The position numbers were made by a program, and so were the translations under genes. The notes beneath the pieces were generated by a model that worked only from the letters and a program-made list of their open reading frames with translations, did no database searches and was not told the DNA's origin. From assembly GCF_947488135.1 (NCBI RefSeq), contig NZ_CANKYW010000005.1, positions 124,001-188,000 of the forward strand: a stretch of DNA of 64,000 nt, in the 5' to 3' direction. Of the stretch, positions 1-64,000 are shown in pieces. Numbering within the stretch: the stretch's first letter is position 1; each line of letters starts with the position of its first letter. The stretch is from an uncultured Marivita sp. (lineage in GTDB: Bacteria > Pseudomonadota > Alphaproteobacteria > Rhodobacterales > Rhodobacteraceae).

Positions 1-207
1 CAATCGCAAAGGCGATTGCCGCGACTCCCCAGTATTTCAGCTGTTCCCGCGCGGGAAGTGCCATGCCAAGCGCCCTTTGAATCTGGACCCTACATCGCCT
101 GTCCGTTGCAGGGTTTCAAGAGGCACACGCAGCCTCACCAAAGCTGTGATGTTTTCCGCTGACGCGGCATCCTCGATCAGGCGCGTTGCGCAATCCCGGT
201 GCGCGCC

Positions 208-1677
208 TCACGCTTCGACCGGCATGGTGATCTGCGCGACGAACCGGTTTGGATCCTTCGACCGCGAAACCTCGGCCCCGATCTGTTCGGCGAATTGCTG
301 GATCAGGCGTTCCCCGGTGCCCGAGGAATCGATGTCCAGCGTCTGCGAGCTGTCCGAATGGCTGTTCTCGACGGTAATCTGGAGCTTGTCGTCGGGCCAC
401 ACCTCGAGCAGCAGCTTCACCGGCGTGTTCGGCCGGGGAGAGCCGTGTTTGATCGCATTGGTCAGCAACTCGTTGAGCATCAGGCTCAGCGCGATCGCCG
501 TATCGCTTTTGAGTTTGCAGGCTTCTGCCGGATGCTCGAAAACCAGCGCCTGTTCCTGCAACTCCGCGCTTTTGCGCGTCGACTGGACGAGCCTGTTGAA
601 CAAGGTGATGACATCGATCCGGGCCACGTCGCCGTCGATCTGGATGGCGGCGTGCACATCCGCCACGGCACGAACCCGCGATTCCACGGCGCGCAGGGCG
701 GCGCGCGCCCGTTCTGCGGCCGGGCCGCCGGTCACGATCAACCGGCTCGCCTGAAGGCGCAGCAGGGACAGCGCAATCTGCAGGCTGTTCTTGATGCGAT
801 GGTTCGCCTCGACCACCAGCGCCTCGCGCACTTCGACCGCCCGTTCCAGTTCGCGACGGGCGTTTTCAATATCGGTCAGATCGACGAAGGTGCCGACCAG
901 TTTGGGCCGCCGGTCGATTGGATCGGTCGCAATCTCGCCCCGAATGCGGACGAAGCGCTCTTCGCCATTGGGCAGCGGGACGCGGTAATCGAAAGACGCG
1001 ATCTCGCCGGGCGGTGCTGCCAGCACGCGGGCCACCTCGGCATGAACCGCACCGATATCGTCCTGGTGTACCCGTTCGAAGAATGGTGCCGCGTAGGGCC
1101 CGGCCTCCTCGGGGGCAAAGCCGAACATCGCGTCGATGGCGTCGTGGCGCAGGAACAGATCGGTCTCGGGATCGTAGCTGAAATAGGCGACGGAGGCTGT
1201 CGATGTCGCCGCACGCCGGTGACTTTGCGCCAGCCGCGCTGTCAGCGTCGCCTCGGTCACATCCCGCGCGGTTTGCAGGATCGCGATGATCTCGCCGTCC
1301 TCGCGGATCGGCGCGAAATGCATCTGCCAGTGGTGTTCCATGTAAACACCGTTTTCGTTGACCAGATCGAACCGGGCGGGGCCAACCTCTTGCGGTTCGC
1401 CGGTCCGAAGGATCTCGGCCACGGCGCTGCGGATACCCTCGACCGCCTTTGATCCATCGGCGTCGGCGCTTGGTGGAAATGCCTCGAATATCCCCTTACC
1501 GGCGACGTCGACGCCCACGGTGTCCGTCATCACCTCATGTGCGGAATTGCGCCATAACAGCGTCATGTCGTCATTCGGCATGAAAAACAGGGCAGCAAAA
1601 GGAAGCGCTTCGAAACCAAGCGCCAGAATGTCCTGTATCCTGCCCGGGGCGACGGACAGGGGCAAATCGCTTTTCAT
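208..1677 (-). CDS. PAS-domain sensor histidine kinase of HWE/HisKA_2 type
   Basis: Translated ORF has PAS-like regions, 'VEANHRIKNSLQIALSLLRLQASR' phosphoacceptor motif and C-terminal ATPase 'LNELLTNAIKHG'. Start placed at MKSDLPL (ATG 1677); the longer ORF overlaps proS. Confidence 0.85.
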   Translation of the reverse strand: MKSDLPLSVAPGRIQDILALGFEALPFAALFFMPNDDMTLLWRNSAHEVMTDTVGVDVAGKGIFEAFPPSADADGSKAVEGIRSAVAEILRTGEPQEVGPARFDLVNENGVYMEHHWQMHFAPIREDGEIIAILQTARDVTEATLTARLAQSHRRAATSTASVAYFSYDPETDLFLRHDAIDAMFGFAPEEAGPYAAPFFERVHQDDIGAVHAEVARVLAAPPGEIASFDYRVPLPNGEERFVRIRGEIATDPIDRRPKLVGTFVDLTDIENARRELERAVEVREALVVEANHRIKNSLQIALSLLRLQASRLIVTGGPAAERARAALRAVESRVRAVADVHAAIQIDGDVARIDVITLFNRLVQSTRKSAELQEQALVFEHPAEACKLKSDTAIALSLMLNELLTNAIKHGSPRPNTPVKLLLEVWPDDKLQITVENSHSDSSQTLDIDSSGTGERLIQQFAEQIGAEVSRSKDPNRFVAQITMPVEA

Positions 1678-1867
1678 TTCCGAAACAGACTCCGAACTAT
1701 CAGGTGCGCAGAAGATGTTTGATTTCCATGGCAAAGTCCATCGCCTACCAGCCTTTTTGCGGGCCCATCTCGCCAAGCGCTCTTGAACTGCGCATGGCGC
1801 TCTACGCCCCTTGTCCGGGTCGATGCAACCCGCTAGGACGGGCGAAACCACCATCCGAGGCCAACAC

Positions 1868-3211
1868 ATGCGTCTGTCCCGCTATTTTCTGCCCGTTCTC
1901 AAGGAAACCCCTGCCGAGGCCCAGATCGTCAGCCACAGGCTGATGCTGCGCGCCGGGATGATCAAGCAGGCCAGCGCCGGGATCTATTCGTGGCTGCCGC
2001 TGGGCTACAAGGTGCTTCGCAACATCGAGCAGATCGTGCACGAAGAGCAGGCGCGTGCAGGTCACATCCCGATGCTCATGCCCACGTTGCAGTCCGCCGA
2101 TCTCTGGAAGGAATCCGGCCGTTACGACGCTTACGGCCCCGAAATGCTGCGGGTCGAAGATCGGCATGGACGTGACATGCTCTACGGTCCCACCAATGAA
2201 GAGCTGATCACCGACATCTTCCGCAGCCATGTGAGCAGCTACAAGGACCTGCCGCTGACGCTGTATCATATACAGTGGAAATTCCGCGACGAGATCCGCC
2301 CGCGGTTCGGCGTCATGCGCGGCCGCGAATTCCTGATGAAGGACGGCTACAATTTTGACCTGACCAAAGAAGACGCGCTGCACGCCTATAATCGCCATCT
2401 GGTCAGCTACCTGCGCACCTACGAACGCATGGGCCTTCAGGCAATTCCGATGCGCGCGGACAGTGGGCCCATCGGCGGCGACGACACGCATGAATTCCTC
2501 GTGCTGGCCGAAACCGGCGAGTCCGAGGTGTTCTACGATTCCGAAATCACCGATCTGAAATTCGGCGACCGCGCTATCGACTACGATAACAAGGCACAGT
2601 GCCAGGCCGTGCTTGAGGAATTCACCTCGCGTTACGCCCGCACGGACGAGACCCATGACGAGGCTGAATTCGCCAAGGTGCCTGCTGACCGTCAGCGCAC
2701 TGCGCGCGGCATCGAGGTGGGCCAGATCTTCTATTTCGGAACCAAGTATTCCGACGCCATGGGCGCGACGGTTGCGGATGCCGACGGCAACCGCGTGCCT
2801 GTTCATATGGGCAGCCACGGGATCGGCGTGAGCCGCCTGCTGGGCGCAATCATCGAAGCCAGCCATGACGACAAGGGCATCATCTGGCCCGAAGGCGTGA
2901 CGCCGTTCCATTGCGGCATCGTCAATCTCAAGCAGGGCGACGACGAGGCCGACGCGGCCTGCGAGTCGCTTTATGCAAGCCTCATCGCGCTCGGGCTTGA
3001 ACCGCTCTACGACGACCGCAACGACCGGGCAGGTGCCAAGTTCGCGACGATGGACCTCATCGGTCTGCCATGGCGCATCACCGTCGGCCCGCGCGGTCTC
3101 AAGAACGGCGTTGTCGAACTCACCTCCCGCCGCAGCGGTGAAAGCGAAGAACTGCCGCCCGAACAGGCGATTCAGCGGATTGCCGCGATATACGGCAAAG
3201 CCAGCGCCTGA
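1868..3211 (+). CDS. proS: Prolyl-tRNA synthetase
   Basis: [46 protein letters not shown]..., class II aaRS motifs; internal ATG at 1868 gives the canonical N-terminus. Confidence 0.95.
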
Positions 3212-3261
3212 CAAAGGCACGTCTCTTGCGGGATCACCGTCGCATTTGCTAGCCAGAGGGC

Positions 3262-4200
3262 ATGAAACGCCTTTCGGCATTCCTTTTGGGTTTCTGGGCC
3301 GCAAGCCCGGTGGCGGCCTCTGATCCCGTCGCGCTATTTGAAGAATGGGCGCGGGCGGAAGGCGCGGGTGAGACTGCGATTGCGGTGCTGATCGACGGAC
3401 AAATGGCGCATGACAGCAACGCGGATCGGCCCGTCGATCTTGCGTCCAACTCCAAGGCGATCACGGCGCTCTGCGTGCTGTCATTGGTGGATGAGGGCAG
3501 TCTGCACTGGGACATGCCGCTGTCCGAGGCGCTGGGGCGCGATGCGTTCGATGCGACGCTGGCGGAGTTGGTGACCCATAGCGCCGGGATCGGGCAGGAC
3601 ACAACGCAATTGCGGATGGGGTTCTGGCTCAACGAGGACACGCCGCGTCACGCGCATGTCACCGACCTCGTGCTTGATCGCGACGGCCAGAAAGGCACGC
3701 GCGGTGCGTTCCGGTACAGCAACGAGAATTACGCGCTTCTGGGTCGGATCATCGAACTGGCCAGCGGAGTAAGCTACGAAGACACCTGCCGCGCCCGTGT
3801 GCTCGAGCCTGCGGGCGTTTCGGGCGCCCTGTCACCCCGGTTCGGTGCCTTCGCCGCGTGGGGTGGCTGGCGGATGACCATGCAGGATCACGCGACTTTG
3901 CTGTGGCATTGGTTTGGACCCGACGGACGGGTCGGGACGGACCCGCTGGCGCTGCCGCATATCGCACGGGGCGAGGGCAGTTTTTACGGCCTCGGGATGA
4001 ACTACACGGAAGACGGCAACGGGATGCGTTACTCTCACGCGGGCGCGCTGTCTTTTCCCTTTGGCCCGAAAACCGGGGCCTTTGCCGTGGTGTACCCGTT
4101 CAACGCGGTCGCCGCGATGGGCTATGATGTGGCCATTGCCGATCCGCCGAAATTCCGGAAGATCGCCGACCAGCTGGGCGAAACGCTCAACGGGGAATAG
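3262..4200 (+). CDS. Serine hydrolase, beta-lactamase/PBP-like, with signal peptide
   Basis: SNSK (SxxK) and YSNENYALLGRI motifs; N-terminal signal sequence. Confidence 0.8.
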   Translation: MKRLSAFLLGFWAASPVAASDPVALFEEWARAEGAGETAIAVLIDGQMAHDSNADRPVDLASNSKAITALCVLSLVDEGSLHWDMPLSEALGRDAFDATLAELVTHSAGIGQDTTQLRMGFWLNEDTPRHAHVTDLVLDRDGQKGTRGAFRYSNENYALLGRIIELASGVSYEDTCRARVLEPAGVSGALSPRFGAFAAWGGWRMTMQDHATLLWHWFGPDGRVGTDPLALPHIARGEGSFYGLGMNYTEDGNGMRYSHAGALSFPFGPKTGAFAVVYPFNAVAAMGYDVAIADPPKFRKIADQLGETLNGE

Positions 4201-4233
4201 GCGCTGGTCTCGGTGCCAACGAAACCCGACCGG

Positions 4234-5566
4234 TCAGACAGCCGCGGACACTTCGGCCACGATCCCATCCACCACTTCGACAAGCAGCCCCTCGTCCTCG
4301 CACTCCGCCATGACACGGATCAGAGGCTCCGTGCCGGATTTCCGGATGAGCAGACGACCCTTGCCGTTGAGCCGCGCTTCGGCCTCGGCGATGGCGGTCT
4401 TGACCGACCCGACCTCCAGCGGCGCGATTGACGGATCGTAACGCACGTTCTTGAGCAGTTGCGGCACCGGCTCAAAGCTCCGCGCCAACGCGCTGGCCGG
4501 CTGTCCGGTGCGGCACATTTCGCCAAGGAACTGCAATCCGGCCATGAGACCGTCGCCCGTGGTTGCGTAATCCGTCATGACAATGTGGCCGGATTGTTCA
4601 CCACCGAGGTTCCAACCGCCCTTGCGCATCGCTTCGACCACATAGCGGTCCCCGACGCCCGTTCGTTCCAGGCGCAGCCCACGGCCATCGAGGAACCGCT
4701 CGAGCCCGAGATTCGACATGACGGTCGCAACCAGCACACCATCGCGCAGCCGGTCCTCATCGGCCCAACGCGCCGCCATCAAGGCCATAATCTGATCGCC
4801 GTCCGCGACTTGCCCGGTTTCGTCGATCAGGATCACCCGATCGGCGTCGCCATCGAGGCAGATCCCCACATCCGCGCCATGCGCCACCACGGCAGCTGCG
4901 GCCAGCTGCGGATGGGTCGAGCCGCACCCCTGGTTGATATTCTCCCCGTTCGGCGTCACGCCGAGCGGGATGACATCCGCGCCCAGCTCCCAAAGCACTT
5001 CTGGCGCGGCCTTGTAGGCGGCCCCGTTCGCGCAATCGACCACCACCTTGAGCCCGTCGAGACGCATTCCGGCCGGGAAGGTCGACTTTACCCGCTCCTG
5101 ATAGCGGAAACGTCCGTCGTCGATCCTTTTCGCGCGCCCGATATTGTCGGCCTGCGTCGGGGCCACACCGGTCTCGATCAGCGCTTCGATCTCGGCTTCG
5201 TCGGCATCGGACAGCTTGAACCCATCCGGCCCGAAAAACTTGATCCCGTTGTCCTGCGCGGGGTTGTGGCTGGCCGAGATCATGATCCCCAGATCGGCCC
5301 GCATCGACGGTGTGAGCAAACCCACCGCAGGCGTCGGCACCGGGCCCAGCAGCAATACGTTCATGCCGGTCGAGGTGAGCCCAGCTGTCAGCGCGTTCTC
5401 GAACATGTATCCCGATTGCCGCGTGTCCTTGCCGATCACGACGCGGTGGACACCCTTGGAGTCCTGCCGGAAATGCCGCCCGACGGCAGCGCCGATCCGC
5501 AGCGCCATGTCGGCGGTCATCGGAAAGCTGTTCGCCGTCCCACGGACACCGTCGGTTCCAAAAAGC

Positions 5567-5577
<11 letters not shown>
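4234..5577 (-). CDS. glmM: Phosphoglucosamine mutase
   Basis: [16 protein letters not shown]..., [20 protein letters not shown] phosphoserine loop, DGDADR motif. Confidence 0.96.
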
Positions 5578-6586
<1,009 letters not shown>

Positions 6587-6625
6587 GGCGCGTCAATGAA
6601 ACGCTCTGCGAATTTTGACAAGCGG

Positions 6626-7552
6626 CTAAAGCACGCTTTCGCCGATGGGTGTGTTGCGGACTGAAACATTTGCCGACGCGGGCGCCTCAGCCCCGATCAC
6701 GAGCAGTTCCCGCGCGTCCATTTCGTCCGCAAACCAGGCCGACAGGGCCGCCGTATCGGTGACGGGTGTCTCCGGTCCGGCAACCGCGTCCAGCACGATC
6801 TTCGACGGGGCCCAGATGCAGACCTGTCCGTTTTTCATCGCCCAGTCGAGCTCGGTTCGGGTCGCGACCACCTTGCAGCGTCCGTCGCGCGCGGCGAGAA
6901 CCCAGCCATTCTGCTCGATCGCCAAGAGGTCGATCCGGCGCTGCGTCATGGCATGGCCGGTGACCGGGCGCGGGCCGTCAGGCAGGCCGACGCACAGGAT
7001 CAACGGAACGCGCTCCGCCTCGAGCTGATCGAGCCACGCGGCAAGGTGTTCCGACGCGATGGCCGCATTCGACAAGTACACGACGCGGGGATGAGGGCGC
7101 TCCTGGCTGCTGTCATGCGCGGCAACGTCCAGATCGGACCTCGACCGCACGATCTCTACGCCAAGCGCGCCGGGACCGCGATCCAGCTTCTCGATCCGAA
7201 CGAAGGCCCGCAGCGCCTGCGGTTCTTGCAGGATCCGCTCGGCGATTCGCTCGGCCAGCGTTTCCAGAAGGTTCAGGCGCTCCGCTCCAAGCTCGGCGGC
7301 GATGGCTTCGGTGACCCGGTCATAGGACAGGATGCGGTCAACGTCATCATCGATATGTCCAACGATTGGTTGCACTTCGACGACGACATTAAAGCAGATG
7401 CGCTGCGTCGTGCCACGTTCCGCCTGGAACGCGCCGATCTCGACATTGACGATATGATCGCGGAGCGAGATCCGATCCACCGGTCCGTCCTGGGCCGTGG
7501 CTATGGCGCGTTCTGACGGGTGCGCAAAAGCAAGTCGGATTTCAGAACTCAT
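6626..7552 (-). CDS. folB: Dihydroneopterin aldolase with extra C-terminal domain
   Basis: N-terminal ~140 aa FolB-like (DRISLRDHIVNVEIGAFQAERGTTQRICFNV... LLETLAERIAERIL); additional ~160 aa C-terminal region. Confidence 0.8.
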   Translation of the reverse strand: MSSEIRLAFAHPSERAIATAQDGPVDRISLRDHIVNVEIGAFQAERGTTQRICFNVVVEVQPIVGHIDDDVDRILSYDRVTEAIAAELGAERLNLLETLAERIAERILQEPQALRAFVRIEKLDRGPGALGVEIVRSRSDLDVAAHDSSQERPHPRVVYLSNAAIASEHLAAWLDQLEAERVPLILCVGLPDGPRPVTGHAMTQRRIDLLAIEQNGWVLAARDGRCKVVATRTELDWAMKNGQVCIWAPSKIVLDAVAGPETPVTDTAALSAWFADEMDARELLVIGAEAPASANVSVRNTPIGESVL

Positions 7553-7674
7553 CGCAAGGCCTCCGGATCGGTCGCGACTGGGCTATCAGAGGATGCCGGA
7601 AACGAAAATGCCGCGAAGGGGCATTTTGCACGCCACTCGCGACATCGTCGGGTCTTGGGATCGACGGGACTGGA

Positions 7675-8307
7675 TCAGCTGTTGCTGCTGACACGCCAGG
7701 TGTGGCGGTAGAACAGGTGCACACCGATGGACGCCGTCTTGGTGTAGGTGCGCGACCAGCGTGGGCGCACGGCGTTGGTGTGGTAATGCGTTGCCCCTTC
7801 GGTCAGGTTCATCGGCGCGCGACCGTCAAGAATGGCGCGGGCGACCTTGCCGACACGCTCCCAGGCGCGGGGTTCGCTGATCCGTTCCGGAATGCCGTCG
7901 CAGGTGTAGGTGAACTGGCACTGGTATTTCTTGCCGGTGCCCTGGTTGATCACGCCACAAATGCTGTTCGGAAAGCGGGCGCTCTTGACGCGGTTCATGA
8001 TGACTTCGGCGACCGCGAACTGGCCTTTGATGGTTTCGCCGCGCGCTTCGAAGTAGAGAGCCTCTGCCAGGCATTCCCACTGAGCGCCGCCGCTCGCCTT
8101 GTCCTGCGCGTTCAGCCAGGACGTATTGTAGATTGCGCCTTTGCGTGACGCGGGTGTGACAAGCGATGTCAGATGCGATTGGCCTGCTGCTGAAAGGCCG
8201 TTTTGTTCTTGGGTGACAAGAGCTTGAGCAGCGTCCTTCGAGCGTTCTGCGAAGGAGGGCGATGCCACGAGTGTGGCCGCCAGAATAAGTGCAAACAATC
8301 TCGACAT
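7675..8307 (-). CDS. Cell wall hydrolase, SleB family
   Basis: CLAEALYFEARGETIKGQFAVAEVIMNRVKSARFPNSICGVINQG... typical SleB/Hydrolase_2 motif; signal peptide. Confidence 0.9.
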   Translation of the reverse strand: MSRLFALILAATLVASPSFAERSKDAAQALVTQEQNGLSAAGQSHLTSLVTPASRKGAIYNTSWLNAQDKASGGAQWECLAEALYFEARGETIKGQFAVAEVIMNRVKSARFPNSICGVINQGTGKKYQCQFTYTCDGIPERISEPRAWERVGKVARAILDGRAPMNLTEGATHYHTNAVRPRWSRTYTKTASIGVHLFYRHTWRVSSNS

Positions 8308-8492
8308 ACCGAGTGTTCATCTCGCGATATTGTGGGTGGCGACGAGATGCACAGAAAACAGGCATCGCCGCGCGTTCGACGGGCTGTTACAGAAAATATT
8401 GGAAATCCACAAGTTACCCGCCCATGCGCGTGGCGCAAGGCCGATGCCCGACCCCGAAATGGGGCAAAATCTGGGCCGAATTGTGCCGACGG

Positions 8493-11072
8493 CTACTTTA
8501 TCTTGTCGGCCAACGCAAGTTGTGCTGCGGCAAGACGTGCCACCGGAACCCGGAACGGAGAGCAGCTGACATAGTCGAATCCAGCCTCCCGACAGAAGGC
8601 GATTGATTCGGTATGCGCGGCATGTTCCCCGCAAATCGACAAAACCACGTTCGGGCGGGCAGCGCGACCCCGAACCACCCCCAATCGCAACAATTCCCCG
8701 ACACCCTCGGTATCGAGGATATGAAAGGGGTCTTCGGTGAAGACGCCTTGCCGGACATATTCCGACATGAACCGCCCCGCATCGTCGCGCGACAGACCGT
8801 AGGTCATCTGTGTGAGATCGTTGGTGCCGAAGCTCAGGAAATGGGTGTGCTCCGCGATATCCCCGGCGCGCAAACAAGCGCGGGGGGTCTCGACCATCAC
8901 GCCAAGACGATAGCTGAAATCCGCGCTCTGTTCCGTGCGCACGGCGGCAGCCACTGCCTCGACCCGGCCCCGGACGAGTTCGACCTCGCGCTTGGCGGAC
9001 ACCAGCGGCACCATGATTTCGGGCACGACCGTGATGCCTTCGCGGGCGGCCTCGACCGTCGCCTCGAAGATCGCGCGCGCCTGCATGTCATAGATCTCGG
9101 GCACCGAGATCCCCAATCGCACGCCGCGCATCCCCAGCATCGGATTGTATTCCGCGAGGCTGTCGATCCGACGGGTCACGTCGCTCACCGGAATGTCCAG
9201 CGCTTCGGCCAGTTCGCGCTGGCCTGCACGGCTTGTGGGCAGGAATTCGTGCAAAGGCGGGTCGAACAACCGGATACACACGGGTTGGCCCTGCATGATC
9301 TGGAAGAGCTCGAGAAAATCCGCGCGTTGCATCGGTAGCACCAACTCCAGCGCCGCCTGACGATCCTGCGGGTTCTGCGCGAAGATCATTTCGCGCATCG
9401 GGGTCAGGCGCTCGGCTTCGAAGAACATATGTTCGGTCCGGCACAGACCGATGCCCTGGGCGCGGAAATGCAGCGCTGTCTTGGCGTCGGCGGGCGTGTC
9501 CGCGTTGGCGCGCACGCCGATATCGCGCTCGGCATCGGCCCAGCTCATGAAGGTGCGGAACGTCTCATCCAGCGTCGCCTCGATCATCTCGACCGACCCG
9601 GCGAGGATCTGGCCGTTGGTGCCGTCCACGGTGATCTCGTCACCTTCCCGAAGCACCCGGCCATCGGTCGCCACAAGCTGCTTGCGTTTGACGTGGAACC
9701 GCAGGTTCGCGGCCCCCACGACGCAAGGAAGACCAAGCCCGCGCCCGATCACCGCCGCGTGGCTGGTCATGCCGCCGCGTTCCGTCAACACGGCCGAGGC
9801 CACATGCATGCCGCGAATATCCTCAGGGCTGGTTTCGCGCCTAACCAGAACACAGGGTTCGCCCCGCGCGGCGCTGGCCTGAGCCGCCTCTGACGAAAAC
9901 ACGATCCTGCCCGTCGCAGCACCGGGGCTGGCGGCGATTCCGCTGCCCAGAACATCGCGCTTGGCCTTGGCGGATACCTGGCGGTGCAGCAATTCCGACA
10001 GCGCCCTCGGTTCGATCCGCATCACGGCCTCTTGCCGCGTGATAATTCCGTCCTCGGCCAGCCGCACCACGATCCTCAGCGCCGCACGCGCGCTGCGTTC
10101 GACCCGCACGCCGTCAAGAATATGCAGCTTGCCGTTCTCGATCGTGAACTCGATCTGCATTTCCTCGCGCAGCCGGGCGCGCATCAGGGCCGCGTGGTCT
10201 TTGAGCGCCGCGAACGCCTCGGGCGCCAACTCTTCAAGCGACGGCCCGCGCGGGTCTTTCTCAAGGAACATCGACGCGGCCCCGCCGTCCAGCGCCTCGC
10301 GGCCTTGGCTTTGGCTCAGGTAACGGCCCGTGATCTGCGGCAGCCCGGTGGAGGGATTGACCAGTTGCAAAACACCCGATCCACATTCACCACTGCCCAA
10401 ACCCAGCGCCATCTCCTGCACCACAAGGCCGAGCCCTGCATCGACAGGCGCGCCCTTGGCCTGACGCAGCAGCCGCGCTGTCGTGCCCTCCCAGGCCCGC
10501 GCCATGGACCGCAGGATCTCCGCCAGCTGGATCGCCGGATCCTGCGGAAACGGCTCTTCGGCCTCGTCTTCGTAAAGTTGCAGCGCCTCCCGCAGCGCGT
10601 CGTGGCCTTCGCCTTGGATCGCATCGAACCCTTCAGCATCGAGCCGCGCCACGTCGATGGCGTAGTTGACCACGAAACGCAGGTAGATCTCGGTCGCCGC
10701 CTGCGTGCCGATCTGGTCGCAGAGATCGACATAGCGCGCGTCGTTCATCCCGATATTGAGCACGGCACCGGGGCCACCCCAATCCGGGTCTTCGGATGAG
10801 GGGCGCACGCAAAGCAGGGCATTGGGGTCGAATTCCGTCAGAATGTCGGACACATCCGGTCGATACCCGGACGCGATCTGGTGCACCGTGCCGAAGGACA
10901 AGGCAACCGTTCGGGGCACCGGAAGATCGAGCCGCACAAGGCGTTGCAAGCACTTCGCCCGCCCGCCATGGGTGGGCGTGGACATGGGCGATGTCGGAGT
11001 GATGAGCGTCACATCCGGGTTGTCAGGACTTGGTTTCTGCACCGCAGCACCTCTTGAACGTGGGCGCAGCAT
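8493..11072 (-). CDS. Pyruvate,phosphate dikinase-like / PEP-utilising enzyme (start uncertain, GTG 11039 possible)
   Basis: GGMTSHAAVIGRGLGLPCVVGA phosphohistidine domain; PEP-binding barrel 'SFGTNDLTQMTYGLSRDDAGRF'; N-terminal nucleotide-binding region looks divergent. Confidence 0.8.
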   Translation of the reverse strand: MLRPRSRGAAVQKPSPDNPDVTLITPTSPMSTPTHGGRAKCLQRLVRLDLPVPRTVALSFGTVHQIASGYRPDVSDILTEFDPNALLCVRPSSEDPDWGGPGAVLNIGMNDARYVDLCDQIGTQAATEIYLRFVVNYAIDVARLDAEGFDAIQGEGHDALREALQLYEDEAEEPFPQDPAIQLAEILRSMARAWEGTTARLLRQAKGAPVDAGLGLVVQEMALGLGSGECGSGVLQLVNPSTGLPQITGRYLSQSQGREALDGGAASMFLEKDPRGPSLEELAPEAFAALKDHAALMRARLREEMQIEFTIENGKLHILDGVRVERSARAALRIVVRLAEDGIITRQEAVMRIEPRALSELLHRQVSAKAKRDVLGSGIAASPGAATGRIVFSSEAAQASAARGEPCVLVRRETSPEDIRGMHVASAVLTERGGMTSHAAVIGRGLGLPCVVGAANLRFHVKRKQLVATDGRVLREGDEITVDGTNGQILAGSVEMIEATLDETFRTFMSWADAERDIGVRANADTPADAKTALHFRAQGIGLCRTEHMFFEAERLTPMREMIFAQNPQDRQAALELVLPMQRADFLELFQIMQGQPVCIRLFDPPLHEFLPTSRAGQRELAEALDIPVSDVTRRIDSLAEYNPMLGMRGVRLGISVPEIYDMQARAIFEATVEAAREGITVVPEIMVPLVSAKREVELVRGRVEAVAAAVRTEQSADFSYRLGVMVETPRACLRAGDIAEHTHFLSFGTNDLTQMTYGLSRDDAGRFMSEYVRQGVFTEDPFHILDTEGVGELLRLGVVRGRAARPNVVLSICGEHAAHTESIAFCREAGFDYVSCSPFRVPVARLAAAQLALADKIK

Positions 11073-11160
11073 AAGGGCAGCGCGCAGTCTGACAAGAGGC
11101 GTTGATGGCGCAGGCTGGCGTCGGGTCCCGAAACCGGAATCCGACGTGTTTTCTTGGGGT

Positions 11161-13386
11161 TCAGCCTTCGATCCGCGTCAGGTCGGCCACCTGCAAGCAG
11201 GTTTTGCGGATCGTGCTGAGCAGGTTCAACCGGTTGCGTCGCAGCAGGTCCTTGTCGGCATTGACCTGAACCGCCTCGAAGAACGCATCCACCGGCCCGC
11301 GCAAATCGGCCATCGCCGCCATCGCGGTTTCGAAATCCTGCGCTTTCATGGCCGGCGCGATCTTAGCCTCGGCCTTGGCCAGAGCGTCGAAAAGCGCGGT
11401 TTCGGCGGGGTCTTCCGCGAATTTCGGATCGGCACCGAAAGAGTATTCGACCCCGTCCTTCTCTTCGGCCTGGCTTAGGATGTTGTTGGCCCGCTTGAAG
11501 CCCTGAACGAGGTTCTCGCCGTCCTCGGTCTCGAGCACAGCCTGCAACGCCTTGGCCCGCTTGACCAAAAGCGCCAGATCATCATTGCCGTCCATTTCGA
11601 TACACGCGTCGATCACGTCATGCCGGATGCCCTGGTCGCGGAGATAGACCTTGAGACGGTCGTGGAAGAAGGACAGCAGATCGACCGATTTGTCGGGCAC
11701 TTCGTTCTGCATCGCATCCAGACCATCGGTTTTTTCCCCATTACGCCGCGCCTTGAGCGTACGATAGGCCGCGCCGAACACGCCGTGCTCTGCGATTTCA
11801 GAGATCAGGTCGGTGACATCATCGTCGCTCACCCCGTCGATCAGGTGCCCTTTGTGGCGGACAAGCTGCACGTCGATGAAACGATCGAGCGACACCTGAA
11901 GCCCGTTTTCCAGCACCAACCGGATCACCCCCAACGCTGCGCGGCGGAGCGCGAACGGGTCCTTCGATCCCGTGGGTTTCTCCTCAATCGCCCAGAACCC
12001 GGTCAACGTGTCGATCTTGTCGGCTAGCGCGACCGCGACGGACACGGGCGCGGAGGGCACGTCATCCGACGGTCCGAGCGGGGAATAATGCTCCTGACAG
12101 GCGACGCCGACCTCCGAAGGCAGACCGGCGGCATCGCTGTAGTACCGGCCCATGAGCCCCTGAAGCTCCGGGAATTCGTAGACCATCTCCGAGGCCAGAT
12201 CGGCCTTCGCCACGGTCGCGGCCTGCTCTGCCAGTTCGGCATCCGCCCCGACCACCGGGGCCAGTTCGCGCGCGAGGGCGGCGATACGTCCGATCCGGTC
12301 ACGCTGCGACCCCAGCTTGTTGTGGAAGGTCACGTTCGACAGGCTGTCCGTCCACGCGGTCAGACCCTGTTCCTTGGCCACCCGCAGATCGTTCTCCCAG
12401 AAGAACTTGGCATCCGCCAATCGCGCCGACAGCACCTTCTGGTTGCCCGCGAGGATCGTCGCGCCGTGATCGGCGGTCTCTCGGTTCGCCACGGTGACAA
12501 AGCGTTCGATCCGCCCGGACTTCGGATTGCGCACCGAAAAGAACTTCTGGTGCTCTTTCATCGAGGTCTGCAACACCTCCGGCGGCAGGTCCAGAAACTC
12601 CGATCCAATCGCTCCCATGAGCACGACCGGCCATTCGACAAGCCCCGCCACTTCGGCCAGAAGTCCCCTGTCTTCGACGACTTCGAGCCCGCTTGCGAAG
12701 GCCTGGTTGGTTGCGTCCTGCCAAATCGCCTCGGCCCGTTCACCTGCGTCGAGCACCACATGCGCGCGTTTCAGCTTGGCCTCGTACTCATCAAAGCCCG
12801 TGACATCGAACGCGCCGGGCGCCATGAAGCGGTGGCCTTCGGTCGTGCGCCCGGATTTGATCCCGTCTACGTCGAGCCGCACCACATCAGAGCCATCCTC
12901 GCGTGTCAGCACGCATAGGATGCGGTGCAGGGGCCGCACCCAGCGCAGGGAACCGGCGCCCCAGCGCATCGATTTGGGCCACGGGAAGTTGCGGATCGTG
13001 TCCTCGAGCACCTCGGCCACGATCTCTTCCGCCGACCGGCCGGGTTTCTCGATCACCGCATAGAACACGCGGCCTTTCTTCTCGTCCCGCTCGATCAGGT
13101 CGTCGCGGCGTACACCGGCCCCGCGCAAGAACCCTTCGATGGCCTTTTCCGGCGCATCGACGCGCGGGCCCTTGCGTTCTTCCTTGATGTCCGGCGATCG
13201 GTCGGTCAACCCGTCCACCCGCAACGCCAGACGGCGCGGCGTTGCATAGGCGACGGCCCCGGCATAGGTCAAACCGGCCTCGACCAGCCCGTTCGTCATC
13301 CGCGACTTCAGGTCGTCCGCCGCCTTGGCCTGCATCCGCGCCGGGATTTCCTCGGAAAAAAGCTCGATCAGAAGGTCGGGCATCAA
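11161..13386 (-). CDS. glyS: Glycyl-tRNA synthetase beta subunit
   Basis: MPDLLIELFSEEIPARMQAKAADDL..., full-length similarity to GlyS family. Confidence 0.95.
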   Translation of the reverse strand: MMPDLLIELFSEEIPARMQAKAADDLKSRMTNGLVEAGLTYAGAVAYATPRRLALRVDGLTDRSPDIKEERKGPRVDAPEKAIEGFLRGAGVRRDDLIERDEKKGRVFYAVIEKPGRSAEEIVAEVLEDTIRNFPWPKSMRWGAGSLRWVRPLHRILCVLTREDGSDVVRLDVDGIKSGRTTEGHRFMAPGAFDVTGFDEYEAKLKRAHVVLDAGERAEAIWQDATNQAFASGLEVVEDRGLLAEVAGLVEWPVVLMGAIGSEFLDLPPEVLQTSMKEHQKFFSVRNPKSGRIERFVTVANRETADHGATILAGNQKVLSARLADAKFFWENDLRVAKEQGLTAWTDSLSNVTFHNKLGSQRDRIGRIAALARELAPVVGADAELAEQAATVAKADLASEMVYEFPELQGLMGRYYSDAAGLPSEVGVACQEHYSPLGPSDDVPSAPVSVAVALADKIDTLTGFWAIEEKPTGSKDPFALRRAALGVIRLVLENGLQVSLDRFIDVQLVRHKGHLIDGVSDDDVTDLISEIAEHGVFGAAYRTLKARRNGEKTDGLDAMQNEVPDKSVDLLSFFHDRLKVYLRDQGIRHDVIDACIEMDGNDDLALLVKRAKALQAVLETEDGENLVQGFKRANNILSQAEEKDGVEYSFGADPKFAEDPAETALFDALAKAEAKIAPAMKAQDFETAMAAMADLRGPVDAFFEAVQVNADKDLLRRNRLNLLSTIRKTCLQVADLTRIEG

Positions 13387-13910
13387 TTGTCTCCGTTGTC
13401 GCGTTCGGGGCAGTCGTCGCCCAGCGGGCTGCCGTCATAGGCCTTGTCGCCGCATTCGTTGATTTCGTGCCAGATGTAGCCGTGTCCGTCCTCGGTGACG
13501 GCGACCACCCGGTCGATCCCGAATTCGAGATTGCGCTGGCTCGTGAACACCTGCGCGCGGCCCATGCGGATATCCTCTCCGATGGCCTCGGCGTCGAAGC
13601 AATCGAACCAGCCCGGAGCGTTGCGCGGTGACGCCCCGATATAGGGCTCGTAGGTTGATGTCAGCGTCGACAACGGCGTCTGCGTGGTGAAGCAAGCTCT
13701 GAACCTGATGGGTGAACTGTCGGAATCAATCGCTTGAAAATCCTCGTAAAGGATCGTCTCGCGCCGCCCGTCTTGCGTGGTCAGTTGCACATCATCCGTC
13801 CCGGTCGGCGTGACCGTTTCGTAATAGGCGTAGACCTGAAGATAGTACATCGCCACGCCCGCGATCAGCGCGCTGAGGACGATCACGATGGTAAGGATTT
13901 TTCCGGTCAT
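13383..13910 (-). CDS. Hypothetical membrane-anchored protein between glyS and a methyltransferase gene
   Basis: N-terminal TM helix (ILTIVIVLSALIAGVAMYYLQVY); 4-nt overlap with glyS supports a real CDS. Confidence 0.75.
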   Translation of the reverse strand: MTGKILTIVIVLSALIAGVAMYYLQVYAYYETVTPTGTDDVQLTTQDGRRETILYEDFQAIDSDSSPIRFRACFTTQTPLSTLTSTYEPYIGASPRNAPGWFDCFDAEAIGEDIRMGRAQVFTSQRNLEFGIDRVVAVTEDGHGYIWHEINECGDKAYDGSPLGDDCPERDNGDN

Positions 13911-13913
13911 CGT

Positions 13914-14618
13914 CTATTTCCAGTCCATGTTCACATGAGGCCGTTCCATCCGTGCCGCACGCGCGCGTAACGCATCGGTGCGCGGCAGCAGGTCGGGGAT
14001 CCGGCTCTCGTGGGTTTCGACGAACAGATGCCCGATCCGATATTTTACCGGATGGTCAAAAAGCGCCTCCAAGAGCGGCACCTCCGCCCCCTCGATATCC
14101 ATCTTGATCAAGGCGATATCCGCATCCAGCCCTTCGAGAAAGGCCGGAAAGTCCATCACGCGCACATTCACTGCGCTGGTCGTGTCGATATTACGCTTTT
14201 GCGCCATCAGCGATGAGGATTGCGATTGTTCCACCGGATCGCTGTCGAAACACGCGGTGCGATAGAGCGGAAAGGTCCCGTCCTCGGTCCCGGCGGCCGC
14301 CTCGATCACTTCGACATTGGGCATATCCGAAAGACGGGTCCGCAATTCGGCCGCCGTCCACGGGTCCGGCTCAAACGCGTAGACCTTCGCGGCATGCGCC
14401 GCCATGGTGCGGGTATGCTGGCCCAGGTTTGCGCCGAGGTCGATACAGATCTTGCCCGTCGCGCCCGCCAACGCCTCCCGAAACGCCGCTTCTGCCTTGG
14501 GGGTATCCACAAGCTTGCGCAGCTTGCGGCGGTACTTCTGCCCAAGCTCCCCCGGCAGATGCTGCATCAGGCCGTACTTGGCCCGGCGCATCGGCGTATT
14601 TCGGTTGGCAGAGGCCAT
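13914..14618 (-). CDS. FkbM-family methyltransferase
   Basis: CIDLGANLGQHTRTMAAHAAKVYAFEPDPWTAAEL and IALIKMDIEGAEVPLLEAL motifs. Confidence 0.85.
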   Translation of the reverse strand: MASANRNTPMRRAKYGLMQHLPGELGQKYRRKLRKLVDTPKAEAAFREALAGATGKICIDLGANLGQHTRTMAAHAAKVYAFEPDPWTAAELRTRLSDMPNVEVIEAAAGTEDGTFPLYRTACFDSDPVEQSQSSSLMAQKRNIDTTSAVNVRVMDFPAFLEGLDADIALIKMDIEGAEVPLLEALFDHPVKYRIGHLFVETHESRIPDLLPRTDALRARAARMERPHVNMDWK

Positions 14619-15547
14619 CAGGCCGCAAAGCCCCCGGCTTCGGTCTGCACGAAGGCGTCGGCACAGCGTTTCGCCAGCGCGCGCACGCGCCCGATATAGC
14701 TTTGTCGCTCCGTGACCGAGATCACGCCGCGCGCATCGAGCAGGTTGAAAATGTGGCTGGCCTTGATGCATTGGTCATAGGCCGGGTGGGCCATGACGAT
14801 GCGCTTTCCGGTCTTCGGATCGTCGTCGGCCTGATCCAGGATGCGGGCACATTCCGCCTCGGCCTCTTCGAAATGGCGGAGCAGGACCTCCGTATCCGCG
14901 ACGTCGAAGTTCCAGCGCGAATATTCCTGTTCGGTCTGGCGGAACACGTCGCCATAGGTCAGCGCGATCGACGCGTCAGGGTCGTTGTAGGGCATATCCA
15001 TCACGTGATCGACACCCAGAACATACATCGCCAGACGTTCCAACCCGTAGGTCAATTCGCCCGATACCGGGTGGCAATCATGCCCGCCAACCTGTTGAAA
15101 ATACGTGAACTGCGACACTTCCATGCCATCGCACCACACCTCCCAGCCAAGCCCCCAGGCACCCAGCGTCGGGCTTTCCCAGTCGTCTTCGACAAAGCGA
15201 ATGTCGTGCAGCGCCATGTCGATCCCGATGGCGCGCAGCGACCCGAGATACAGGTCCTGAAGATCGGGCGGCGACGGTTTGATGAGCACCTGGTACTGGT
15301 AATAATGCTGCAACCGGTTCGGGTTTTCGCCGTAACGCCCGTCGGTGGGGCGGCGCGACGGCTGCACATAGGCCGCAGCCCAGGGTTTCGACCCCAAGGA
15401 CCGCAACGTGGTGGCCGGATGAAACGTGCCAGCACCCACTTCCATGTCATAAGGCTGCATCACCGCACAGCCCTGACCGGCCCAGTAGGACTGGAGCCGC
15501 AGGATGATCTCCTGGAAACTGCGTGGCTTCGTGATGGTCTGATCCAT
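14618..15547 (-). CDS. glyQ: Glycyl-tRNA synthetase alpha subunit
   Basis: [43 protein letters not shown]... Confidence 0.96.
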
Positions 15548-15700
15548 GGCGATGTCACCCCGGTTTGCACTGGCGCCTGATTAGGCCCATGGGGTCCGGG
15601 GGTCAATTGCGTGCGAGGCCCTAATTTTCGCGTTCCAGTGTCGGCACAATCTTGCTAGAGCATGGCGCAGAAACGGGTTTTTCGAGCAGGTGACGATCGC

Positions 15701-17419
15701 ATGGTGCGCAGGTTTTTCTTTTCGATGCTGGCGGTGCTGGTGTTTTTTGGCGCAGAGGCACGGGCGCAGGACAGCGTCTATGTGCAGATCGAGGCGCAAC
15801 CCACCTTGTCCGAAGTCGAAGCGCGCCTGCGCGACTACGCCTCCATGCTGCCCGATGTGAACGGGTTTGACCTTGGCCGAGGCTGGTATGGTATTGCCCT
15901 GGGGCCCTATCCCCGCGATGAGGCCAACCGCGTCCTGCGCAGCCTGCGCGCGCAACGGCTGATCCCCGGCGACAGCTATATCGAAGGCCCCGATCGCTAT
16001 GGTCAGCGCATCTGGCCCATTGGCGCAGGCCCGGCCATCGCCACGCCGACGATCACCGCGCCGGAAATTCCTGTCGCGCCCGAACCCCAAGCCAGTGACG
16101 AGACCCCGCGCGAGGCCCGCGCGTCCGAGGCGCTGTTGACCCGGTCGGAACGCGAGGCGGTGCAGATCGCGCTGCAATGGTCGGGCTTCTACAATGCGGC
16201 GATTGACGGTGCCTTCGGGCGCGGCACCCGTGCGGCGATGGGCGCGTGGCAGCAATCCAACGGGTTCGAGGCCACCGGCATCCTGACCACCGCGCAACGC
16301 GCCGAGCTTTTCCGGCAGTACAATGCTGTGCTTGACGGTATGGACATGCAGACCGTGCGCGACACCCGCGCAGGGATTTCCATCGACCTGCCGCTGGGCG
16401 CCGTTGCCTTCGATCGCTACGACAGCCCGTTTGCGCATTTCGAGCCGACCGGGTCGGTCGACGGTGCGCGTGTTCTGCTTATCAGCCAACCGGGCGACCG
16501 TGACCGTCTCGCTGGCCTTTACGAGATCATGCAAACGCTCGACATCGTGCCGCTCGACGGCCCGCGCGACCGCAACCGCGACAGCTTTACCCTCACCGGC
16601 CAGAATGCCCGCATCGTCTCGCATACCGAGGCGCGGCTGGAGGATGGCGCGATTAAAGGGTTCACGCTGGTCTGGCCCGCGGGCGACGAAGAGCGCCGTA
16701 CTCGCATCCTCGCCACGATGCGCAACAGCTTTGATCCCATTCCGGGCGTGCTGGACCCGGCGGTGATCGCCGAGGACAGCCAGCGCGTCGATCTGGTCGC
16801 CGGGCTGAGCATCCGCCAGCCCAAGCTCACCGCCTCGGGCTTTTTCGTCGATGGTCAGGGCAGGGTGGTCACGACCGATGCCGCCGTTGCCAATTGCGGC
16901 CGCATCACGCTGAACAGCGATTATGGCGCTGAAGTCATGGCCACCGACCCGGCCCTCGGCATTGCCGTGCTGCGCGCGACCCAGCCTTTGGCACCGAACG
17001 CCGTTGCACAATTCCGCGACGGCACGCCCCGGCTGCAATCCGAGATTGCCGTGGCGGGCTTTTCCTTTGGTGGCGTCTTGCCGTCCGCGACGATGACCTT
17101 CGGGCGGCTTTCGGACTTGCAGGGCCTCAACGGCGAAGACACGCTGTCGCGTCTTGATATCAGCACGCTCGACGGTGACGCGGGTGGCCCCGTCCTTGAC
17201 GATGGCGGCGCGGTGATCGGCATGCTGGTCCCGCACGATGCAGGTGGTCGGCAATTGCCCGATGACGTGAACTTCGCCACCAAGAGCATGTCGGTGCGCG
17301 CGATGCTGGAACGGGCAGGGGTGTCGCCTCAGGTCACGCCGGGCCTCGCGCGGCTTGACCCGGTGGACCTCACGCAGAAGGCAACCGCGATGACCGTCCT
17401 GATCAGCTGCTGGGAGTGA
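15701..17419 (+). CDS. Secreted protein: N-terminal SPOR-like region, peptidoglycan-binding domain, C-terminal trypsin-like fold (apparently catalytically inactive)
   Basis: Signal peptide MVRRFFFSMLAVLVFFGAEARA; PG_binding_1-like 'EAVQIALQWSGFYNAAIDGAFGRGTRAAMGAWQQSNG'; C-terminal 'GDAGGPVLDDGGAVIGMLV' trypsin-like. Alternative start at 15662. Confidence 0.75.
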   Translation: MVRRFFFSMLAVLVFFGAEARAQDSVYVQIEAQPTLSEVEARLRDYASMLPDVNGFDLGRGWYGIALGPYPRDEANRVLRSLRAQRLIPGDSYIEGPDRYGQRIWPIGAGPAIATPTITAPEIPVAPEPQASDETPREARASEALLTRSEREAVQIALQWSGFYNAAIDGAFGRGTRAAMGAWQQSNGFEATGILTTAQRAELFRQYNAVLDGMDMQTVRDTRAGISIDLPLGAVAFDRYDSPFAHFEPTGSVDGARVLLISQPGDRDRLAGLYEIMQTLDIVPLDGPRDRNRDSFTLTGQNARIVSHTEARLEDGAIKGFTLVWPAGDEERRTRILATMRNSFDPIPGVLDPAVIAEDSQRVDLVAGLSIRQPKLTASGFFVDGQGRVVTTDAAVANCGRITLNSDYGAEVMATDPALGIAVLRATQPLAPNAVAQFRDGTPRLQSEIAVAGFSFGGVLPSATMTFGRLSDLQGLNGEDTLSRLDISTLDGDAGGPVLDDGGAVIGMLVPHDAGGRQLPDDVNFATKSMSVRAMLERAGVSPQVTPGLARLDPVDLTQKATAMTVLISCWE

Positions 17420-18332
17420 CCCGGCGGCTGAACAGCCGTTTCAACGCGCCCCACTGGCTGATGAACATCCCGATCAGGATCAACCCCATCGCGATCAACA
17501 GGACGGGCTTGAACGGCTCGCCCAGGATCACGATGCCAAGGATGACCGACCACATCGGCACCTGGTAGCCGACCAGCGACATGAAGACCGGCCCGGCGCT
17601 GCGGATGACAAGAATACGCATCAGGTTCGCGCCCGCCGTCGGAACCAGCCCGAGGATGGCGATGATCAGCAGGATATCCGTGTCCGGCATCGGCGGCGGT
17701 CCCTCGACCGCCCAGGCTGTCGGCACCACGAGCAACGCGCCGAACACCAGTGCGAGGGCTGCGAGCCCGAACGGGTCGATCGGCGGCAACCGTCGCACCA
17801 GAACCGAACTGCACGCATAGCACGCCGCTGCCCCGACACAGGCCAGCCGCCCGAATGGCTCCATCGGATCACCGCTCGACACGAACGCCTGCCCGCCCAA
17901 GAGGACGGTCACACCGACGAAGCCGATGATCAGACCGATCAGACGCCGCAAGGTGATCTGCTCTCCCGGCACGAACAGATGTGCCAGCGGCAGCACCATC
18001 AGCGAGACCGAGGCCATCGACACGCCTGCGAAGCCGGAGGTGACGGTTTGTTGGCCCCAGCTCAGCAGCATGAAGGGAATGGCCGAGTTGAGCACGCCCG
18101 AAAGGATCAATGGCCCCCAGGACGTCTCCGGTGTCGTGAAGACACGCCCGCCACGCCACAACCAGATTGCCACTGCCAGAAGGGCTGCGAACCCGATCCG
18201 CCCGGCGGCCAGCCAGAACGGCGTGATCCCTGTCAGGGCGAGTTCGATGAACAGGAATGTGGCGCCCCAGATCAGGCCAAGCGTCGCCACCATGCCCCAG
18301 CTGGCCGGGGTGATCTCGGGGGGTGTTTGCAT
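17403..18332 (-). CDS. EamA/DMT-family permease
   Basis: Ten hydrophobic segments, EamA-type repeats (GLIWGATFLFIELAL...); convergent 17-nt overlap with upstream gene. Confidence 0.85.
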   Translation of the reverse strand: MQTPPEITPASWGMVATLGLIWGATFLFIELALTGITPFWLAAGRIGFAALLAVAIWLWRGGRVFTTPETSWGPLILSGVLNSAIPFMLLSWGQQTVTSGFAGVSMASVSLMVLPLAHLFVPGEQITLRRLIGLIIGFVGVTVLLGGQAFVSSGDPMEPFGRLACVGAAACYACSSVLVRRLPPIDPFGLAALALVFGALLVVPTAWAVEGPPPMPDTDILLIIAILGLVPTAGANLMRILVIRSAGPVFMSLVGYQVPMWSVILGIVILGEPFKPVLLIAMGLILIGMFISQWGALKRLFSRRVTPSS

Positions 18333-18477
18333 AAATAATTGGCATCCAGAGCGGGGCGGCGGTAAAAAACCGGCACCAGACGTTGCAACCCGGAACGGTT
18401 CGGTTAGCTCTGTACTGCGCGGCTGATCATTCAGCAACTCCCCTAAGGGGAAAGGTAACGTCTTTCAGGAGGACCCA

Positions 18478-18561
18478 ATGGACGCGTTTTTCATTCTGCC
18501 TATCGTCATTCTTCTCGCCCTGCTGGCGTGGTGCGTGCTGCAACTCAAAGACGATATGTAG
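18478..18561 (+). CDS. Putative 27-aa small membrane protein (MDAFFILPIVILLALLAWCVLQLKDDM)
   Basis: ATG preceded by AGGAGG at good spacing; single TM helix with charged C-terminus; TAG stop. Not in the supplied ORF track (too short). Confidence 0.5.
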   Translation: MDAFFILPIVILLALLAWCVLQLKDDM

Positions 18562-18573
18562 CCGTCCCGCAGC

Positions 18574-18612
18574 GCTTTGCGTTAACGCAAAGCTGGGATG
18601 CGTCAACGCATC
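18574..18612. repeat. Paired hairpin repeat: GCTTTGCGTTAACGCAAAGC + GATGCGTCAACGCATC
   Basis: Perfect 20-bp palindrome followed 3 nt later by a 6-bp stem/TCAA-loop hairpin; similar pair at 36310-36348. Confidence 0.75.
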
Positions 18613-18626
18613 GTGTGCCAAATGAC

Positions 18627-18655
18627 AAAAAAGGGCAGCCCAAAGGGGCCGCCCT
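18627..18655 (-). terminator. Rho-independent terminator of ilvC
   Basis: Minus-strand AGGGCGGCCC-CTTT-GGGCTGCCCT followed by TTTTTT, immediately 3' of ilvC. Confidence 0.8.
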
Positions 18656-18679
18656 GAAAATCGGTAAGGATCGGGTGGA

Positions 18680-19753
<1,074 letters not shown>

Positions 19754-19834
19754 CTAAAGAAGGCAGCGAATTAAGCGCATTCTCGTCTCATCATGGGGAT
19801 TTCATTCTATTTTAGCCCGTGATACGCAAAATTC

Positions 19835-20290
19835 ATGCTCGATGCGACCGATCTCCGAATCCTGCGCCAATTTCAGGCCGCCCCCGATTTGCCTACTGCC
19901 GATCTGGCCGATCGGGCAGGGGTGACGCCCACCACGCTGGCGCGACGCATCGACAAGATGCGCGCAGCTGGTGTCATCCGCGCCGTGCGCGCCGTGATCA
20001 ACTGGCCGGCCCTGGGCTACACGGTCGAGGTCAGCTTGCGTGTCACGCTCGACAAGACCCAACCCCGCGCCTTCGATGAATTCCTCGCCGCAGCGCGAGA
20101 GGTGCCCGAGGTGATCGAGGCGCAGACCTTTCTGGGACAGGTCGATGCCCGCCTGTCCGTGATCGCCCGCGACATGCCGCATTACCAGCAGGTCTATCGC
20201 GATAAGCTTCTGACCCTACCGCATATCGCCGATATCGAAGCGCTGATGCACGTCGCTCGCGTCAAGTTCGACGAGACACTACCGCTATGA
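19835..20290 (+). CDS. Lrp/AsnC-family regulator
   Basis: MLDATDLRILRQFQAAPDLPTADLADRAGVTPTTLARRIDKMRAAGVIRAVRAVI... HTH plus RAM domain. Confidence 0.88.
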   Translation: MLDATDLRILRQFQAAPDLPTADLADRAGVTPTTLARRIDKMRAAGVIRAVRAVINWPALGYTVEVSLRVTLDKTQPRAFDEFLAAAREVPEVIEAQTFLGQVDARLSVIARDMPHYQQVYRDKLLTLPHIADIEALMHVARVKFDETLPL

Positions 20291-20745
20291 TCGACCTCGA
20301 CGACACCGATCGCGCCATGATCCGCGCCGTGGCCGAAGATGCGCTGATCTCGGCCGGTGCGTTGGGTCGCGAGCTTGGCCTCAGTCAGCCCGCGGCCTGG
20401 CGGCGTCTCAAGCGCCTCAAGGACGCAGGGGTGTTCCGGGGCCAGAGGCTCGACATGGATGCGCAAGCCCTGGGCTTCGGCGTCACGGTTTTTCTGGGCG
20501 TAAAACTCGCCACCAAGGGGCGCGTCAGCCTCGAAGACTTCGAACGCGCCGTGACCGCAATCCCCGAAGTGCAGACCGTCGAACACGTCCTTGGGGCCTA
20601 CGATTACCGCCTGCGCGTCGTCGCCCGCGACATCGCCGATTTCGAACGTGTCCTGCGGCGGCGCATCATGACGCTGCCCGGTGTCGGCAATATCGACGCC
20701 AATGTACTGCTCTCCGAGGAACGGTTGCCCGGACCCATCGGCTAA
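20287..20745 (+). CDS. Lrp/AsnC-family regulator (tandem paralogue)
   Basis: MIDLDDTDRAMIRAVAEDALISAGALGRELGLSQPAAWRRLKRLKDAGV...; 4-nt overlap with preceding gene. Confidence 0.88.
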   Translation: MIDLDDTDRAMIRAVAEDALISAGALGRELGLSQPAAWRRLKRLKDAGVFRGQRLDMDAQALGFGVTVFLGVKLATKGRVSLEDFERAVTAIPEVQTVEHVLGAYDYRLRVVARDIADFERVLRRRIMTLPGVGNIDANVLLSEERLPGPIG

Positions 20746-20760
20746 GACACGTTTACCGAT

Positions 20761-21855
20761 CTACGCCGCCCAACCTAAAAGTGCCTTCGCCTCGTGCCGT
20801 TTCAACGTGTAGCGCGCCATCGGCCGATCGGCACGGTCAAGCGGAACATCCGGCAAAAGCCCGACGATCTCGTCCCGCGCATCTTCGTCAATAGTGTCGA
20901 GCGCGATCTGCCCCGGGTAAAGCGTTTCTGCCGCGCAGCCTTCCGCGAAAACGACGTGATGCGCGTCGCATAAGAAGTGCCAGTATTCGACCAATGGACG
21001 CGGTTCAGCAACGATGCTTTTGCCGTTGATGAGATGCTTGGCGGCAACCAGAACCTCGGCCTCGCCGAACATCAACTCGGCCTCCATTCCCCGGAGCAGC
21101 ATCCTGTGGTTCGGCGACACCCATAGGTCACGGACATTTTCGAGTGCGCCGCGCCGAATACGGATTGGCGTGTTGATCCCGTCGCCCGGGACAGTGACAC
21201 GTCCAATCCACCGGATCGGCTGAGGCCCCCGGTCAAGGGTCGTGACCAGATCGTCGACGCACAGGCTCTCGATGAACCGTGGTCCGCCTGGTGTTTCGAT
21301 CAAGGTGCCGGCCGCGAAGCAAATCACGATCAGCCCGTTGGCCACATCGGACGAAAACGCGCCATCGGCCGCTTCGCCGCCCGAAATATTGCCATCTTCA
21401 TCGAGGTCGATATCCTCGTTCGTTGGCACTTCCAAAGGACCGTTTTGCGCGGCCAGAGTGCCAAGAATATCCACCCCGGCAACCGCCGCCAGAGTCCCCA
21501 GAACCGGCGCGCCGCTGTCGCTCGACGTCAATCCGTCCGCCTCGAATTCCAGATAACGATCCCCCATGGATCGTCGGCCCATATCGATATCAGCGCTGCC
21601 GGAGTAGGTGTATTTGGGGACATCGTTGTAATAGTCCGACGCGTTGTCGTAGACGATGATCTGCGTGATGGTCGAATTGCCGGTCAGAACACCGTCGGCG
21701 GTCGCGCCATCGGCCACGAACACGATGATATCGTTATTCTCGAAAACGGCATCGCCACCACGGATCATGTACTCGCCGCCATTCGAGGCGTTCGAGTTTG
21801 CACGCGGGTCCCCGACGATGCTGAATCCGTTCAACAACAACGTGGTTGTTGCCAT
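20761..21855 (-). CDS. Hint-domain (Hedgehog/intein-like) protein
   Basis: CFAAGTLIETPGGPRFIESLCVDDLVTTLDRGPQPIRWIGR ... VSPNHRMLLRG; Hint_2-type domain after a Gly/Asp-rich N-terminal region. Confidence 0.85.
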   Translation of the reverse strand: MATTTLLLNGFSIVGDPRANSNASNGGEYMIRGGDAVFENNDIIVFVADGATADGVLTGNSTITQIIVYDNASDYYNDVPKYTYSGSADIDMGRRSMGDRYLEFEADGLTSSDSGAPVLGTLAAVAGVDILGTLAAQNGPLEVPTNEDIDLDEDGNISGGEAADGAFSSDVANGLIVICFAAGTLIETPGGPRFIESLCVDDLVTTLDRGPQPIRWIGRVTVPGDGINTPIRIRRGALENVRDLWVSPNHRMLLRGMEAELMFGEAEVLVAAKHLINGKSIVAEPRPLVEYWHFLCDAHHVVFAEGCAAETLYPGQIALDTIDEDARDEIVGLLPDVPLDRADRPMARYTLKRHEAKALLGWAA

Positions 21856-22099
21856 GTTTGCTCTGCCTCTCGGGGTCTGACGCCCCTTTTCTGAATTTCG
21901 ATAAGCTTACCTCTGGGTAAGCTCTTCGGTCAATCATTCACCAATCGAAAACAAGATGTTGTGTCTTTTGACGTCGATCCATCTAACCTGTCACCCCGTA
22001 CCGTTGTGCCGCAAGAGGTCCGCGACCTTTTGAACCGAACTAGGCTTTGCCAATCTTTCGCCACCGCGTTACCCAAGATGAAACTCACGGAGGTTGCCC

Positions 22100-23224
22100 A
22101 TGGCTTTGCTCGAAACGATAGACCCGAACGGGCTCGAAGAATTTTCGGTCGTCTTCACCGACCGCTCGCTCAACCATATGTCGGCCACGTTTCAAAAGGT
22201 AATGACCGACATCTCAGGGATGCTGAAGGACGTCTACAAGGCCGACGCGGTGGTCCTTGTCCCGGGTGGCGGAAGCTACGGGATGGAGGCGGTGGCGCGC
22301 CAGTTCGGGCAGGGGGCCAAGACCCTCATCGTGCGCAACGGCTGGTTTTCCTACCGCTGGACACAGATCTTCGAAGCGGGCGGCTTCGGCGGTGACACCG
22401 TGGTGATGAAGGCGCGCCAGACCGGGAACGAGGTCTTCGCCCCCTTCGCGCCAGCACCCATCGACGAGGTGATGGCGCGCATTCGGGAGGAAAAACCAGA
22501 TATCGTCTTCGCACCCCATGTGGAGACCAGTGCCGGGATCATCCTGCCCGACGACTATGTCACTGCGCTGGCCGCCGTCGCGCACGAGGTCGGCGCGCTG
22601 ATGGTGCTGGACTGTATCGCGTCCGGCTGTGCCTGGGTGGACATGAAGGCCACAGGCGTCGACGTGTTGATCTCGGCCCCGCAAAAGGGCTGGTCCGCGA
22701 CGCCCTGCGCGGGCCTCGTGATGCTGTCCGACCGCGCCGTGAAACGGATGGAGGAGACCACCTCCAACAGCTTTGCCACCGATCTCAAGAAGTGGCACCA
22801 GATCATGATGGCCTACGAAAATGGCGGCCACGCCTATCACGCGACCTTGCCCACAGACGGGCTGCGGGCCTTTCGCGATACGATGCTGGAAACCCGCGAT
22901 TACGGGTTCGAGAAACTGAAAGACGCGCAATGGGCGCTCGGCTCCCGCGTGCGTGCGCTTCTCGCGGAAAAGGGCGTCCGGTCCGTCGCGGCTGACGGCT
23001 TCGGCGCGCCCGGTGTCGTGGTCAGCTACACGCAAGACCCCGAGGTCCAATCCGGCCGCGCCTTCGCCGCGCGCGGAATGCAGATCGCCGCCGGGGTGCC
23101 GCTGCAATGCGACGAACCGCCCGAATTTAGCACCTTCCGGCTCGGTCTCTTCGGTCTTGACAAGCTTTATGACGTCGACGGCACCGTGGCGCGCCTCAAG
23201 CGCGTGCTGGACGAGGTGCTTTGA
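22100..23224 (+). CDS. Class V pyridoxal-phosphate aminotransferase (alanine-glyoxylate/serine type)
   Basis: MALLETIDPNGLEEFSVVFTDRSLNHMSATF..., 'ISAPQKGWSATPCAGLVMLS' PLP-lysine region. Confidence 0.88.
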   Translation: MALLETIDPNGLEEFSVVFTDRSLNHMSATFQKVMTDISGMLKDVYKADAVVLVPGGGSYGMEAVARQFGQGAKTLIVRNGWFSYRWTQIFEAGGFGGDTVVMKARQTGNEVFAPFAPAPIDEVMARIREEKPDIVFAPHVETSAGIILPDDYVTALAAVAHEVGALMVLDCIASGCAWVDMKATGVDVLISAPQKGWSATPCAGLVMLSDRAVKRMEETTSNSFATDLKKWHQIMMAYENGGHAYHATLPTDGLRAFRDTMLETRDYGFEKLKDAQWALGSRVRALLAEKGVRSVAADGFGAPGVVVSYTQDPEVQSGRAFAARGMQIAAGVPLQCDEPPEFSTFRLGLFGLDKLYDVDGTVARLKRVLDEVL

Positions 23225-23273
23225 CCCACCGCTGCACCGGGACCGAACCGGAGAAGACGCGTATATGAAAAGA

Positions 23274-23316
23274 GAAGAAGCCGGGGAGCGCGCACCATCC
23301 CCGGCTTCTTCTTTTT
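23274..23316 (+). terminator. Rho-independent terminator
   Basis: 13-bp stem GAAGAAGCCGGGG ... CCCCGGCTTCTTC followed by TTTTT. Confidence 0.9.
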
Positions 23317-23398
23317 GAAAATATGCAAAAGCAACGTCGTCTCGTGCGCTTCATTTGTGGGACAACGCAGGGCGGCCAGGTTTCGCCCGCCCGAACCC

Positions 23399-24031
23399 CT
23401 ATTTGAAGTTCCGGCTGTCCTTGATCTGATCCCAGGCCCAAACGACCTGTTGCAACTGCTCTTCCTGGCTGCGGTCGCCGCCGTTCATGTCCGGGTGCAG
23501 CACCTTGATCAGCGCCTTGTAAGCCTTGCGCACCTCGGCCTTGGTCCAGTGGTCCTTGGCTTCGAGGATCTCCATCGCCCGTCGTTCGGTCGGGGGCAGC
23601 CGCTTCGTGTAGCCGCCGGTGCTGCCGTTGCGCCCCGGGTTGCGTGTCGCGTTATCGCCCAGCACCTGGTGCGGGTCCTCGATGCCCAGCCGTGCCCAGG
23701 CCTTGGCCTCGGGGTCGCGCCAATCCTTCGTGCGCCGCTCCCAGACCTTATCCGAGCTCGTCTGCGCGTTCATCTCCGCTTCGGTCTTGCCGTCGAAGAA
23801 GTTCCACTTGTTGTTGTACTCGCGCACGTGCTCCTGGCAGAACCAGTAAAAATCATCGAGCACGTCCGGCGCTTTCGGCGCACGGAACTTCCCCGCTTCC
23901 TCGCAGCCCTCGTGATCGCACACGCGGGTCGAGGTCTCGGATGCGCCTGACATGCCCCGTCGGCCACGGGGGTTCTTCTTCTTCGCCGATTTGATCGACA
24001 TATCGAAACCGAATGGATCTGATTTGCTCAT
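23399..24031 (-). CDS. J-domain (DnaJ-like) protein
   Basis: C-terminal 'WTKAEVRKAYKALIKVLHPDMNGGDRSQEEQLQQVVWAWDQIKD' with HPD motif; start ATG 24031. Confidence 0.88.
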   Translation of the reverse strand: MSKSDPFGFDMSIKSAKKKNPRGRRGMSGASETSTRVCDHEGCEEAGKFRAPKAPDVLDDFYWFCQEHVREYNNKWNFFDGKTEAEMNAQTSSDKVWERRTKDWRDPEAKAWARLGIEDPHQVLGDNATRNPGRNGSTGGYTKRLPPTERRAMEILEAKDHWTKAEVRKAYKALIKVLHPDMNGGDRSQEEQLQQVVWAWDQIKDSRNFK

Positions 24032-24105
24032 AACCTGCCCTTTTCGACTCGGAGGCAACACTCTAGACCAAAACGCGACAGAGGTAAGGTGCAGGACGCG
24101 AAAAA

Positions 24106-24363
24106 ATGACCCGAACGGAACAGATCGAAACACGTCTGCGCGAGGCATTGACCCCACGCGAACTTACCGTGCGCGACGAGAGCGAGGCGCATCGCGGCCA
24201 TTCCGGCTATCAGGAGGGCGGCGAAAGCCATTTTCACGTGATCATCCGTGCCGACGCTTTTGCCGGTCAGTCCCGAATTGCGCGTCACCGCATGGTGCAC
24301 AAGGCGCTTGGCCCTGACCTGGTGGCGGCCATCCACGCACTGTCGATGGATCTCGGAGAGTAG
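24106..24363 (+). CDS. bolA: BolA-family protein
   Basis: IETRLREALTPRELTVRDESEAHRGHSGYQEGGESHFHVIIRADAFAGQSRIARHRMVHKAL. Confidence 0.92.
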   Translation: MTRTEQIETRLREALTPRELTVRDESEAHRGHSGYQEGGESHFHVIIRADAFAGQSRIARHRMVHKALGPDLVAAIHALSMDLGE

Positions 24364-24388
24364 GTCGGGGTTCAGCCCGGCCTTTGCT

Positions 24389-24802
24389 TCACGCGGGCCG
24401 CGTCTCTTCGCTGCCTTCCTCGAACTCCGGCTGCTTGTCCGGCTCGGGCGCCGCTTCGGCCACGCCGTCGCCCTCGGGCACCGCCGCTGTCACGGCGGGC
24501 GCTTTCGTCAGAACCGGCTCGACCCGCGCAGGCACGGCTTCGGGAATCGTGTCTTCGGCCTCCGCGATGGCCCGGCGAAACACCAGCAAGGTGCGCCAAT
24601 GTGTCTCCGACCCGGTCAACCCGACCCGCTCCTGCGACGGCAAAACGTCCGAGCGCTGATACTCCCAGCCATCGGCGGCAAGCGCGTTGATCGCCTGTTC
24701 CACGCCCAACGCAAACCGCGCCTCGGGCGTCTTGACGCCCTTGGCTTTGATCCCCTTCACCGGGGCCGGAACAACCTTGTATTCGTACACGCCCCTGCTC
24801 AC
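24389..24802 (-). CDS. Uncharacterised protein, DUF4177-like N-terminus and acidic C-terminal tail
   Basis: [12 protein letters not shown]...[16 protein letters not shown]; 4-nt overlap with gatB. Confidence 0.65.
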
Positions 24803-26313
24803 AGCCCTAGCTTCGCCGTCACGATCTGGTTGACCGCCGCCGGATTGGCCTTGCCGCCCGTGGCCTTCATCACCTGACCCACGAACCAGCCCGCAAGCTT
24901 CGGGTTTTGCTGGGCTTTCTCCACCTGTGCCGGGTTGGCCGCGATAATCTCATCGACCGCTTTCTCAATCGCGCCGGTGTCCGTGACCTGTTTCATGCCG
25001 CGCGCCTCGACGATCTCTGCCGGGTCGCCCCCTTCGGTGTAGACGATCTCGAACAGGTCCTTGGCGATCTTGCCCGAGATGTCGCCCTTCTTGATCAGCG
25101 CAATGATACCAGCCAGTTGCGCGGGCGAGACCGGGCTTTCCGTGATGTCGTGGTCTTCCTTCTTCAACCGACCGAACAACTCGTTGATGACCCAATTCGC
25201 CGCCAGCTTGCCGTCGCCACAGCCCGCGACCACCTCTTCGAAATATCCGGCATTCGCCGTGTCCGCCGTGAGCACGTCGGCATCGTATTCGGACAGGCCA
25301 AACTCCTTGACGAAGCGGGCTTTCTTCTCGTCCGGGAGTTCCGGCAGATTGGCGGCGATATCGTCCACCCACGCCTGTTCGATCTCCAGCGGAAGCAGGT
25401 CCGGGCAGGGGAAGTAGCGGTAATCATGCGCTTCTTCCTTGGACCGCATCGACCGCGTTTCGTTCTTGTCCGGATCGTAAAGGCGGGTTTCTTGGTCGAT
25501 CTTTCCGCCCGCTTCCAGGATACCGATCTGACGGCGCGCTTCGTAATCAATCGCCATCTGGATGAACCGCATGGAGTTCATGTTCTTGATCTCGCAACGT
25601 GTGCCGAGATGCGAGAAATCCTGAGTTTCCTGATACTTCTCATAAGTACCGGGACGACAGACCGACACGTTCACGTCCGCGCGAAGGTTACCGTTCTGCA
25701 TGTTTCCGTCACACGTCCCCAGATACCGCAGGATCTGACGCAGCTTCACCACGTAGGCCGCCGCTTCCTCGGGTCCGCGAATGTCGGGGCGGCTGACGAT
25801 TTCCATCAGCGCCACGCCCGTGCGGTTGAGATCCACGAAAGACATGGACGGGTCCATATCATGGATCGACTTGCCTGCATCCTGTTCGATATGGATCCGT
25901 TCGATCCGCACGCGCCGCGCGATGCCGGGTTCCATGTCGACGATCACCTCGCCCTCGCCCACGATGGGGTGATACAGCTGGCTGATTTGGTAGCCTTGCG
26001 GCAAATCTGGGTAAAAATAATTCTTGCGATCAAACGCGCTGACAAGATTGATCTGCGCCTTAAGCCCAAGCCCCGTGCGCACCGCCTGTTCAACGCAGAA
26101 TTCGTTGATGACCGGCAGCATCCCCGGCATGGCGGCATCCACGAAGGACACGTTGGAATTGGGTTCGGCCCCGAATTGCGTCGACGCGCCCGAGAACAGC
26201 TTGGCCTTGGAGGCGATCTGTGCGTGCACCTCCATGCCAATGACCAGTTCCCAATCATGCTTGGCGCCGGCGATCACCTTGGGTTTCGGGGCTTCGAAGG
26301 TCAGGTCCAGCAT
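24799..26313 (-). CDS. gatB: Asp/Glu-tRNA(Asn/Gln) amidotransferase subunit B
   Basis: [51 protein letters not shown]... Confidence 0.97.
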
Positions 26314-26382
26314 GGCAAATCCTCTTGGCGTGAACGCCGCGTGGAATACGCCAGAGGGGGGCAGGGGGCAAGGGGGCGCGGT

Positions 26383-27585
26383 CTACTCCTTGATTGCACC
26401 GGGGGCGGTCACAGGGGGAAGACCCTGGGCGTGACGCGCCAGCGCCGCCGACGCGCGCTGGCGTCCTTTGGTCAGCCGATCCTGGTCGTCCAACCGCGCG
26501 GCCCAGACACCCTTTGCCGCGTACCAGACGCGCGGGTGGATTTCCTTCAGGTGATTGGTGACGATCCAATCGAAACAGTCCGCAATCTGCGCGCGGGCTT
26601 CGAGATTGACGCCGGTCGGCTCCAACGCCGTGCCGGTGTAGGCGGCGAAGACATTGGCGGTGTGCTGGTCGTTCTGCCGCGCAAAGATGTCGCGCAGGCC
26701 CTGACAGAAAAGGTCGGCGTCCAGCAAGGCGAAGGCCTCGCTATCCACGCTGAGCGCGTCCATGTAGGTCCAGGTATAGCCACCCGCATCCCAGATATCC
26801 GCCGTGCGTTCCATCGTGCGCCGGGCTTCGTGTTCGAGGCGCTGATAGCTGCCGAACCAGCGGGGCAGCATGTGGTTGCCGAGCGCCCGCATGTATTTGG
26901 CGACGCGCGGAGCGAGGTCGATCAGGTCTTCGTAATCGTCGCTTGCCCGCGTGCGGGGACGCGTCTCGGCGGCAAGCAGCGCACAGCGCACGGCGGCGAG
27001 CATCGGCGAATCCAGTTCGAACGCGTCATAGCGGTCGATCAGGTCTCCGGCGCTTTTGAAGTGACGGAAGAACGCGGCGCGATGCGCGGGCGGGATGTCC
27101 TGCCGCCAGCCCTCGCCGCGCCAGGCCCAGCCGATGTCGATATGCGCGCTGGCCACCACGTAGGCGACGCCGTGATCATCGCCCGTCTCGTCGAGCACAA
27201 GCTGCATGTCGTTCATGATCGATGCGGCGCCCAGTTCATCCCCCGATGCCACCGCGCGGGATGCGGCCGTCACCGCGTCGGCACGGGCACCCTCGGCAAG
27301 GATTTCGGCCTCGGGTACGCCGCCGGGGGTCATGGCGCGTTCTGCATCGGCGCTGCGGATGCGATCGCCCAGGGTGCCCCAGGCATCCTGACGCGCAAGG
27401 TAAAGACCGGCCTCGAACAGCGCGTGGTGCAAATCTTCCTCCTCGCTCGATGTAGCGACCGGAAGCTTGAGCTTGCTCGACGGTTTCAGCGCCTCGACAT
27501 TGAGAACGGACCCCGACGGCTCCGTCGCGTCGGCGGCGTTTCGGGCTTTGCGGATCAGGGTCGTCAGGTTTTCCAGAACGGGCAT
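26383..27585 (-). CDS. Conserved hypothetical protein (400 aa)
   Basis: Long ORF with coherent composition; no family recognised. Confidence 0.65.
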   Translation of the reverse strand: MPVLENLTTLIRKARNAADATEPSGSVLNVEALKPSSKLKLPVATSSEEEDLHHALFEAGLYLARQDAWGTLGDRIRSADAERAMTPGGVPEAEILAEGARADAVTAASRAVASGDELGAASIMNDMQLVLDETGDDHGVAYVVASAHIDIGWAWRGEGWRQDIPPAHRAAFFRHFKSAGDLIDRYDAFELDSPMLAAVRCALLAAETRPRTRASDDYEDLIDLAPRVAKYMRALGNHMLPRWFGSYQRLEHEARRTMERTADIWDAGGYTWTYMDALSVDSEAFALLDADLFCQGLRDIFARQNDQHTANVFAAYTGTALEPTGVNLEARAQIADCFDWIVTNHLKEIHPRVWYAAKGVWAARLDDQDRLTKGRQRASAALARHAQGLPPVTAPGAIKE

Positions 27586-27831
27586 CGGATCGGCCTTCGT
27601 TTGGTCCGGCGCAGGGGCCGGACGGTGAATTTCGGTCCCACCAGAAATGCCTGAAAAACGTGTCGCAAATCGGGCGCCAAAACGATCTCGCAGCGGTAAT
27701 CCGGGGGCGGTCGGACCCCGGTGATCAGGTTTCCGCCCAAATCCCTAAAATCGCGCGGAAAGCCGCCCATCCGGTACACCTTGCCCGATTTGGCGTTGAT
27801 TTTCGGCGAAAAACCAGAAAAACACCTGCGG

Positions 27832-28551
27832 ATGTCGCGCTGGGGGATCATAGGCGTGGCGGTGCTTGCGCTTGGCCTTGCCGGGTCTGTCTCTGCGACA
27901 CCTGCCACAGTGGTTGACGGATCGTCAACGAATGCGCTGACCGTGTCGCTCAGGCCGGTCGCGCGGAACTACACACCTCTTCCCGATATGCGTTGGAGCC
28001 ACCGGCGCGAAGCCGATCGCTGGTCCCGTGCGGCCCTAACCGCTCTGCGCAGCCATGCCAGCGCGCTGCCGCGCACGGTGCCCAAGGATATCGGTGACTG
28101 GTGCCCCGCCTACGCGACGAACGACACATCCGCACGCGAGGCGTTCTGGATCGGCCTTCTGTCGACACTGGCCAAGCACGAAAGCACATTCCGCCCCACG
28201 GCAGTGGGCGGCGGTGGCAAATGGTACGGCCTGCTTCAGATATTGCCCGCGACAGCACGTGGATACAGGTGCAACGCAACCTCGCGGGACGGTCTCAAGA
28301 ACGGGGCCGCCAACCTGCAATGCGCCTTGCGCATCATGGCCGTGACCGTTCCGCGCGATGGCGTGGTTTCCCACAACATGCGCGGCGTGGCCGCTGATTG
28401 GGGACCGTTTCACAGCCGTGCGAAACGCACAGACATGATGAAGTGGATGCGTAAGCAGCCCTATTGTGCAGGGCTGTCGCGATCTTTACGCCCGGTTGCC
28501 CGGCCCGACGTCTCTCAGTGGGACGAGGTCTTTTCGACCCGCGGCGACTAG
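27832..28551 (+). CDS. Lytic transglycosylase-like secreted protein
   Basis: 'LAKHESTFRPTAVGGGGKWYGLLQILPATARGYRC' SLT-like motif with catalytic E; signal peptide from MSRWGIIG. Confidence 0.75.
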   Translation: MSRWGIIGVAVLALGLAGSVSATPATVVDGSSTNALTVSLRPVARNYTPLPDMRWSHRREADRWSRAALTALRSHASALPRTVPKDIGDWCPAYATNDTSAREAFWIGLLSTLAKHESTFRPTAVGGGGKWYGLLQILPATARGYRCNATSRDGLKNGAANLQCALRIMAVTVPRDGVVSHNMRGVAADWGPFHSRAKRTDMMKWMRKQPYCAGLSRSLRPVARPDVSQWDEVFSTRGD

Positions 28552-29408
28552 GCCCGACGCGCCGGAAAGCGGGACGCGGCCAAAAGCGATACGCCCTGTT
28601 TCTGTGGCTCCCCCAAGGCGAGCGTTGCGCGACGCAGCAATTCGATCCCATCCTCCGAATTCTCAGGCAAGGCCTTGGGCGAAATCGGCTCTCCGACGCG
28701 GATATCGTAGGGTTGGCGGTGCTTGTTCAGTGTTTCGTGGAACAGAGTAATGTCGCGCAGCGTCGGATGGATCGCATCGAACAAATAGAACAGCGCGGAA
28801 TTGCGGGCCTGAAGGTGGATCGGGATCACCGGCAGATCGAATTTCCGCGCCAGCATCGCGGCCGACGCCATCCACGGCCGTTCATGAAGCCGCACGCCCC
28901 GCCTTTTCGCCAGACGACCTGACGGGAAGATGACGCCCAGCCGATCGTTCTTAACCGCATTCCGCGCGTAAACCATTGTTTCGCGCGTCTTGGCGTGGCT
29001 GCGACGATCCTTGCGCCATTCGACCGGCGCGATGATGTCGCTCATCTGGGGCATCACCTTGAGAATGTCGTGATTCGCGAAATAATAGGCATCACGCCGG
29101 ACGGATCGAAGCAATCCATGCAGGATGATTCCGTCCGCGATCCCGGTGGGATGGTTCGCAACGACAAGCGCGGCGCCATGACGTGGGATGTGCCCCAGAC
29201 CGGACACGGTGACATGCTTGGCAAGCCGATCGGCCATGATATCCATGATTTCAAGGGCAGACAGGGTGCCGATCTCTTCGGCCAGCTTCACGGTTCGGTT
29301 GTAGCCGAGAAGCGTGTCCAGCACGGGCCGGGCCGCGAAGGCCCCGGGCGTGTTGCGGAATAGCCAGGGCGCACGATCCTGGATCAGCGGGTCTATCCGG
29401 TCTTTCAT
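28548..29408 (-). CDS. Lysophospholipid acyltransferase family protein
   Basis: 'ALVVANHPTGIADGIILHGLL' (NHxxxxxD) and 'VIFPSGRLAKRRG' motifs; start ATG 29408. Confidence 0.82.
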   Translation of the reverse strand: MKDRIDPLIQDRAPWLFRNTPGAFAARPVLDTLLGYNRTVKLAEEIGTLSALEIMDIMADRLAKHVTVSGLGHIPRHGAALVVANHPTGIADGIILHGLLRSVRRDAYYFANHDILKVMPQMSDIIAPVEWRKDRRSHAKTRETMVYARNAVKNDRLGVIFPSGRLAKRRGVRLHERPWMASAAMLARKFDLPVIPIHLQARNSALFYLFDAIHPTLRDITLFHETLNKHRQPYDIRVGEPISPKALPENSEDGIELLRRATLALGEPQKQGVSLLAASRFPARRA

Positions 29409-29603
29409 GCGGCAACTCCTGGCAGGCCAGCGTGACACCGGCATGACAAACGCATTGGATCCTGCGCCGGGGAACAAGTCATAATTCCGGAGCATACAGC
29501 TTTGCGCAATGTCACGCCACTTGTCGATCAACGCCGGCAAGTCGTTGCCGGTTCCCGATTTTTCGGATTCGGCGGCGTTTTATTCGCAGGGGTGTCGTAT
29601 CGG

Positions 29604-32156
29604 TCAGCCGAGGATGCGGCTGACCATTTCATCGGTGTCACGGCTCAGATTCGGTTTCGCCTTGATGCGCTCGAGCTGTGCTTTGATCAGCGTCTGACGG
29701 TCCGTGTCATACCGCTTCCAGGTCTGGAAGACCGAGCACAGGCGCGCGGTGGTTTGCGGATTCTTGTCGTCGAGTTTGATCAACCAATCTGCCAGGAACG
29801 CATAGCCCGCACCGTCCTTGCGGTGGAAACCGGCGTGGTTCATTGCGAAACCGCCCATCACCGCGCGGAAGCGGTTGGGGTTGCCCATGTCGAACGCCGG
29901 GTGTTCCACCAGCCCTTCGGCGACATCCACAGCCACCTCCGGCTTGGCCATGCCGACCTGTAGGCCGAACCATTTGTCCATCACCAGGCGATCGTGTCTC
30001 CACTGGTTTTCAAAGGACTTGAGCGCGGCCTCACCCTTGCCGGCGCGCAACAACTGGCCCAGCGCTGAAAGCTGCAACGTCATGTTGTCGGCACTATCGA
30101 ACTGCGCTTGGGCCGTGGCGCCATCGTCCAGCACAGTCTGAAGCGACAGAAGCGCACTGCCAAGGTCGCGTTTGCCGGCTTGGTCCGCATCCGGGCGGTA
30201 GGGTTCGGTCACAGCAACGCTCTGCATCAGGTCACCGATCCAACCCTTCCAACGATGGGCCATGTGCCGTCTCAAACTGTCCGCGGCGGCCCAGATCGCG
30301 TCGGGATCCGGGACCGTGCCGCGTTCGAACAACACCTGCGCAAGCTCTGACTGCGTGGGACCGGACAGCATCAGCGATCGGAAGGCCGGATCAAGCGTGT
30401 CATCGCGGACCACGCGTTCCAGCGCATCGATCCACGCATCGTCATGGGGCGCGCCGTCCTGGATCGTGGCGACAAGGCTGTCGCGGCACAGGTTGCGCCC
30501 CGCTTCCCAACGGTTGAACGCGTCGGTGTCATGCGCCAGCAGGAATGTCCGCTCTTCCCGGCTGACGTCGCGATCCAAGACAATCGGGGCGGAGAACCCG
30601 CGCAGGATCGACGGGACCGGTTTGCTGGCCAATCCGTCAAAGGAAAAGCTTTGTTCGGCTTCGGTCAGTGCCAGAACGCGCGTGGGAACGACCTCATCTC
30701 CATTGGGATTCAAAAGACCGACGGCAATCGGGATGACCTTCGGATCTTTCACGTCCTGACCGGGGGTCGGCGGCGTGTGCTGTTTGAAGGTCAGGGTATA
30801 GACCCCGTCCGTCCAATCCTCTGACACCGTGACGCGGGGCGTGCCGGATTGGGAATACCACAGCTTGAACTGACCAAGATCGCGGCCGGTCGCATCCTCG
30901 AAAACGGCAAGCCAGTCTTCGATGGTGCAAGCCTGACCATCGTGACGGTCAAAATACAAATCCAGAGCACGTTTATAAGCATCGTCACCGACCAGGGTTT
31001 TCAACATGCCGATCACCTCGGCACCTTTTTCATAGACCGTGGCGGTGTAGAAATTGTTAATTTCCTGAAAACTCTCCGGCCGCACCGGGTGGCTGAGCGG
31101 GCCCTGGTCCTCGGGGAACTGCCGCGCGCGCAGGTCGATCACGTCGCTGATGCGTTTGACCGGCTCGGACCGCATGTCGGCCGTGAATTGCGCGTCACGA
31201 AAGACCGTCAGACCCTCTTTCAGGCATAGCTGGAACCAGTCGCGGCAGGTGATGCGGTTGCCTGTCCAATTATGAAAATACTCATGCGCGATAATAGCTT
31301 CAATTCTCTCGAAATTGCTGTCGGTGCTGGTTTCGGGCGAGGCCAGAACGCAGGACGAATTGAACACGTTGAGCCCCTTGTTCTCCATCGCGCCCATGTT
31401 GAAATCGTCCACCGCGACGATGTTGAAAATGTCGAGATCGTATTCACGCCCGTAAACCTCTTCATCCCAAGTCATTGATTTCTTGAGGGCTTCCATCCCG
31501 AAGGCGCATTTGCTCTCGTCGCCGGGACGGACCCAGATATTCAGCTCGACCTCTTTGCCGGACATCGTGGTGAACGTGTCGGGATGGTTGACGAGATCTC
31601 CCGCCACCAGCGCGAATAGGTAAGCCGGTTTCGGCCACGGATCGTGCCACTCCGCCCAGCCCTCGCCGCTGCCGGTCGGATTTCCGTTGGACAGTTTCAC
31701 CTTTTCTTCACCTTCGATCCGTACTGTGAAGGTGCTCATGACATCGGGCCGGTCGGGGTAATAGGTGATCTTGCGGAAACCTTCCGCCTCGCACTGGGTG
31801 CAATACATGCCGTTCGACATATAAAGCCCTTCCAGCGCGGTGTTGGTTTCGGGGCTGATCTCGACCTCGGCCTCCCAGGTGAAAGGGCCGTCCGGCACGT
31901 CGCAGCGCAGGCCCTCGTCGGTCACGGTCGGCGTGACATCGGCACCGTCGATCTTGGCCCAGAGCAGCTTGAGTTCTTCGCCATGCAGGAAAAACGTGCC
32001 ATCCGTCGCATCCGGGTTCGGCACAAAGGCGATCTTGCTGATGACCCGTGTCGCGGTGGGGGCCAGCCGGAAGGTCAGATGCACGCTCTCCACCACGAAG
32101 CCGAAGGGCGTGTAGTCCTTGAGGTAGATCGTCTTGGGCGCGGCGTCTTTCATCAT
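29604..32156 (-). CDS. pepN: Aminopeptidase N (M1 family)
   Basis: HEYFHNWTGNRITCRDWFQLCLKEGLTVFRD zinc site; MGAMENKGLNVFN. Confidence 0.96.
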   Translation of the reverse strand: MMKDAAPKTIYLKDYTPFGFVVESVHLTFRLAPTATRVISKIAFVPNPDATDGTFFLHGEELKLLWAKIDGADVTPTVTDEGLRCDVPDGPFTWEAEVEISPETNTALEGLYMSNGMYCTQCEAEGFRKITYYPDRPDVMSTFTVRIEGEEKVKLSNGNPTGSGEGWAEWHDPWPKPAYLFALVAGDLVNHPDTFTTMSGKEVELNIWVRPGDESKCAFGMEALKKSMTWDEEVYGREYDLDIFNIVAVDDFNMGAMENKGLNVFNSSCVLASPETSTDSNFERIEAIIAHEYFHNWTGNRITCRDWFQLCLKEGLTVFRDAQFTADMRSEPVKRISDVIDLRARQFPEDQGPLSHPVRPESFQEINNFYTATVYEKGAEVIGMLKTLVGDDAYKRALDLYFDRHDGQACTIEDWLAVFEDATGRDLGQFKLWYSQSGTPRVTVSEDWTDGVYTLTFKQHTPPTPGQDVKDPKVIPIAVGLLNPNGDEVVPTRVLALTEAEQSFSFDGLASKPVPSILRGFSAPIVLDRDVSREERTFLLAHDTDAFNRWEAGRNLCRDSLVATIQDGAPHDDAWIDALERVVRDDTLDPAFRSLMLSGPTQSELAQVLFERGTVPDPDAIWAAADSLRRHMAHRWKGWIGDLMQSVAVTEPYRPDADQAGKRDLGSALLSLQTVLDDGATAQAQFDSADNMTLQLSALGQLLRAGKGEAALKSFENQWRHDRLVMDKWFGLQVGMAKPEVAVDVAEGLVEHPAFDMGNPNRFRAVMGGFAMNHAGFHRKDGAGYAFLADWLIKLDDKNPQTTARLCSVFQTWKRYDTDRQTLIKAQLERIKAKPNLSRDTDEMVSRILG

Positions 32157-32300
32157 GTGCTCCGAATTGGTGACGTTTGCGTGTCGAAGTAATACCTATG
32201 CCGGGATTTCAAAGAAGGGAAACGGGTTGCAGCGTGGGCCCGCACGACATGCTCTGAGCCACCGCTGGTCACGCGCCTTTGGACCCCTAGCTACAATGGC

Positions 32301-33815
32301 ATGACAACCGTTCTCTGGTTCAAGCGCGACCTGCGCATCCACGACCACCCGGCGCTGGCTTTGGCCGCGCGGGATGCGCGTGTCGTGCCGCTTTACATCG
32401 TTGAACCCGAATACTGGGCGCTGCCCGACACGTCCGGTCGGCAGTTTGCGTTTTTGCAGGAAAGCCTCGCCGTTTTGCAAACCGCCCTGCGCGGTCTTGG
32501 CAGCGATCTTGTGGTCCGGGTGGGTGACGCCGTTCAGGAGTTTGAGGATTTATACCAAACGGTAAAATTCGATCACCTCGTCAGCCACGAGGAAACCGGC
32601 AACGCCTGGACCTTTGCCCGCGACAAACGGGTTGCCGCCTGGGCGCGGGGGCAGGGCGTGCGCTGGACCGAGCTTCCGCAATCGGGCGTCGTGCGGCGTC
32701 TGCACGGGCGCGATGGGTGGGCGGGGCAGCGCAACGCCTTCATGGCGCATGCGCAGATCGAGGCTCCAAAGGCGTTGCCGCCCTGCGACCTGCCGTCGGA
32801 CCCGATCCCGAAACTCTGTGCACCGGACCCCTGTGCGGACAGACAGCCAGGGGGGCGCGACCATGCGCTGTCCCTGCTTGGCGGCTTCCTGACGGAACGG
32901 GGGCAGACCTACCGCCGCGCCATGTCCTCACCGTTGGACGGGGCCACCGCGTGTTCGCGGCTCAGCCCGCATCTGGCGCTCGGCACGATCACCGTGCGCG
33001 AAGTGGTGCAGGCCACCGCCGCCCGCCAGCGCGAGGTCAGGGGCGGTCCGCGCGATGGCTGGAGCGGGAGCCTCAAGTCCTTTCAATCCCGCCTCGCCTG
33101 GCGCGATCACTTCATGCAAAAGCTCGAGGATGAACCCGAACTCGAGCATCGCAGCCTGCACCGCGCCTATGAGGGGATGCGCCCGCGCGAACCGGACCAC
33201 AGCCGTCTGAGCGCGTGGGAAAACGGCGAAACCGGGCTGCCGTTCCTAGATGCCTGCATGCGATCGCTGCGCGCCACCGGCTGGCTCAATTTTCGTATGC
33301 GGGCGATGGTGGTCAGCGTCGCGAGCTATCACCTCTGGCTTGACTGGCGCAGCACCGGGCCGCACTTGGCGCGGATGTTCACCGATTACGAGCCGGGCAT
33401 TCATTGGAGCCAGATGCAGATGCAGGCAGGCACCACGGGCATCAACACACCGCGGATCTATAACCCGATCAAGCAAGGCACCGATCAGGACCCGACCGGC
33501 ACGTTCACACGGCGCTGGGTGCCGGAACTGGCCGACGTGCCGGACACGCATCTGCAAACTCCTTGGACATGGGACGGCGCAGGGCGCGTTTTGGGGCGAC
33601 ATTACCCAGAGCCGATAATCGATGTTCCGGCAGCGGCGCGCGCGGCGCGGGACCGCATTTTTGCAATGCGCCGCACCGTGGATTGCACTGAGACCGAGCG
33701 CGTGATTCAAAAGCACGCCAGCCGCAAGGACAGTGCCGGGCATTTTGTCAACGACCGCGCGCCGCGACGGCGGGCGTCGAAATCCGATGATGGCCAGTTG
33801 AGGTTGGACCTGTAA
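32301..33815 (+). CDS. Cryptochrome/deoxyribodipyrimidine photolyase-family protein
   Basis: [23 protein letters not shown]..., FAD-domain 'SRLAWRDHF...[29 protein letters not shown]'. Confidence 0.92.
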
Positions 33816-33816
33816 G

Positions 33817-33966
33817 ATGCCGAAACAACGCAAAAAATCCGACTTGCCAACCAAAACCTGCGCCACCTGTGGACTGCCGTTCACCTGGCGCAAGAAATGG
33901 GCCAAGGTCTGGGACGACGTGAAATACTGCTCGGAGCGGTGTCGGCGAGAGAAGACCAGACCCTAG
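33817..33966 (+). CDS. DUF2256 zinc-finger-like small protein (49 aa)
   Basis: [49 protein letters not shown]; CxxC...CxxxC, starts 1 nt after photolyase stop. Confidence 0.85.
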
Positions 33967-34149
33967 AGCCATCCGCATTCCCAAAGGCATCCCGACGCCT
34001 CGTACTCTTTCGTTTTCCGAAACAGCGCGCCTCGATTTTCAAATTTCCCCGAAAGGCGATTTTTGGTCAGATCATCTGACCAACCCTGTTGCGGATCGGA
34101 AACTTTCTTTCTAATTGAGTACCACAGTATACAGCGAGGGGAACGCCAC

Positions 34150-36300
34150 ATGGCCAAGCGGATCGACCGTCACGGATTGCAGATCGACCAGACGCTTTTT
34201 GACTTTATCGAGGGGCAGGCCTTGCCCGGCACGGATGTCGAGGCCGATGCATTTTGGGAGGCGCTGTCCACCCTCGCGCATGAGTTCGGGCCGAAGAACG
34301 CGGAGCTTCTGAAAACCCGCGAGGATCTTCAGACCAAGATCGACGAGTGGCATATCCGGCATCGCAACCAGCCGCATGACCACGAAGCCTACAAGGCGTT
34401 TCTCTCCGAGATCGGGTATCTGCTCGAGGAAGGCGACGATTTCGAGATCGAGACTGCCAACACCGACCCCGAGATCGCGACCGTTCCCGGCCCGCAGCTT
34501 GTCGTGCCGATCACCAATGCGCGCTACGCTTTGAACGCGGCCAACGCGCGCTGGGGCAGCCTTTACGACGGCTTTTACGGCACCGACGCGATGGGCACGC
34601 CCGCGCCGAAGGGCGGCTACGACAAGGGCCGTGGTTCCCGCGTGGTCGCCCGCGCACGGGTGTTCCTGGACGAGGCCTTCCCGATCGAGGGCGGCAGCCA
34701 TGCGGATGTGCGGCGGTACTATGTCCACAATGGCGCGCTGCTGATCGACGATATGCCGCTTGTCGATCCGTCGAAATTCGTGGGCTACAAAGGCCATCCC
34801 AAGGCCCCGGACGCGGTGCTGCTGCGCAATCACGGCCTGCATGTCGAACTGGTCTTCGACCGCACTCACTTCATCGGCAGCCGCGATCAGGCCGGGCTGG
34901 CGGATGTGCGCCTCGAAAGCGCAGTAAGCGCGATCATGGATTGCGAGGATTCCGTGGCCTGCGTCGATGCCGAGGACAAGACCCTCGCGTATTCGAACTG
35001 GTTGGGCCTGATGAAGGGCGACCTTGAGGACACGTTCGAGAAAGGCGGCAAGACCGTCACCCGGGCACTCAACCCGGACCGAACCTACACCGCGCCGGAT
35101 GGCAAAGGTGAGGTGACGATCAAGGGCCGTGCACTGATGCTGGTGCGCAATGTCGGCCACCTGATGACGAACCCCGCGATCCTGCTGAAGGACGGGTCCG
35201 AGATTTACGAAGGGCTGATGGACGCGATGATCACAGCGCTCATCGCCAAGCACGATCTGAAAAAGTCGGACGGGCTGCGCAATTCGCACCACGGCTCGGT
35301 CTATGTCGTGAAGCCCAAGATGCACGGGCCGGACGAAGTGACCTTTGCCGACGAGACCTTCACCTTCGTCGAAAAGGCGCTGGGCCTGCCGCAGAACACC
35401 GTCAAGCTGGGCATCATGGACGAGGAACGTCGCACCTCCGTCAATCTCAAGCAGTGCATCCGCGCGGCCAAGCACCGGGTGGCGTTCATCAACACCGGCT
35501 TCCTCGACCGCACCGGGGACGAGATCCACACGTCGATGGAGGCTGGGCCCTTCAGCCGCAAGGACTTCATCAAGCGCAAGGCCTGGATCGGCGGCTACGA
35601 GAACCGCAACGTGGACATTGGCCTCGAATGTGGGCTGTCCGGCAAGGCACAGATCGGCAAGGGCATGTGGGCCATGCCCGACATGATGGCCGCGATGCTG
35701 GAGCAGAAGATCGAACATCCCAAGGCGGGTGCCAATTGCGCCTGGGTGCCGTCGCCCACCGCCGCCACGCTGCACGCGCTGCATTATCACAAGGTCGATG
35801 TCTTCGCCGTGCAGGACAAGCTGCGCAAGGGCGGACGCCGCGCGCATGTGGACACGATCCTCGACATCCCGCTGGCCGCGTTCCAGATGTGGAGCAAGGA
35901 CCAGATCGCCCGTGAGGTCGAGAACAACGCGCAAGGCATCCTCGGTTATGTCGTGCGCTGGGTCGATCAGGGGGTGGGGTGTTCCAAGGTGCCCGACATC
36001 AACAATGTGGGTCTGATGGAGGACCGCGCTACGTGCCGGATCAGCGCGCAGCATATCGCCAACTGGTTACACCACGACGTCGTATCGAAGGACGATGTGA
36101 TGGAGATCATGCAGCGTATGGCCAAGGTCGTGGATGAGCAAAACGCAGGCGATCCGGCCTACACACCAATGGCGCCGGGCTTTGACACGATCGCGTTCAA
36201 GGCGGCCTGTGACCTCGTGTTCGAAGGCCGGGTGCAGCCCTCGGGCTACACCGAACCGGTGCTGCACAAGCGCCGTCTGGAGCTGAAAGCTGCGAGCTGA
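34150..36300 (+). CDS. glcB: Malate synthase G
   Basis: [36 protein letters not shown]..., full-length malate synthase G similarity. Confidence 0.96.
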
Positions 36301-36309
36301 GGCGGGCCG

Positions 36310-36348
36310 TTTCCGTCAACGGAAACATCACGATGCGTCGACGCATCG
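36310..36348. repeat. Paired hairpin repeat: TTTCCGTCAACGGAAA + CGATGCGTCGACGCATCG
   Basis: 6-bp stem/TCAA hairpin followed by a perfect 18-bp palindrome just 3' of glcB; second hairpin matches 18597-18612 at 15/16 positions. Confidence 0.75.
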
Positions 36349-36446
36349 CGGCCCCGCGCGGTGGGTTCCCGAGCGAGGAAGAAACAGGGGCGCAAAGCAA
36401 GATTTGCATTTGCGCCCCCAAACCCTTCTGCGTATAGAGACGGCAG

Positions 36447-36491
<45 letters not shown>

Positions 36492-36625
36492 AGTCAAGGC
36501 TGGTGATGCTTGGTTGTGTTGGAAGAAAGAAGTTACTAAACAACGGTTTGAGCGAATGTAGGGTTTGCTCTTCATGCCGACGAAATTCTCGCGTAAGCAT
36601 GGCGTAAGCATCTCGCGAACGGTAT

Positions 36626-36702
<77 letters not shown>

Positions 36703-37667
36703 AAAAACACTATAAATCAATAACTTACACTTTCGCGCATTTGTGGACCTAGTGCTTACGCGGGAAATTCACGTAAGCAGTGCAATCGCGGAAGTCAGCT
36801 GAAGTTGCATCGATTTCCCATCGAATCTTTAGCGCGTGGTCCTGGTCGAAGGCGTATGACTTCAGCGTTGCTGCTTGCATCGCCTTCTTTCATCTCGCCA
36901 AGTATCGCATCGAGGAAGACGGAGCTGCTGGTTCCGGCAAGCACTGCAGGGGATATGGCGGCAGACCACATTTTCGTGTGCACTGTGTGTGCAACGTGTC
37001 GTCGTAGAGGGGCGAACTCTGGCATACTGCGCCGTAATCCAGCGTAGTCATATCCGCCGCCAGAATTTTGCCCAATGAAGAATATCTGCTATAAAACAAT
37101 ATGTTAGAATGAGAGGCGGCCCGATGATGGATTGGACGGGTTTATAACAAAAATCAATGCGTTGAGAGGTGTCTTGTGCAATATGTGTGCAACTTAAAAT
37201 CGCCTTCTGGCGTGCTTTGTCGGGTGTTCTTCGGTTCAACTAATTTGATCCAATTGCAGCTCGTTTGACAGAGCAAAACCCACATTCGCCCGAAGACAAC
37301 CAAATGGGCTAACTCCGTATTTGGGAGATGCAGCGCAGAAATTTTAGGCGGGATCAGGCCCGACTTGGGGATAGTGGTGGTCAGGAAACCGATCCTCCAC
37401 GGCGCATAAGCGCGCCGATGCCAAAATTTTTTGCAGCTTCTTCTTGGAGATATTCCGTTTCCCGTTGATCTTACCAATGGTACCAGCGGTCTTTGCCAGG
37501 CTTCCATAACGCCTTGAAATCAAGCGCAATGTACAGCCCGCTACATGCCAATCCTCGGTGAAGTTATGGAGACATTAATCGCTGGAGTAAGACTCTTTCA
37601 GCGTCATGAAAATTAATCGTTTGCAGTCTAAAGTGTCATGGATAAACGACCGTTTGGTCGCAGACAC

Positions 37668-38783
37668 TTATAACCCCGCGGCCTTGGTCAGATTCACCCG
37701 GAACCGGTCACGGCGGCGCTGGTACCGGCGGGTCATCTCGGCTGAAGCGTGGCCGAGCTGCTTCTGGACGTAGCGTTCGTCGACCTCGGCCGAACTGGCG
37801 AGACCGGCCCGCAGCGAGTGGCCGGAAAACAGGGCGAGGCGGTCTTTCTCGGGGAGTTCCGAGCGAATGCCGGATTTCAACACGGTGGCCTTGATGAGAC
37901 GCGCAACGTGCTTGTCGTTCAGGCGAGCTTCCAGGGCTCTTTTGCCATCCCGTGAGGTGCGCACGAAGACCGGGCCGAAATCAATCTTTGCAAAGTGTAG
38001 CCATTGTTCAAGCGCATGGACCGGACAAGTCTGTTCTGAAGAGCCGCGTCCAATCTCGACCTCACGCCAGCCGGTCTTTGCATTCAGGGTCAGTACGACA
38101 CCATCCTTGAGGATCTCGATCCATCCGCCGCTCTCAAGTGTATCGTCTTTGTGCACATCTAGGCTGACGATCTCGCTTCGGCGCAACCCTCCGGCAAATC
38201 CCGTGAGCAGGATGGCCCGGTCGCGCAGCCCGCGCAGATCGAAACCCAGGGTGGCGACCATCGCGAGGATGTCTTCGGGCAGGATGGCTTCTTTCTGGAC
38301 CGGTCGACGCGCATGCTTGCGCTTGATCCCGGCCAGCACGGTGGCGATGTGCCGGTCCTTGCGGTCCAGCGCGAAACCGCGTTGCGCATAGTTCCAGGCA
38401 AGTCCGGATAGGCGACGATCTATGGTGCTCACCGAGAGGGCAGAGGATCCATTGGTCGGCGCAGCCAGGTCGGTCAGGTAGAGGCCAATCATCTCCGGCG
38501 AAGGGGGGAGGGGGTCTGTTCCCTTCAATCTGCACCAGCGGGCGAAGTTCTTCCAGTCGGTGGTGTAGGCTTTGTTGGTGTTCTCGGCCGTTGAGGCTTT
38601 GGCGTAGTCGCGTGCATTCTCAACCAACCGATCGAGCGTGCCGGACCCGGCGACGTGGGAGGGCAGGGCGATTGATCCGTCCGCTGGCTCTCTCTCGTCG
38701 TATCCGTCTTTGTTGCTCGCACCAGAGGACGCTAAGATCGATTTCTGGGCGTCTGGTAGCTGGTTTTCGGGCGTTTCGCTCAT
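37668..38783 (-). CDS. Tyrosine-type site-specific recombinase/integrase
   Basis: Core-binding SAM-like N-domain; catalytic 'GGLRRSE', 'GHSLRAG', 'QLGHAS', 'RRYQRR' all present. Confidence 0.92.
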   Translation of the reverse strand: MSETPENQLPDAQKSILASSGASNKDGYDEREPADGSIALPSHVAGSGTLDRLVENARDYAKASTAENTNKAYTTDWKNFARWCRLKGTDPLPPSPEMIGLYLTDLAAPTNGSSALSVSTIDRRLSGLAWNYAQRGFALDRKDRHIATVLAGIKRKHARRPVQKEAILPEDILAMVATLGFDLRGLRDRAILLTGFAGGLRRSEIVSLDVHKDDTLESGGWIEILKDGVVLTLNAKTGWREVEIGRGSSEQTCPVHALEQWLHFAKIDFGPVFVRTSRDGKRALEARLNDKHVARLIKATVLKSGIRSELPEKDRLALFSGHSLRAGLASSAEVDERYVQKQLGHASAEMTRRYQRRRDRFRVNLTKAAGL

Positions 38784-38909
38784 GTTTTTGAGCCTATCTC
38801 ATTTGAGTCCGATAATGCAAACTTATTGGACATGATGCAGACTCGCAGGGTGGGGCGGTTTGCACATCATATTGTGGACGAAAGCGCCGCGAGAGACTAG
38901 TGTTGTGGC

Positions 38910-39863
38910 ATGACCTATCAGCCGACTGCCATCTCGAACAACCTGGGCAAGCTACCGCGGCTGCCGGGCTGGGTCACCTCCGGACGTGTGGAAACCTTCG
39001 AGGCTGTGGCCTTTCGGTCCGGGGCGGCGCTGAGCGTGCTCGATCAGCTTGTCTCTGATCCCAAGCATGGCGTGCCGCTGAAGCTCCTGGCAAACCGGCT
39101 GGCCCTGAGCGCGGCGACCGCGACCTCGAAACTGGAAGGACGGTTGGCGCGTGAGGCGGATATTCGCGACGCCTATCACCTGACGCTGCCGGGCGAGGCG
39201 CGGGGGCCGGATGGCGATCTGCTTGCCTTTTGGCGAGGGGGCGCATGCCAGCGGTCAGATGGGATAGGTGAGATCGCCGACCTCGTCGGTGCCGACTTCG
39301 CGCGCGACGTGGGCGTTTGGCTGGACGTGGGGTTGGAGGGCGCGCGAACCCACGGGCCATTGGCCGGCTGCGTTTGCGTCCTTCGCGCGGTGCTCGAGAC
39401 CGACGACCGGGCGGAACGGGTCGCCTGCCTGCTCTCGGACATCGTTCTGGCGCGGGCGCTGAACTGGAAGCAGGTGCTGCCCGTTACCGCGCAGCGGCTG
39501 ACAAAGGCGGACCTGCGCGACCTGACCGCAGAAGGGCAGGGGGCCGAGTTGGCAGTCGAGATGCAGATCCTCGAGTCCATCGAGGCCACCGTTCGACTGG
39601 CGCGAGACGTCGCCCGCCGCGCCGACGCGCTACGTTCCGTGGCGCCGAAGCTGCGCGCGAAAGGATCGGAGGCTGCGGTCGACCTGTTCCTGACCGAGGA
39701 TGCCGTGGCGCCGGCGTCGATGCTGTCGCCGCGCATCAGGGGCACCTCGATCCCCATGACCTCGCGCGCCGCGCGGCGGTTCTGCGACCGGTTGGTTGAA
39801 CTCGGCGTGGCCCAAGAACTCACTGGGCGACCGACCTTCCGACTCTACGGGATCGCACCATGA
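38910..39863 (+). CDS. DUF1403-family protein
   Basis: Overall resemblance to DUF1403; C-terminal winged-helix-like 'MTSRAARRFCDRLVELGVAQELTGRPTFRLYGI'. Confidence 0.7.
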   Translation: MTYQPTAISNNLGKLPRLPGWVTSGRVETFEAVAFRSGAALSVLDQLVSDPKHGVPLKLLANRLALSAATATSKLEGRLAREADIRDAYHLTLPGEARGPDGDLLAFWRGGACQRSDGIGEIADLVGADFARDVGVWLDVGLEGARTHGPLAGCVCVLRAVLETDDRAERVACLLSDIVLARALNWKQVLPVTAQRLTKADLRDLTAEGQGAELAVEMQILESIEATVRLARDVARRADALRSVAPKLRAKGSEAAVDLFLTEDAVAPASMLSPRIRGTSIPMTSRAARRFCDRLVELGVAQELTGRPTFRLYGIAP

Positions 39864-40459
39864 ATGTCGCGACCAGGAAACGGAAACCGGCGGAGGAGGG
39901 CAGTGCCGCCTTTGACCGTGAGCTGGACGATCTGCCACAGGAACTCCGCTGGCGGGAATGGATGGGGCGGATCGAGGCGGTGCTCTTCGCCAGCGCGTCA
40001 CCGGTCGGCCGCGACGACCTGGCGCGCGTGGTGGGGCAGGGGGCCTCGGTCGAGATGCTGATCGAGGACATCCAGGCCGAGCTGGTCGGCCGCCCCTACG
40101 AATTGGTTCAAGTCGCCGGCGGTTGGATGTTTCGGACGAAAACGCAGTTCGCCGATGCCATCAAGGCCGCTGCCGATCCCGGCGACCCGTCGCTCGGCTT
40201 CACCGAGATCGAGATGGGGGTGCTCTGCGCCATCGCCTATCACCAGCCGATCGACCGGGCCGGGCTGAAGGACATCTTCGGTAAGGAGGTCAGCCGCGAT
40301 CTGCTGGCCCGGCTGCGCTACAAGGACCTGATCGCCAGCGGGCCGCGGTCGCCGCGGCCTGGGGCGCCGCATACCTTCGTGACGACGGACACGTTCCTCG
40401 TGACCTTCGATCTGCAGAGCCTGCGGGACTTGCCGGAGCTGGATGTGTCGAAGCCGTGA
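39860..40459 (+). CDS. SMC-Scp complex subunit ScpB-like protein
   Basis: 'RIEAVLFASASPVGRDDLARVVGQ...LVGRPYELVQVAGGWMFRTK...FTEIEMGVLCAIAYHQPIDRAGLKDIFGKEVS' tandem wHTH of ScpB; 4-nt overlap with DUF1403 gene. Confidence 0.82.
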   Translation: MNVATRKRKPAEEGSAAFDRELDDLPQELRWREWMGRIEAVLFASASPVGRDDLARVVGQGASVEMLIEDIQAELVGRPYELVQVAGGWMFRTKTQFADAIKAAADPGDPSLGFTEIEMGVLCAIAYHQPIDRAGLKDIFGKEVSRDLLARLRYKDLIASGPRSPRPGAPHTFVTTDTFLVTFDLQSLRDLPELDVSKP

Positions 40460-40502
40460 TGTCCGAATTATGCGGCGCTCTTCGAGAGGGTGCCGGCCAC
40501 TG

Positions 40503-40620
40503 TCATACCAGCGCGGCGTCAGAAAGCTCTTCCGGTTGCTCGGCCAAGCGATGCGGACCATTCGCGATCGGATCCTCGGGGACCATGATCGCCGAGACGT
40601 TGAACGCGCTCGTTTGCTGC
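40503..40620 (-). pseudogene. Possible remnant of a TRAP DctP-type binding-protein N-terminus
   Basis: Minus frame reads ...FNVSAIMVPEDPIANGPHRLAEQPEELSDAALV*; 27-bp core (40563-40589) matches 63948-63974 at 25/27 in inverted orientation, within a DctP N-terminus. Confidence 0.35.
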
Positions 40621-40632
40621 GCGGGCCGTTTC

Positions 40633-41151
40633 TCAGCCCTCGCCGCCGAGGAAGGTCGTGTCGTCCAGCGCCTGGGTCATCGCCAGGATCGCGCCGGTAT
40701 AGGAATACTGCCGCATCCCCATGCACATCCCGGTCGCCGAATGGGTGAAGGACGATTTCAACGTCCCCGAATCCAGTCCCCGCGGCATTGCGGGCGCGGC
40801 CGAGATGTTGGCGAAATGCACCTCGATCACCGGGCGGCCAGCATCCTGAAGGGCGTGGCGGATGGCCTCGCCGATGGTCGTGGCGCCGGCGGGATTGATG
40901 ATGTAGCCGTCCACGCGCGCGGCCGATTCATGGATGAATTCCAGGATCGCGCCCTGGTAGTTCGACGAGAAACACTCGATCTCCACCCCGAGGTCCTCGC
41001 CGAAGCGGGTGCAGAACGCCTTGAGATCGTCGAGCGAGGCGATGGAGCCGTAGACCTGTTTCGACCGGTTGCCCAGCGAGGACATGTTCGGCCCGTCGAT
41101 GACCGCGATCTTGTGGCGACGGTCGTTTTCCCGGGTGATTGTGGCTTGCAT
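40633..41151 (-). CDS. Divergent type II 3-dehydroquinate dehydratase-like protein
   Basis: 'IAVIDGPNMSSLGNRSKQVYGSI', 'INPAGATTIGEAIRHAL', 'VIEVHFANIS' align with DHQase II but several active-site residues differ. Confidence 0.75.
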   Translation of the reverse strand: MQATITRENDRRHKIAVIDGPNMSSLGNRSKQVYGSIASLDDLKAFCTRFGEDLGVEIECFSSNYQGAILEFIHESAARVDGYIINPAGATTIGEAIRHALQDAGRPVIEVHFANISAAPAMPRGLDSGTLKSSFTHSATGMCMGMRQYSYTGAILAMTQALDDTTFLGGEG

Positions 41152-41165
41152 TGCTTGTTCCTTCC

Positions 41166-41909
41166 CTAGCGTTTCAGTCGGATCGTCCCCATGCCGCCGT
41201 CGATTTCCAGCGTGGCACCGGTGGTCGAGCGGGCGAGGGGGGAGGCGAGATAGGCGACCGCGTGGCCGATCTCGGCCGGGTCCAGCATGTGGCCGGTGGG
41301 CTGTCGGCGGTCGAATTCGCGCCGGAGCGCGGCGGGATCGTCGGCGCGGGCCACGATCTCGGTCATGAAGGGCGTGTCCACCGTGCCCGGCGCGATGGCG
41401 TTGACGGTGATGTTTTCCGCCACGAGGTCCGCCGAAAGCGCCAGCATCAGCGCCTGGCAGGCGCCCTTGGAGGCGGAATAGAGCACCCGGTCCGGGATGC
41501 CGTTCAGCGCCGAGCACGAGGACATCACCACGATGCTCGCGGCCTTGGATTTCCGCAGCCAGGGCAGGGCGGCCCGCGCCGTGCGTAGCTGTCCGAACAC
41601 GTTGATGTCGAAGACGCGGCGCCAGTCCGCCTCCGTTCCGTCCTCGAGCCCGCCGACGAAGCCCACGCCGGCGTTGTTGACCAGCACGTCGATCCGGCCG
41701 TGGCGCCCGCCGAAGGCGTCGGTGGCGGCGGTTACGGCTTCCATGTCCGTCACATCGGCGATCAGCGCCTCGGCGCCCTTCGGCACGTCGCCGGCCCGGT
41801 CGAGAACGCCGACCGTGGCGCCACGGAGCAGCAAGGCCTCGACGCTGGCGCGCCCGATGCCGGAGGCACCGCCGGTGACAAGGCAGATGCGGTTGTCGAG
41901 ATCGGTCAT
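41166..41909 (-). CDS. SDR-family oxidoreductase
   Basis: CLVTGGASGIGRAS, NNAGVGFVGG, YSASKGACQAL; ATG 41909. Confidence 0.9.
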   Translation of the reverse strand: MTDLDNRICLVTGGASGIGRASVEALLLRGATVGVLDRAGDVPKGAEALIADVTDMEAVTAATDAFGGRHGRIDVLVNNAGVGFVGGLEDGTEADWRRVFDINVFGQLRTARAALPWLRKSKAASIVVMSSCSALNGIPDRVLYSASKGACQALMLALSADLVAENITVNAIAPGTVDTPFMTEIVARADDPAALRREFDRRQPTGHMLDPAEIGHAVAYLASPLARSTTGATLEIDGGMGTIRLKR

Positions 41910-42658
41910 TCCAGCCCTTCCAGGAAGCCGCGGATCGCGGCCGAGGTCTCGCGCGGCGTCTCCAGCAGGCCGAAATGGCCGGCGCCGGGGATCGTGTCGA
42001 ACTCGGCGCGGCCGCCGGCGTCGCGGATCGTCCCGGCGATGCCCATCAGCACGTCTGGCGGCGTGGACAGGTCGCCGGCATAGGCCAGGCACAGGGCGGG
42101 CGGGAGCGCGGGCGCGATCCGCCCGTAACCCTCGAAACTGGCCAGCGCCCGCCAGGCGGCGTCGAACCCCTCGGGCGTCATCTTCGCCAACGACGCGCGG
42201 GCGCGGTCGATGGCGGGTTCCGGCCCCGTCCGGCCGAACCAGCGTTGCACGGTGTGTTCGGTGACCGCCGCGACCGAGCCCCGGGACACGGCGCAGGCGC
42301 GTTCGGCGAAGACCGGAAGGCCCTCATGCGGCGTCGCTGCCAGGCAGACGCTGCGCGCATCGCTGCGGGCGGCCAGTTCCGCAGCCACCGCGCCGCCCAT
42401 CGAGAACCCCGCCAAGTGCCGCGCGCCGGTCTTCCGCATCGCGGCCTCGGCATCGTCCACCATCTGCGTAAGGCTCTCGGCGGAGGTGGCGGCGGCGACG
42501 CCGTGGCCACGCTGGTCGAAGCTCAGGACGCGCCGGCCGGGGCCGAGGTCCAGATCGGCGAAGAACGCCGCCTCCTGCCCCAGCGGATGCAGGCAAAGGA
42601 CGGCCTCCGGCCCCTCGCCCCAGCTCTGCAACTCGGTGTCGAACCCGTTCAGCCTCAT
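41906..42658 (-). CDS. Alpha/beta hydrolase
   Basis: GFSMGGAVAAELA nucleophile elbow, terminal 'GAGHFGLLETP'; ATG 42658, 4-nt overlap downstream. Confidence 0.87.
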   Translation of the reverse strand: MRLNGFDTELQSWGEGPEAVLCLHPLGQEAAFFADLDLGPGRRVLSFDQRGHGVAAATSAESLTQMVDDAEAAMRKTGARHLAGFSMGGAVAAELAARSDARSVCLAATPHEGLPVFAERACAVSRGSVAAVTEHTVQRWFGRTGPEPAIDRARASLAKMTPEGFDAAWRALASFEGYGRIAPALPPALCLAYAGDLSTPPDVLMGIAGTIRDAGGRAEFDTIPGAGHFGLLETPRETSAAIRGFLEGLE

Positions 42659-43869
42659 TTCAGGACGCCTGCCGCTTGCAATGTCTCGACCTCTCCGGCA
42701 CCCATTCCCAGCCAGTCCGACAGCACCTCGGTCGCGTCCCCGCCCAGGTCGGGCGGATAAGTGGCCGGCACCGGCACGCCCGGTCCCATCCGGATGGGCG
42801 AGCCCACGACCTCGATCGCCTGGCCATCCTCGTCCGCCATCGACACGACCATCTCGCGCCCCGAGCCGCGCGCGTCTTCCAGCGCCTCGGGCACGGTCTT
42901 GACCAGCGCGTTGGGCACGTCGTGCTCGGTCAGCCTCTCGGCCCAGTCGGCGGCGTCGCGCGCCATGAAGGCGGGTTCCAGCTCGGCCCAGAGCGCGGCC
43001 TTGTTGGCCAGGCGCAACCGGGCATCGGCGAACCGCGGGTCTTCCAGCAGATCGCCGCGGCCGAGCGCGGAGGCCAGGCCCGCCCACATTTTCTCGGTAT
43101 TGGCGGTGACCGCGATCTGTCGCCCGTCACCGGCGGTGAAGGCGCGGTAGGTGGGGATCGAATCGTGCTGCGCGCCCTGCGGCCCCGGTGTCGCGCCGCC
43201 GATCAGCGCATAGGCGCTTTGATAGCTCAGCATCGCAAGCTGGCAGTCTAGCATGCCCACATCCACGTGCCGGCCGGTGCCGGTGCGCGCCCGTTCCGCC
43301 AACGCGGCGTTGATCGCCACGGCGGCATAGAGCCCCGCCACCGTGTCGCCCGCCGGAATGCCCAGACGGACCGAGGGGCGGCCCGGTTCGCCGGTCAGCG
43401 ACATGACCCCCGACAGCGCCTGCACGATCATGTCATATGCGGGCCGCTTTGCCCAGGGACCGTCCAGGCCGAAGCCGGTGATCGAGGCCCAGATCAGGCC
43501 GGGATGCGCAGCGCGCAACCTGTCGATATCGAGCCCCAGCCGCGCCGGCACGCCGGGGCGGAAATTCTCGACCACCACATCCGATTCGCCCACCAGCCGG
43601 CGCACCAGCGCTTGGCCCTCATCCTGGCGCATGTCGACGCAGACCGAGCGCTTGGTGCGGTTGTTGGCGAGGAAATAGGCACTGTCCTCGCCCACGAAAT
43701 GCGGCGGGATGTGGCGTGAACTGTCGCCCGCGGGCGGCTCCACCTTCACGACCTCGGCGCCCAGATCGGCCAGAACCTGCGTGCAGAACGGACCCGACAG
43801 GAAGGTCGTCAGGTCGAGCACCCGGATCCCGTGAAGCGGCGGTGCGTCTTTCGCGGCGGTCTCGGTCAT
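42655..43869 (-). CDS. CaiB/BaiF-type (family III) CoA-transferase
   Basis: GIRVLDLTTFLSGPFCTQVLADLGAEVVKVEPPAGD..., 'YFLANNRTKRSVCVD'. Confidence 0.93.
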   Translation of the reverse strand: MTETAAKDAPPLHGIRVLDLTTFLSGPFCTQVLADLGAEVVKVEPPAGDSSRHIPPHFVGEDSAYFLANNRTKRSVCVDMRQDEGQALVRRLVGESDVVVENFRPGVPARLGLDIDRLRAAHPGLIWASITGFGLDGPWAKRPAYDMIVQALSGVMSLTGEPGRPSVRLGIPAGDTVAGLYAAVAINAALAERARTGTGRHVDVGMLDCQLAMLSYQSAYALIGGATPGPQGAQHDSIPTYRAFTAGDGRQIAVTANTEKMWAGLASALGRGDLLEDPRFADARLRLANKAALWAELEPAFMARDAADWAERLTEHDVPNALVKTVPEALEDARGSGREMVVSMADEDGQAIEVVGSPIRMGPGVPVPATYPPDLGGDATEVLSDWLGMGAGEVETLQAAGVLK

Positions 43870-44651
43870 GGTGCATGTCCCCCCAGCTGTGAGGTCAGAT
43901 CGGCCGCCGTGGCGGCGACCTCCGTTCCCAGGGCGCGCACGGGAATCTCGGGCGCGCGGGTTCTGGGCATCGTCATGCAGATGGTCCCGATCACCCGGCC
44001 CGGGCCGAAGACCGGCGCGGCGATACCCAGCGCGTCGGGCAGCTTTTCGCCATGACTGATGCAATATCCATCGGCCCGGATACGGGCCAGCTCTTCCGCC
44101 AGGGCGGCGGTATCGGGCAGCTCGGCTCCGGTCGCGGGCGACGCGCCCTCGGCGGCAAGGATGCGCGCGATGTCGGCCTCGGGCAGGTAAGCCAGCGCCG
44201 CCTTGCCGCTGGCGCCCCAGACCAGGCTCAGCGGAGTCTGCATGTCGATCCGGTAGAGCAGTTTCTTCTGCCCGTCGGCGCGTTCCATGAAGGCGATCCG
44301 GCCTTCAGGCATCAGGACCATGCCGTAAAGCACGGTTTCGTCGTAACGCTCGGCCAGGTCGGCGATCACACCGCGTGCCACCTGCGCGGGGGTCGTGCGC
44401 GCCGCCAGTCGATGCGCGACACGGTAGAATTCCGGCCCGATCCCGTAAGCCTGTCCGCGCGATTCGTATTGCGCGAACCCGCCCTCGACCAGAAGGTTCA
44501 ACAGCCGATGCGTGGTCGAGGGCGCAAGCCCAAGCTCGTCGGCCACGTGCCGGACCGATACCGGCCCGTCGGCATCCGCGAGACAGGCGATCAGGGTCAT
44601 CACCCGGTGCGCGGTGCCGGTTCCGGTCTTGCTGGTCGCCGGGTCGCTCAC
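43866..44651 (-). CDS. IclR-family transcriptional regulator (GTG start)
   Basis: N-terminal wHTH 'VMTLIACLADADGPVSVRHVADELGLAPSTTHRLLNLLVEGGFAQ' plus effector domain 'LSLVWGASGKAALAYLPE'. Confidence 0.92.
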   Translation of the reverse strand: MSDPATSKTGTGTAHRVMTLIACLADADGPVSVRHVADELGLAPSTTHRLLNLLVEGGFAQYESRGQAYGIGPEFYRVAHRLAARTTPAQVARGVIADLAERYDETVLYGMVLMPEGRIAFMERADGQKKLLYRIDMQTPLSLVWGASGKAALAYLPEADIARILAAEGASPATGAELPDTAALAEELARIRADGYCISHGEKLPDALGIAAPVFGPGRVIGTICMTMPRTRAPEIPVRALGTEVAATAADLTSQLGGHAP

Positions 44652-45796
44652 GCCGCGGCCTCGAGGATATGGATAGTGCAGGCGCCGTGATCCATGCCCG
44701 AGATGCCGCCACCGGTCACATGCGTCAGCGCCCGCCTTGCACCGTCGATCTGGCGCGCGCCGGCCTGGCCGGTCAGGTGCCAGAATGCCTCGACCGCCTG
44801 GGCCATGCCCGAGGCGCCCACCGGGTGCCCCTTGGCCAAAAGCCCGCCCGAGGGGTTCACGACCAGCCGCCCGCCATAGCTGGTAGCGCCGTCGCACAGC
44901 AGCTTCACGCTGTCGCCCCGGGGGCAAAGCCCCAGCGCCTCGTAATAGATCAGCTCGGCGATGGAAAAGGCATCGTGCAGCTCGACCATGTCGAGCGCGT
45001 CCGCGCCCATGCCGGCCTGCTCATAAGCCTCGGCGGCGGAATGAAAGGTGATCTCGGGTGTCAGCATGTCGCGAAACCCGGTGGTGGCCTTTCCCGAATG
45101 CAGAACCGAGGCGCGAATGGCGGCGCCCGGCAGGCCCAGCTCGCGGCGCTTGCGCTCCGAGACGACCACCGCCGCGGCGGCGCCGTCGCCCGTGGGGCAG
45201 CATTGCAGCAGCGTCAGCGGCTCGGCGATGGGGCGCGAGGCCATGACCTCCTCGACGGTGGTTTCCTTGCGGAACTGCGCGAAGGGATTGGCGGCGCCGT
45301 GGCGCCGGGCTTTGACCGATACCCCGGCCAGAAGCTCGGGCGTTTCGCCGCGTTCGTGCAGGTAGCGTCGCGCGCGCATGGCATAAAGCGCCGGCATGAC
45401 CATGCCGCGCGCGACCTCGGGGTCTTCCTCGACCAGCGGCAGTGTGCCGCCGCCGAACTGGGTCAGCTTGTCCACCCCGATGGCCAGCACGATGTCTGCG
45501 CGGCCCTCCGCGATATCGCGCGTCGCCAGGTGCAGCGCCGTGGCCCCGCCCGAACAGGCGTTGTCGGTGTTGACGACCGGCACGCCGCCGATGCCGATCT
45601 CCTTCACGATGCGTTGCCCGGTCAGCATGCCGCCGAAGGCATGGCCGCAGGTGACCGTCTGGATATCGCCCGGTTTCAGCCCGCAGGCGCGCAGCGCGGC
45701 GCGCACCGCCGGCACCGCCAGCCCGACATAGGAAGAGGTCTTGTGCTTGCCCATCGGAATCATGCCCGCGCCGATGATTGTGCCCAGATCGCTCAT
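44648..45796 (-). CDS. Thiolase-superfamily protein (SCP-x/lipid-transfer type)
   Basis: 'NTDNACSGGATALHLA', 'ELHDAFSIAELIYYEALG', 'NPSGGLLAKGHPVGASG'. Confidence 0.9.
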   Translation of the reverse strand: MSDLGTIIGAGMIPMGKHKTSSYVGLAVPAVRAALRACGLKPGDIQTVTCGHAFGGMLTGQRIVKEIGIGGVPVVNTDNACSGGATALHLATRDIAEGRADIVLAIGVDKLTQFGGGTLPLVEEDPEVARGMVMPALYAMRARRYLHERGETPELLAGVSVKARRHGAANPFAQFRKETTVEEVMASRPIAEPLTLLQCCPTGDGAAAAVVVSERKRRELGLPGAAIRASVLHSGKATTGFRDMLTPEITFHSAAEAYEQAGMGADALDMVELHDAFSIAELIYYEALGLCPRGDSVKLLCDGATSYGGRLVVNPSGGLLAKGHPVGASGMAQAVEAFWHLTGQAGARQIDGARRALTHVTGGGISGMDHGACTIHILEAAA

Positions 45797-46212
45797 GCCG
45801 GTTCGACCCACCACTCGGACCCTTCGGCGCGCAGCACCACCGGCAGGTCACAGGCCAGCGCGTCGGCGGGTGCACGGACATGCGCAAAGGCGCGCAATCC
45901 CGAGGGGAAATCGACATATCCCAGCGTGTAGGGCGTGGGTCGCGTGGCCGAGACGTGAATGGTCGAGAAGGAATACAGCACCGCCTCGGGGCCGAAAAGC
46001 GCGGGCTCCATGTCATAAGCGCCCGTCTCGGGACAGATGGGACGGGCCGGGAACGCCTCGACGCCCGAAGAGGCCGAGCGCGCGCCCCGCAGCATCACGG
46101 CGCCGTCCCGAACCACGAAATCGCCCTCGGGATCGGGCGCCAGATCGTCCATCGGCAGCACGGCGTCGTTCACCGCGTCGCCGGCCGGGGCTTGGGTCGG
46201 ATCGTCCGTCAT
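45793..46212 (-). CDS. OB-fold/DUF35-type partner protein
   Basis: 'FPARPICPETGAYDMEPALFGPEAVLYSFSTIHVSATRPTPYTLGYVDFPSGLRAFAHV' DUF35-like; adjacent to thiolase. Confidence 0.82.
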   Translation of the reverse strand: MTDDPTQAPAGDAVNDAVLPMDDLAPDPEGDFVVRDGAVMLRGARSASSGVEAFPARPICPETGAYDMEPALFGPEAVLYSFSTIHVSATRPTPYTLGYVDFPSGLRAFAHVRAPADALACDLPVVLRAEGSEWWVEPA

Positions 46213-46242
46213 GGGCCTTCCTCGATCTTTGGCATCCTTGAT

Positions 46243-46282
46243 TGTTCCGTTAATCGGAACGCCATTCCATTTTGGTTGACAG
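46243..46282 (+). promoter_or_regulatory. Putative IclR-type operator overlapping a TTGACA promoter
   Basis: TGTTCCGTTAATCGGAACGCCATTCCATTTTGGTTGACAG; contains GTTCCG-N5-CGGAAC; collinear with 63734-63773. Confidence 0.65.
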
Positions 46283-46390
46283 CTTTTCCGGAGTCAAGCT
46301 AGCGTTTGGCATTCGACCCAGAGAACGGGTCACCGGCCCGGCCGCAATCGCGCGATGCCGGGCCGGATCAAAATGGATGGGAGGACCGAA

Positions 46391-47446
46391 ATGGCCGGAT
46401 ACGGAATCAGCAGAACACTTGCGGCATTGGGCGCCGCGGTGACGATCGCCTGCGCGGCGAACGCACAGGACGCGGAGGAGGTCGAACTGAACCTCGCGGC
46501 GTTCTACCCCTCGACCCTGACGCAGCTGGGCGAGGGCGCCAAGCTCTTCGCCGACAGGGTCAACCTGATCGGGCAGGGCTCGGTGCAGGTCAATTTCTTC
46601 GAGCCGGGCGCTCTGGTGCCCTCGCTGGAGATCTTCGACGCGGTGGCATCGGGCTCGGTGGACATGGGCCATGCCTCTTCGGGGCTCTGGGCGTCCAAGA
46701 ACTCAGCCCTGGTGCTGTGGAACGCGTTTCCCTTCGGCCCCGCGGCGGGCGAATACCTCGCTTGGCTGCGCTATGGCGGCGGCGAGGAGCTGCGCAACGA
46801 ACTCTATCACCCGCTGGGCGTGCACGGCATCACCTGCGGTATCATCGCGCCCGAGGCGTCTGGCTGGTTCCGCGAGGAAATCACCGATCTTTCCCAGCTG
46901 GAAGGCATCAAGATGCGCTTTTTTGGACTGGGTGGAAAGGTGATGGAAAAACTGGGCGTCGAGGTGCAGCTTCTGGCCGGCGGCGACATCTATCCCGCGC
47001 TAGAACGCGGCACGATCGACGCTACCGAGTTCTCGATGCCTGCCATCGACCAAGGCGCGGGCCTCTACCAGATCGCCAAGCACTATTACTTTCCCGGATG
47101 GCACCAGCAAGCGACGCCGCATGACCTGATCGTCAATCTCGACGTGTGGAACGGACTGAGCGAGCAGCAGCAGGGGATCCTGGAGACCACCTGTGACGCG
47201 GTGACCGCCATTGAGTTCGCGCAGGGCGAGGCGATCCAGTTCGACGCGCTCCAAGAGATGCAGGAAGAAGGCGTCGAGTTGCACCAGTGGACCGACGCGC
47301 AACTGACCACCTTCGAAGAGAAGTGGCAGGAAGTGCTGGAAGAGGAAATCGCGGCGAACCCCGATTTCGAGCGGGCCTGGGAGAGCATCTCGGAGTTTCG
47401 CGAAAACTACGAGATCTGGTCCGAATACGGCTATCTCGACCGCTGA
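46391..47446 (+). CDS. TRAP transporter substrate-binding protein, DctP family
   Basis: Signal peptide then 'LAAFYPSTLTQLGEGAKLFADRVNLIGQGSVQVNFFEPGALVPSLEIFDAVASGSVDMGHASSG'. Confidence 0.92.
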   Translation: MAGYGISRTLAALGAAVTIACAANAQDAEEVELNLAAFYPSTLTQLGEGAKLFADRVNLIGQGSVQVNFFEPGALVPSLEIFDAVASGSVDMGHASSGLWASKNSALVLWNAFPFGPAAGEYLAWLRYGGGEELRNELYHPLGVHGITCGIIAPEASGWFREEITDLSQLEGIKMRFFGLGGKVMEKLGVEVQLLAGGDIYPALERGTIDATEFSMPAIDQGAGLYQIAKHYYFPGWHQQATPHDLIVNLDVWNGLSEQQQGILETTCDAVTAIEFAQGEAIQFDALQEMQEEGVELHQWTDAQLTTFEEKWQEVLEEEIAANPDFERAWESISEFRENYEIWSEYGYLDR

Positions 47447-47509
47447 CGACACGCCTGCCGCGCCTCGGTTCCGGGGCGCGGAACCCCAACTGACAAACGG
47501 CAGGCCCCC

Positions 47510-48067
47510 ATGACACTCGCCTTGCGCCTGAGCCGGCTGATCGACCGGCTTCTCGCCTTCTTCGCCGCCCTGGGCGGCTGGTGCATCGTCGCGCTGACGC
47601 TGGTGGTCTGCTACGATGTGGTGACCCGCTATTTCGGCGTGCCGAAAATCTTCGGCCTCACCTCCACCATCCTCCAGGAAGGCGAGTACTGGCTGCACAG
47701 CTATGCCATCGTGCTGGCCGTGGGCGCGGCCTATATCCGCCAGCAGCACGTGCGCATCGACCTGATCCGCGAAGGCCGGACGGACAAGACGAAATACTGG
47801 ATCGAGGCGATCGGCTGCGCGGTCATGCTGATCCCCTACGCGATCCTGGGGGCCTGGCTGTCCTACCCTTACGCCTACCGCGCCTTTTCCATCGGCGAGG
47901 GGTCGCGGTCGGGCAACGGCATCGACCAGGTCTGGGTGCTGAAATCGGGCCTCGTAATCCTGTTCGTCCTGATCGGGCTGGCCGGGCTGTCGGTCTTCAT
48001 CAAGGCGGTTGCCGGCATCGCCGGCCGCCTGCCGCAGTCGCAGCGCCACGAGGTCATCGATGGCTGA
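47510..48067 (+). CDS. TRAP transporter small permease, DctQ family
   Basis: Four TM helices; position between P and M subunits. Confidence 0.88.
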   Translation: MTLALRLSRLIDRLLAFFAALGGWCIVALTLVVCYDVVTRYFGVPKIFGLTSTILQEGEYWLHSYAIVLAVGAAYIRQQHVRIDLIREGRTDKTKYWIEAIGCAVMLIPYAILGAWLSYPYAYRAFSIGEGSRSGNGIDQVWVLKSGLVILFVLIGLAGLSVFIKAVAGIAGRLPQSQRHEVIDG

Positions 48068-49514
48068 TCTTCTGCCCGTCTTCATGTTCGGCGCGCTCGC
48101 CCTGCTGCTGTTCACCGGCTATCCGGTCGCCTGGGTGCTGGGCGGCGTGGGCCTGGTCTTTGGCCTGATCGGCATCGCCGCGGGCGAATTCATGTTCATC
48201 CAGTTCTCGACGCTGCCCAGCCGCATCTATGGCGGCATCATGGAAAGCCTGATCCTGACCGCCGTGCCGACCTTCGTGTTCATGGGCATGATGCTGGAGA
48301 AATCCGGCGTCGCGCGGGACCTGCTGAATTGCCTCACCGTGCTGCTGCGGCGGGTGCCGGGCGGGCTGGCGCTGTCGGTGACGGTGATGGGCACGGTCCT
48401 GGCCGCGACCACGGGCATCATCGGCGCCTCGGTGGTGATGATGACGCTGCTGGCGCTTCCGGTGATGATGGAGCGCAACTATTCCCCCGAGCTTGCCACC
48501 GGCACCATCGCCTCGTCGGGCTGCCTTGGGATCCTGATCCCGCCCTCCATCATGCTGGTCATCATGGCCGACCTGCTGTCGCGCTCGGTGGGCACGCTGT
48601 TCATGGCCGCGGTCATGCCGGGGCTGCTGCTGGCGGGGCTCTATGCGGTCTACATCATCGTGCGCTGCACGCTGAACCCGTCGCTGGCACCGCCGCTGCC
48701 CGATCATATCGGCCCGCGCGGCGCGCTGCCGGTCGCCAAGATGGTGCTGCGCAGCTTCATCCCGCCGGTGATCCTGATCGTGCTGGTGCTGGGCTCGATC
48801 ATCTTCGGGTTCGCAACGCCCACCGAGGCGGCGGGCGTCGGCGCGCTCGGGGCGACGCTGCTGGCCTTCCTCAACCTCGTGGTGCTGCCCGGTTTCGGCG
48901 CCCACGGGGTCGAGATCGCCACCGAGGCGGGACCGGCCGCCACCGCCGCCCCGGCATCCACGGGCCAGCGGTTGCGCGCATTCCGCAAGACGTTCGGCGA
49001 GGTGATGGACAAAACCGTCATGACCAACGCCATGATCTTCGGCATCTTCGTGGGCGCGACGCTGTTTTCCTATATCTTTCGCGCCCTGGGCGGCGACGAG
49101 CTCATCATCGGTTTCGTCGATGCGTTGGGTCTCGGCAGCTGGGGGTTGCTGATCCTGATCCTCGGGCTGGTCTTCGTGCTGGGGTTCTTCTTCGACTGGA
49201 TCGAGATCACGCTGATCGTGCTGCCGGTCTTCGCGCCGATCATCGGGCAGATGGACTTCGGCGATCACCTGCCGGCGCGCGACATCACCTACTGGCTGGC
49301 GATCCTGATCGCGATGAACCTGCAAACCTCGTTTCTGACGCCACCCTTCGGCTTCGCGCTGTTCTTTCTCAAGGCGGTGGCGCCGCCGGGGGTGAAGCTC
49401 CAACAGATCTATCGCGGGATCATCCCATTCGTGGCGCTTCAGCTCATCGCCCTGGCGCTGGTCGTGGCCTTCCCGCAGATCGCGCTCTGGCTGCCGCGGG
49501 GGATTCTGGATTGA
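48060..49514 (+). CDS. TRAP transporter large permease, DctM family
   Basis: 'LIPPSIMLVIMADLLSRSVGTLFMAAVMPGLLLAGLY', 'LQTSFLTPPFGFALFFLKAVAP'. Confidence 0.93.
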   Translation: MADLLPVFMFGALALLLFTGYPVAWVLGGVGLVFGLIGIAAGEFMFIQFSTLPSRIYGGIMESLILTAVPTFVFMGMMLEKSGVARDLLNCLTVLLRRVPGGLALSVTVMGTVLAATTGIIGASVVMMTLLALPVMMERNYSPELATGTIASSGCLGILIPPSIMLVIMADLLSRSVGTLFMAAVMPGLLLAGLYAVYIIVRCTLNPSLAPPLPDHIGPRGALPVAKMVLRSFIPPVILIVLVLGSIIFGFATPTEAAGVGALGATLLAFLNLVVLPGFGAHGVEIATEAGPAATAAPASTGQRLRAFRKTFGEVMDKTVMTNAMIFGIFVGATLFSYIFRALGGDELIIGFVDALGLGSWGLLILILGLVFVLGFFFDWIEITLIVLPVFAPIIGQMDFGDHLPARDITYWLAILIAMNLQTSFLTPPFGFALFFLKAVAPPGVKLQQIYRGIIPFVALQLIALALVVAFPQIALWLPRGILD

Positions 49515-49522
49515 GGGTGACG

Positions 49523-50284
49523 ATGCAGGACGGGGCCGGGATCGCCTGCCGCCGCGCGGGCCGGGGTGCGCCGGTACTGATGCTGCATTCACTGTTCTTC
49601 GACGGCACGATGTTCGACGCGGTGATGCCGCAGGGCTACGACATCATCCGCCCCGATCACCGCGGGCAGGGGCAAAGCAGCCTGGGCGATGCGCGGCCGA
49701 CTGCGGAGCGGCTGGCCGCCGACATGGATACGTTGCTGGACGCGCTGAAGATCCGGTGTCCCGTGCATGTCGTGGGATCCTCCATGGGCGCCTACGTGGC
49801 GCTGGAGATGCTGGCCGCCAACCCCGGGCGGGTGGCCTCGCTGACGCTGTCCTGCTGCACATGCCGGGCGGAGCCGGAGCCCGGGCGTTTCGCCAAGCTT
49901 GCCGACCGGATCGCCGCGGCGCAGGGCAGGGGCTTGGGCGCCGAGATTGCTGCGCTGATGTTCGCGGAGGGCTTCCGCGGGTCCGCGCGCTCCCGCTGGC
50001 AAGCGCATTTCGACGCGCTGCCGCCCGCCACGCCGCAGGTCGTGCGCGCCATTTTCGCCCATCGCGGCTGGGTCGAACTGATCCGCGGCTGGGGCGGACC
50101 GATCCTGGCGATCTCGGGCGCGCGGGACCGGGCGAAATCGCCCGCCGACCTGGCCTGGATCGCCGATGAGCGGCTGGGCCGGCACATCGTCATTCCCGAG
50201 GCCGGCCATAGCCCGGCCGTCGAGACCACGGCGGCCTTTGCCGCCACGCTACATCCATTCCTCGCTGAAAAGGCCAACGCATGA
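49523..50284 (+). CDS. Alpha/beta hydrolase
   Basis: In-frame within ORF 48329-50284: MQDGAGIACRRAGRGAPVLMLHSLFFDG...VVGSSMGAYVALEMLAANP...EAGHSPAVE; alternative TTG start at 49511. Confidence 0.82.
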   Translation: MQDGAGIACRRAGRGAPVLMLHSLFFDGTMFDAVMPQGYDIIRPDHRGQGQSSLGDARPTAERLAADMDTLLDALKIRCPVHVVGSSMGAYVALEMLAANPGRVASLTLSCCTCRAEPEPGRFAKLADRIAAAQGRGLGAEIAALMFAEGFRGSARSRWQAHFDALPPATPQVVRAIFAHRGWVELIRGWGGPILAISGARDRAKSPADLAWIADERLGRHIVIPEAGHSPAVETTAAFAATLHPFLAEKANA

Positions 50285-51027
50285 ACCGTTTCGCAAACAA
50301 GACCGTCATCGTCACCGGCGCGGGCCAGGGGATCGGCCGCGCCTATGCCCACGCCTTCGCGGGTGAAGGCGCACGCGTTGTGGTGGCCGATCTGGACCGC
50401 ACGCGGGCCGAGGCGGTCGCGGACGAGATCGCGGGCGCGATGGGCGTCGAGGTCGACGTGGCGTCCCGCGCCTCGGCCGGGGCCATGGTCGAGGCCGTGC
50501 TGGCCGAGACGGGCGCCATCGACGTGCTGGTCAACAACGCGGCGATCTTTTCCACGCTCAAGATGAAACCATTCGAGGAGATCGATGCGGCGGAATTCGA
50601 CCGGGTAATGGCCGTCAACGCGCGCGGGGTCTTCAACTGCTGCCAGGCCGTGGTGCCGGCGATGAAACGGCAGGGCGCGGGCAAGATCGTCAATATCTCG
50701 TCGTCGGTCGTGCTGACCGGGCGCCCGTTCTATGCGCATTACGTGGCCTCGAAAGGGGCGGTCGTGGCGCTGACCCGGGCGCTGGCCTCCGAACTGGGTG
50801 CGGCGGGCATCAACGTCAACGCGATCAGCCCGCATGGCATTGTCACCGAGGTCTCGCGGGAGACGATCCGCGAAGACCAGTGGGATGCGATCATCGCCGA
50901 ACAGGCGCTGAAGCGGAAAGGGTCGGTCGACGACATGATCGGCACGACACTCTTCCTGGCCTCGTCCGACAGCGACTACATGACCGGCCAGACCCTGAAT
51001 CTCGACGCCGGGCTGAGGTTCGTCTGA
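50281..51027 (+). CDS. SDR-family oxidoreductase
   Basis: VIVTGAGQGIGRAYAHAFA, NNAAIFS, YVASKGAVVAL. Confidence 0.92.
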   Translation: MNRFANKTVIVTGAGQGIGRAYAHAFAGEGARVVVADLDRTRAEAVADEIAGAMGVEVDVASRASAGAMVEAVLAETGAIDVLVNNAAIFSTLKMKPFEEIDAAEFDRVMAVNARGVFNCCQAVVPAMKRQGAGKIVNISSSVVLTGRPFYAHYVASKGAVVALTRALASELGAAGINVNAISPHGIVTEVSRETIREDQWDAIIAEQALKRKGSVDDMIGTTLFLASSDSDYMTGQTLNLDAGLRFV

Positions 51028-51743
51028 TGGGCCGGGCGCTCGTTACTGGGGGCGCGCGCGGACTGGGCGCCGCCATCGTCGACGCGCTGCGGGCGGCGGG
51101 CCACGCGGTGACGCCGCTCGATCGCGATGCGGACGCGTTGGCGGCGGTCGGCGGCGGCATCGCCTGCGACGTGACGGACCGCGCACAGGTGGCGGAGATC
51201 GTCGAGCAGGTCCGGCCGGGCATCCTCGTCAACAATGCGGGTGTCAGCGTCGTGCGCCCCATGCTCGATCTTACGCTCGAAGACTGGGAAAGCGTCCTGC
51301 GGGTCAACCTGACCGGCGCCTTCCTGATGTCCCAAGCCGCCGCGAGCCACATGGCCGGACAGGGTGGCGGCCGTATCGTCAACATCACCTCCATCTCCGG
51401 CCAGCGAGGCGGCACGGGACGCGCGGCCTATGCGGCCTCGAAGGGCGGCCTGGAGATTCTCACGAAAGTCATGGCGGTGGAGCTGGCCCCGATGGGCATC
51501 ACCGTGAACGCCGTCGCGCCCGGCCCGGTCGAGACGGACCTCGTCGCCGCCACCCATACGGACGCGACCCGCTCGGCCTATCTGGCGGCGGTTCCGATGC
51601 GCCGCTACGGAGCCCCGGCCGAGATAGCCGCGGCCGTCGCATTCCTCGCCTCCGACGCGGCGAGCTACGTCACCGGTCACGTTCTGAATGCCGATGGCGG
51701 CTTCGGCGCGGCCGGTGTGATCTACGACGCGGGGGCGAAATGA
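51027..51743 (+). CDS. SDR-family oxidoreductase
   Basis: ALVTGGARGLGAAIV, NNAGVSVV, YAASKGGLEIL. Confidence 0.92.
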   Translation: MGRALVTGGARGLGAAIVDALRAAGHAVTPLDRDADALAAVGGGIACDVTDRAQVAEIVEQVRPGILVNNAGVSVVRPMLDLTLEDWESVLRVNLTGAFLMSQAAASHMAGQGGGRIVNITSISGQRGGTGRAAYAASKGGLEILTKVMAVELAPMGITVNAVAPGPVETDLVAATHTDATRSAYLAAVPMRRYGAPAEIAAAVAFLASDAASYVTGHVLNADGGFGAAGVIYDAGAK

Positions 51744-52486
51744 AGACCGCGTTCGTCACTGGCGCCACGGCCGGAATCGGCGCCGCGACCGTCCGCGCGC
51801 TCCATTCCGGCGGCTGGCGGGTGATCGCGACGGGCCGCCGGACGGAGCGGCTCACCGCGCTCGCGGAAGAGCTGGACGGATCCGTGCTGCCGCTGACACT
51901 CGACATTACGGATGCCGGGGCGCTTGCCGCGCTACCCGAAAGCCTGCCGGAAGGCTGGCGAGAGATCGACCTTTTGGTCAACAACGCCGGCCTGGCAATC
52001 GGTCAGGCGCCGGCGCAGGAGGCGCAGCTTGCCGACTGGGAGGCGACCATCGCCGTCAACGTGCTGGGCACGATGCGCCTGATCCACGCAGTGCTGCCGG
52101 GCATGGTCGCGCGCCGCCGGGGCCGGATCATCACTGTCGGCTCGGTCGCTGCCGATTACCCTTATCCCGGAGGCAATGCCTATGCCGCTTCCAAAGGTTT
52201 CGAGCATGTGCTGATGGCGAACCTCAAGGCCGATCTGATCGGCACCGGCGTGCATTCCACCATCATTTCGCCCGGCCTCGTCGGCGACACCGAGTTCAGC
52301 GATGTCCGCTTCGGTGGCGACGCCGAACGTGCGGCCGCCGTGTACGCGGATCTCGATCATCTCACACCCGGCGACGTCGCCGAGGCAATCGCGTGGGTTG
52401 CGGCCCGGCCGGACCATGTGAACATCAACCATCTGGAGTTGATGCCGAACTGTCAGGCGCCCGGCCCGCTCGTTTTTCGAAGGTAA
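51740..52486 (+). CDS. SDR-family oxidoreductase
   Basis: AFVTGATAGIGAATVRAL, NNAGLAIGQ, YAASKGFEHVL. Confidence 0.92.
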   Translation: MKTAFVTGATAGIGAATVRALHSGGWRVIATGRRTERLTALAEELDGSVLPLTLDITDAGALAALPESLPEGWREIDLLVNNAGLAIGQAPAQEAQLADWEATIAVNVLGTMRLIHAVLPGMVARRRGRIITVGSVAADYPYPGGNAYAASKGFEHVLMANLKADLIGTGVHSTIISPGLVGDTEFSDVRFGGDAERAAAVYADLDHLTPGDVAEAIAWVAARPDHVNINHLELMPNCQAPGPLVFRR

Positions 52487-53285
52487 GGTCGCGCAAGGAC
52501 TCCGTCTTGTGGCCCAGGGCCCCGGTCCAGGACGCGAACGCATCCGCGACGATGATCTTGTCCGATCCGATGACGAAGCACGTGACGCCGTGGCCGCGCC
52601 ACCTTTCGATGAGCGCGACACACTCGTCCTTGGTCGGGGCGAAGACCGGCATGATGGCGGGGAGTTTCGAGGCGCGTGCGGCCTCGAGCATCGCGGTGAC
52701 CGCCGCGATGACGGGTCCGGCCCGCCAGTTTCCTTCGAACCCCATCGACACGGCCAGGTCGAATGGCCCGACCATCAGCGCGGTCAGGCCTTCCGTGGCG
52801 CAGATCGCCTCGATGTTTCGGTAGCCTTCACCGGTTTCGACGAGGGCGATGGCTCCGACGCGGGCCGCTTCGGCGGCAACGTAATCTTGCCAGTTGCGGA
52901 TGTAATGCCCGCCCGATCGGCAGCACGGGCAGGCGCCGCGCAGCCCGTGCGGGCCGAAACGGGTGGCAGCGACGGCGGCGGCGGCGGCCCCGGCTGTCTC
53001 GATGTTCGGCACGACCACGTGCCGGATACCGGCGTCGAGCGCCTTCATGATCTCGACCGGATCATTCCGCGACACGCGCAACGCCACCGCGATGTCATTG
53101 GCATCCGCCGCCCGCGCGAGGTTCTCGGCGGTTTCGATGCCGAAGGGGCCGTGCTGGCAGTCGATTATGGTAAAGGAAAACCCGTTCAGGCCGATCAGGT
53201 CGACCATCTCGGGCGCGGCGATCTGCGTCCAGGTCCCGAGCGTCGTTGCCTCGCTGCGCAGCAGTTTCTTCAGGTCGCGGCTCAT
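52425..53285 (-). CDS. HpcH/HpaI-type aldolase
   Basis: 'LGTWTQIAAPEMVDLIGLNGFSFTIIDCQHGPFGIETAENLARAADA', 'VGPFDLAVSMGFEG'. Confidence 0.9.
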   Translation of the reverse strand: MSRDLKKLLRSEATTLGTWTQIAAPEMVDLIGLNGFSFTIIDCQHGPFGIETAENLARAADANDIAVALRVSRNDPVEIMKALDAGIRHVVVPNIETAGAAAAAVAATRFGPHGLRGACPCCRSGGHYIRNWQDYVAAEAARVGAIALVETGEGYRNIEAICATEGLTALMVGPFDLAVSMGFEGNWRAGPVIAAVTAMLEAARASKLPAIMPVFAPTKDECVALIERWRGHGVTCFVIGSDKIIVADAFASWTGALGHKTESLRDLTFEKRAGRAPDSSASTPDG

Positions 53286-53686
53286 GCGTCCGCCAGTCCG
53301 AGGACGGCCTTGCACTTGATCTCGACCAGGATGCCGGGCATCGAAAAGCCCTTGACGGCGAAGCCCGTCCAGGTCGGGTAGCGGTTCGTGAAGTAGCGGT
53401 CCTTGACCTCCAGGAAGAGCTTCAGGTCGGCCATGCTTTCGGTGAACCAGGTCTCGAGCTCGACCACGTCGTCGAAGGTTGCTCCCGCGGCATCCAGCAC
53501 CTTCCTGACGTTCTCGAAGGCCTGCACGAATTGCGCCTCGGCGCCTTCGACCACTTGCAGGTTCTCATCGCGGCCCACCTGGCCCGACAGGTAAAGCGTG
53601 TCGTCCACCTGTATCGCGGGGGCGTAGTGGTAGGTGTCGTGGATGTTCTCCATCCCTTCGGGAATGATCACTTTGCGGGTCGGCAT
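53282..53686 (-). CDS. RidA/YjgF-family protein
   Basis: 'YHYAPAIQVDDTLYLSGQVGRDENLQVVEGAEAQFVQAFENVRKVLDAAGATFDDVVELETWF'. Confidence 0.88.
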   Translation of the reverse strand: MPTRKVIIPEGMENIHDTYHYAPAIQVDDTLYLSGQVGRDENLQVVEGAEAQFVQAFENVRKVLDAAGATFDDVVELETWFTESMADLKLFLEVKDRYFTNRYPTWTGFAVKGFSMPGILVEIKCKAVLGLADA

Positions 53687-53691
53687 GGCGG

Positions 53692-55719
53692 TCAGCTCCT
53701 GTAGCAAACGGATTTCACGGCTTCGATGATCTGCGCCGCGCCCGGCAAGTAGGCGCGTTCCAGCCGGTCATTGTAGGGCACCGGCATTTCCGGGGCGCCC
53801 ACCCGGGCGACGGGCGCGTCGAGATAGTCGAAGGCCTGTTCCTGGATGGTCGCGGCGATCTCGCCGCCGAAGCCCCCGAAGAGCGGGGCTTCGTGCACGA
53901 CGACCGCGCGGTTGGTCTTGCGCACGCTCTCGCAGATCAGGTCGGTATCGAGCGGCTTGATCGTGCGCGGGTCGATCACCTCGACCTCGATCCCCTCTCG
54001 CCTGAGCCTCTCGGCGGCCTGCACCGCGCGGTCGACCATCGCGAGCGTCGCGATCACCGTACAGTCGGCACCCGGCCGCACGACACGCCCCTTGCCGGGC
54101 TCGATATGATAGCGCGCCTCGGGCACCGGCTCTTCGCCGCCCAGATAGAGCAGCTTGTGTTCGAGGAAGACGACCGGGCCATCTTGTGCGATCGCCGTGG
54201 CCATCAACCCCTTGGCGTCATAGGCGCTGGCGGGCGCATAGACCTGGAGGCCCGGCACGTTGGCGAACAGCATCTCCAGCGACTGGCAGTGCTGCGCGGC
54301 CAGGCGGATGCCGGCCCCCTGCGGGCCGCGGAACACGACAGGAACCTTCGCCTTCCCACCCAGCATGAAGCGGGCCTTCGCGGCCTGGTTCACGATGGCG
54401 TCCATCATCAGGGTGACGAAGTCCCAGAGCTGAGCCTCCACGACGACGCGCTTGCCGCTCATGGCGGCGCCGACGCCACAGGTCGAGATCACCCCCTCCG
54501 AAATCGGTGTGTCGCGCACCCGCTCCGCGCCGAAGCGGTCGTAAAGGCCGGGAGTCAGGCCGAAGATGCCGCCGGTCTCGCCCACGTCCTCACCGAGGAT
54601 GATGACGTTCTCGTCCGCCTCCATCTCCAGCGCGAAAGCCTCGTTGATGGCCTGGCGATAGGTTGTCGGGCGATCGCCGGTTTCCGGTTCGGCATAAGTC
54701 AGCCGGGTTTCGGCCATGACGTTCGACAGGGCAAGGTCCATGTCCGGCTCGGCCTGCTCCGTCGCCCAGGTGATGGCCTCCTCGACCTCCGTCTTCACGG
54801 CCGCGACGGTCTCGTCGTATTCCTCTTCGCCAAGCGCGCCGCTCGAAACGAGATGGTCCCGAAGCCGCCGAAGCGGATCGCGCCCCTTCCAGTCGTCCTG
54901 TTCCGCATCCGTCCGGTAGGCGGGCAGGTTCGCGCGCATCGAATGGTCGTCCCAGCGGTAGGTCAGCGCCTCGATAAGCGTCGGACCGTCGCCCGCGCGG
55001 GCGCGCAGGGCGGCACGCTCGACCGCTTCGAAGACGGCGGCGACATCGTTGCCGTCGATCCGTTCGTTCGGCACGCCGTAACTGTCGCCGCGCGCCGCGA
55101 TGGACGGCCCGGCCGTCACGGCCTCTGTGGCCGTGGTCAGGCCGTACTGGTTGTTCTCGCAAAAGAAGATCAGCGGCAGTTTCCAGATCGCCGAAAGGTT
55201 CATCGCCTCGTGGAAGATGCCCTCGTTTGCCGCGCCGTCACCGAAGAAGGTGATGCCGATATTGCCCGTCCCGTTCAACTGCTCGGCCAGCGCCGCGCCG
55301 GTGCCGAGGCCCATGCCGGCGCCGACGATCCCGTTCGCGCCCAGGATCTTGCGGTCGAAATCCGCGATATGCATCGACCCGCCCAGCCCCGCGCAATAGC
55401 CCGGGGCGCGGCCCATCAGTTCGGCGAACATCAGCTTCATGTCCGACCCCTTGGCGATCGTGTGCCCGTGCCCGCGGTGGTGGGTCAGCAGGAAATCCTC
55501 GGGTCCCAGCGCCGCGCAGGCCCCCGCCGCAATCGCCTCCTGCCCGACGCTGGAATGGGCGGTGCCCTTGATCACGCCGCCCAGGAACAGCTCTTTCGCG
55601 CGCGTTTCGAATTGCCGGATGCGCAGCATCAGCCTCAGGGCGCCGCGCAGCTCGTCAGGACCCATCCGGTTGCCGGTGGCCTTGCGCGCGACGGTATCGA
55701 GTATGTGGACCTGCGCCAT
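53692..55719 (-). CDS. Fused thiamine-diphosphate 2-oxoacid dehydrogenase E1 (alpha+beta)
   Basis: Alpha half with 'GDGAANEGIFHEAMNLSAIWKLPLIFFCENNQYG'; beta half 'TYRQAINEAFALEMEADENVIILGEDVGETGG...'; ATG 55719, one continuous 675-aa ORF. Confidence 0.92.
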   Translation of the reverse strand: MAQVHILDTVARKATGNRMGPDELRGALRLMLRIRQFETRAKELFLGGVIKGTAHSSVGQEAIAAGACAALGPEDFLLTHHRGHGHTIAKGSDMKLMFAELMGRAPGYCAGLGGSMHIADFDRKILGANGIVGAGMGLGTGAALAEQLNGTGNIGITFFGDGAANEGIFHEAMNLSAIWKLPLIFFCENNQYGLTTATEAVTAGPSIAARGDSYGVPNERIDGNDVAAVFEAVERAALRARAGDGPTLIEALTYRWDDHSMRANLPAYRTDAEQDDWKGRDPLRRLRDHLVSSGALGEEEYDETVAAVKTEVEEAITWATEQAEPDMDLALSNVMAETRLTYAEPETGDRPTTYRQAINEAFALEMEADENVIILGEDVGETGGIFGLTPGLYDRFGAERVRDTPISEGVISTCGVGAAMSGKRVVVEAQLWDFVTLMMDAIVNQAAKARFMLGGKAKVPVVFRGPQGAGIRLAAQHCQSLEMLFANVPGLQVYAPASAYDAKGLMATAIAQDGPVVFLEHKLLYLGGEEPVPEARYHIEPGKGRVVRPGADCTVIATLAMVDRAVQAAERLRREGIEVEVIDPRTIKPLDTDLICESVRKTNRAVVVHEAPLFGGFGGEIAATIQEQAFDYLDAPVARVGAPEMPVPYNDRLERAYLPGAAQIIEAVKSVCYRS

Positions 55720-55724
55720 GAGCG

Positions 55725-57041
55725 TCACCCGTAAACGAGCCGCGGCAGCCAGAGCGACAGCTCGGGCCACGTCACGACGATGATAAGTGCGAGGATTTGC
55801 AGGCCGATGAACGGCCATTGCGCGGCGAAGATTTCCGAAAGGCCCAGGCTGTCGCCCGCCGCCCCCTTCAAGTAGAAGCAGGCCGGCCCGAAGGGCGGTG
55901 TCAGGTAGGCGATCTGCATCGACAGGTTGAAGACGATGCCGAACCAGATCGGGTCGTAGCCGAGCTGCGTCAGAACCGGCAGGAAGATCGGCATCGTCAG
56001 GAACAGGATGCCGATCCAGTCGATGAAGAAGCCCAGCAGGATGAAGACGCCGATCATGACCGCGAGAATGATCGCCGGCTCCTGGCTGACCCCTGCCAGC
56101 GTGTTCGAGGCAAAGGTGATCCCGCCCATCAGGTTGTAGACCCCGATCAGCGCGTTGGTGCCGAAGACCAGCCAGAACACCATGCCGCAGGTGCGCAGCG
56201 CCTGGACCAGAACCTCGTTCAGCATCGCGAAACTGAAGGAATTGCGCACCCATGCCGCGATGGCCGCGCCGAAGGCTCCGAGCGCCGCGCTTTCGGTGAT
56301 CGACGCGAAACCGGCGTAGATCGACACCAGCACACCGCCCGCCACGGCCATCGGCAGCGCGACCCCCTTGAACAGCGCCAGTTTTTCCGACAGCGGCATG
56401 TCGCGTTCTTCGGGCGGAAGCGGCGGGCCGAGGCTCGGGTTCAGGCCGCAGCGCAGAAGGATGTAGCCGACATAGAAGGTGGCCAGCATCAGCCCCGGCA
56501 TCAGCGTGGCGAGGAAAAGGTGCGAGATCGAAACCTCCGCCGTCAGCCCGTAGAAGATCAGGATGATCGAGGGCGGGATCATCGTTCCGAGCGAGCCGCC
56601 CGCCGTGATCGTGCCGATCGCCAGCTTGCGGTCGTAGTTCAGCTTCAGCATTTGCGGCAGGGCGATCAGCCCTAGGAGCACGATCTCTCCGCCGATGATC
56701 CCCGTCGTGGCCCCCAGCAGAACGGCCACGCCCGTCGTCACCACGCCGATACCGCCCCGCACCGATCCGACCCAGACATGGAAGGCCCGGTAGAGGTCCT
56801 CGGCGACGCCCGATTTCTCCATGATCGAGGCCATCAGCACGAACATCGGGACCGCGATGAGGGCGAAGCTGTCCAGGAATTCGACCGTGCGCGAGCCGAC
56901 GATGAACAGCGCGTTCAGCCCGAACTGGGATACCGCCAGCGTAACGGCGATCGCGCCCGACACGAAGGCAAGCGGCACGCCCAGCACCAGCAACAGCGCC
57001 ATCGTGCCGATGATCAGCAAGGTGATCGTGCCGATGTCCAT
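55725..57041 (-). CDS. TRAP transporter large permease, DctM family
   Basis: MDIGTITLLIIGTMALLLVLGVPLAFVSG... 'SLGTMIPPSIILIFYGLTAEVSISHLFLATLMPGL'. Confidence 0.93.
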   Translation of the reverse strand: MDIGTITLLIIGTMALLLVLGVPLAFVSGAIAVTLAVSQFGLNALFIVGSRTVEFLDSFALIAVPMFVLMASIMEKSGVAEDLYRAFHVWVGSVRGGIGVVTTGVAVLLGATTGIIGGEIVLLGLIALPQMLKLNYDRKLAIGTITAGGSLGTMIPPSIILIFYGLTAEVSISHLFLATLMPGLMLATFYVGYILLRCGLNPSLGPPLPPEERDMPLSEKLALFKGVALPMAVAGGVLVSIYAGFASITESAALGAFGAAIAAWVRNSFSFAMLNEVLVQALRTCGMVFWLVFGTNALIGVYNLMGGITFASNTLAGVSQEPAIILAVMIGVFILLGFFIDWIGILFLTMPIFLPVLTQLGYDPIWFGIVFNLSMQIAYLTPPFGPACFYLKGAAGDSLGLSEIFAAQWPFIGLQILALIIVVTWPELSLWLPRLVYG

Positions 57042-57547
57042 CAACCGCGCCTTTCGCTGCGGGAGGTGACGAGTTGGAAGGCCTGCCTGAGCACGATCAG
57101 CAGGAAAAGCGCGGCCCCGATGAAGAGCAGCGCCTTGAGATAGGACGGCAGAGGCGAATTCAGCGTGCTGCCCGACCGTTCCGGATCCCACGATCCGTTC
57201 AGCGAAAAGCGCCAGACGGCCCGCTCGGCCATGCGCCACGCGGCAAAGGTCAGCCCGCCCAGATAGACGGTGCCCGCCAACAGTGACAGGGCATCGGAGA
57301 ACCGCGCAAAGCCCGGCCGCCGTTCGACCAGCAGCGTGATGCGCATATGCGTGCCCTCGGCCATGCAGAACGCGCCTCCGAAGATGAACCCGAAGCTCGC
57401 CAGCAGGATCGAGGTTTCATGTGCCCAGGTCGTCGGCGCGTTGAACGCGTAGCGTGCGACGACCTCGTAAACCATGATCAGGACAATCGCGGCGAAGCAC
57501 CATGCGGTTATCCGGCCAAGGCCGAGGGCCAAACGGTGAAGGGTCAT
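57041..57547 (-). CDS. TRAP transporter small permease, DctQ family
   Basis: Four TM helices, adjacent to DctM with 1-nt overlap. Confidence 0.88.
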   Translation of the reverse strand: MTLHRLALGLGRITAWCFAAIVLIMVYEVVARYAFNAPTTWAHETSILLASFGFIFGGAFCMAEGTHMRITLLVERRPGFARFSDALSLLAGTVYLGGLTFAAWRMAERAVWRFSLNGSWDPERSGSTLNSPLPSYLKALLFIGAALFLLIVLRQAFQLVTSRSERRG

Positions 57548-57602
57548 GTCGGAATCCAGATCGGGTGGGCCGCCAAAGGATGAGGCGACCCACCCGAGGG
57601 TG

Positions 57603-58610
57603 TCAGTTGGTCAGCCCGATCGAGGCGAGAAAGGCCTCGTGGCTGTCGACGATCGCCTGTGCATCGGCGCTCTTCGCGCCCCAGTCCGCCCACACCTCGG
57701 TCGTCATGTCGCGGAACGCCTTCGCGTCCTCCGGGCCGAACTCGATGAAGGTCACGCCCATCTCTTCCCTGGCCCGCGCTTCGGCGGCATCGTCTTCGGT
57801 GCTCAGCGTCTGCTTGAGACTTTCGGACATCGCGTTGCAGGCGGCCTCGAAGGCGGCCTGGTTCTCGGCCGAGAGGCTGTCCCACTTGGCCTTCGATACG
57901 CTCATCTCGGTCACGGCCATCGAATGGCGCGCCAGCACCGAGTATTTCGCCTGGTTATGCATCCCCAACGCGACGTTGAGCGCGACATTGGCGAGGTCGG
58001 TGGCATCCAGCACGCCGGTCTCCATCGCCGTCACGCTCTCACCGACACCCATCGTGACCAGCGACGCGCCGGCCCGGCTCAGCAGATCGGAGGCAAGCCC
58101 CCCCGGCGCGCGCATCTTCAGCCCTTCGAGGTCGGCGACACCGTTGATCTCGACTTTCGAGGGGATCTGCTCGGGCGGCCAGTATATCGGGCAAACCATG
58201 TGCATGTCGTACTTGTCGTAGAGCGCGCGGGCGAGTTCGAGCCCGCCGCCTTCGGTGAACCAGCGGTCGCGCGTGGCGCTGTCGGGGTAGGCGGCAAGCG
58301 TATCGCCCAGCACGCCCATCGCGGGATCCTTGCCGGCGAAATAGCTCGGCGCGGTGTATTGACCGTCAAGCAGCCCGTTCTGGATCGCCTCGATGGTCTC
58401 ACCCGCGCCCACGACGGCACCGCCGGGAAGAACCTCGATCTGGATCGCACCGTCCGTGTCGGCGGCCAATTGCTCCGCCATCGCCTCGAACGCCTTGGTC
58501 GTTGACGCATTGGCGCCGAGAAACGTCTGCATCTTGAAGCTCTCCGCACTGGCCCCTCCGGCCAGAAGTGCTGCGGCGGCAATGCCCGCGAGTGAGTGGT
58601 GAAGTTTCAT
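57603..58610 (-). CDS. TRAP transporter substrate-binding protein, DctP family
   Basis: MKLHHSLAGIAAAALLAGGASAESFKMQTFLGANASTTKAFEAMAEQLAADTDGAIQIEVLPGGAVVGAGETIEAIQNGLLDG. Confidence 0.93.
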   Translation of the reverse strand: MKLHHSLAGIAAAALLAGGASAESFKMQTFLGANASTTKAFEAMAEQLAADTDGAIQIEVLPGGAVVGAGETIEAIQNGLLDGQYTAPSYFAGKDPAMGVLGDTLAAYPDSATRDRWFTEGGGLELARALYDKYDMHMVCPIYWPPEQIPSKVEINGVADLEGLKMRAPGGLASDLLSRAGASLVTMGVGESVTAMETGVLDATDLANVALNVALGMHNQAKYSVLARHSMAVTEMSVSKAKWDSLSAENQAAFEAACNAMSESLKQTLSTEDDAAEARAREEMGVTFIEFGPEDAKAFRDMTTEVWADWGAKSADAQAIVDSHEAFLASIGLTN

Positions 58611-58641
58611 TTTTTCCTCCCTTTGGTCTTTTTCGTTCGAG

Positions 58642-59541
58642 TCAGGAAGCGACCTTTACTTTCTGCATGTCGAGAATGGTTCGCGTCTCGGCCACGGTGG
58701 CCGGCTCGCGCCCCAGCGCGCGGGCCTGTGCGGCCACCTTGGCGATCACCTCGGCATTGGTCAGATGGCGCGCGCCGTCCATGTAGGCGTAGTCCCCCAG
58801 CCCGATCGAGATATGTCCGCCCTCGCGAATGATCTTCTCGGTCAGCTCGAAAAGGTCGCCCTTGTAGTTCACGACCGTCCAGACAGAATCGAAACCGGCG
58901 GGCAGAAACGCGGTGTGCGCATCCAATCCCGCAACCGTGCCGGGATGACCGGCAAAGATGATCTCGTCGGTCATGCAGAAACAGATATAGGCGGGTCCCG
59001 TAAGCACGCCCATCTTCAGGAACTGCTCGATCTGGCGGGTGAAGCTGACGTTCCAGCTCACCAGGTACGGCTTCAGCCCGTGATGCTCGATGCGCTCGGC
59101 AAAGTGCATCAGCGTGCCGGTCGAGTTCTTGTAGATCAGCTCGGTCGTGTCGTATTTGCCCTCTTCGGGGTTCCACCAGTCGACATTCACACTGCCGGTG
59201 TCCATCGGTGCGAAATCGGGCGCGGTGTCGGCCGATTTCATCATTTCCTCGATGGCGGCGAAGCGGCCCATCGCATCCGTGTCGTTCGCCACGTAGCCGA
59301 GCGTCGGGTGGATCAGGATGTCCGATTGCGCGCGAATGCCCGCATTGGTTTCGAGATAGAAGCCAGGATCATGGTCCGGCGCGCCATCCGCTGTGCGGCC
59401 GTGATAGTGGAAAACCGAAGCGCCTTCGTCATAGCAGGCCTTCGCGTCCGCGATGATCTCCTTCGGCAGGAACGGCACATTCGGATTGCCGCGCCGCGTC
59501 GCCAGCTCGTTCACCCGAGCCTCGATGATGATCTTGTCCAA
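58642..59541 (-). CDS. BKACE / 3-keto-5-aminohexanoate cleavage family protein (TTG start likely)
   Basis: 'DKIIIEARVNELATRRGNPNVPFLPKEIIADAKACYDEGASVFHYHGR' BKACE N-terminus; TTG at 59541 gives family-like start. Confidence 0.88.
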   Translation of the reverse strand: MDKIIIEARVNELATRRGNPNVPFLPKEIIADAKACYDEGASVFHYHGRTADGAPDHDPGFYLETNAGIRAQSDILIHPTLGYVANDTDAMGRFAAIEEMMKSADTAPDFAPMDTGSVNVDWWNPEEGKYDTTELIYKNSTGTLMHFAERIEHHGLKPYLVSWNVSFTRQIEQFLKMGVLTGPAYICFCMTDEIIFAGHPGTVAGLDAHTAFLPAGFDSVWTVVNYKGDLFELTEKIIREGGHISIGLGDYAYMDGARHLTNAEVIAKVAAQARALGREPATVAETRTILDMQKVKVAS

Positions 59542-59606
59542 ATTGTCCTCCCTCCGGCATGCCGGACGAAGGAAGGCATACACGCACTTCGTCAAAAGTC
59601 ATAGGA

Positions 59607-59650
59607 AAAGTTATATATCTCTTGCAAATCGGTGTCGTTAATATAACTTT
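59607..59650. promoter_or_regulatory. Inverted repeat AAAGTTATAT-N24-ATATAACTTT in the divergent intergenic region
   Basis: Perfect 10-bp arms located between the BKACE start (59541) and the PAS-LuxR start (59657). Confidence 0.6.
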
Positions 59651-59656
59651 GTATAT

Positions 59657-60520
59657 ATGAGCGCATTCCTGTCTTCCACGGGGCTTACCCCCGATGTGGC
59701 CGACCTGCTGGCCGATCAGTTTCCGGGTCACACCATGCAGCGCATGCGCACTCCGGACGGGAAATACCGTTACAGATACGTGAGTTCCGGGGTGCGAAAA
59801 TCCTTCGGGCTCGACCCCGAGGAGCTCATGCAGGCCGACGCGGTCGATCATGACTGGGTGCATCCGGATGACCACGCGCGTTTCGTCGGCGCGCTGGAGG
59901 ACTCGGCGCGCGATCTGCAGCCTCTCGATATCGAGATTCGCGTCGAATCGCTTGGCGGCGGCTATCGTTGGGTGCGCTCGCTGGGTCAGCCCCGGCGCGA
60001 GGCGGACGGCACGGTGATCTGGGATGGCGTTGCCCTGGACATCACCGATCGGCGCGAGGCGCTCGACGCCCTCGAACGCGCCCTGTCCGGGGCGCGCCGC
60101 AGCGAGGTCGCCGAGGGCCGGTTCAGCTATATCGCCGCACAGGACCTCGCCGAGCCTCTCGCCGCCCTGCGCGATAGCGTCAGCGTCATGGAGAATATCG
60201 ACTGCGGCGACAAGGCGGCGGTCGAGGGCGAAATCGCGCGGCTCGCACAGCGGTTTGCCGCTTTCGAAGGCGCGCTTCGGGCGACCCGGGGGCTCATGAA
60301 GAACGCCGCCGGCACCGCGCCGCCGCCCGAAGCGCAACCGGGCTCCGTGCTGACCCGGCGCCAATCCGAAATCCTCGGGCTGGTTCAGCAAGGCGCATCA
60401 AATCGTGACATCGCCGACCGGCTCGACATCTCCGAAGGCACCGTGAAGCTGCATGTCAGTGCCATCCTCAAGCGGCTGGGTGTGAGGAACAGGACCGAGG
60501 CAGCCCGAAAGCACGTCTGA
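59657..60520 (+). CDS. PAS-domain LuxR-type transcriptional regulator
   Basis: PAS 'YRYVSSGVRKSFGLDPEELMQADAVDHDWVHPDDHARFVGAL' and C-terminal 'LTRRQSEILGLVQQGASNRDIADRLDISEGTVKLHVSAILKRLGVRNRTEA'. Confidence 0.92.
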   Translation: MSAFLSSTGLTPDVADLLADQFPGHTMQRMRTPDGKYRYRYVSSGVRKSFGLDPEELMQADAVDHDWVHPDDHARFVGALEDSARDLQPLDIEIRVESLGGGYRWVRSLGQPRREADGTVIWDGVALDITDRREALDALERALSGARRSEVAEGRFSYIAAQDLAEPLAALRDSVSVMENIDCGDKAAVEGEIARLAQRFAAFEGALRATRGLMKNAAGTAPPPEAQPGSVLTRRQSEILGLVQQGASNRDIADRLDISEGTVKLHVSAILKRLGVRNRTEAARKHV

Positions 60521-60791
60521 CGGCATCCGGCTTCCGGGCGCCTTTCGAGGCTTGCTGAAAGAATCCTCCGCTTCGAGTGCCAAGTGTCTGAAACAGCAGC
60601 GCATTTTCGGATCGGCCCCCGGAATGAAAACCTCCGCAAGTTGACGTGGGGTAAGCGAGTTTCCGCCCAAGAACGCCGCGTCCGGTTTTCGCGATTGCAC
60701 GAATCAACCTGTGCGGGAGGCTTGGGGGGCGGATTGTTGCGGGTTCATTGTTTCCGGGCCGCGTTTGGCTCTCATTTCCAATAGGTGATTT

Positions 60792-61016
60792 ATGGCGGAA
60801 CATTCTTCCGACACCGGGCGGGGTGCGCCCACCGAAAGCGACAAGACCACTGTTCTGGGCTGGGCCCCCGTGCGGCCCGGGGCGATGTCCGGAGCCATTT
60901 TCGAACGCGCGCCGATGCTGGCGCAGGCGAACCTGACCGGCCTCGAATTCGCCACGGACGGGCAGCCGGTCCGCGACGAACAGCCCGCCGAGGCCGACAT
61001 CGTGACGGGCCGGTAG
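60792..61016 (+). pseudogene. Hypothetical ORF whose stop codon is formed at the IS left junction (likely 3'-truncated)
   Basis: TAG stop spans 61014-61016; its G is the first base of the IS inverted repeat. Confidence 0.45.
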
Positions 61017-62551
61017 GGACCGTTCAAAACCACGGGGTAAAAGCCAGAATAAGAGATAATCTTGGTCTCCATAGATCATTGCTGTGGAGGCGCAAATGCA
61101 TTGGCGCATTACTTTGGAAGCCGTTGACCCGATTGGGGATGAATATCGCAAGGAGTTCATGATCGAGAAGAATCTTGACGGCCTGGCTGGCGGGAAGCTG
61201 GGCTGCTCGATTGAAGACGGTAAGGCGATCATGAAAGAGGTTCAGAAGATCATTGTCGAGCGGTAGTTGGACCTTTGGGTTCGCTTCTGCCGGGCGTGTC
61301 CAACCTGCGAGGGACTGCTGCCGATCAAGGATTACAACCAGAGAAATATACTAACTGTCTTTGGTGAAATACCTGTGCGCTTCCCTCGCTTGATGGTCTG
61401 CCAGAAGTGCAATCCGGCATGTTGTTTCACCTTTTCCCCTGCGGCCGATATTTGCAAGGACCGCGCCACGCCCGAACTGTTGGAGCTTTCCGCAAAACTG
61501 GGCGCGAAATTCTCATATCGTGAAGCATCAGACCTGTTGGCAACGTTCTTGCCCGATCAATCGGCGCGAACCTTCACTACGCTTCGCAACCGAACCTTGG
61601 CTATGGGCAAGCGGATCGAAGAGGCTGAAAGGCATCAGAGCTGGTTCGAAAACCTGAACTATCCGGATCGAACGCAGTACGAGCTTGCGCTTGTGGGCGA
61701 TCCGGCACGTGAATTTGTTTTCAATGTGGATACGGCGCACATTCCAATGCTCAAGCGGTATGGTGGTCGAACGTTTGAAGCCGTTGTAGGCCACTGTGGG
61801 CGCGGCGGAAGAGGTGATCCGCCGGGACCCATCTTTGCTTTTGAAGGTACGCATCCAAGGGAATTAAGGGCGATGGCGGCTCTGGCACTCAAAAGGCAAG
61901 GCTACGCTGACCAGGGTGAAATCACCGTCATTTCGGACGGGGCAGAATGTCTGAAGTGCTTAACGGGCATGCTTCCACAACCGGTGAACCACATCCTCGA
62001 CTGGTTTCACATTTCAATGAAGATACAGCCGCTGGTCCAGCTCGGAGCAACGGCCCCGAAGCACCTCTTGAGCTTCGAGGGGCGTATGGAACGAATACGG
62101 TGGCGATTGTGGAACGGGCAAGCTGGTCGAGCCTTGTCCTTGATCGCAACGGTTCGACGAGATTTGTCCAGAGACCCGGTGCCAAGCATTTGGGCGCACC
62201 GCGCCGACAAATTGCTCGAAACCCTGCAAATCTACATAACAAGAAACAAGGGATCGGTGGTCAACTATGCCGAGCGGTATCGCGATGGGAAGCGCGTTTC
62301 GACCGCACCGGCTGAGGCGAGCGTCAACAGGCTTGTCGCCAAGCGATTTGTGAAAAAGCAACAAATGCGATGGTCACGCACCGGAGCGCATTACCTGCTG
62401 AAAGTCCGGGCATCAGTGCTGAACGGAGATCTGTCTGACCGAACGAAATATGAAGCGCCAAAACAGCCTATCCCGGGCAACATTGCGAGATTTATTAGCC
62501 CTACACCACCCTTGCTCAAGGTGGCCTGACCCCACAGTTTTGAACGGTCCC
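61016..62551 (+). mobile_element. ISKra4-like insertion sequence
   Basis: Terminal inverted repeats GGGACCGTTCAAAACCACGGGGT (61016-61038) and ACCCCACAGTTTTGAACGGTCCC (62529-62551), 20/23 matching, flanking a transposase. Confidence 0.85.
61084..62529 (+). pseudogene. ISKra4-family-like transposase with in-frame TAG at 61264-61266
   Basis: ORFs 61084-61266 and 61267-62529 are in the same frame: ...GKAIMKEVQKIIVER*LDLWVRFCRACPTCEGLLPIKDYNQRNILTVFGEIPVRFPRLM... Confidence 0.8.
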
Positions 62552-62833
62552 GGCGAGGTCGCTCCGTTTCTCGCGATGGATCGCACGACACTGACCGCCG
62601 CGCTCAAGCCACTGACGCGGAAGGGTCTGGTGGAGATCGTGCCGGACAAGACGGACGCGCGGGCGCGCCGCCTCGCGCTGACCGAGAAGGGGCATGCGCT
62701 GTTGACCGCGTCGCTGCCGGTCTGGCGTGCCGAACACGATGCCGTCGATGCGCTGCTTCTCGCGCTCGAAGGCGCGCTTGATCTCGACGATCTGAGGGAG
62801 GGAATCGGCAATACAGCTATACCGGTGCTCTAA
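62552..62833 (+). pseudogene. 3' fragment of a MarR-family regulator truncated by the IS
   Basis: 'GEVAPFLAMDRTTLTAALKPLTRKGLVEIVPDKTDARARRLALTEKGHALL' = recognition helix and wing of MarR; N-terminal half absent upstream of the IS. Confidence 0.75.
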
Positions 62834-63733
62834 TGGCTCTCGTGCAATCGCTGGACGACGAAACGTTCCTTGGCAACCAGTCCGGCTGAGGTCCTGCGGC
62901 ACCGCAACCCGCAAAAGGATGAGTTCTCGTGTCCAGAAAAGACGGCGCTCAAAGAAAGGTACGCCGCCACATTTCAGTCCCTGGCTGCGGAAATCGCGGA
63001 CGTTTCGCCGTAATGCGTCCCTTGGCAGCGGAAAATTGGTGGGTAGCGCGATTGAGTTGACCGATTACGACACATGGAAGTCGTTCCGATCTGGGGTGAT
63101 ATTACCGATTGGACGCTTCAAGAGCTCGGCGAATATCCGGGACCGACTTTCCGGCAAATGCCATTGGTAGATCCACCTTGAACCTGAAGCCGCGTTTCGA
63201 CTCTCCGCGGAACCGCGGTCGGGGATTTCGCAGGACAGAAGCGCGGCCTGCATTTTCTGGGTCGCTCCGGCATTCGAAGCCGTTCAGTCGATCTATCTGG
63301 GCAGGACCTTCGAATTCACAGACGCGATCATGAGCGACGGGTGTCACCAAGAGCCGCAGCCTGTTTCCAGGCTGCCCGACGATGTGAGCCGGCTTGAGCG
63401 GCTGCCGGACTGTATCGCAGGCTGTTCAGGCCCCGTGGAGTTATGGAGATCGGCAGCTGCGCGAACTTGCTCGATAACTCGCTCTATGCATTGCGCCATC
63501 TTGTTCAACATTTTGAAATCAATTCGGTCGATCCCCCACCGCGCGTCGGTAACGTGACAGCGTCCGGTACGCTGGAAATGGCTGACCAGTCGGGCCGCGG
63601 ACCAGGTGTGGCGCGCCTAGGTCGCAAATACCGCATCGTCGAAAGTCGACCCGCGCTTCGTCTAGCGATTCTTCGGTCTCAACTCCCCAGTCCATTGTCG
63701 TAGGCACCTAGCCATACAACGCACATCATTCTG

Positions 63734-63773
63734 TGTTCCACTCAATGGAACAATGTTCCGAAAGTGTTGACAG
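63734..63773 (+). promoter_or_regulatory. Putative IclR-type operator overlapping a TTGACA promoter
   Basis: TGTTCCACTCAATGGAACAATGTTCCGAAAGTGTTGACAG; collinear with 46243-46282. Confidence 0.65.
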
Positions 63774-63842
63774 GTCTTTCACCGTGTGACGTACTGAGTT
63801 CCAGTCAACGCCAAAAGAAGGCGAACCAATGGGAGGAAGAAA

Positions 63843-64000
63843 ATGACGAAGACAGCACTTTCGGTTGCGTTCGTTGCGGGTGCGGTTCTTGCAACGGCAG
63901 CATCGGCGCAGTCCGCCGAAGAACCGATGGAATTGACGTTTCACACAATCATGGTTGCCGAGGATCCGATCGCGCAATGCGCACGGACCGTGCTCGCCCC
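63843..64000 (+). CDS. TRAP transporter substrate-binding protein, DctP family (partial, runs off window)
   Basis: MTKTALSVAFVAGAVLATAASAQSAEEPMELTFHTIMVAEDPIAQCARTVLA...; signal peptide and DctP-like N-terminus. Confidence 0.75.
   Translation, partial: MTKTALSVAFVAGAVLATAASAQSAEEPMELTFHTIMVAEDPIAQCARTVLA

Follow-up and report, generated by a model that had tools for sequence, protein, structure and literature searches.

Two TRAP transporter promoters of an uncultured Marivita sp. share a probable IclR operator

Two promoters lying 17.5 kb apart in an uncultured Marivita sp. (Rhodobacteraceae), each in front of a TRAP transporter gene, carry palindromic sites of one design, and the two are very probably operators of a single IclR-family regulator encoded next to the first of them, which would regulate its own operon as well as the transporters TRAP-1 and TRAP-3, most likely as a repressor. 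We analyzed a stretch of 64,000 nt (the window; contig NZ_CANKYW010000005.1, positions 124,001-188,000, forward strand) and refer to the operator near 46 kb as p1 and to that near 63.7 kb as p2. A sequence-only reading of this DNA had singled out the 40-mers at 46243-46282 and 63734-63773 as a gapless pair sharing four blocks at matching spacing, each preceding a dctP gene; a direct check of the sequence confirmed the alignment, and both sites do lie upstream of dctP genes (46355/46391 and 63843). The 40-mers are identical at 25/40 positions, with 22 of the 25 falling in the blocks TGTTCC, GGAAC, TTCC and TTGACAG. The two sites and their surroundings comprise the following features:

46245-46259, + strand: p1, main palindrome TTCCGTTAATCGGAA, scoring 18.8 bits with a matrix made from the sites of relatives alone
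46265-46279, + strand: p1, degenerate second tandem copy TTCCATTTTGGTTGA, 20 bp after the first copy
46276-46305, + strand: predicted dctP1 promoter (sequence match only), -35 TTGACA at 46276-46281, spacer 18, -10-like TAGCGT at 46300-46305
46269-46297, - strand: predicted divergent promoter of the iclR operon (sequence match), -35 TTGACT at 46297-46292, spacer 17, -10 CAAAAT at 46274-46269
46391-47446, + strand: dctP1, TRAP solute-binding protein (PF03480); the ORF opens at 46355
47510-48067: dctQ1, then dctM1, to 49514 (from the ORF table)
63736-63750, + strand: p2, main palindrome TTCCACTCAATGGAA, 22.2 bits with the relatives-only matrix
63754-63772, + strand: p2, third box TGTTCC (63754-63759) and -35 TTGACA (63767-63772)
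63843-64000, + strand: start of dctP3, interrupted about 200 bp in, beyond the window end

Written as a 17-mer of the form GTTCC-N7-GGAAC, p1 spans 46244-46260. Its second copy keeps only the left half, the third box TTCC, and what remains of the right half is the dctP1 -35 hexamer TTGACA itself (46276-46281); this copy overlaps the dctP1 -35 as well as the divergent operon's -10. On the opposite strand, the p1 operator covers the -10 and start region of the predicted promoter of the OB-thiolase-iclR-CaiB operon, and its two copies begin 18 and 38 bp past the start of the divergent -35, offsets that are identical in the relative G098 (L023). Transcription is predicted to begin about 7 bp past 46305 and 63795 on the dctP sides and, on the minus strand, close to 46262. 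Since p1 overlaps the predicted iclR-operon promoter, autoregulation of this operon from p1 is to be expected, and one site could serve both directions. At p2, the palindrome sits within perfect palindrome ends, TGTTCC-N7-GGAACA (63734-63752), the boxes alternate in direction (TGTTCC, GGAACA, TGTTCC), and the layout repeats the dctP side of the p1 layout. Both dctP genes encode DctP proteins by profile: dctP1, for which we prefer the ATG at 46391 with GGAGG upstream as the start, scored 156 bits for PF03480, and the dctP3 fragment scored 110.3 bits for NF037995 (cut-off 50). Between dctP1 and dctQ1 lies a GC-rich hairpin, GTTCCGGGGCGCGGAAC (47468-47484; 7.5 bits with the matrix), which is probably an mRNA element inside the TRAP operon and not an operator.

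The regulator gene to which the sequence-only reading had drawn attention is real: its product exceeded the cut-offs of both Pfam domains, with 49.6 bits for HTH_IclR (PF09339; cut-off 22, E=3e-13) and 66.2 bits for IclR_C (PF01614; cut-off 24, E=4e-18). It belongs to an operon with the order OB-fold, thiolase, iclR, CaiB, alpha/beta hydrolase, SDR and type II dehydroquinase-like, and these genes recur as a conserved set in a Granulosicoccus contig (L018) and in two further genomes from its family (L019, genome G186; L020, genome G098). The first four genes are:

45793-46212, - strand: first gene of the operon, OB-fold protein (ChsH2 C-terminal-like, PF01796), kept in L018-L020 and annotated in Mycobacterium branderi
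44648-45814, - strand: thiolase (PF22691/PF00108), 71-74% identical in L018, L019 and L020
43866-44651, - strand: iclR (PF09339, PF01614), proposed binder of p1 and p2, recognition helix LAPSTTHRLLNLL
42655-43875, - strand: CaiB/CoA-transferase III (PF02515), downstream of iclR, 64-69% identical in L018-L020

The IclR proteins of these three relatives are about 46% identical to that of the window, and a TRAP transporter is encoded downstream of the iclR operon in both L019 and L020. A Mycobacterium branderi plasmid (L073) likewise groups genes for an OB-fold protein, thiolase, IclR and CoA transferase. Scans for iclR orthologues across the family and phylum matched 5/199 genomes (the Marivita genome included), 1/399 and 1/17 (only the Marivita genome in both); because the matches were few, the operator footprint is limited to six loci. 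Each proteobacterial relative carries two complete 15-bp copies of TTCC-N7-GGAA, 20 bp apart, and M. branderi a three-box site:

L018 (Granulosicoccus), tandem upstream of the operon: TTCTACTCAGCAGAA-CATGA-TTCCACTCAGCGGAA
L019 (G186), tandem upstream of the operon: TATCACTCAGCGGGA-TGCGT-TTCCGTTGATCGGAA
L021 (more distant), tandem upstream of iclR: TTTCATCTAGCGGAA-GACAA-TTCCGGTGAATGGAA
L023 (G098), tandem upstream of the operon: TTCCATTAATTGGAA-TTATA-TCCTATTGAATGGAA
L073 (M. branderi), three-box site before a neighbouring gene, not the operon itself: TTCC-N7-GGAACATATGTTCC

The relatives' sites were first noticed through their TTCC-N7-GGAA core, and the independent support they lend is confined to their inner bases, their 20-bp spacing and where they lie. 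In both window sites the second copy survives as its left half, at exactly 20 bp, whereas the relatives have a complete second palindrome at this distance. The four blocks and their spacing were borne out as the sequence-only reading had described them, with one refinement: the third TTCC half-site plus TTGACA is best taken, in view of the identical spacing in the relatives' complete tandem pairs, for a degenerate second copy of the tandem operator or part of a three-box site, and not for a separate element. A further tandem pair occurs in G098 (L020 15866-15900) just before a gene for a LivK-type substrate-binding protein, about 6 kb from iclR, and this gene is likely a further regulon member there. 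Around a 33% identical IclR in G153, a different tandem motif recurs three times (L022 10528, 15934 and 17844), with second copies TTCTGCTTAAAGGAA, TTCTACCTAAAGGAA and TCCCGTTATAAGGAA 21 bp after the first; these motifs are probably operators of that IclR.

The GTTCC/GGAAC architecture had been said to resemble IclR operators, and the comparison with published sites bore this out: p1 and p2 each show 1 mismatch in 17 to the consensus of the group 1 subgroup GTT-11-AAC, GTTYCRYW3RYGRAAC (Suvorova and Gelfand 2021, PMC8222616), and the M. branderi site shows 0. A site of this group is conserved at the orthologous iclR-operon promoters in L018, L019 and L023, and is present also in L021 and, at the neighbouring gene, in L073. 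Published tandem IclR sites have 18-22 bp between centres (PMC8222616), as do the relatives' sites with centres 20 bp apart, whereas in the window the tandem's second copy amounts to a half-site abutting or overlapping the -35. Compared to the group 2 consensus, TGRAACAN1-2TGTTYCA (PMC8222616), the middle and third boxes of p2 (TGGAACA-A-TGTTCCG) have 1 mismatch in 14, whereas p1 matches weakly, with 4 mismatches in 14. By this match of its second and third boxes, p2 is a three-box site as in PcaU, one of 32 orthologous groups with such sites (PMC8222616), whereas the proteobacterial relatives carry complete tandem palindromes instead. GenR of Corynebacterium glutamicum, with ATTCC-N7(5)-GGAAT (Table 1, PMC8222616), has the same TTCC-N7-GGAA core but belongs to a different pathway and is likened here by its published motif alone. 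DctPQM genes are also among the known IclR-controlled genes (PMC8222616). It is well supported, then, that p1 and p2 are a new example of a site class, a tandem or three-box layout and a type of target that have already been published.

What is observed are the sequences, their spacing, their genome-wide uniqueness and their conservation in relatives; binding, promoter use, ligand and sign of regulation are inferred, as follows. One IclR dimer would occupy the 15-bp palindrome TTCC-N7-GGAA, and a second dimer, or a three-box mode of IclR, would extend to the next TTCC box, 20 bp away. Because the second copies in the window are degenerate, scoring poorly with the relatives-only matrix (-1.7 bits for p1, and -8.7 bits), cooperative binding of two dimers appears less certain here than in the relatives. 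Bound IclR would cover or abut the TRAP-operon -35 TTGACA and, at 46 kb, would also cover the -10 and start of the OB-thiolase-iclR-CaiB operon; from p1, the regulator would control itself, its own catabolic operon and TRAP-1, and at 63.7 kb a copied arrangement would have brought TRAP-3 into the regulon. Recent duplication of a promoter as the cause of the likeness was rejected, as the flanks and inner bases of p1 and p2 differ by eye. The most likely effect would be repression, lifted by a pathway intermediate or substrate, and our guess at the ligand would be an acid or a CoA ester from the pathway that the operon encodes. Repression appears likely because the window sites abut the dctP -35 and the relatives' tandems lie over or after the predicted -10: in L018, L019, L021 and L023, the first operator copy follows a -35-like hexamer TTGAC(A/T/G) by 18-30 bp, and the tandem covers or directly follows the predicted -10, a repressor-like position.

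It is quite conceivable, although we would not call it probable, that IclR activates the dctP promoters while repressing its own divergent operon. PcaU and PobR act as activators. The centre of the palindrome is some 60 bp upstream of the predicted start at each dctP promoter, with the third box directly against the -35, a geometry that would suit an activator. The named NCBIfam models nearest to the window IclR are BhcR (NF045644) and PcaR/PcaU/PobR (TIGR02431), and of these PcaU needs a three-box site (PMC8222616); at 114.8 bits (cut-off 350) and 73.3 bits (cut-off 284.75), respectively, the window IclR falls far below both cut-offs and is a member of neither. However, both promoters have a perfect TTGACA as their -35 box, and such boxes as a rule require no activator, and the sites in the four proteobacterial relatives occupy the repressor-like positions described above. 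A more elaborate arrangement, which strikes us as unlikely, would have the -35 of both dctP promoters built into the second half of the tandem operator, with a complete tandem acting on the regulator's own operon and a three-box site on the transporters, a different dimer arrangement and an opposite effect on the two sides of a single site.

Under the preferred model of a common repressor, p2 would be bound by the same IclR as p1. Of 18 HTH_IclR matches in the genome, only 3 were strong (47-54 bits, the others at most 35 bits): the window IclR and one protein each on contigs C4 and C3. The recognition helix of the window IclR, LAPSTTHRLL, conforms to a pattern, L(A/P)PSTxHRLL, that it shares with the proteobacterial relatives (LAPSTVHRLL in L018 and L019, LAPSTAHRLL in L020, LPPSTVHRLL in L021), the helix of the M. 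branderi protein (LPVSSVHRLL) being less close. The pattern is absent from both paralogues (C4, MPKATLYRFV; C3, QSPATVYRVL), and neither paralogue gene has a strong p1/p2-like site upstream. As the helix is shared with the relatives and not with the paralogues, the window IclR appears to be the best candidate binder for p2 as well. We consider it improbable that p1 belongs to the neighbouring IclR and p2 to another one, either one of these two paralogues or a regulator lost in an IS rearrangement, with the likeness of the sites reflecting their motif class. IclR-family motifs within one class do resemble each other (PMC8222616), insertion sequences lie on both sides of TRAP-3, and the C4 paralogue gene is itself preceded by a tandem pair 20 bp apart (TTCCATTATTCGAAA / TTTTGCATATTGAAA). 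Against the preferred model, the search for close dctP3 relatives with which to footprint p2 gave only 35-40% homologues, no convincing conserved upstream site was seen at the homologue loci L075, L076 and L060, and TRAP-3 homologues (38-40%) adjoin GntR genes. Yet p2 suits the relatives' matrix better than p1 does (22.2 vs 18.8 bits), the paralogue helices differ as described, and no IclR gene was found within the 13 kb read to the right of p2. Together, the relatives' operators, the relatives-only matrix and the recognition helix point to one regulon controlling the two transport loci, as the sequence-only reading had proposed.

The TRAP-3 locus itself is interrupted by an IS3-family element inserted in dctP3 (L011 1042-2367; 64042-65367 on the window scale), with inverted ends TGAACCGCCCCGGGTTTACCGGAGAGT and a 3-bp target duplication, CCG. 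Across the empty site the dctP3 reading frame would run on, and the remainder of dctP3, dctQ3 and dctM3 then follow; because of this insertion, the strain's second TRAP locus has probably lost its function. DctM3 is 38% identical (206-222 bits) to the DctM proteins downstream of the relatives' iclR operons, compared to 25-27% (70-83 bits) for DctM1, which would fit, without proving, an old link between the TRAP-3 transporter type and this IclR. Two different ISKra4-family transposase genes flank TRAP-3 (61267-62529 and L011 7029-8291), which suggests that the region was shaped by insertion sequences. A MarR-like reading frame (62450-62833) and the ISKra4 transposase ORF overlap at the 3' end of the latter, and the insertion may have replaced the start of the former.

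The composite pattern TTCC-N7-GGAA-N5-TTCC-N7-TTGACA had 2 exact matches in the window, at 46245 and 63736, and occurred in 0/100 dinucleotide shuffles, even with up to 2 mismatches. A genome scan of the kind that the sequence-only reading had suggested returned p1 and p2 as the only exact matches in 4.47 Mb; none was found with 1 or 2 mismatches across the whole genome, and 3 sites had 3 mismatches. The matrix, which was built from the proteobacterial relatives' sites only and included no window site, ranked p2 first and p1 second over the window, with the third best at 13.1 bits, and about 0.003 matches of at least 18.8 bits are expected per 64 kb. When the 26 genome sites that differ from TTCCRNTNANYGGAA at no more than one position were ranked, p2 again came first and p1 second. 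What is exceptional about p1 and p2 is their spacing pattern rather than overall 40-mer identity, which is modest on its own: the best other window 40-mer, at 12410, matches the first at 24/40 positions. The bare palindrome GTTCC-N7-GGAAC showed no enrichment across the genome (10 sites against 20 in the control), and most of its other copies have GC-rich centres. These last figures speak for a chance likeness, or for a common promoter element without a shared regulator, a reading that is highly improbable and has been largely refuted by the genome-wide uniqueness of the composite pattern and by the ranking of p1 and p2 as the top two sites of a matrix trained on other species.

Two other exact copies of TTCCRNTNANYGGAA were rejected as regulon members. 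One, at C2:522584 (G000, L045 1501-1515; 16.8 bits), reads TTCCAGTGACTGGAA, which we take to resemble a MerR/CueR-type operator, and stands in front of a short ORF with a beginning suggestive of a metal-binding chaperone; the other, at C24:2028, sits inside an ORF. The upstream region of a Salipiger abyssi IclR gene (35% identical, adjoining a TRAP operon) contained no p1/p2-type site, and the promoter of the other TRAP operon of the window (dctP 57603-58610, minus strand) had no site above 13.1 bits.

These findings leave the general view of IclR regulation unchanged, and offer a concrete candidate operator, with its regulon, for an IclR subfamily that is uncharacterised. The operon of this subfamily, with OB-fold, thiolase, iclR and CaiB genes, occurs in Rhodobacterales relatives and as far afield as Granulosicoccus and a plasmid of a mycobacterium. 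The proposed regulon would tie the catabolic pathway of the iclR operon to its transporters, and in TRAP-3 it would include a member in decay, with the p2 operator intact and the transporter gene interrupted.
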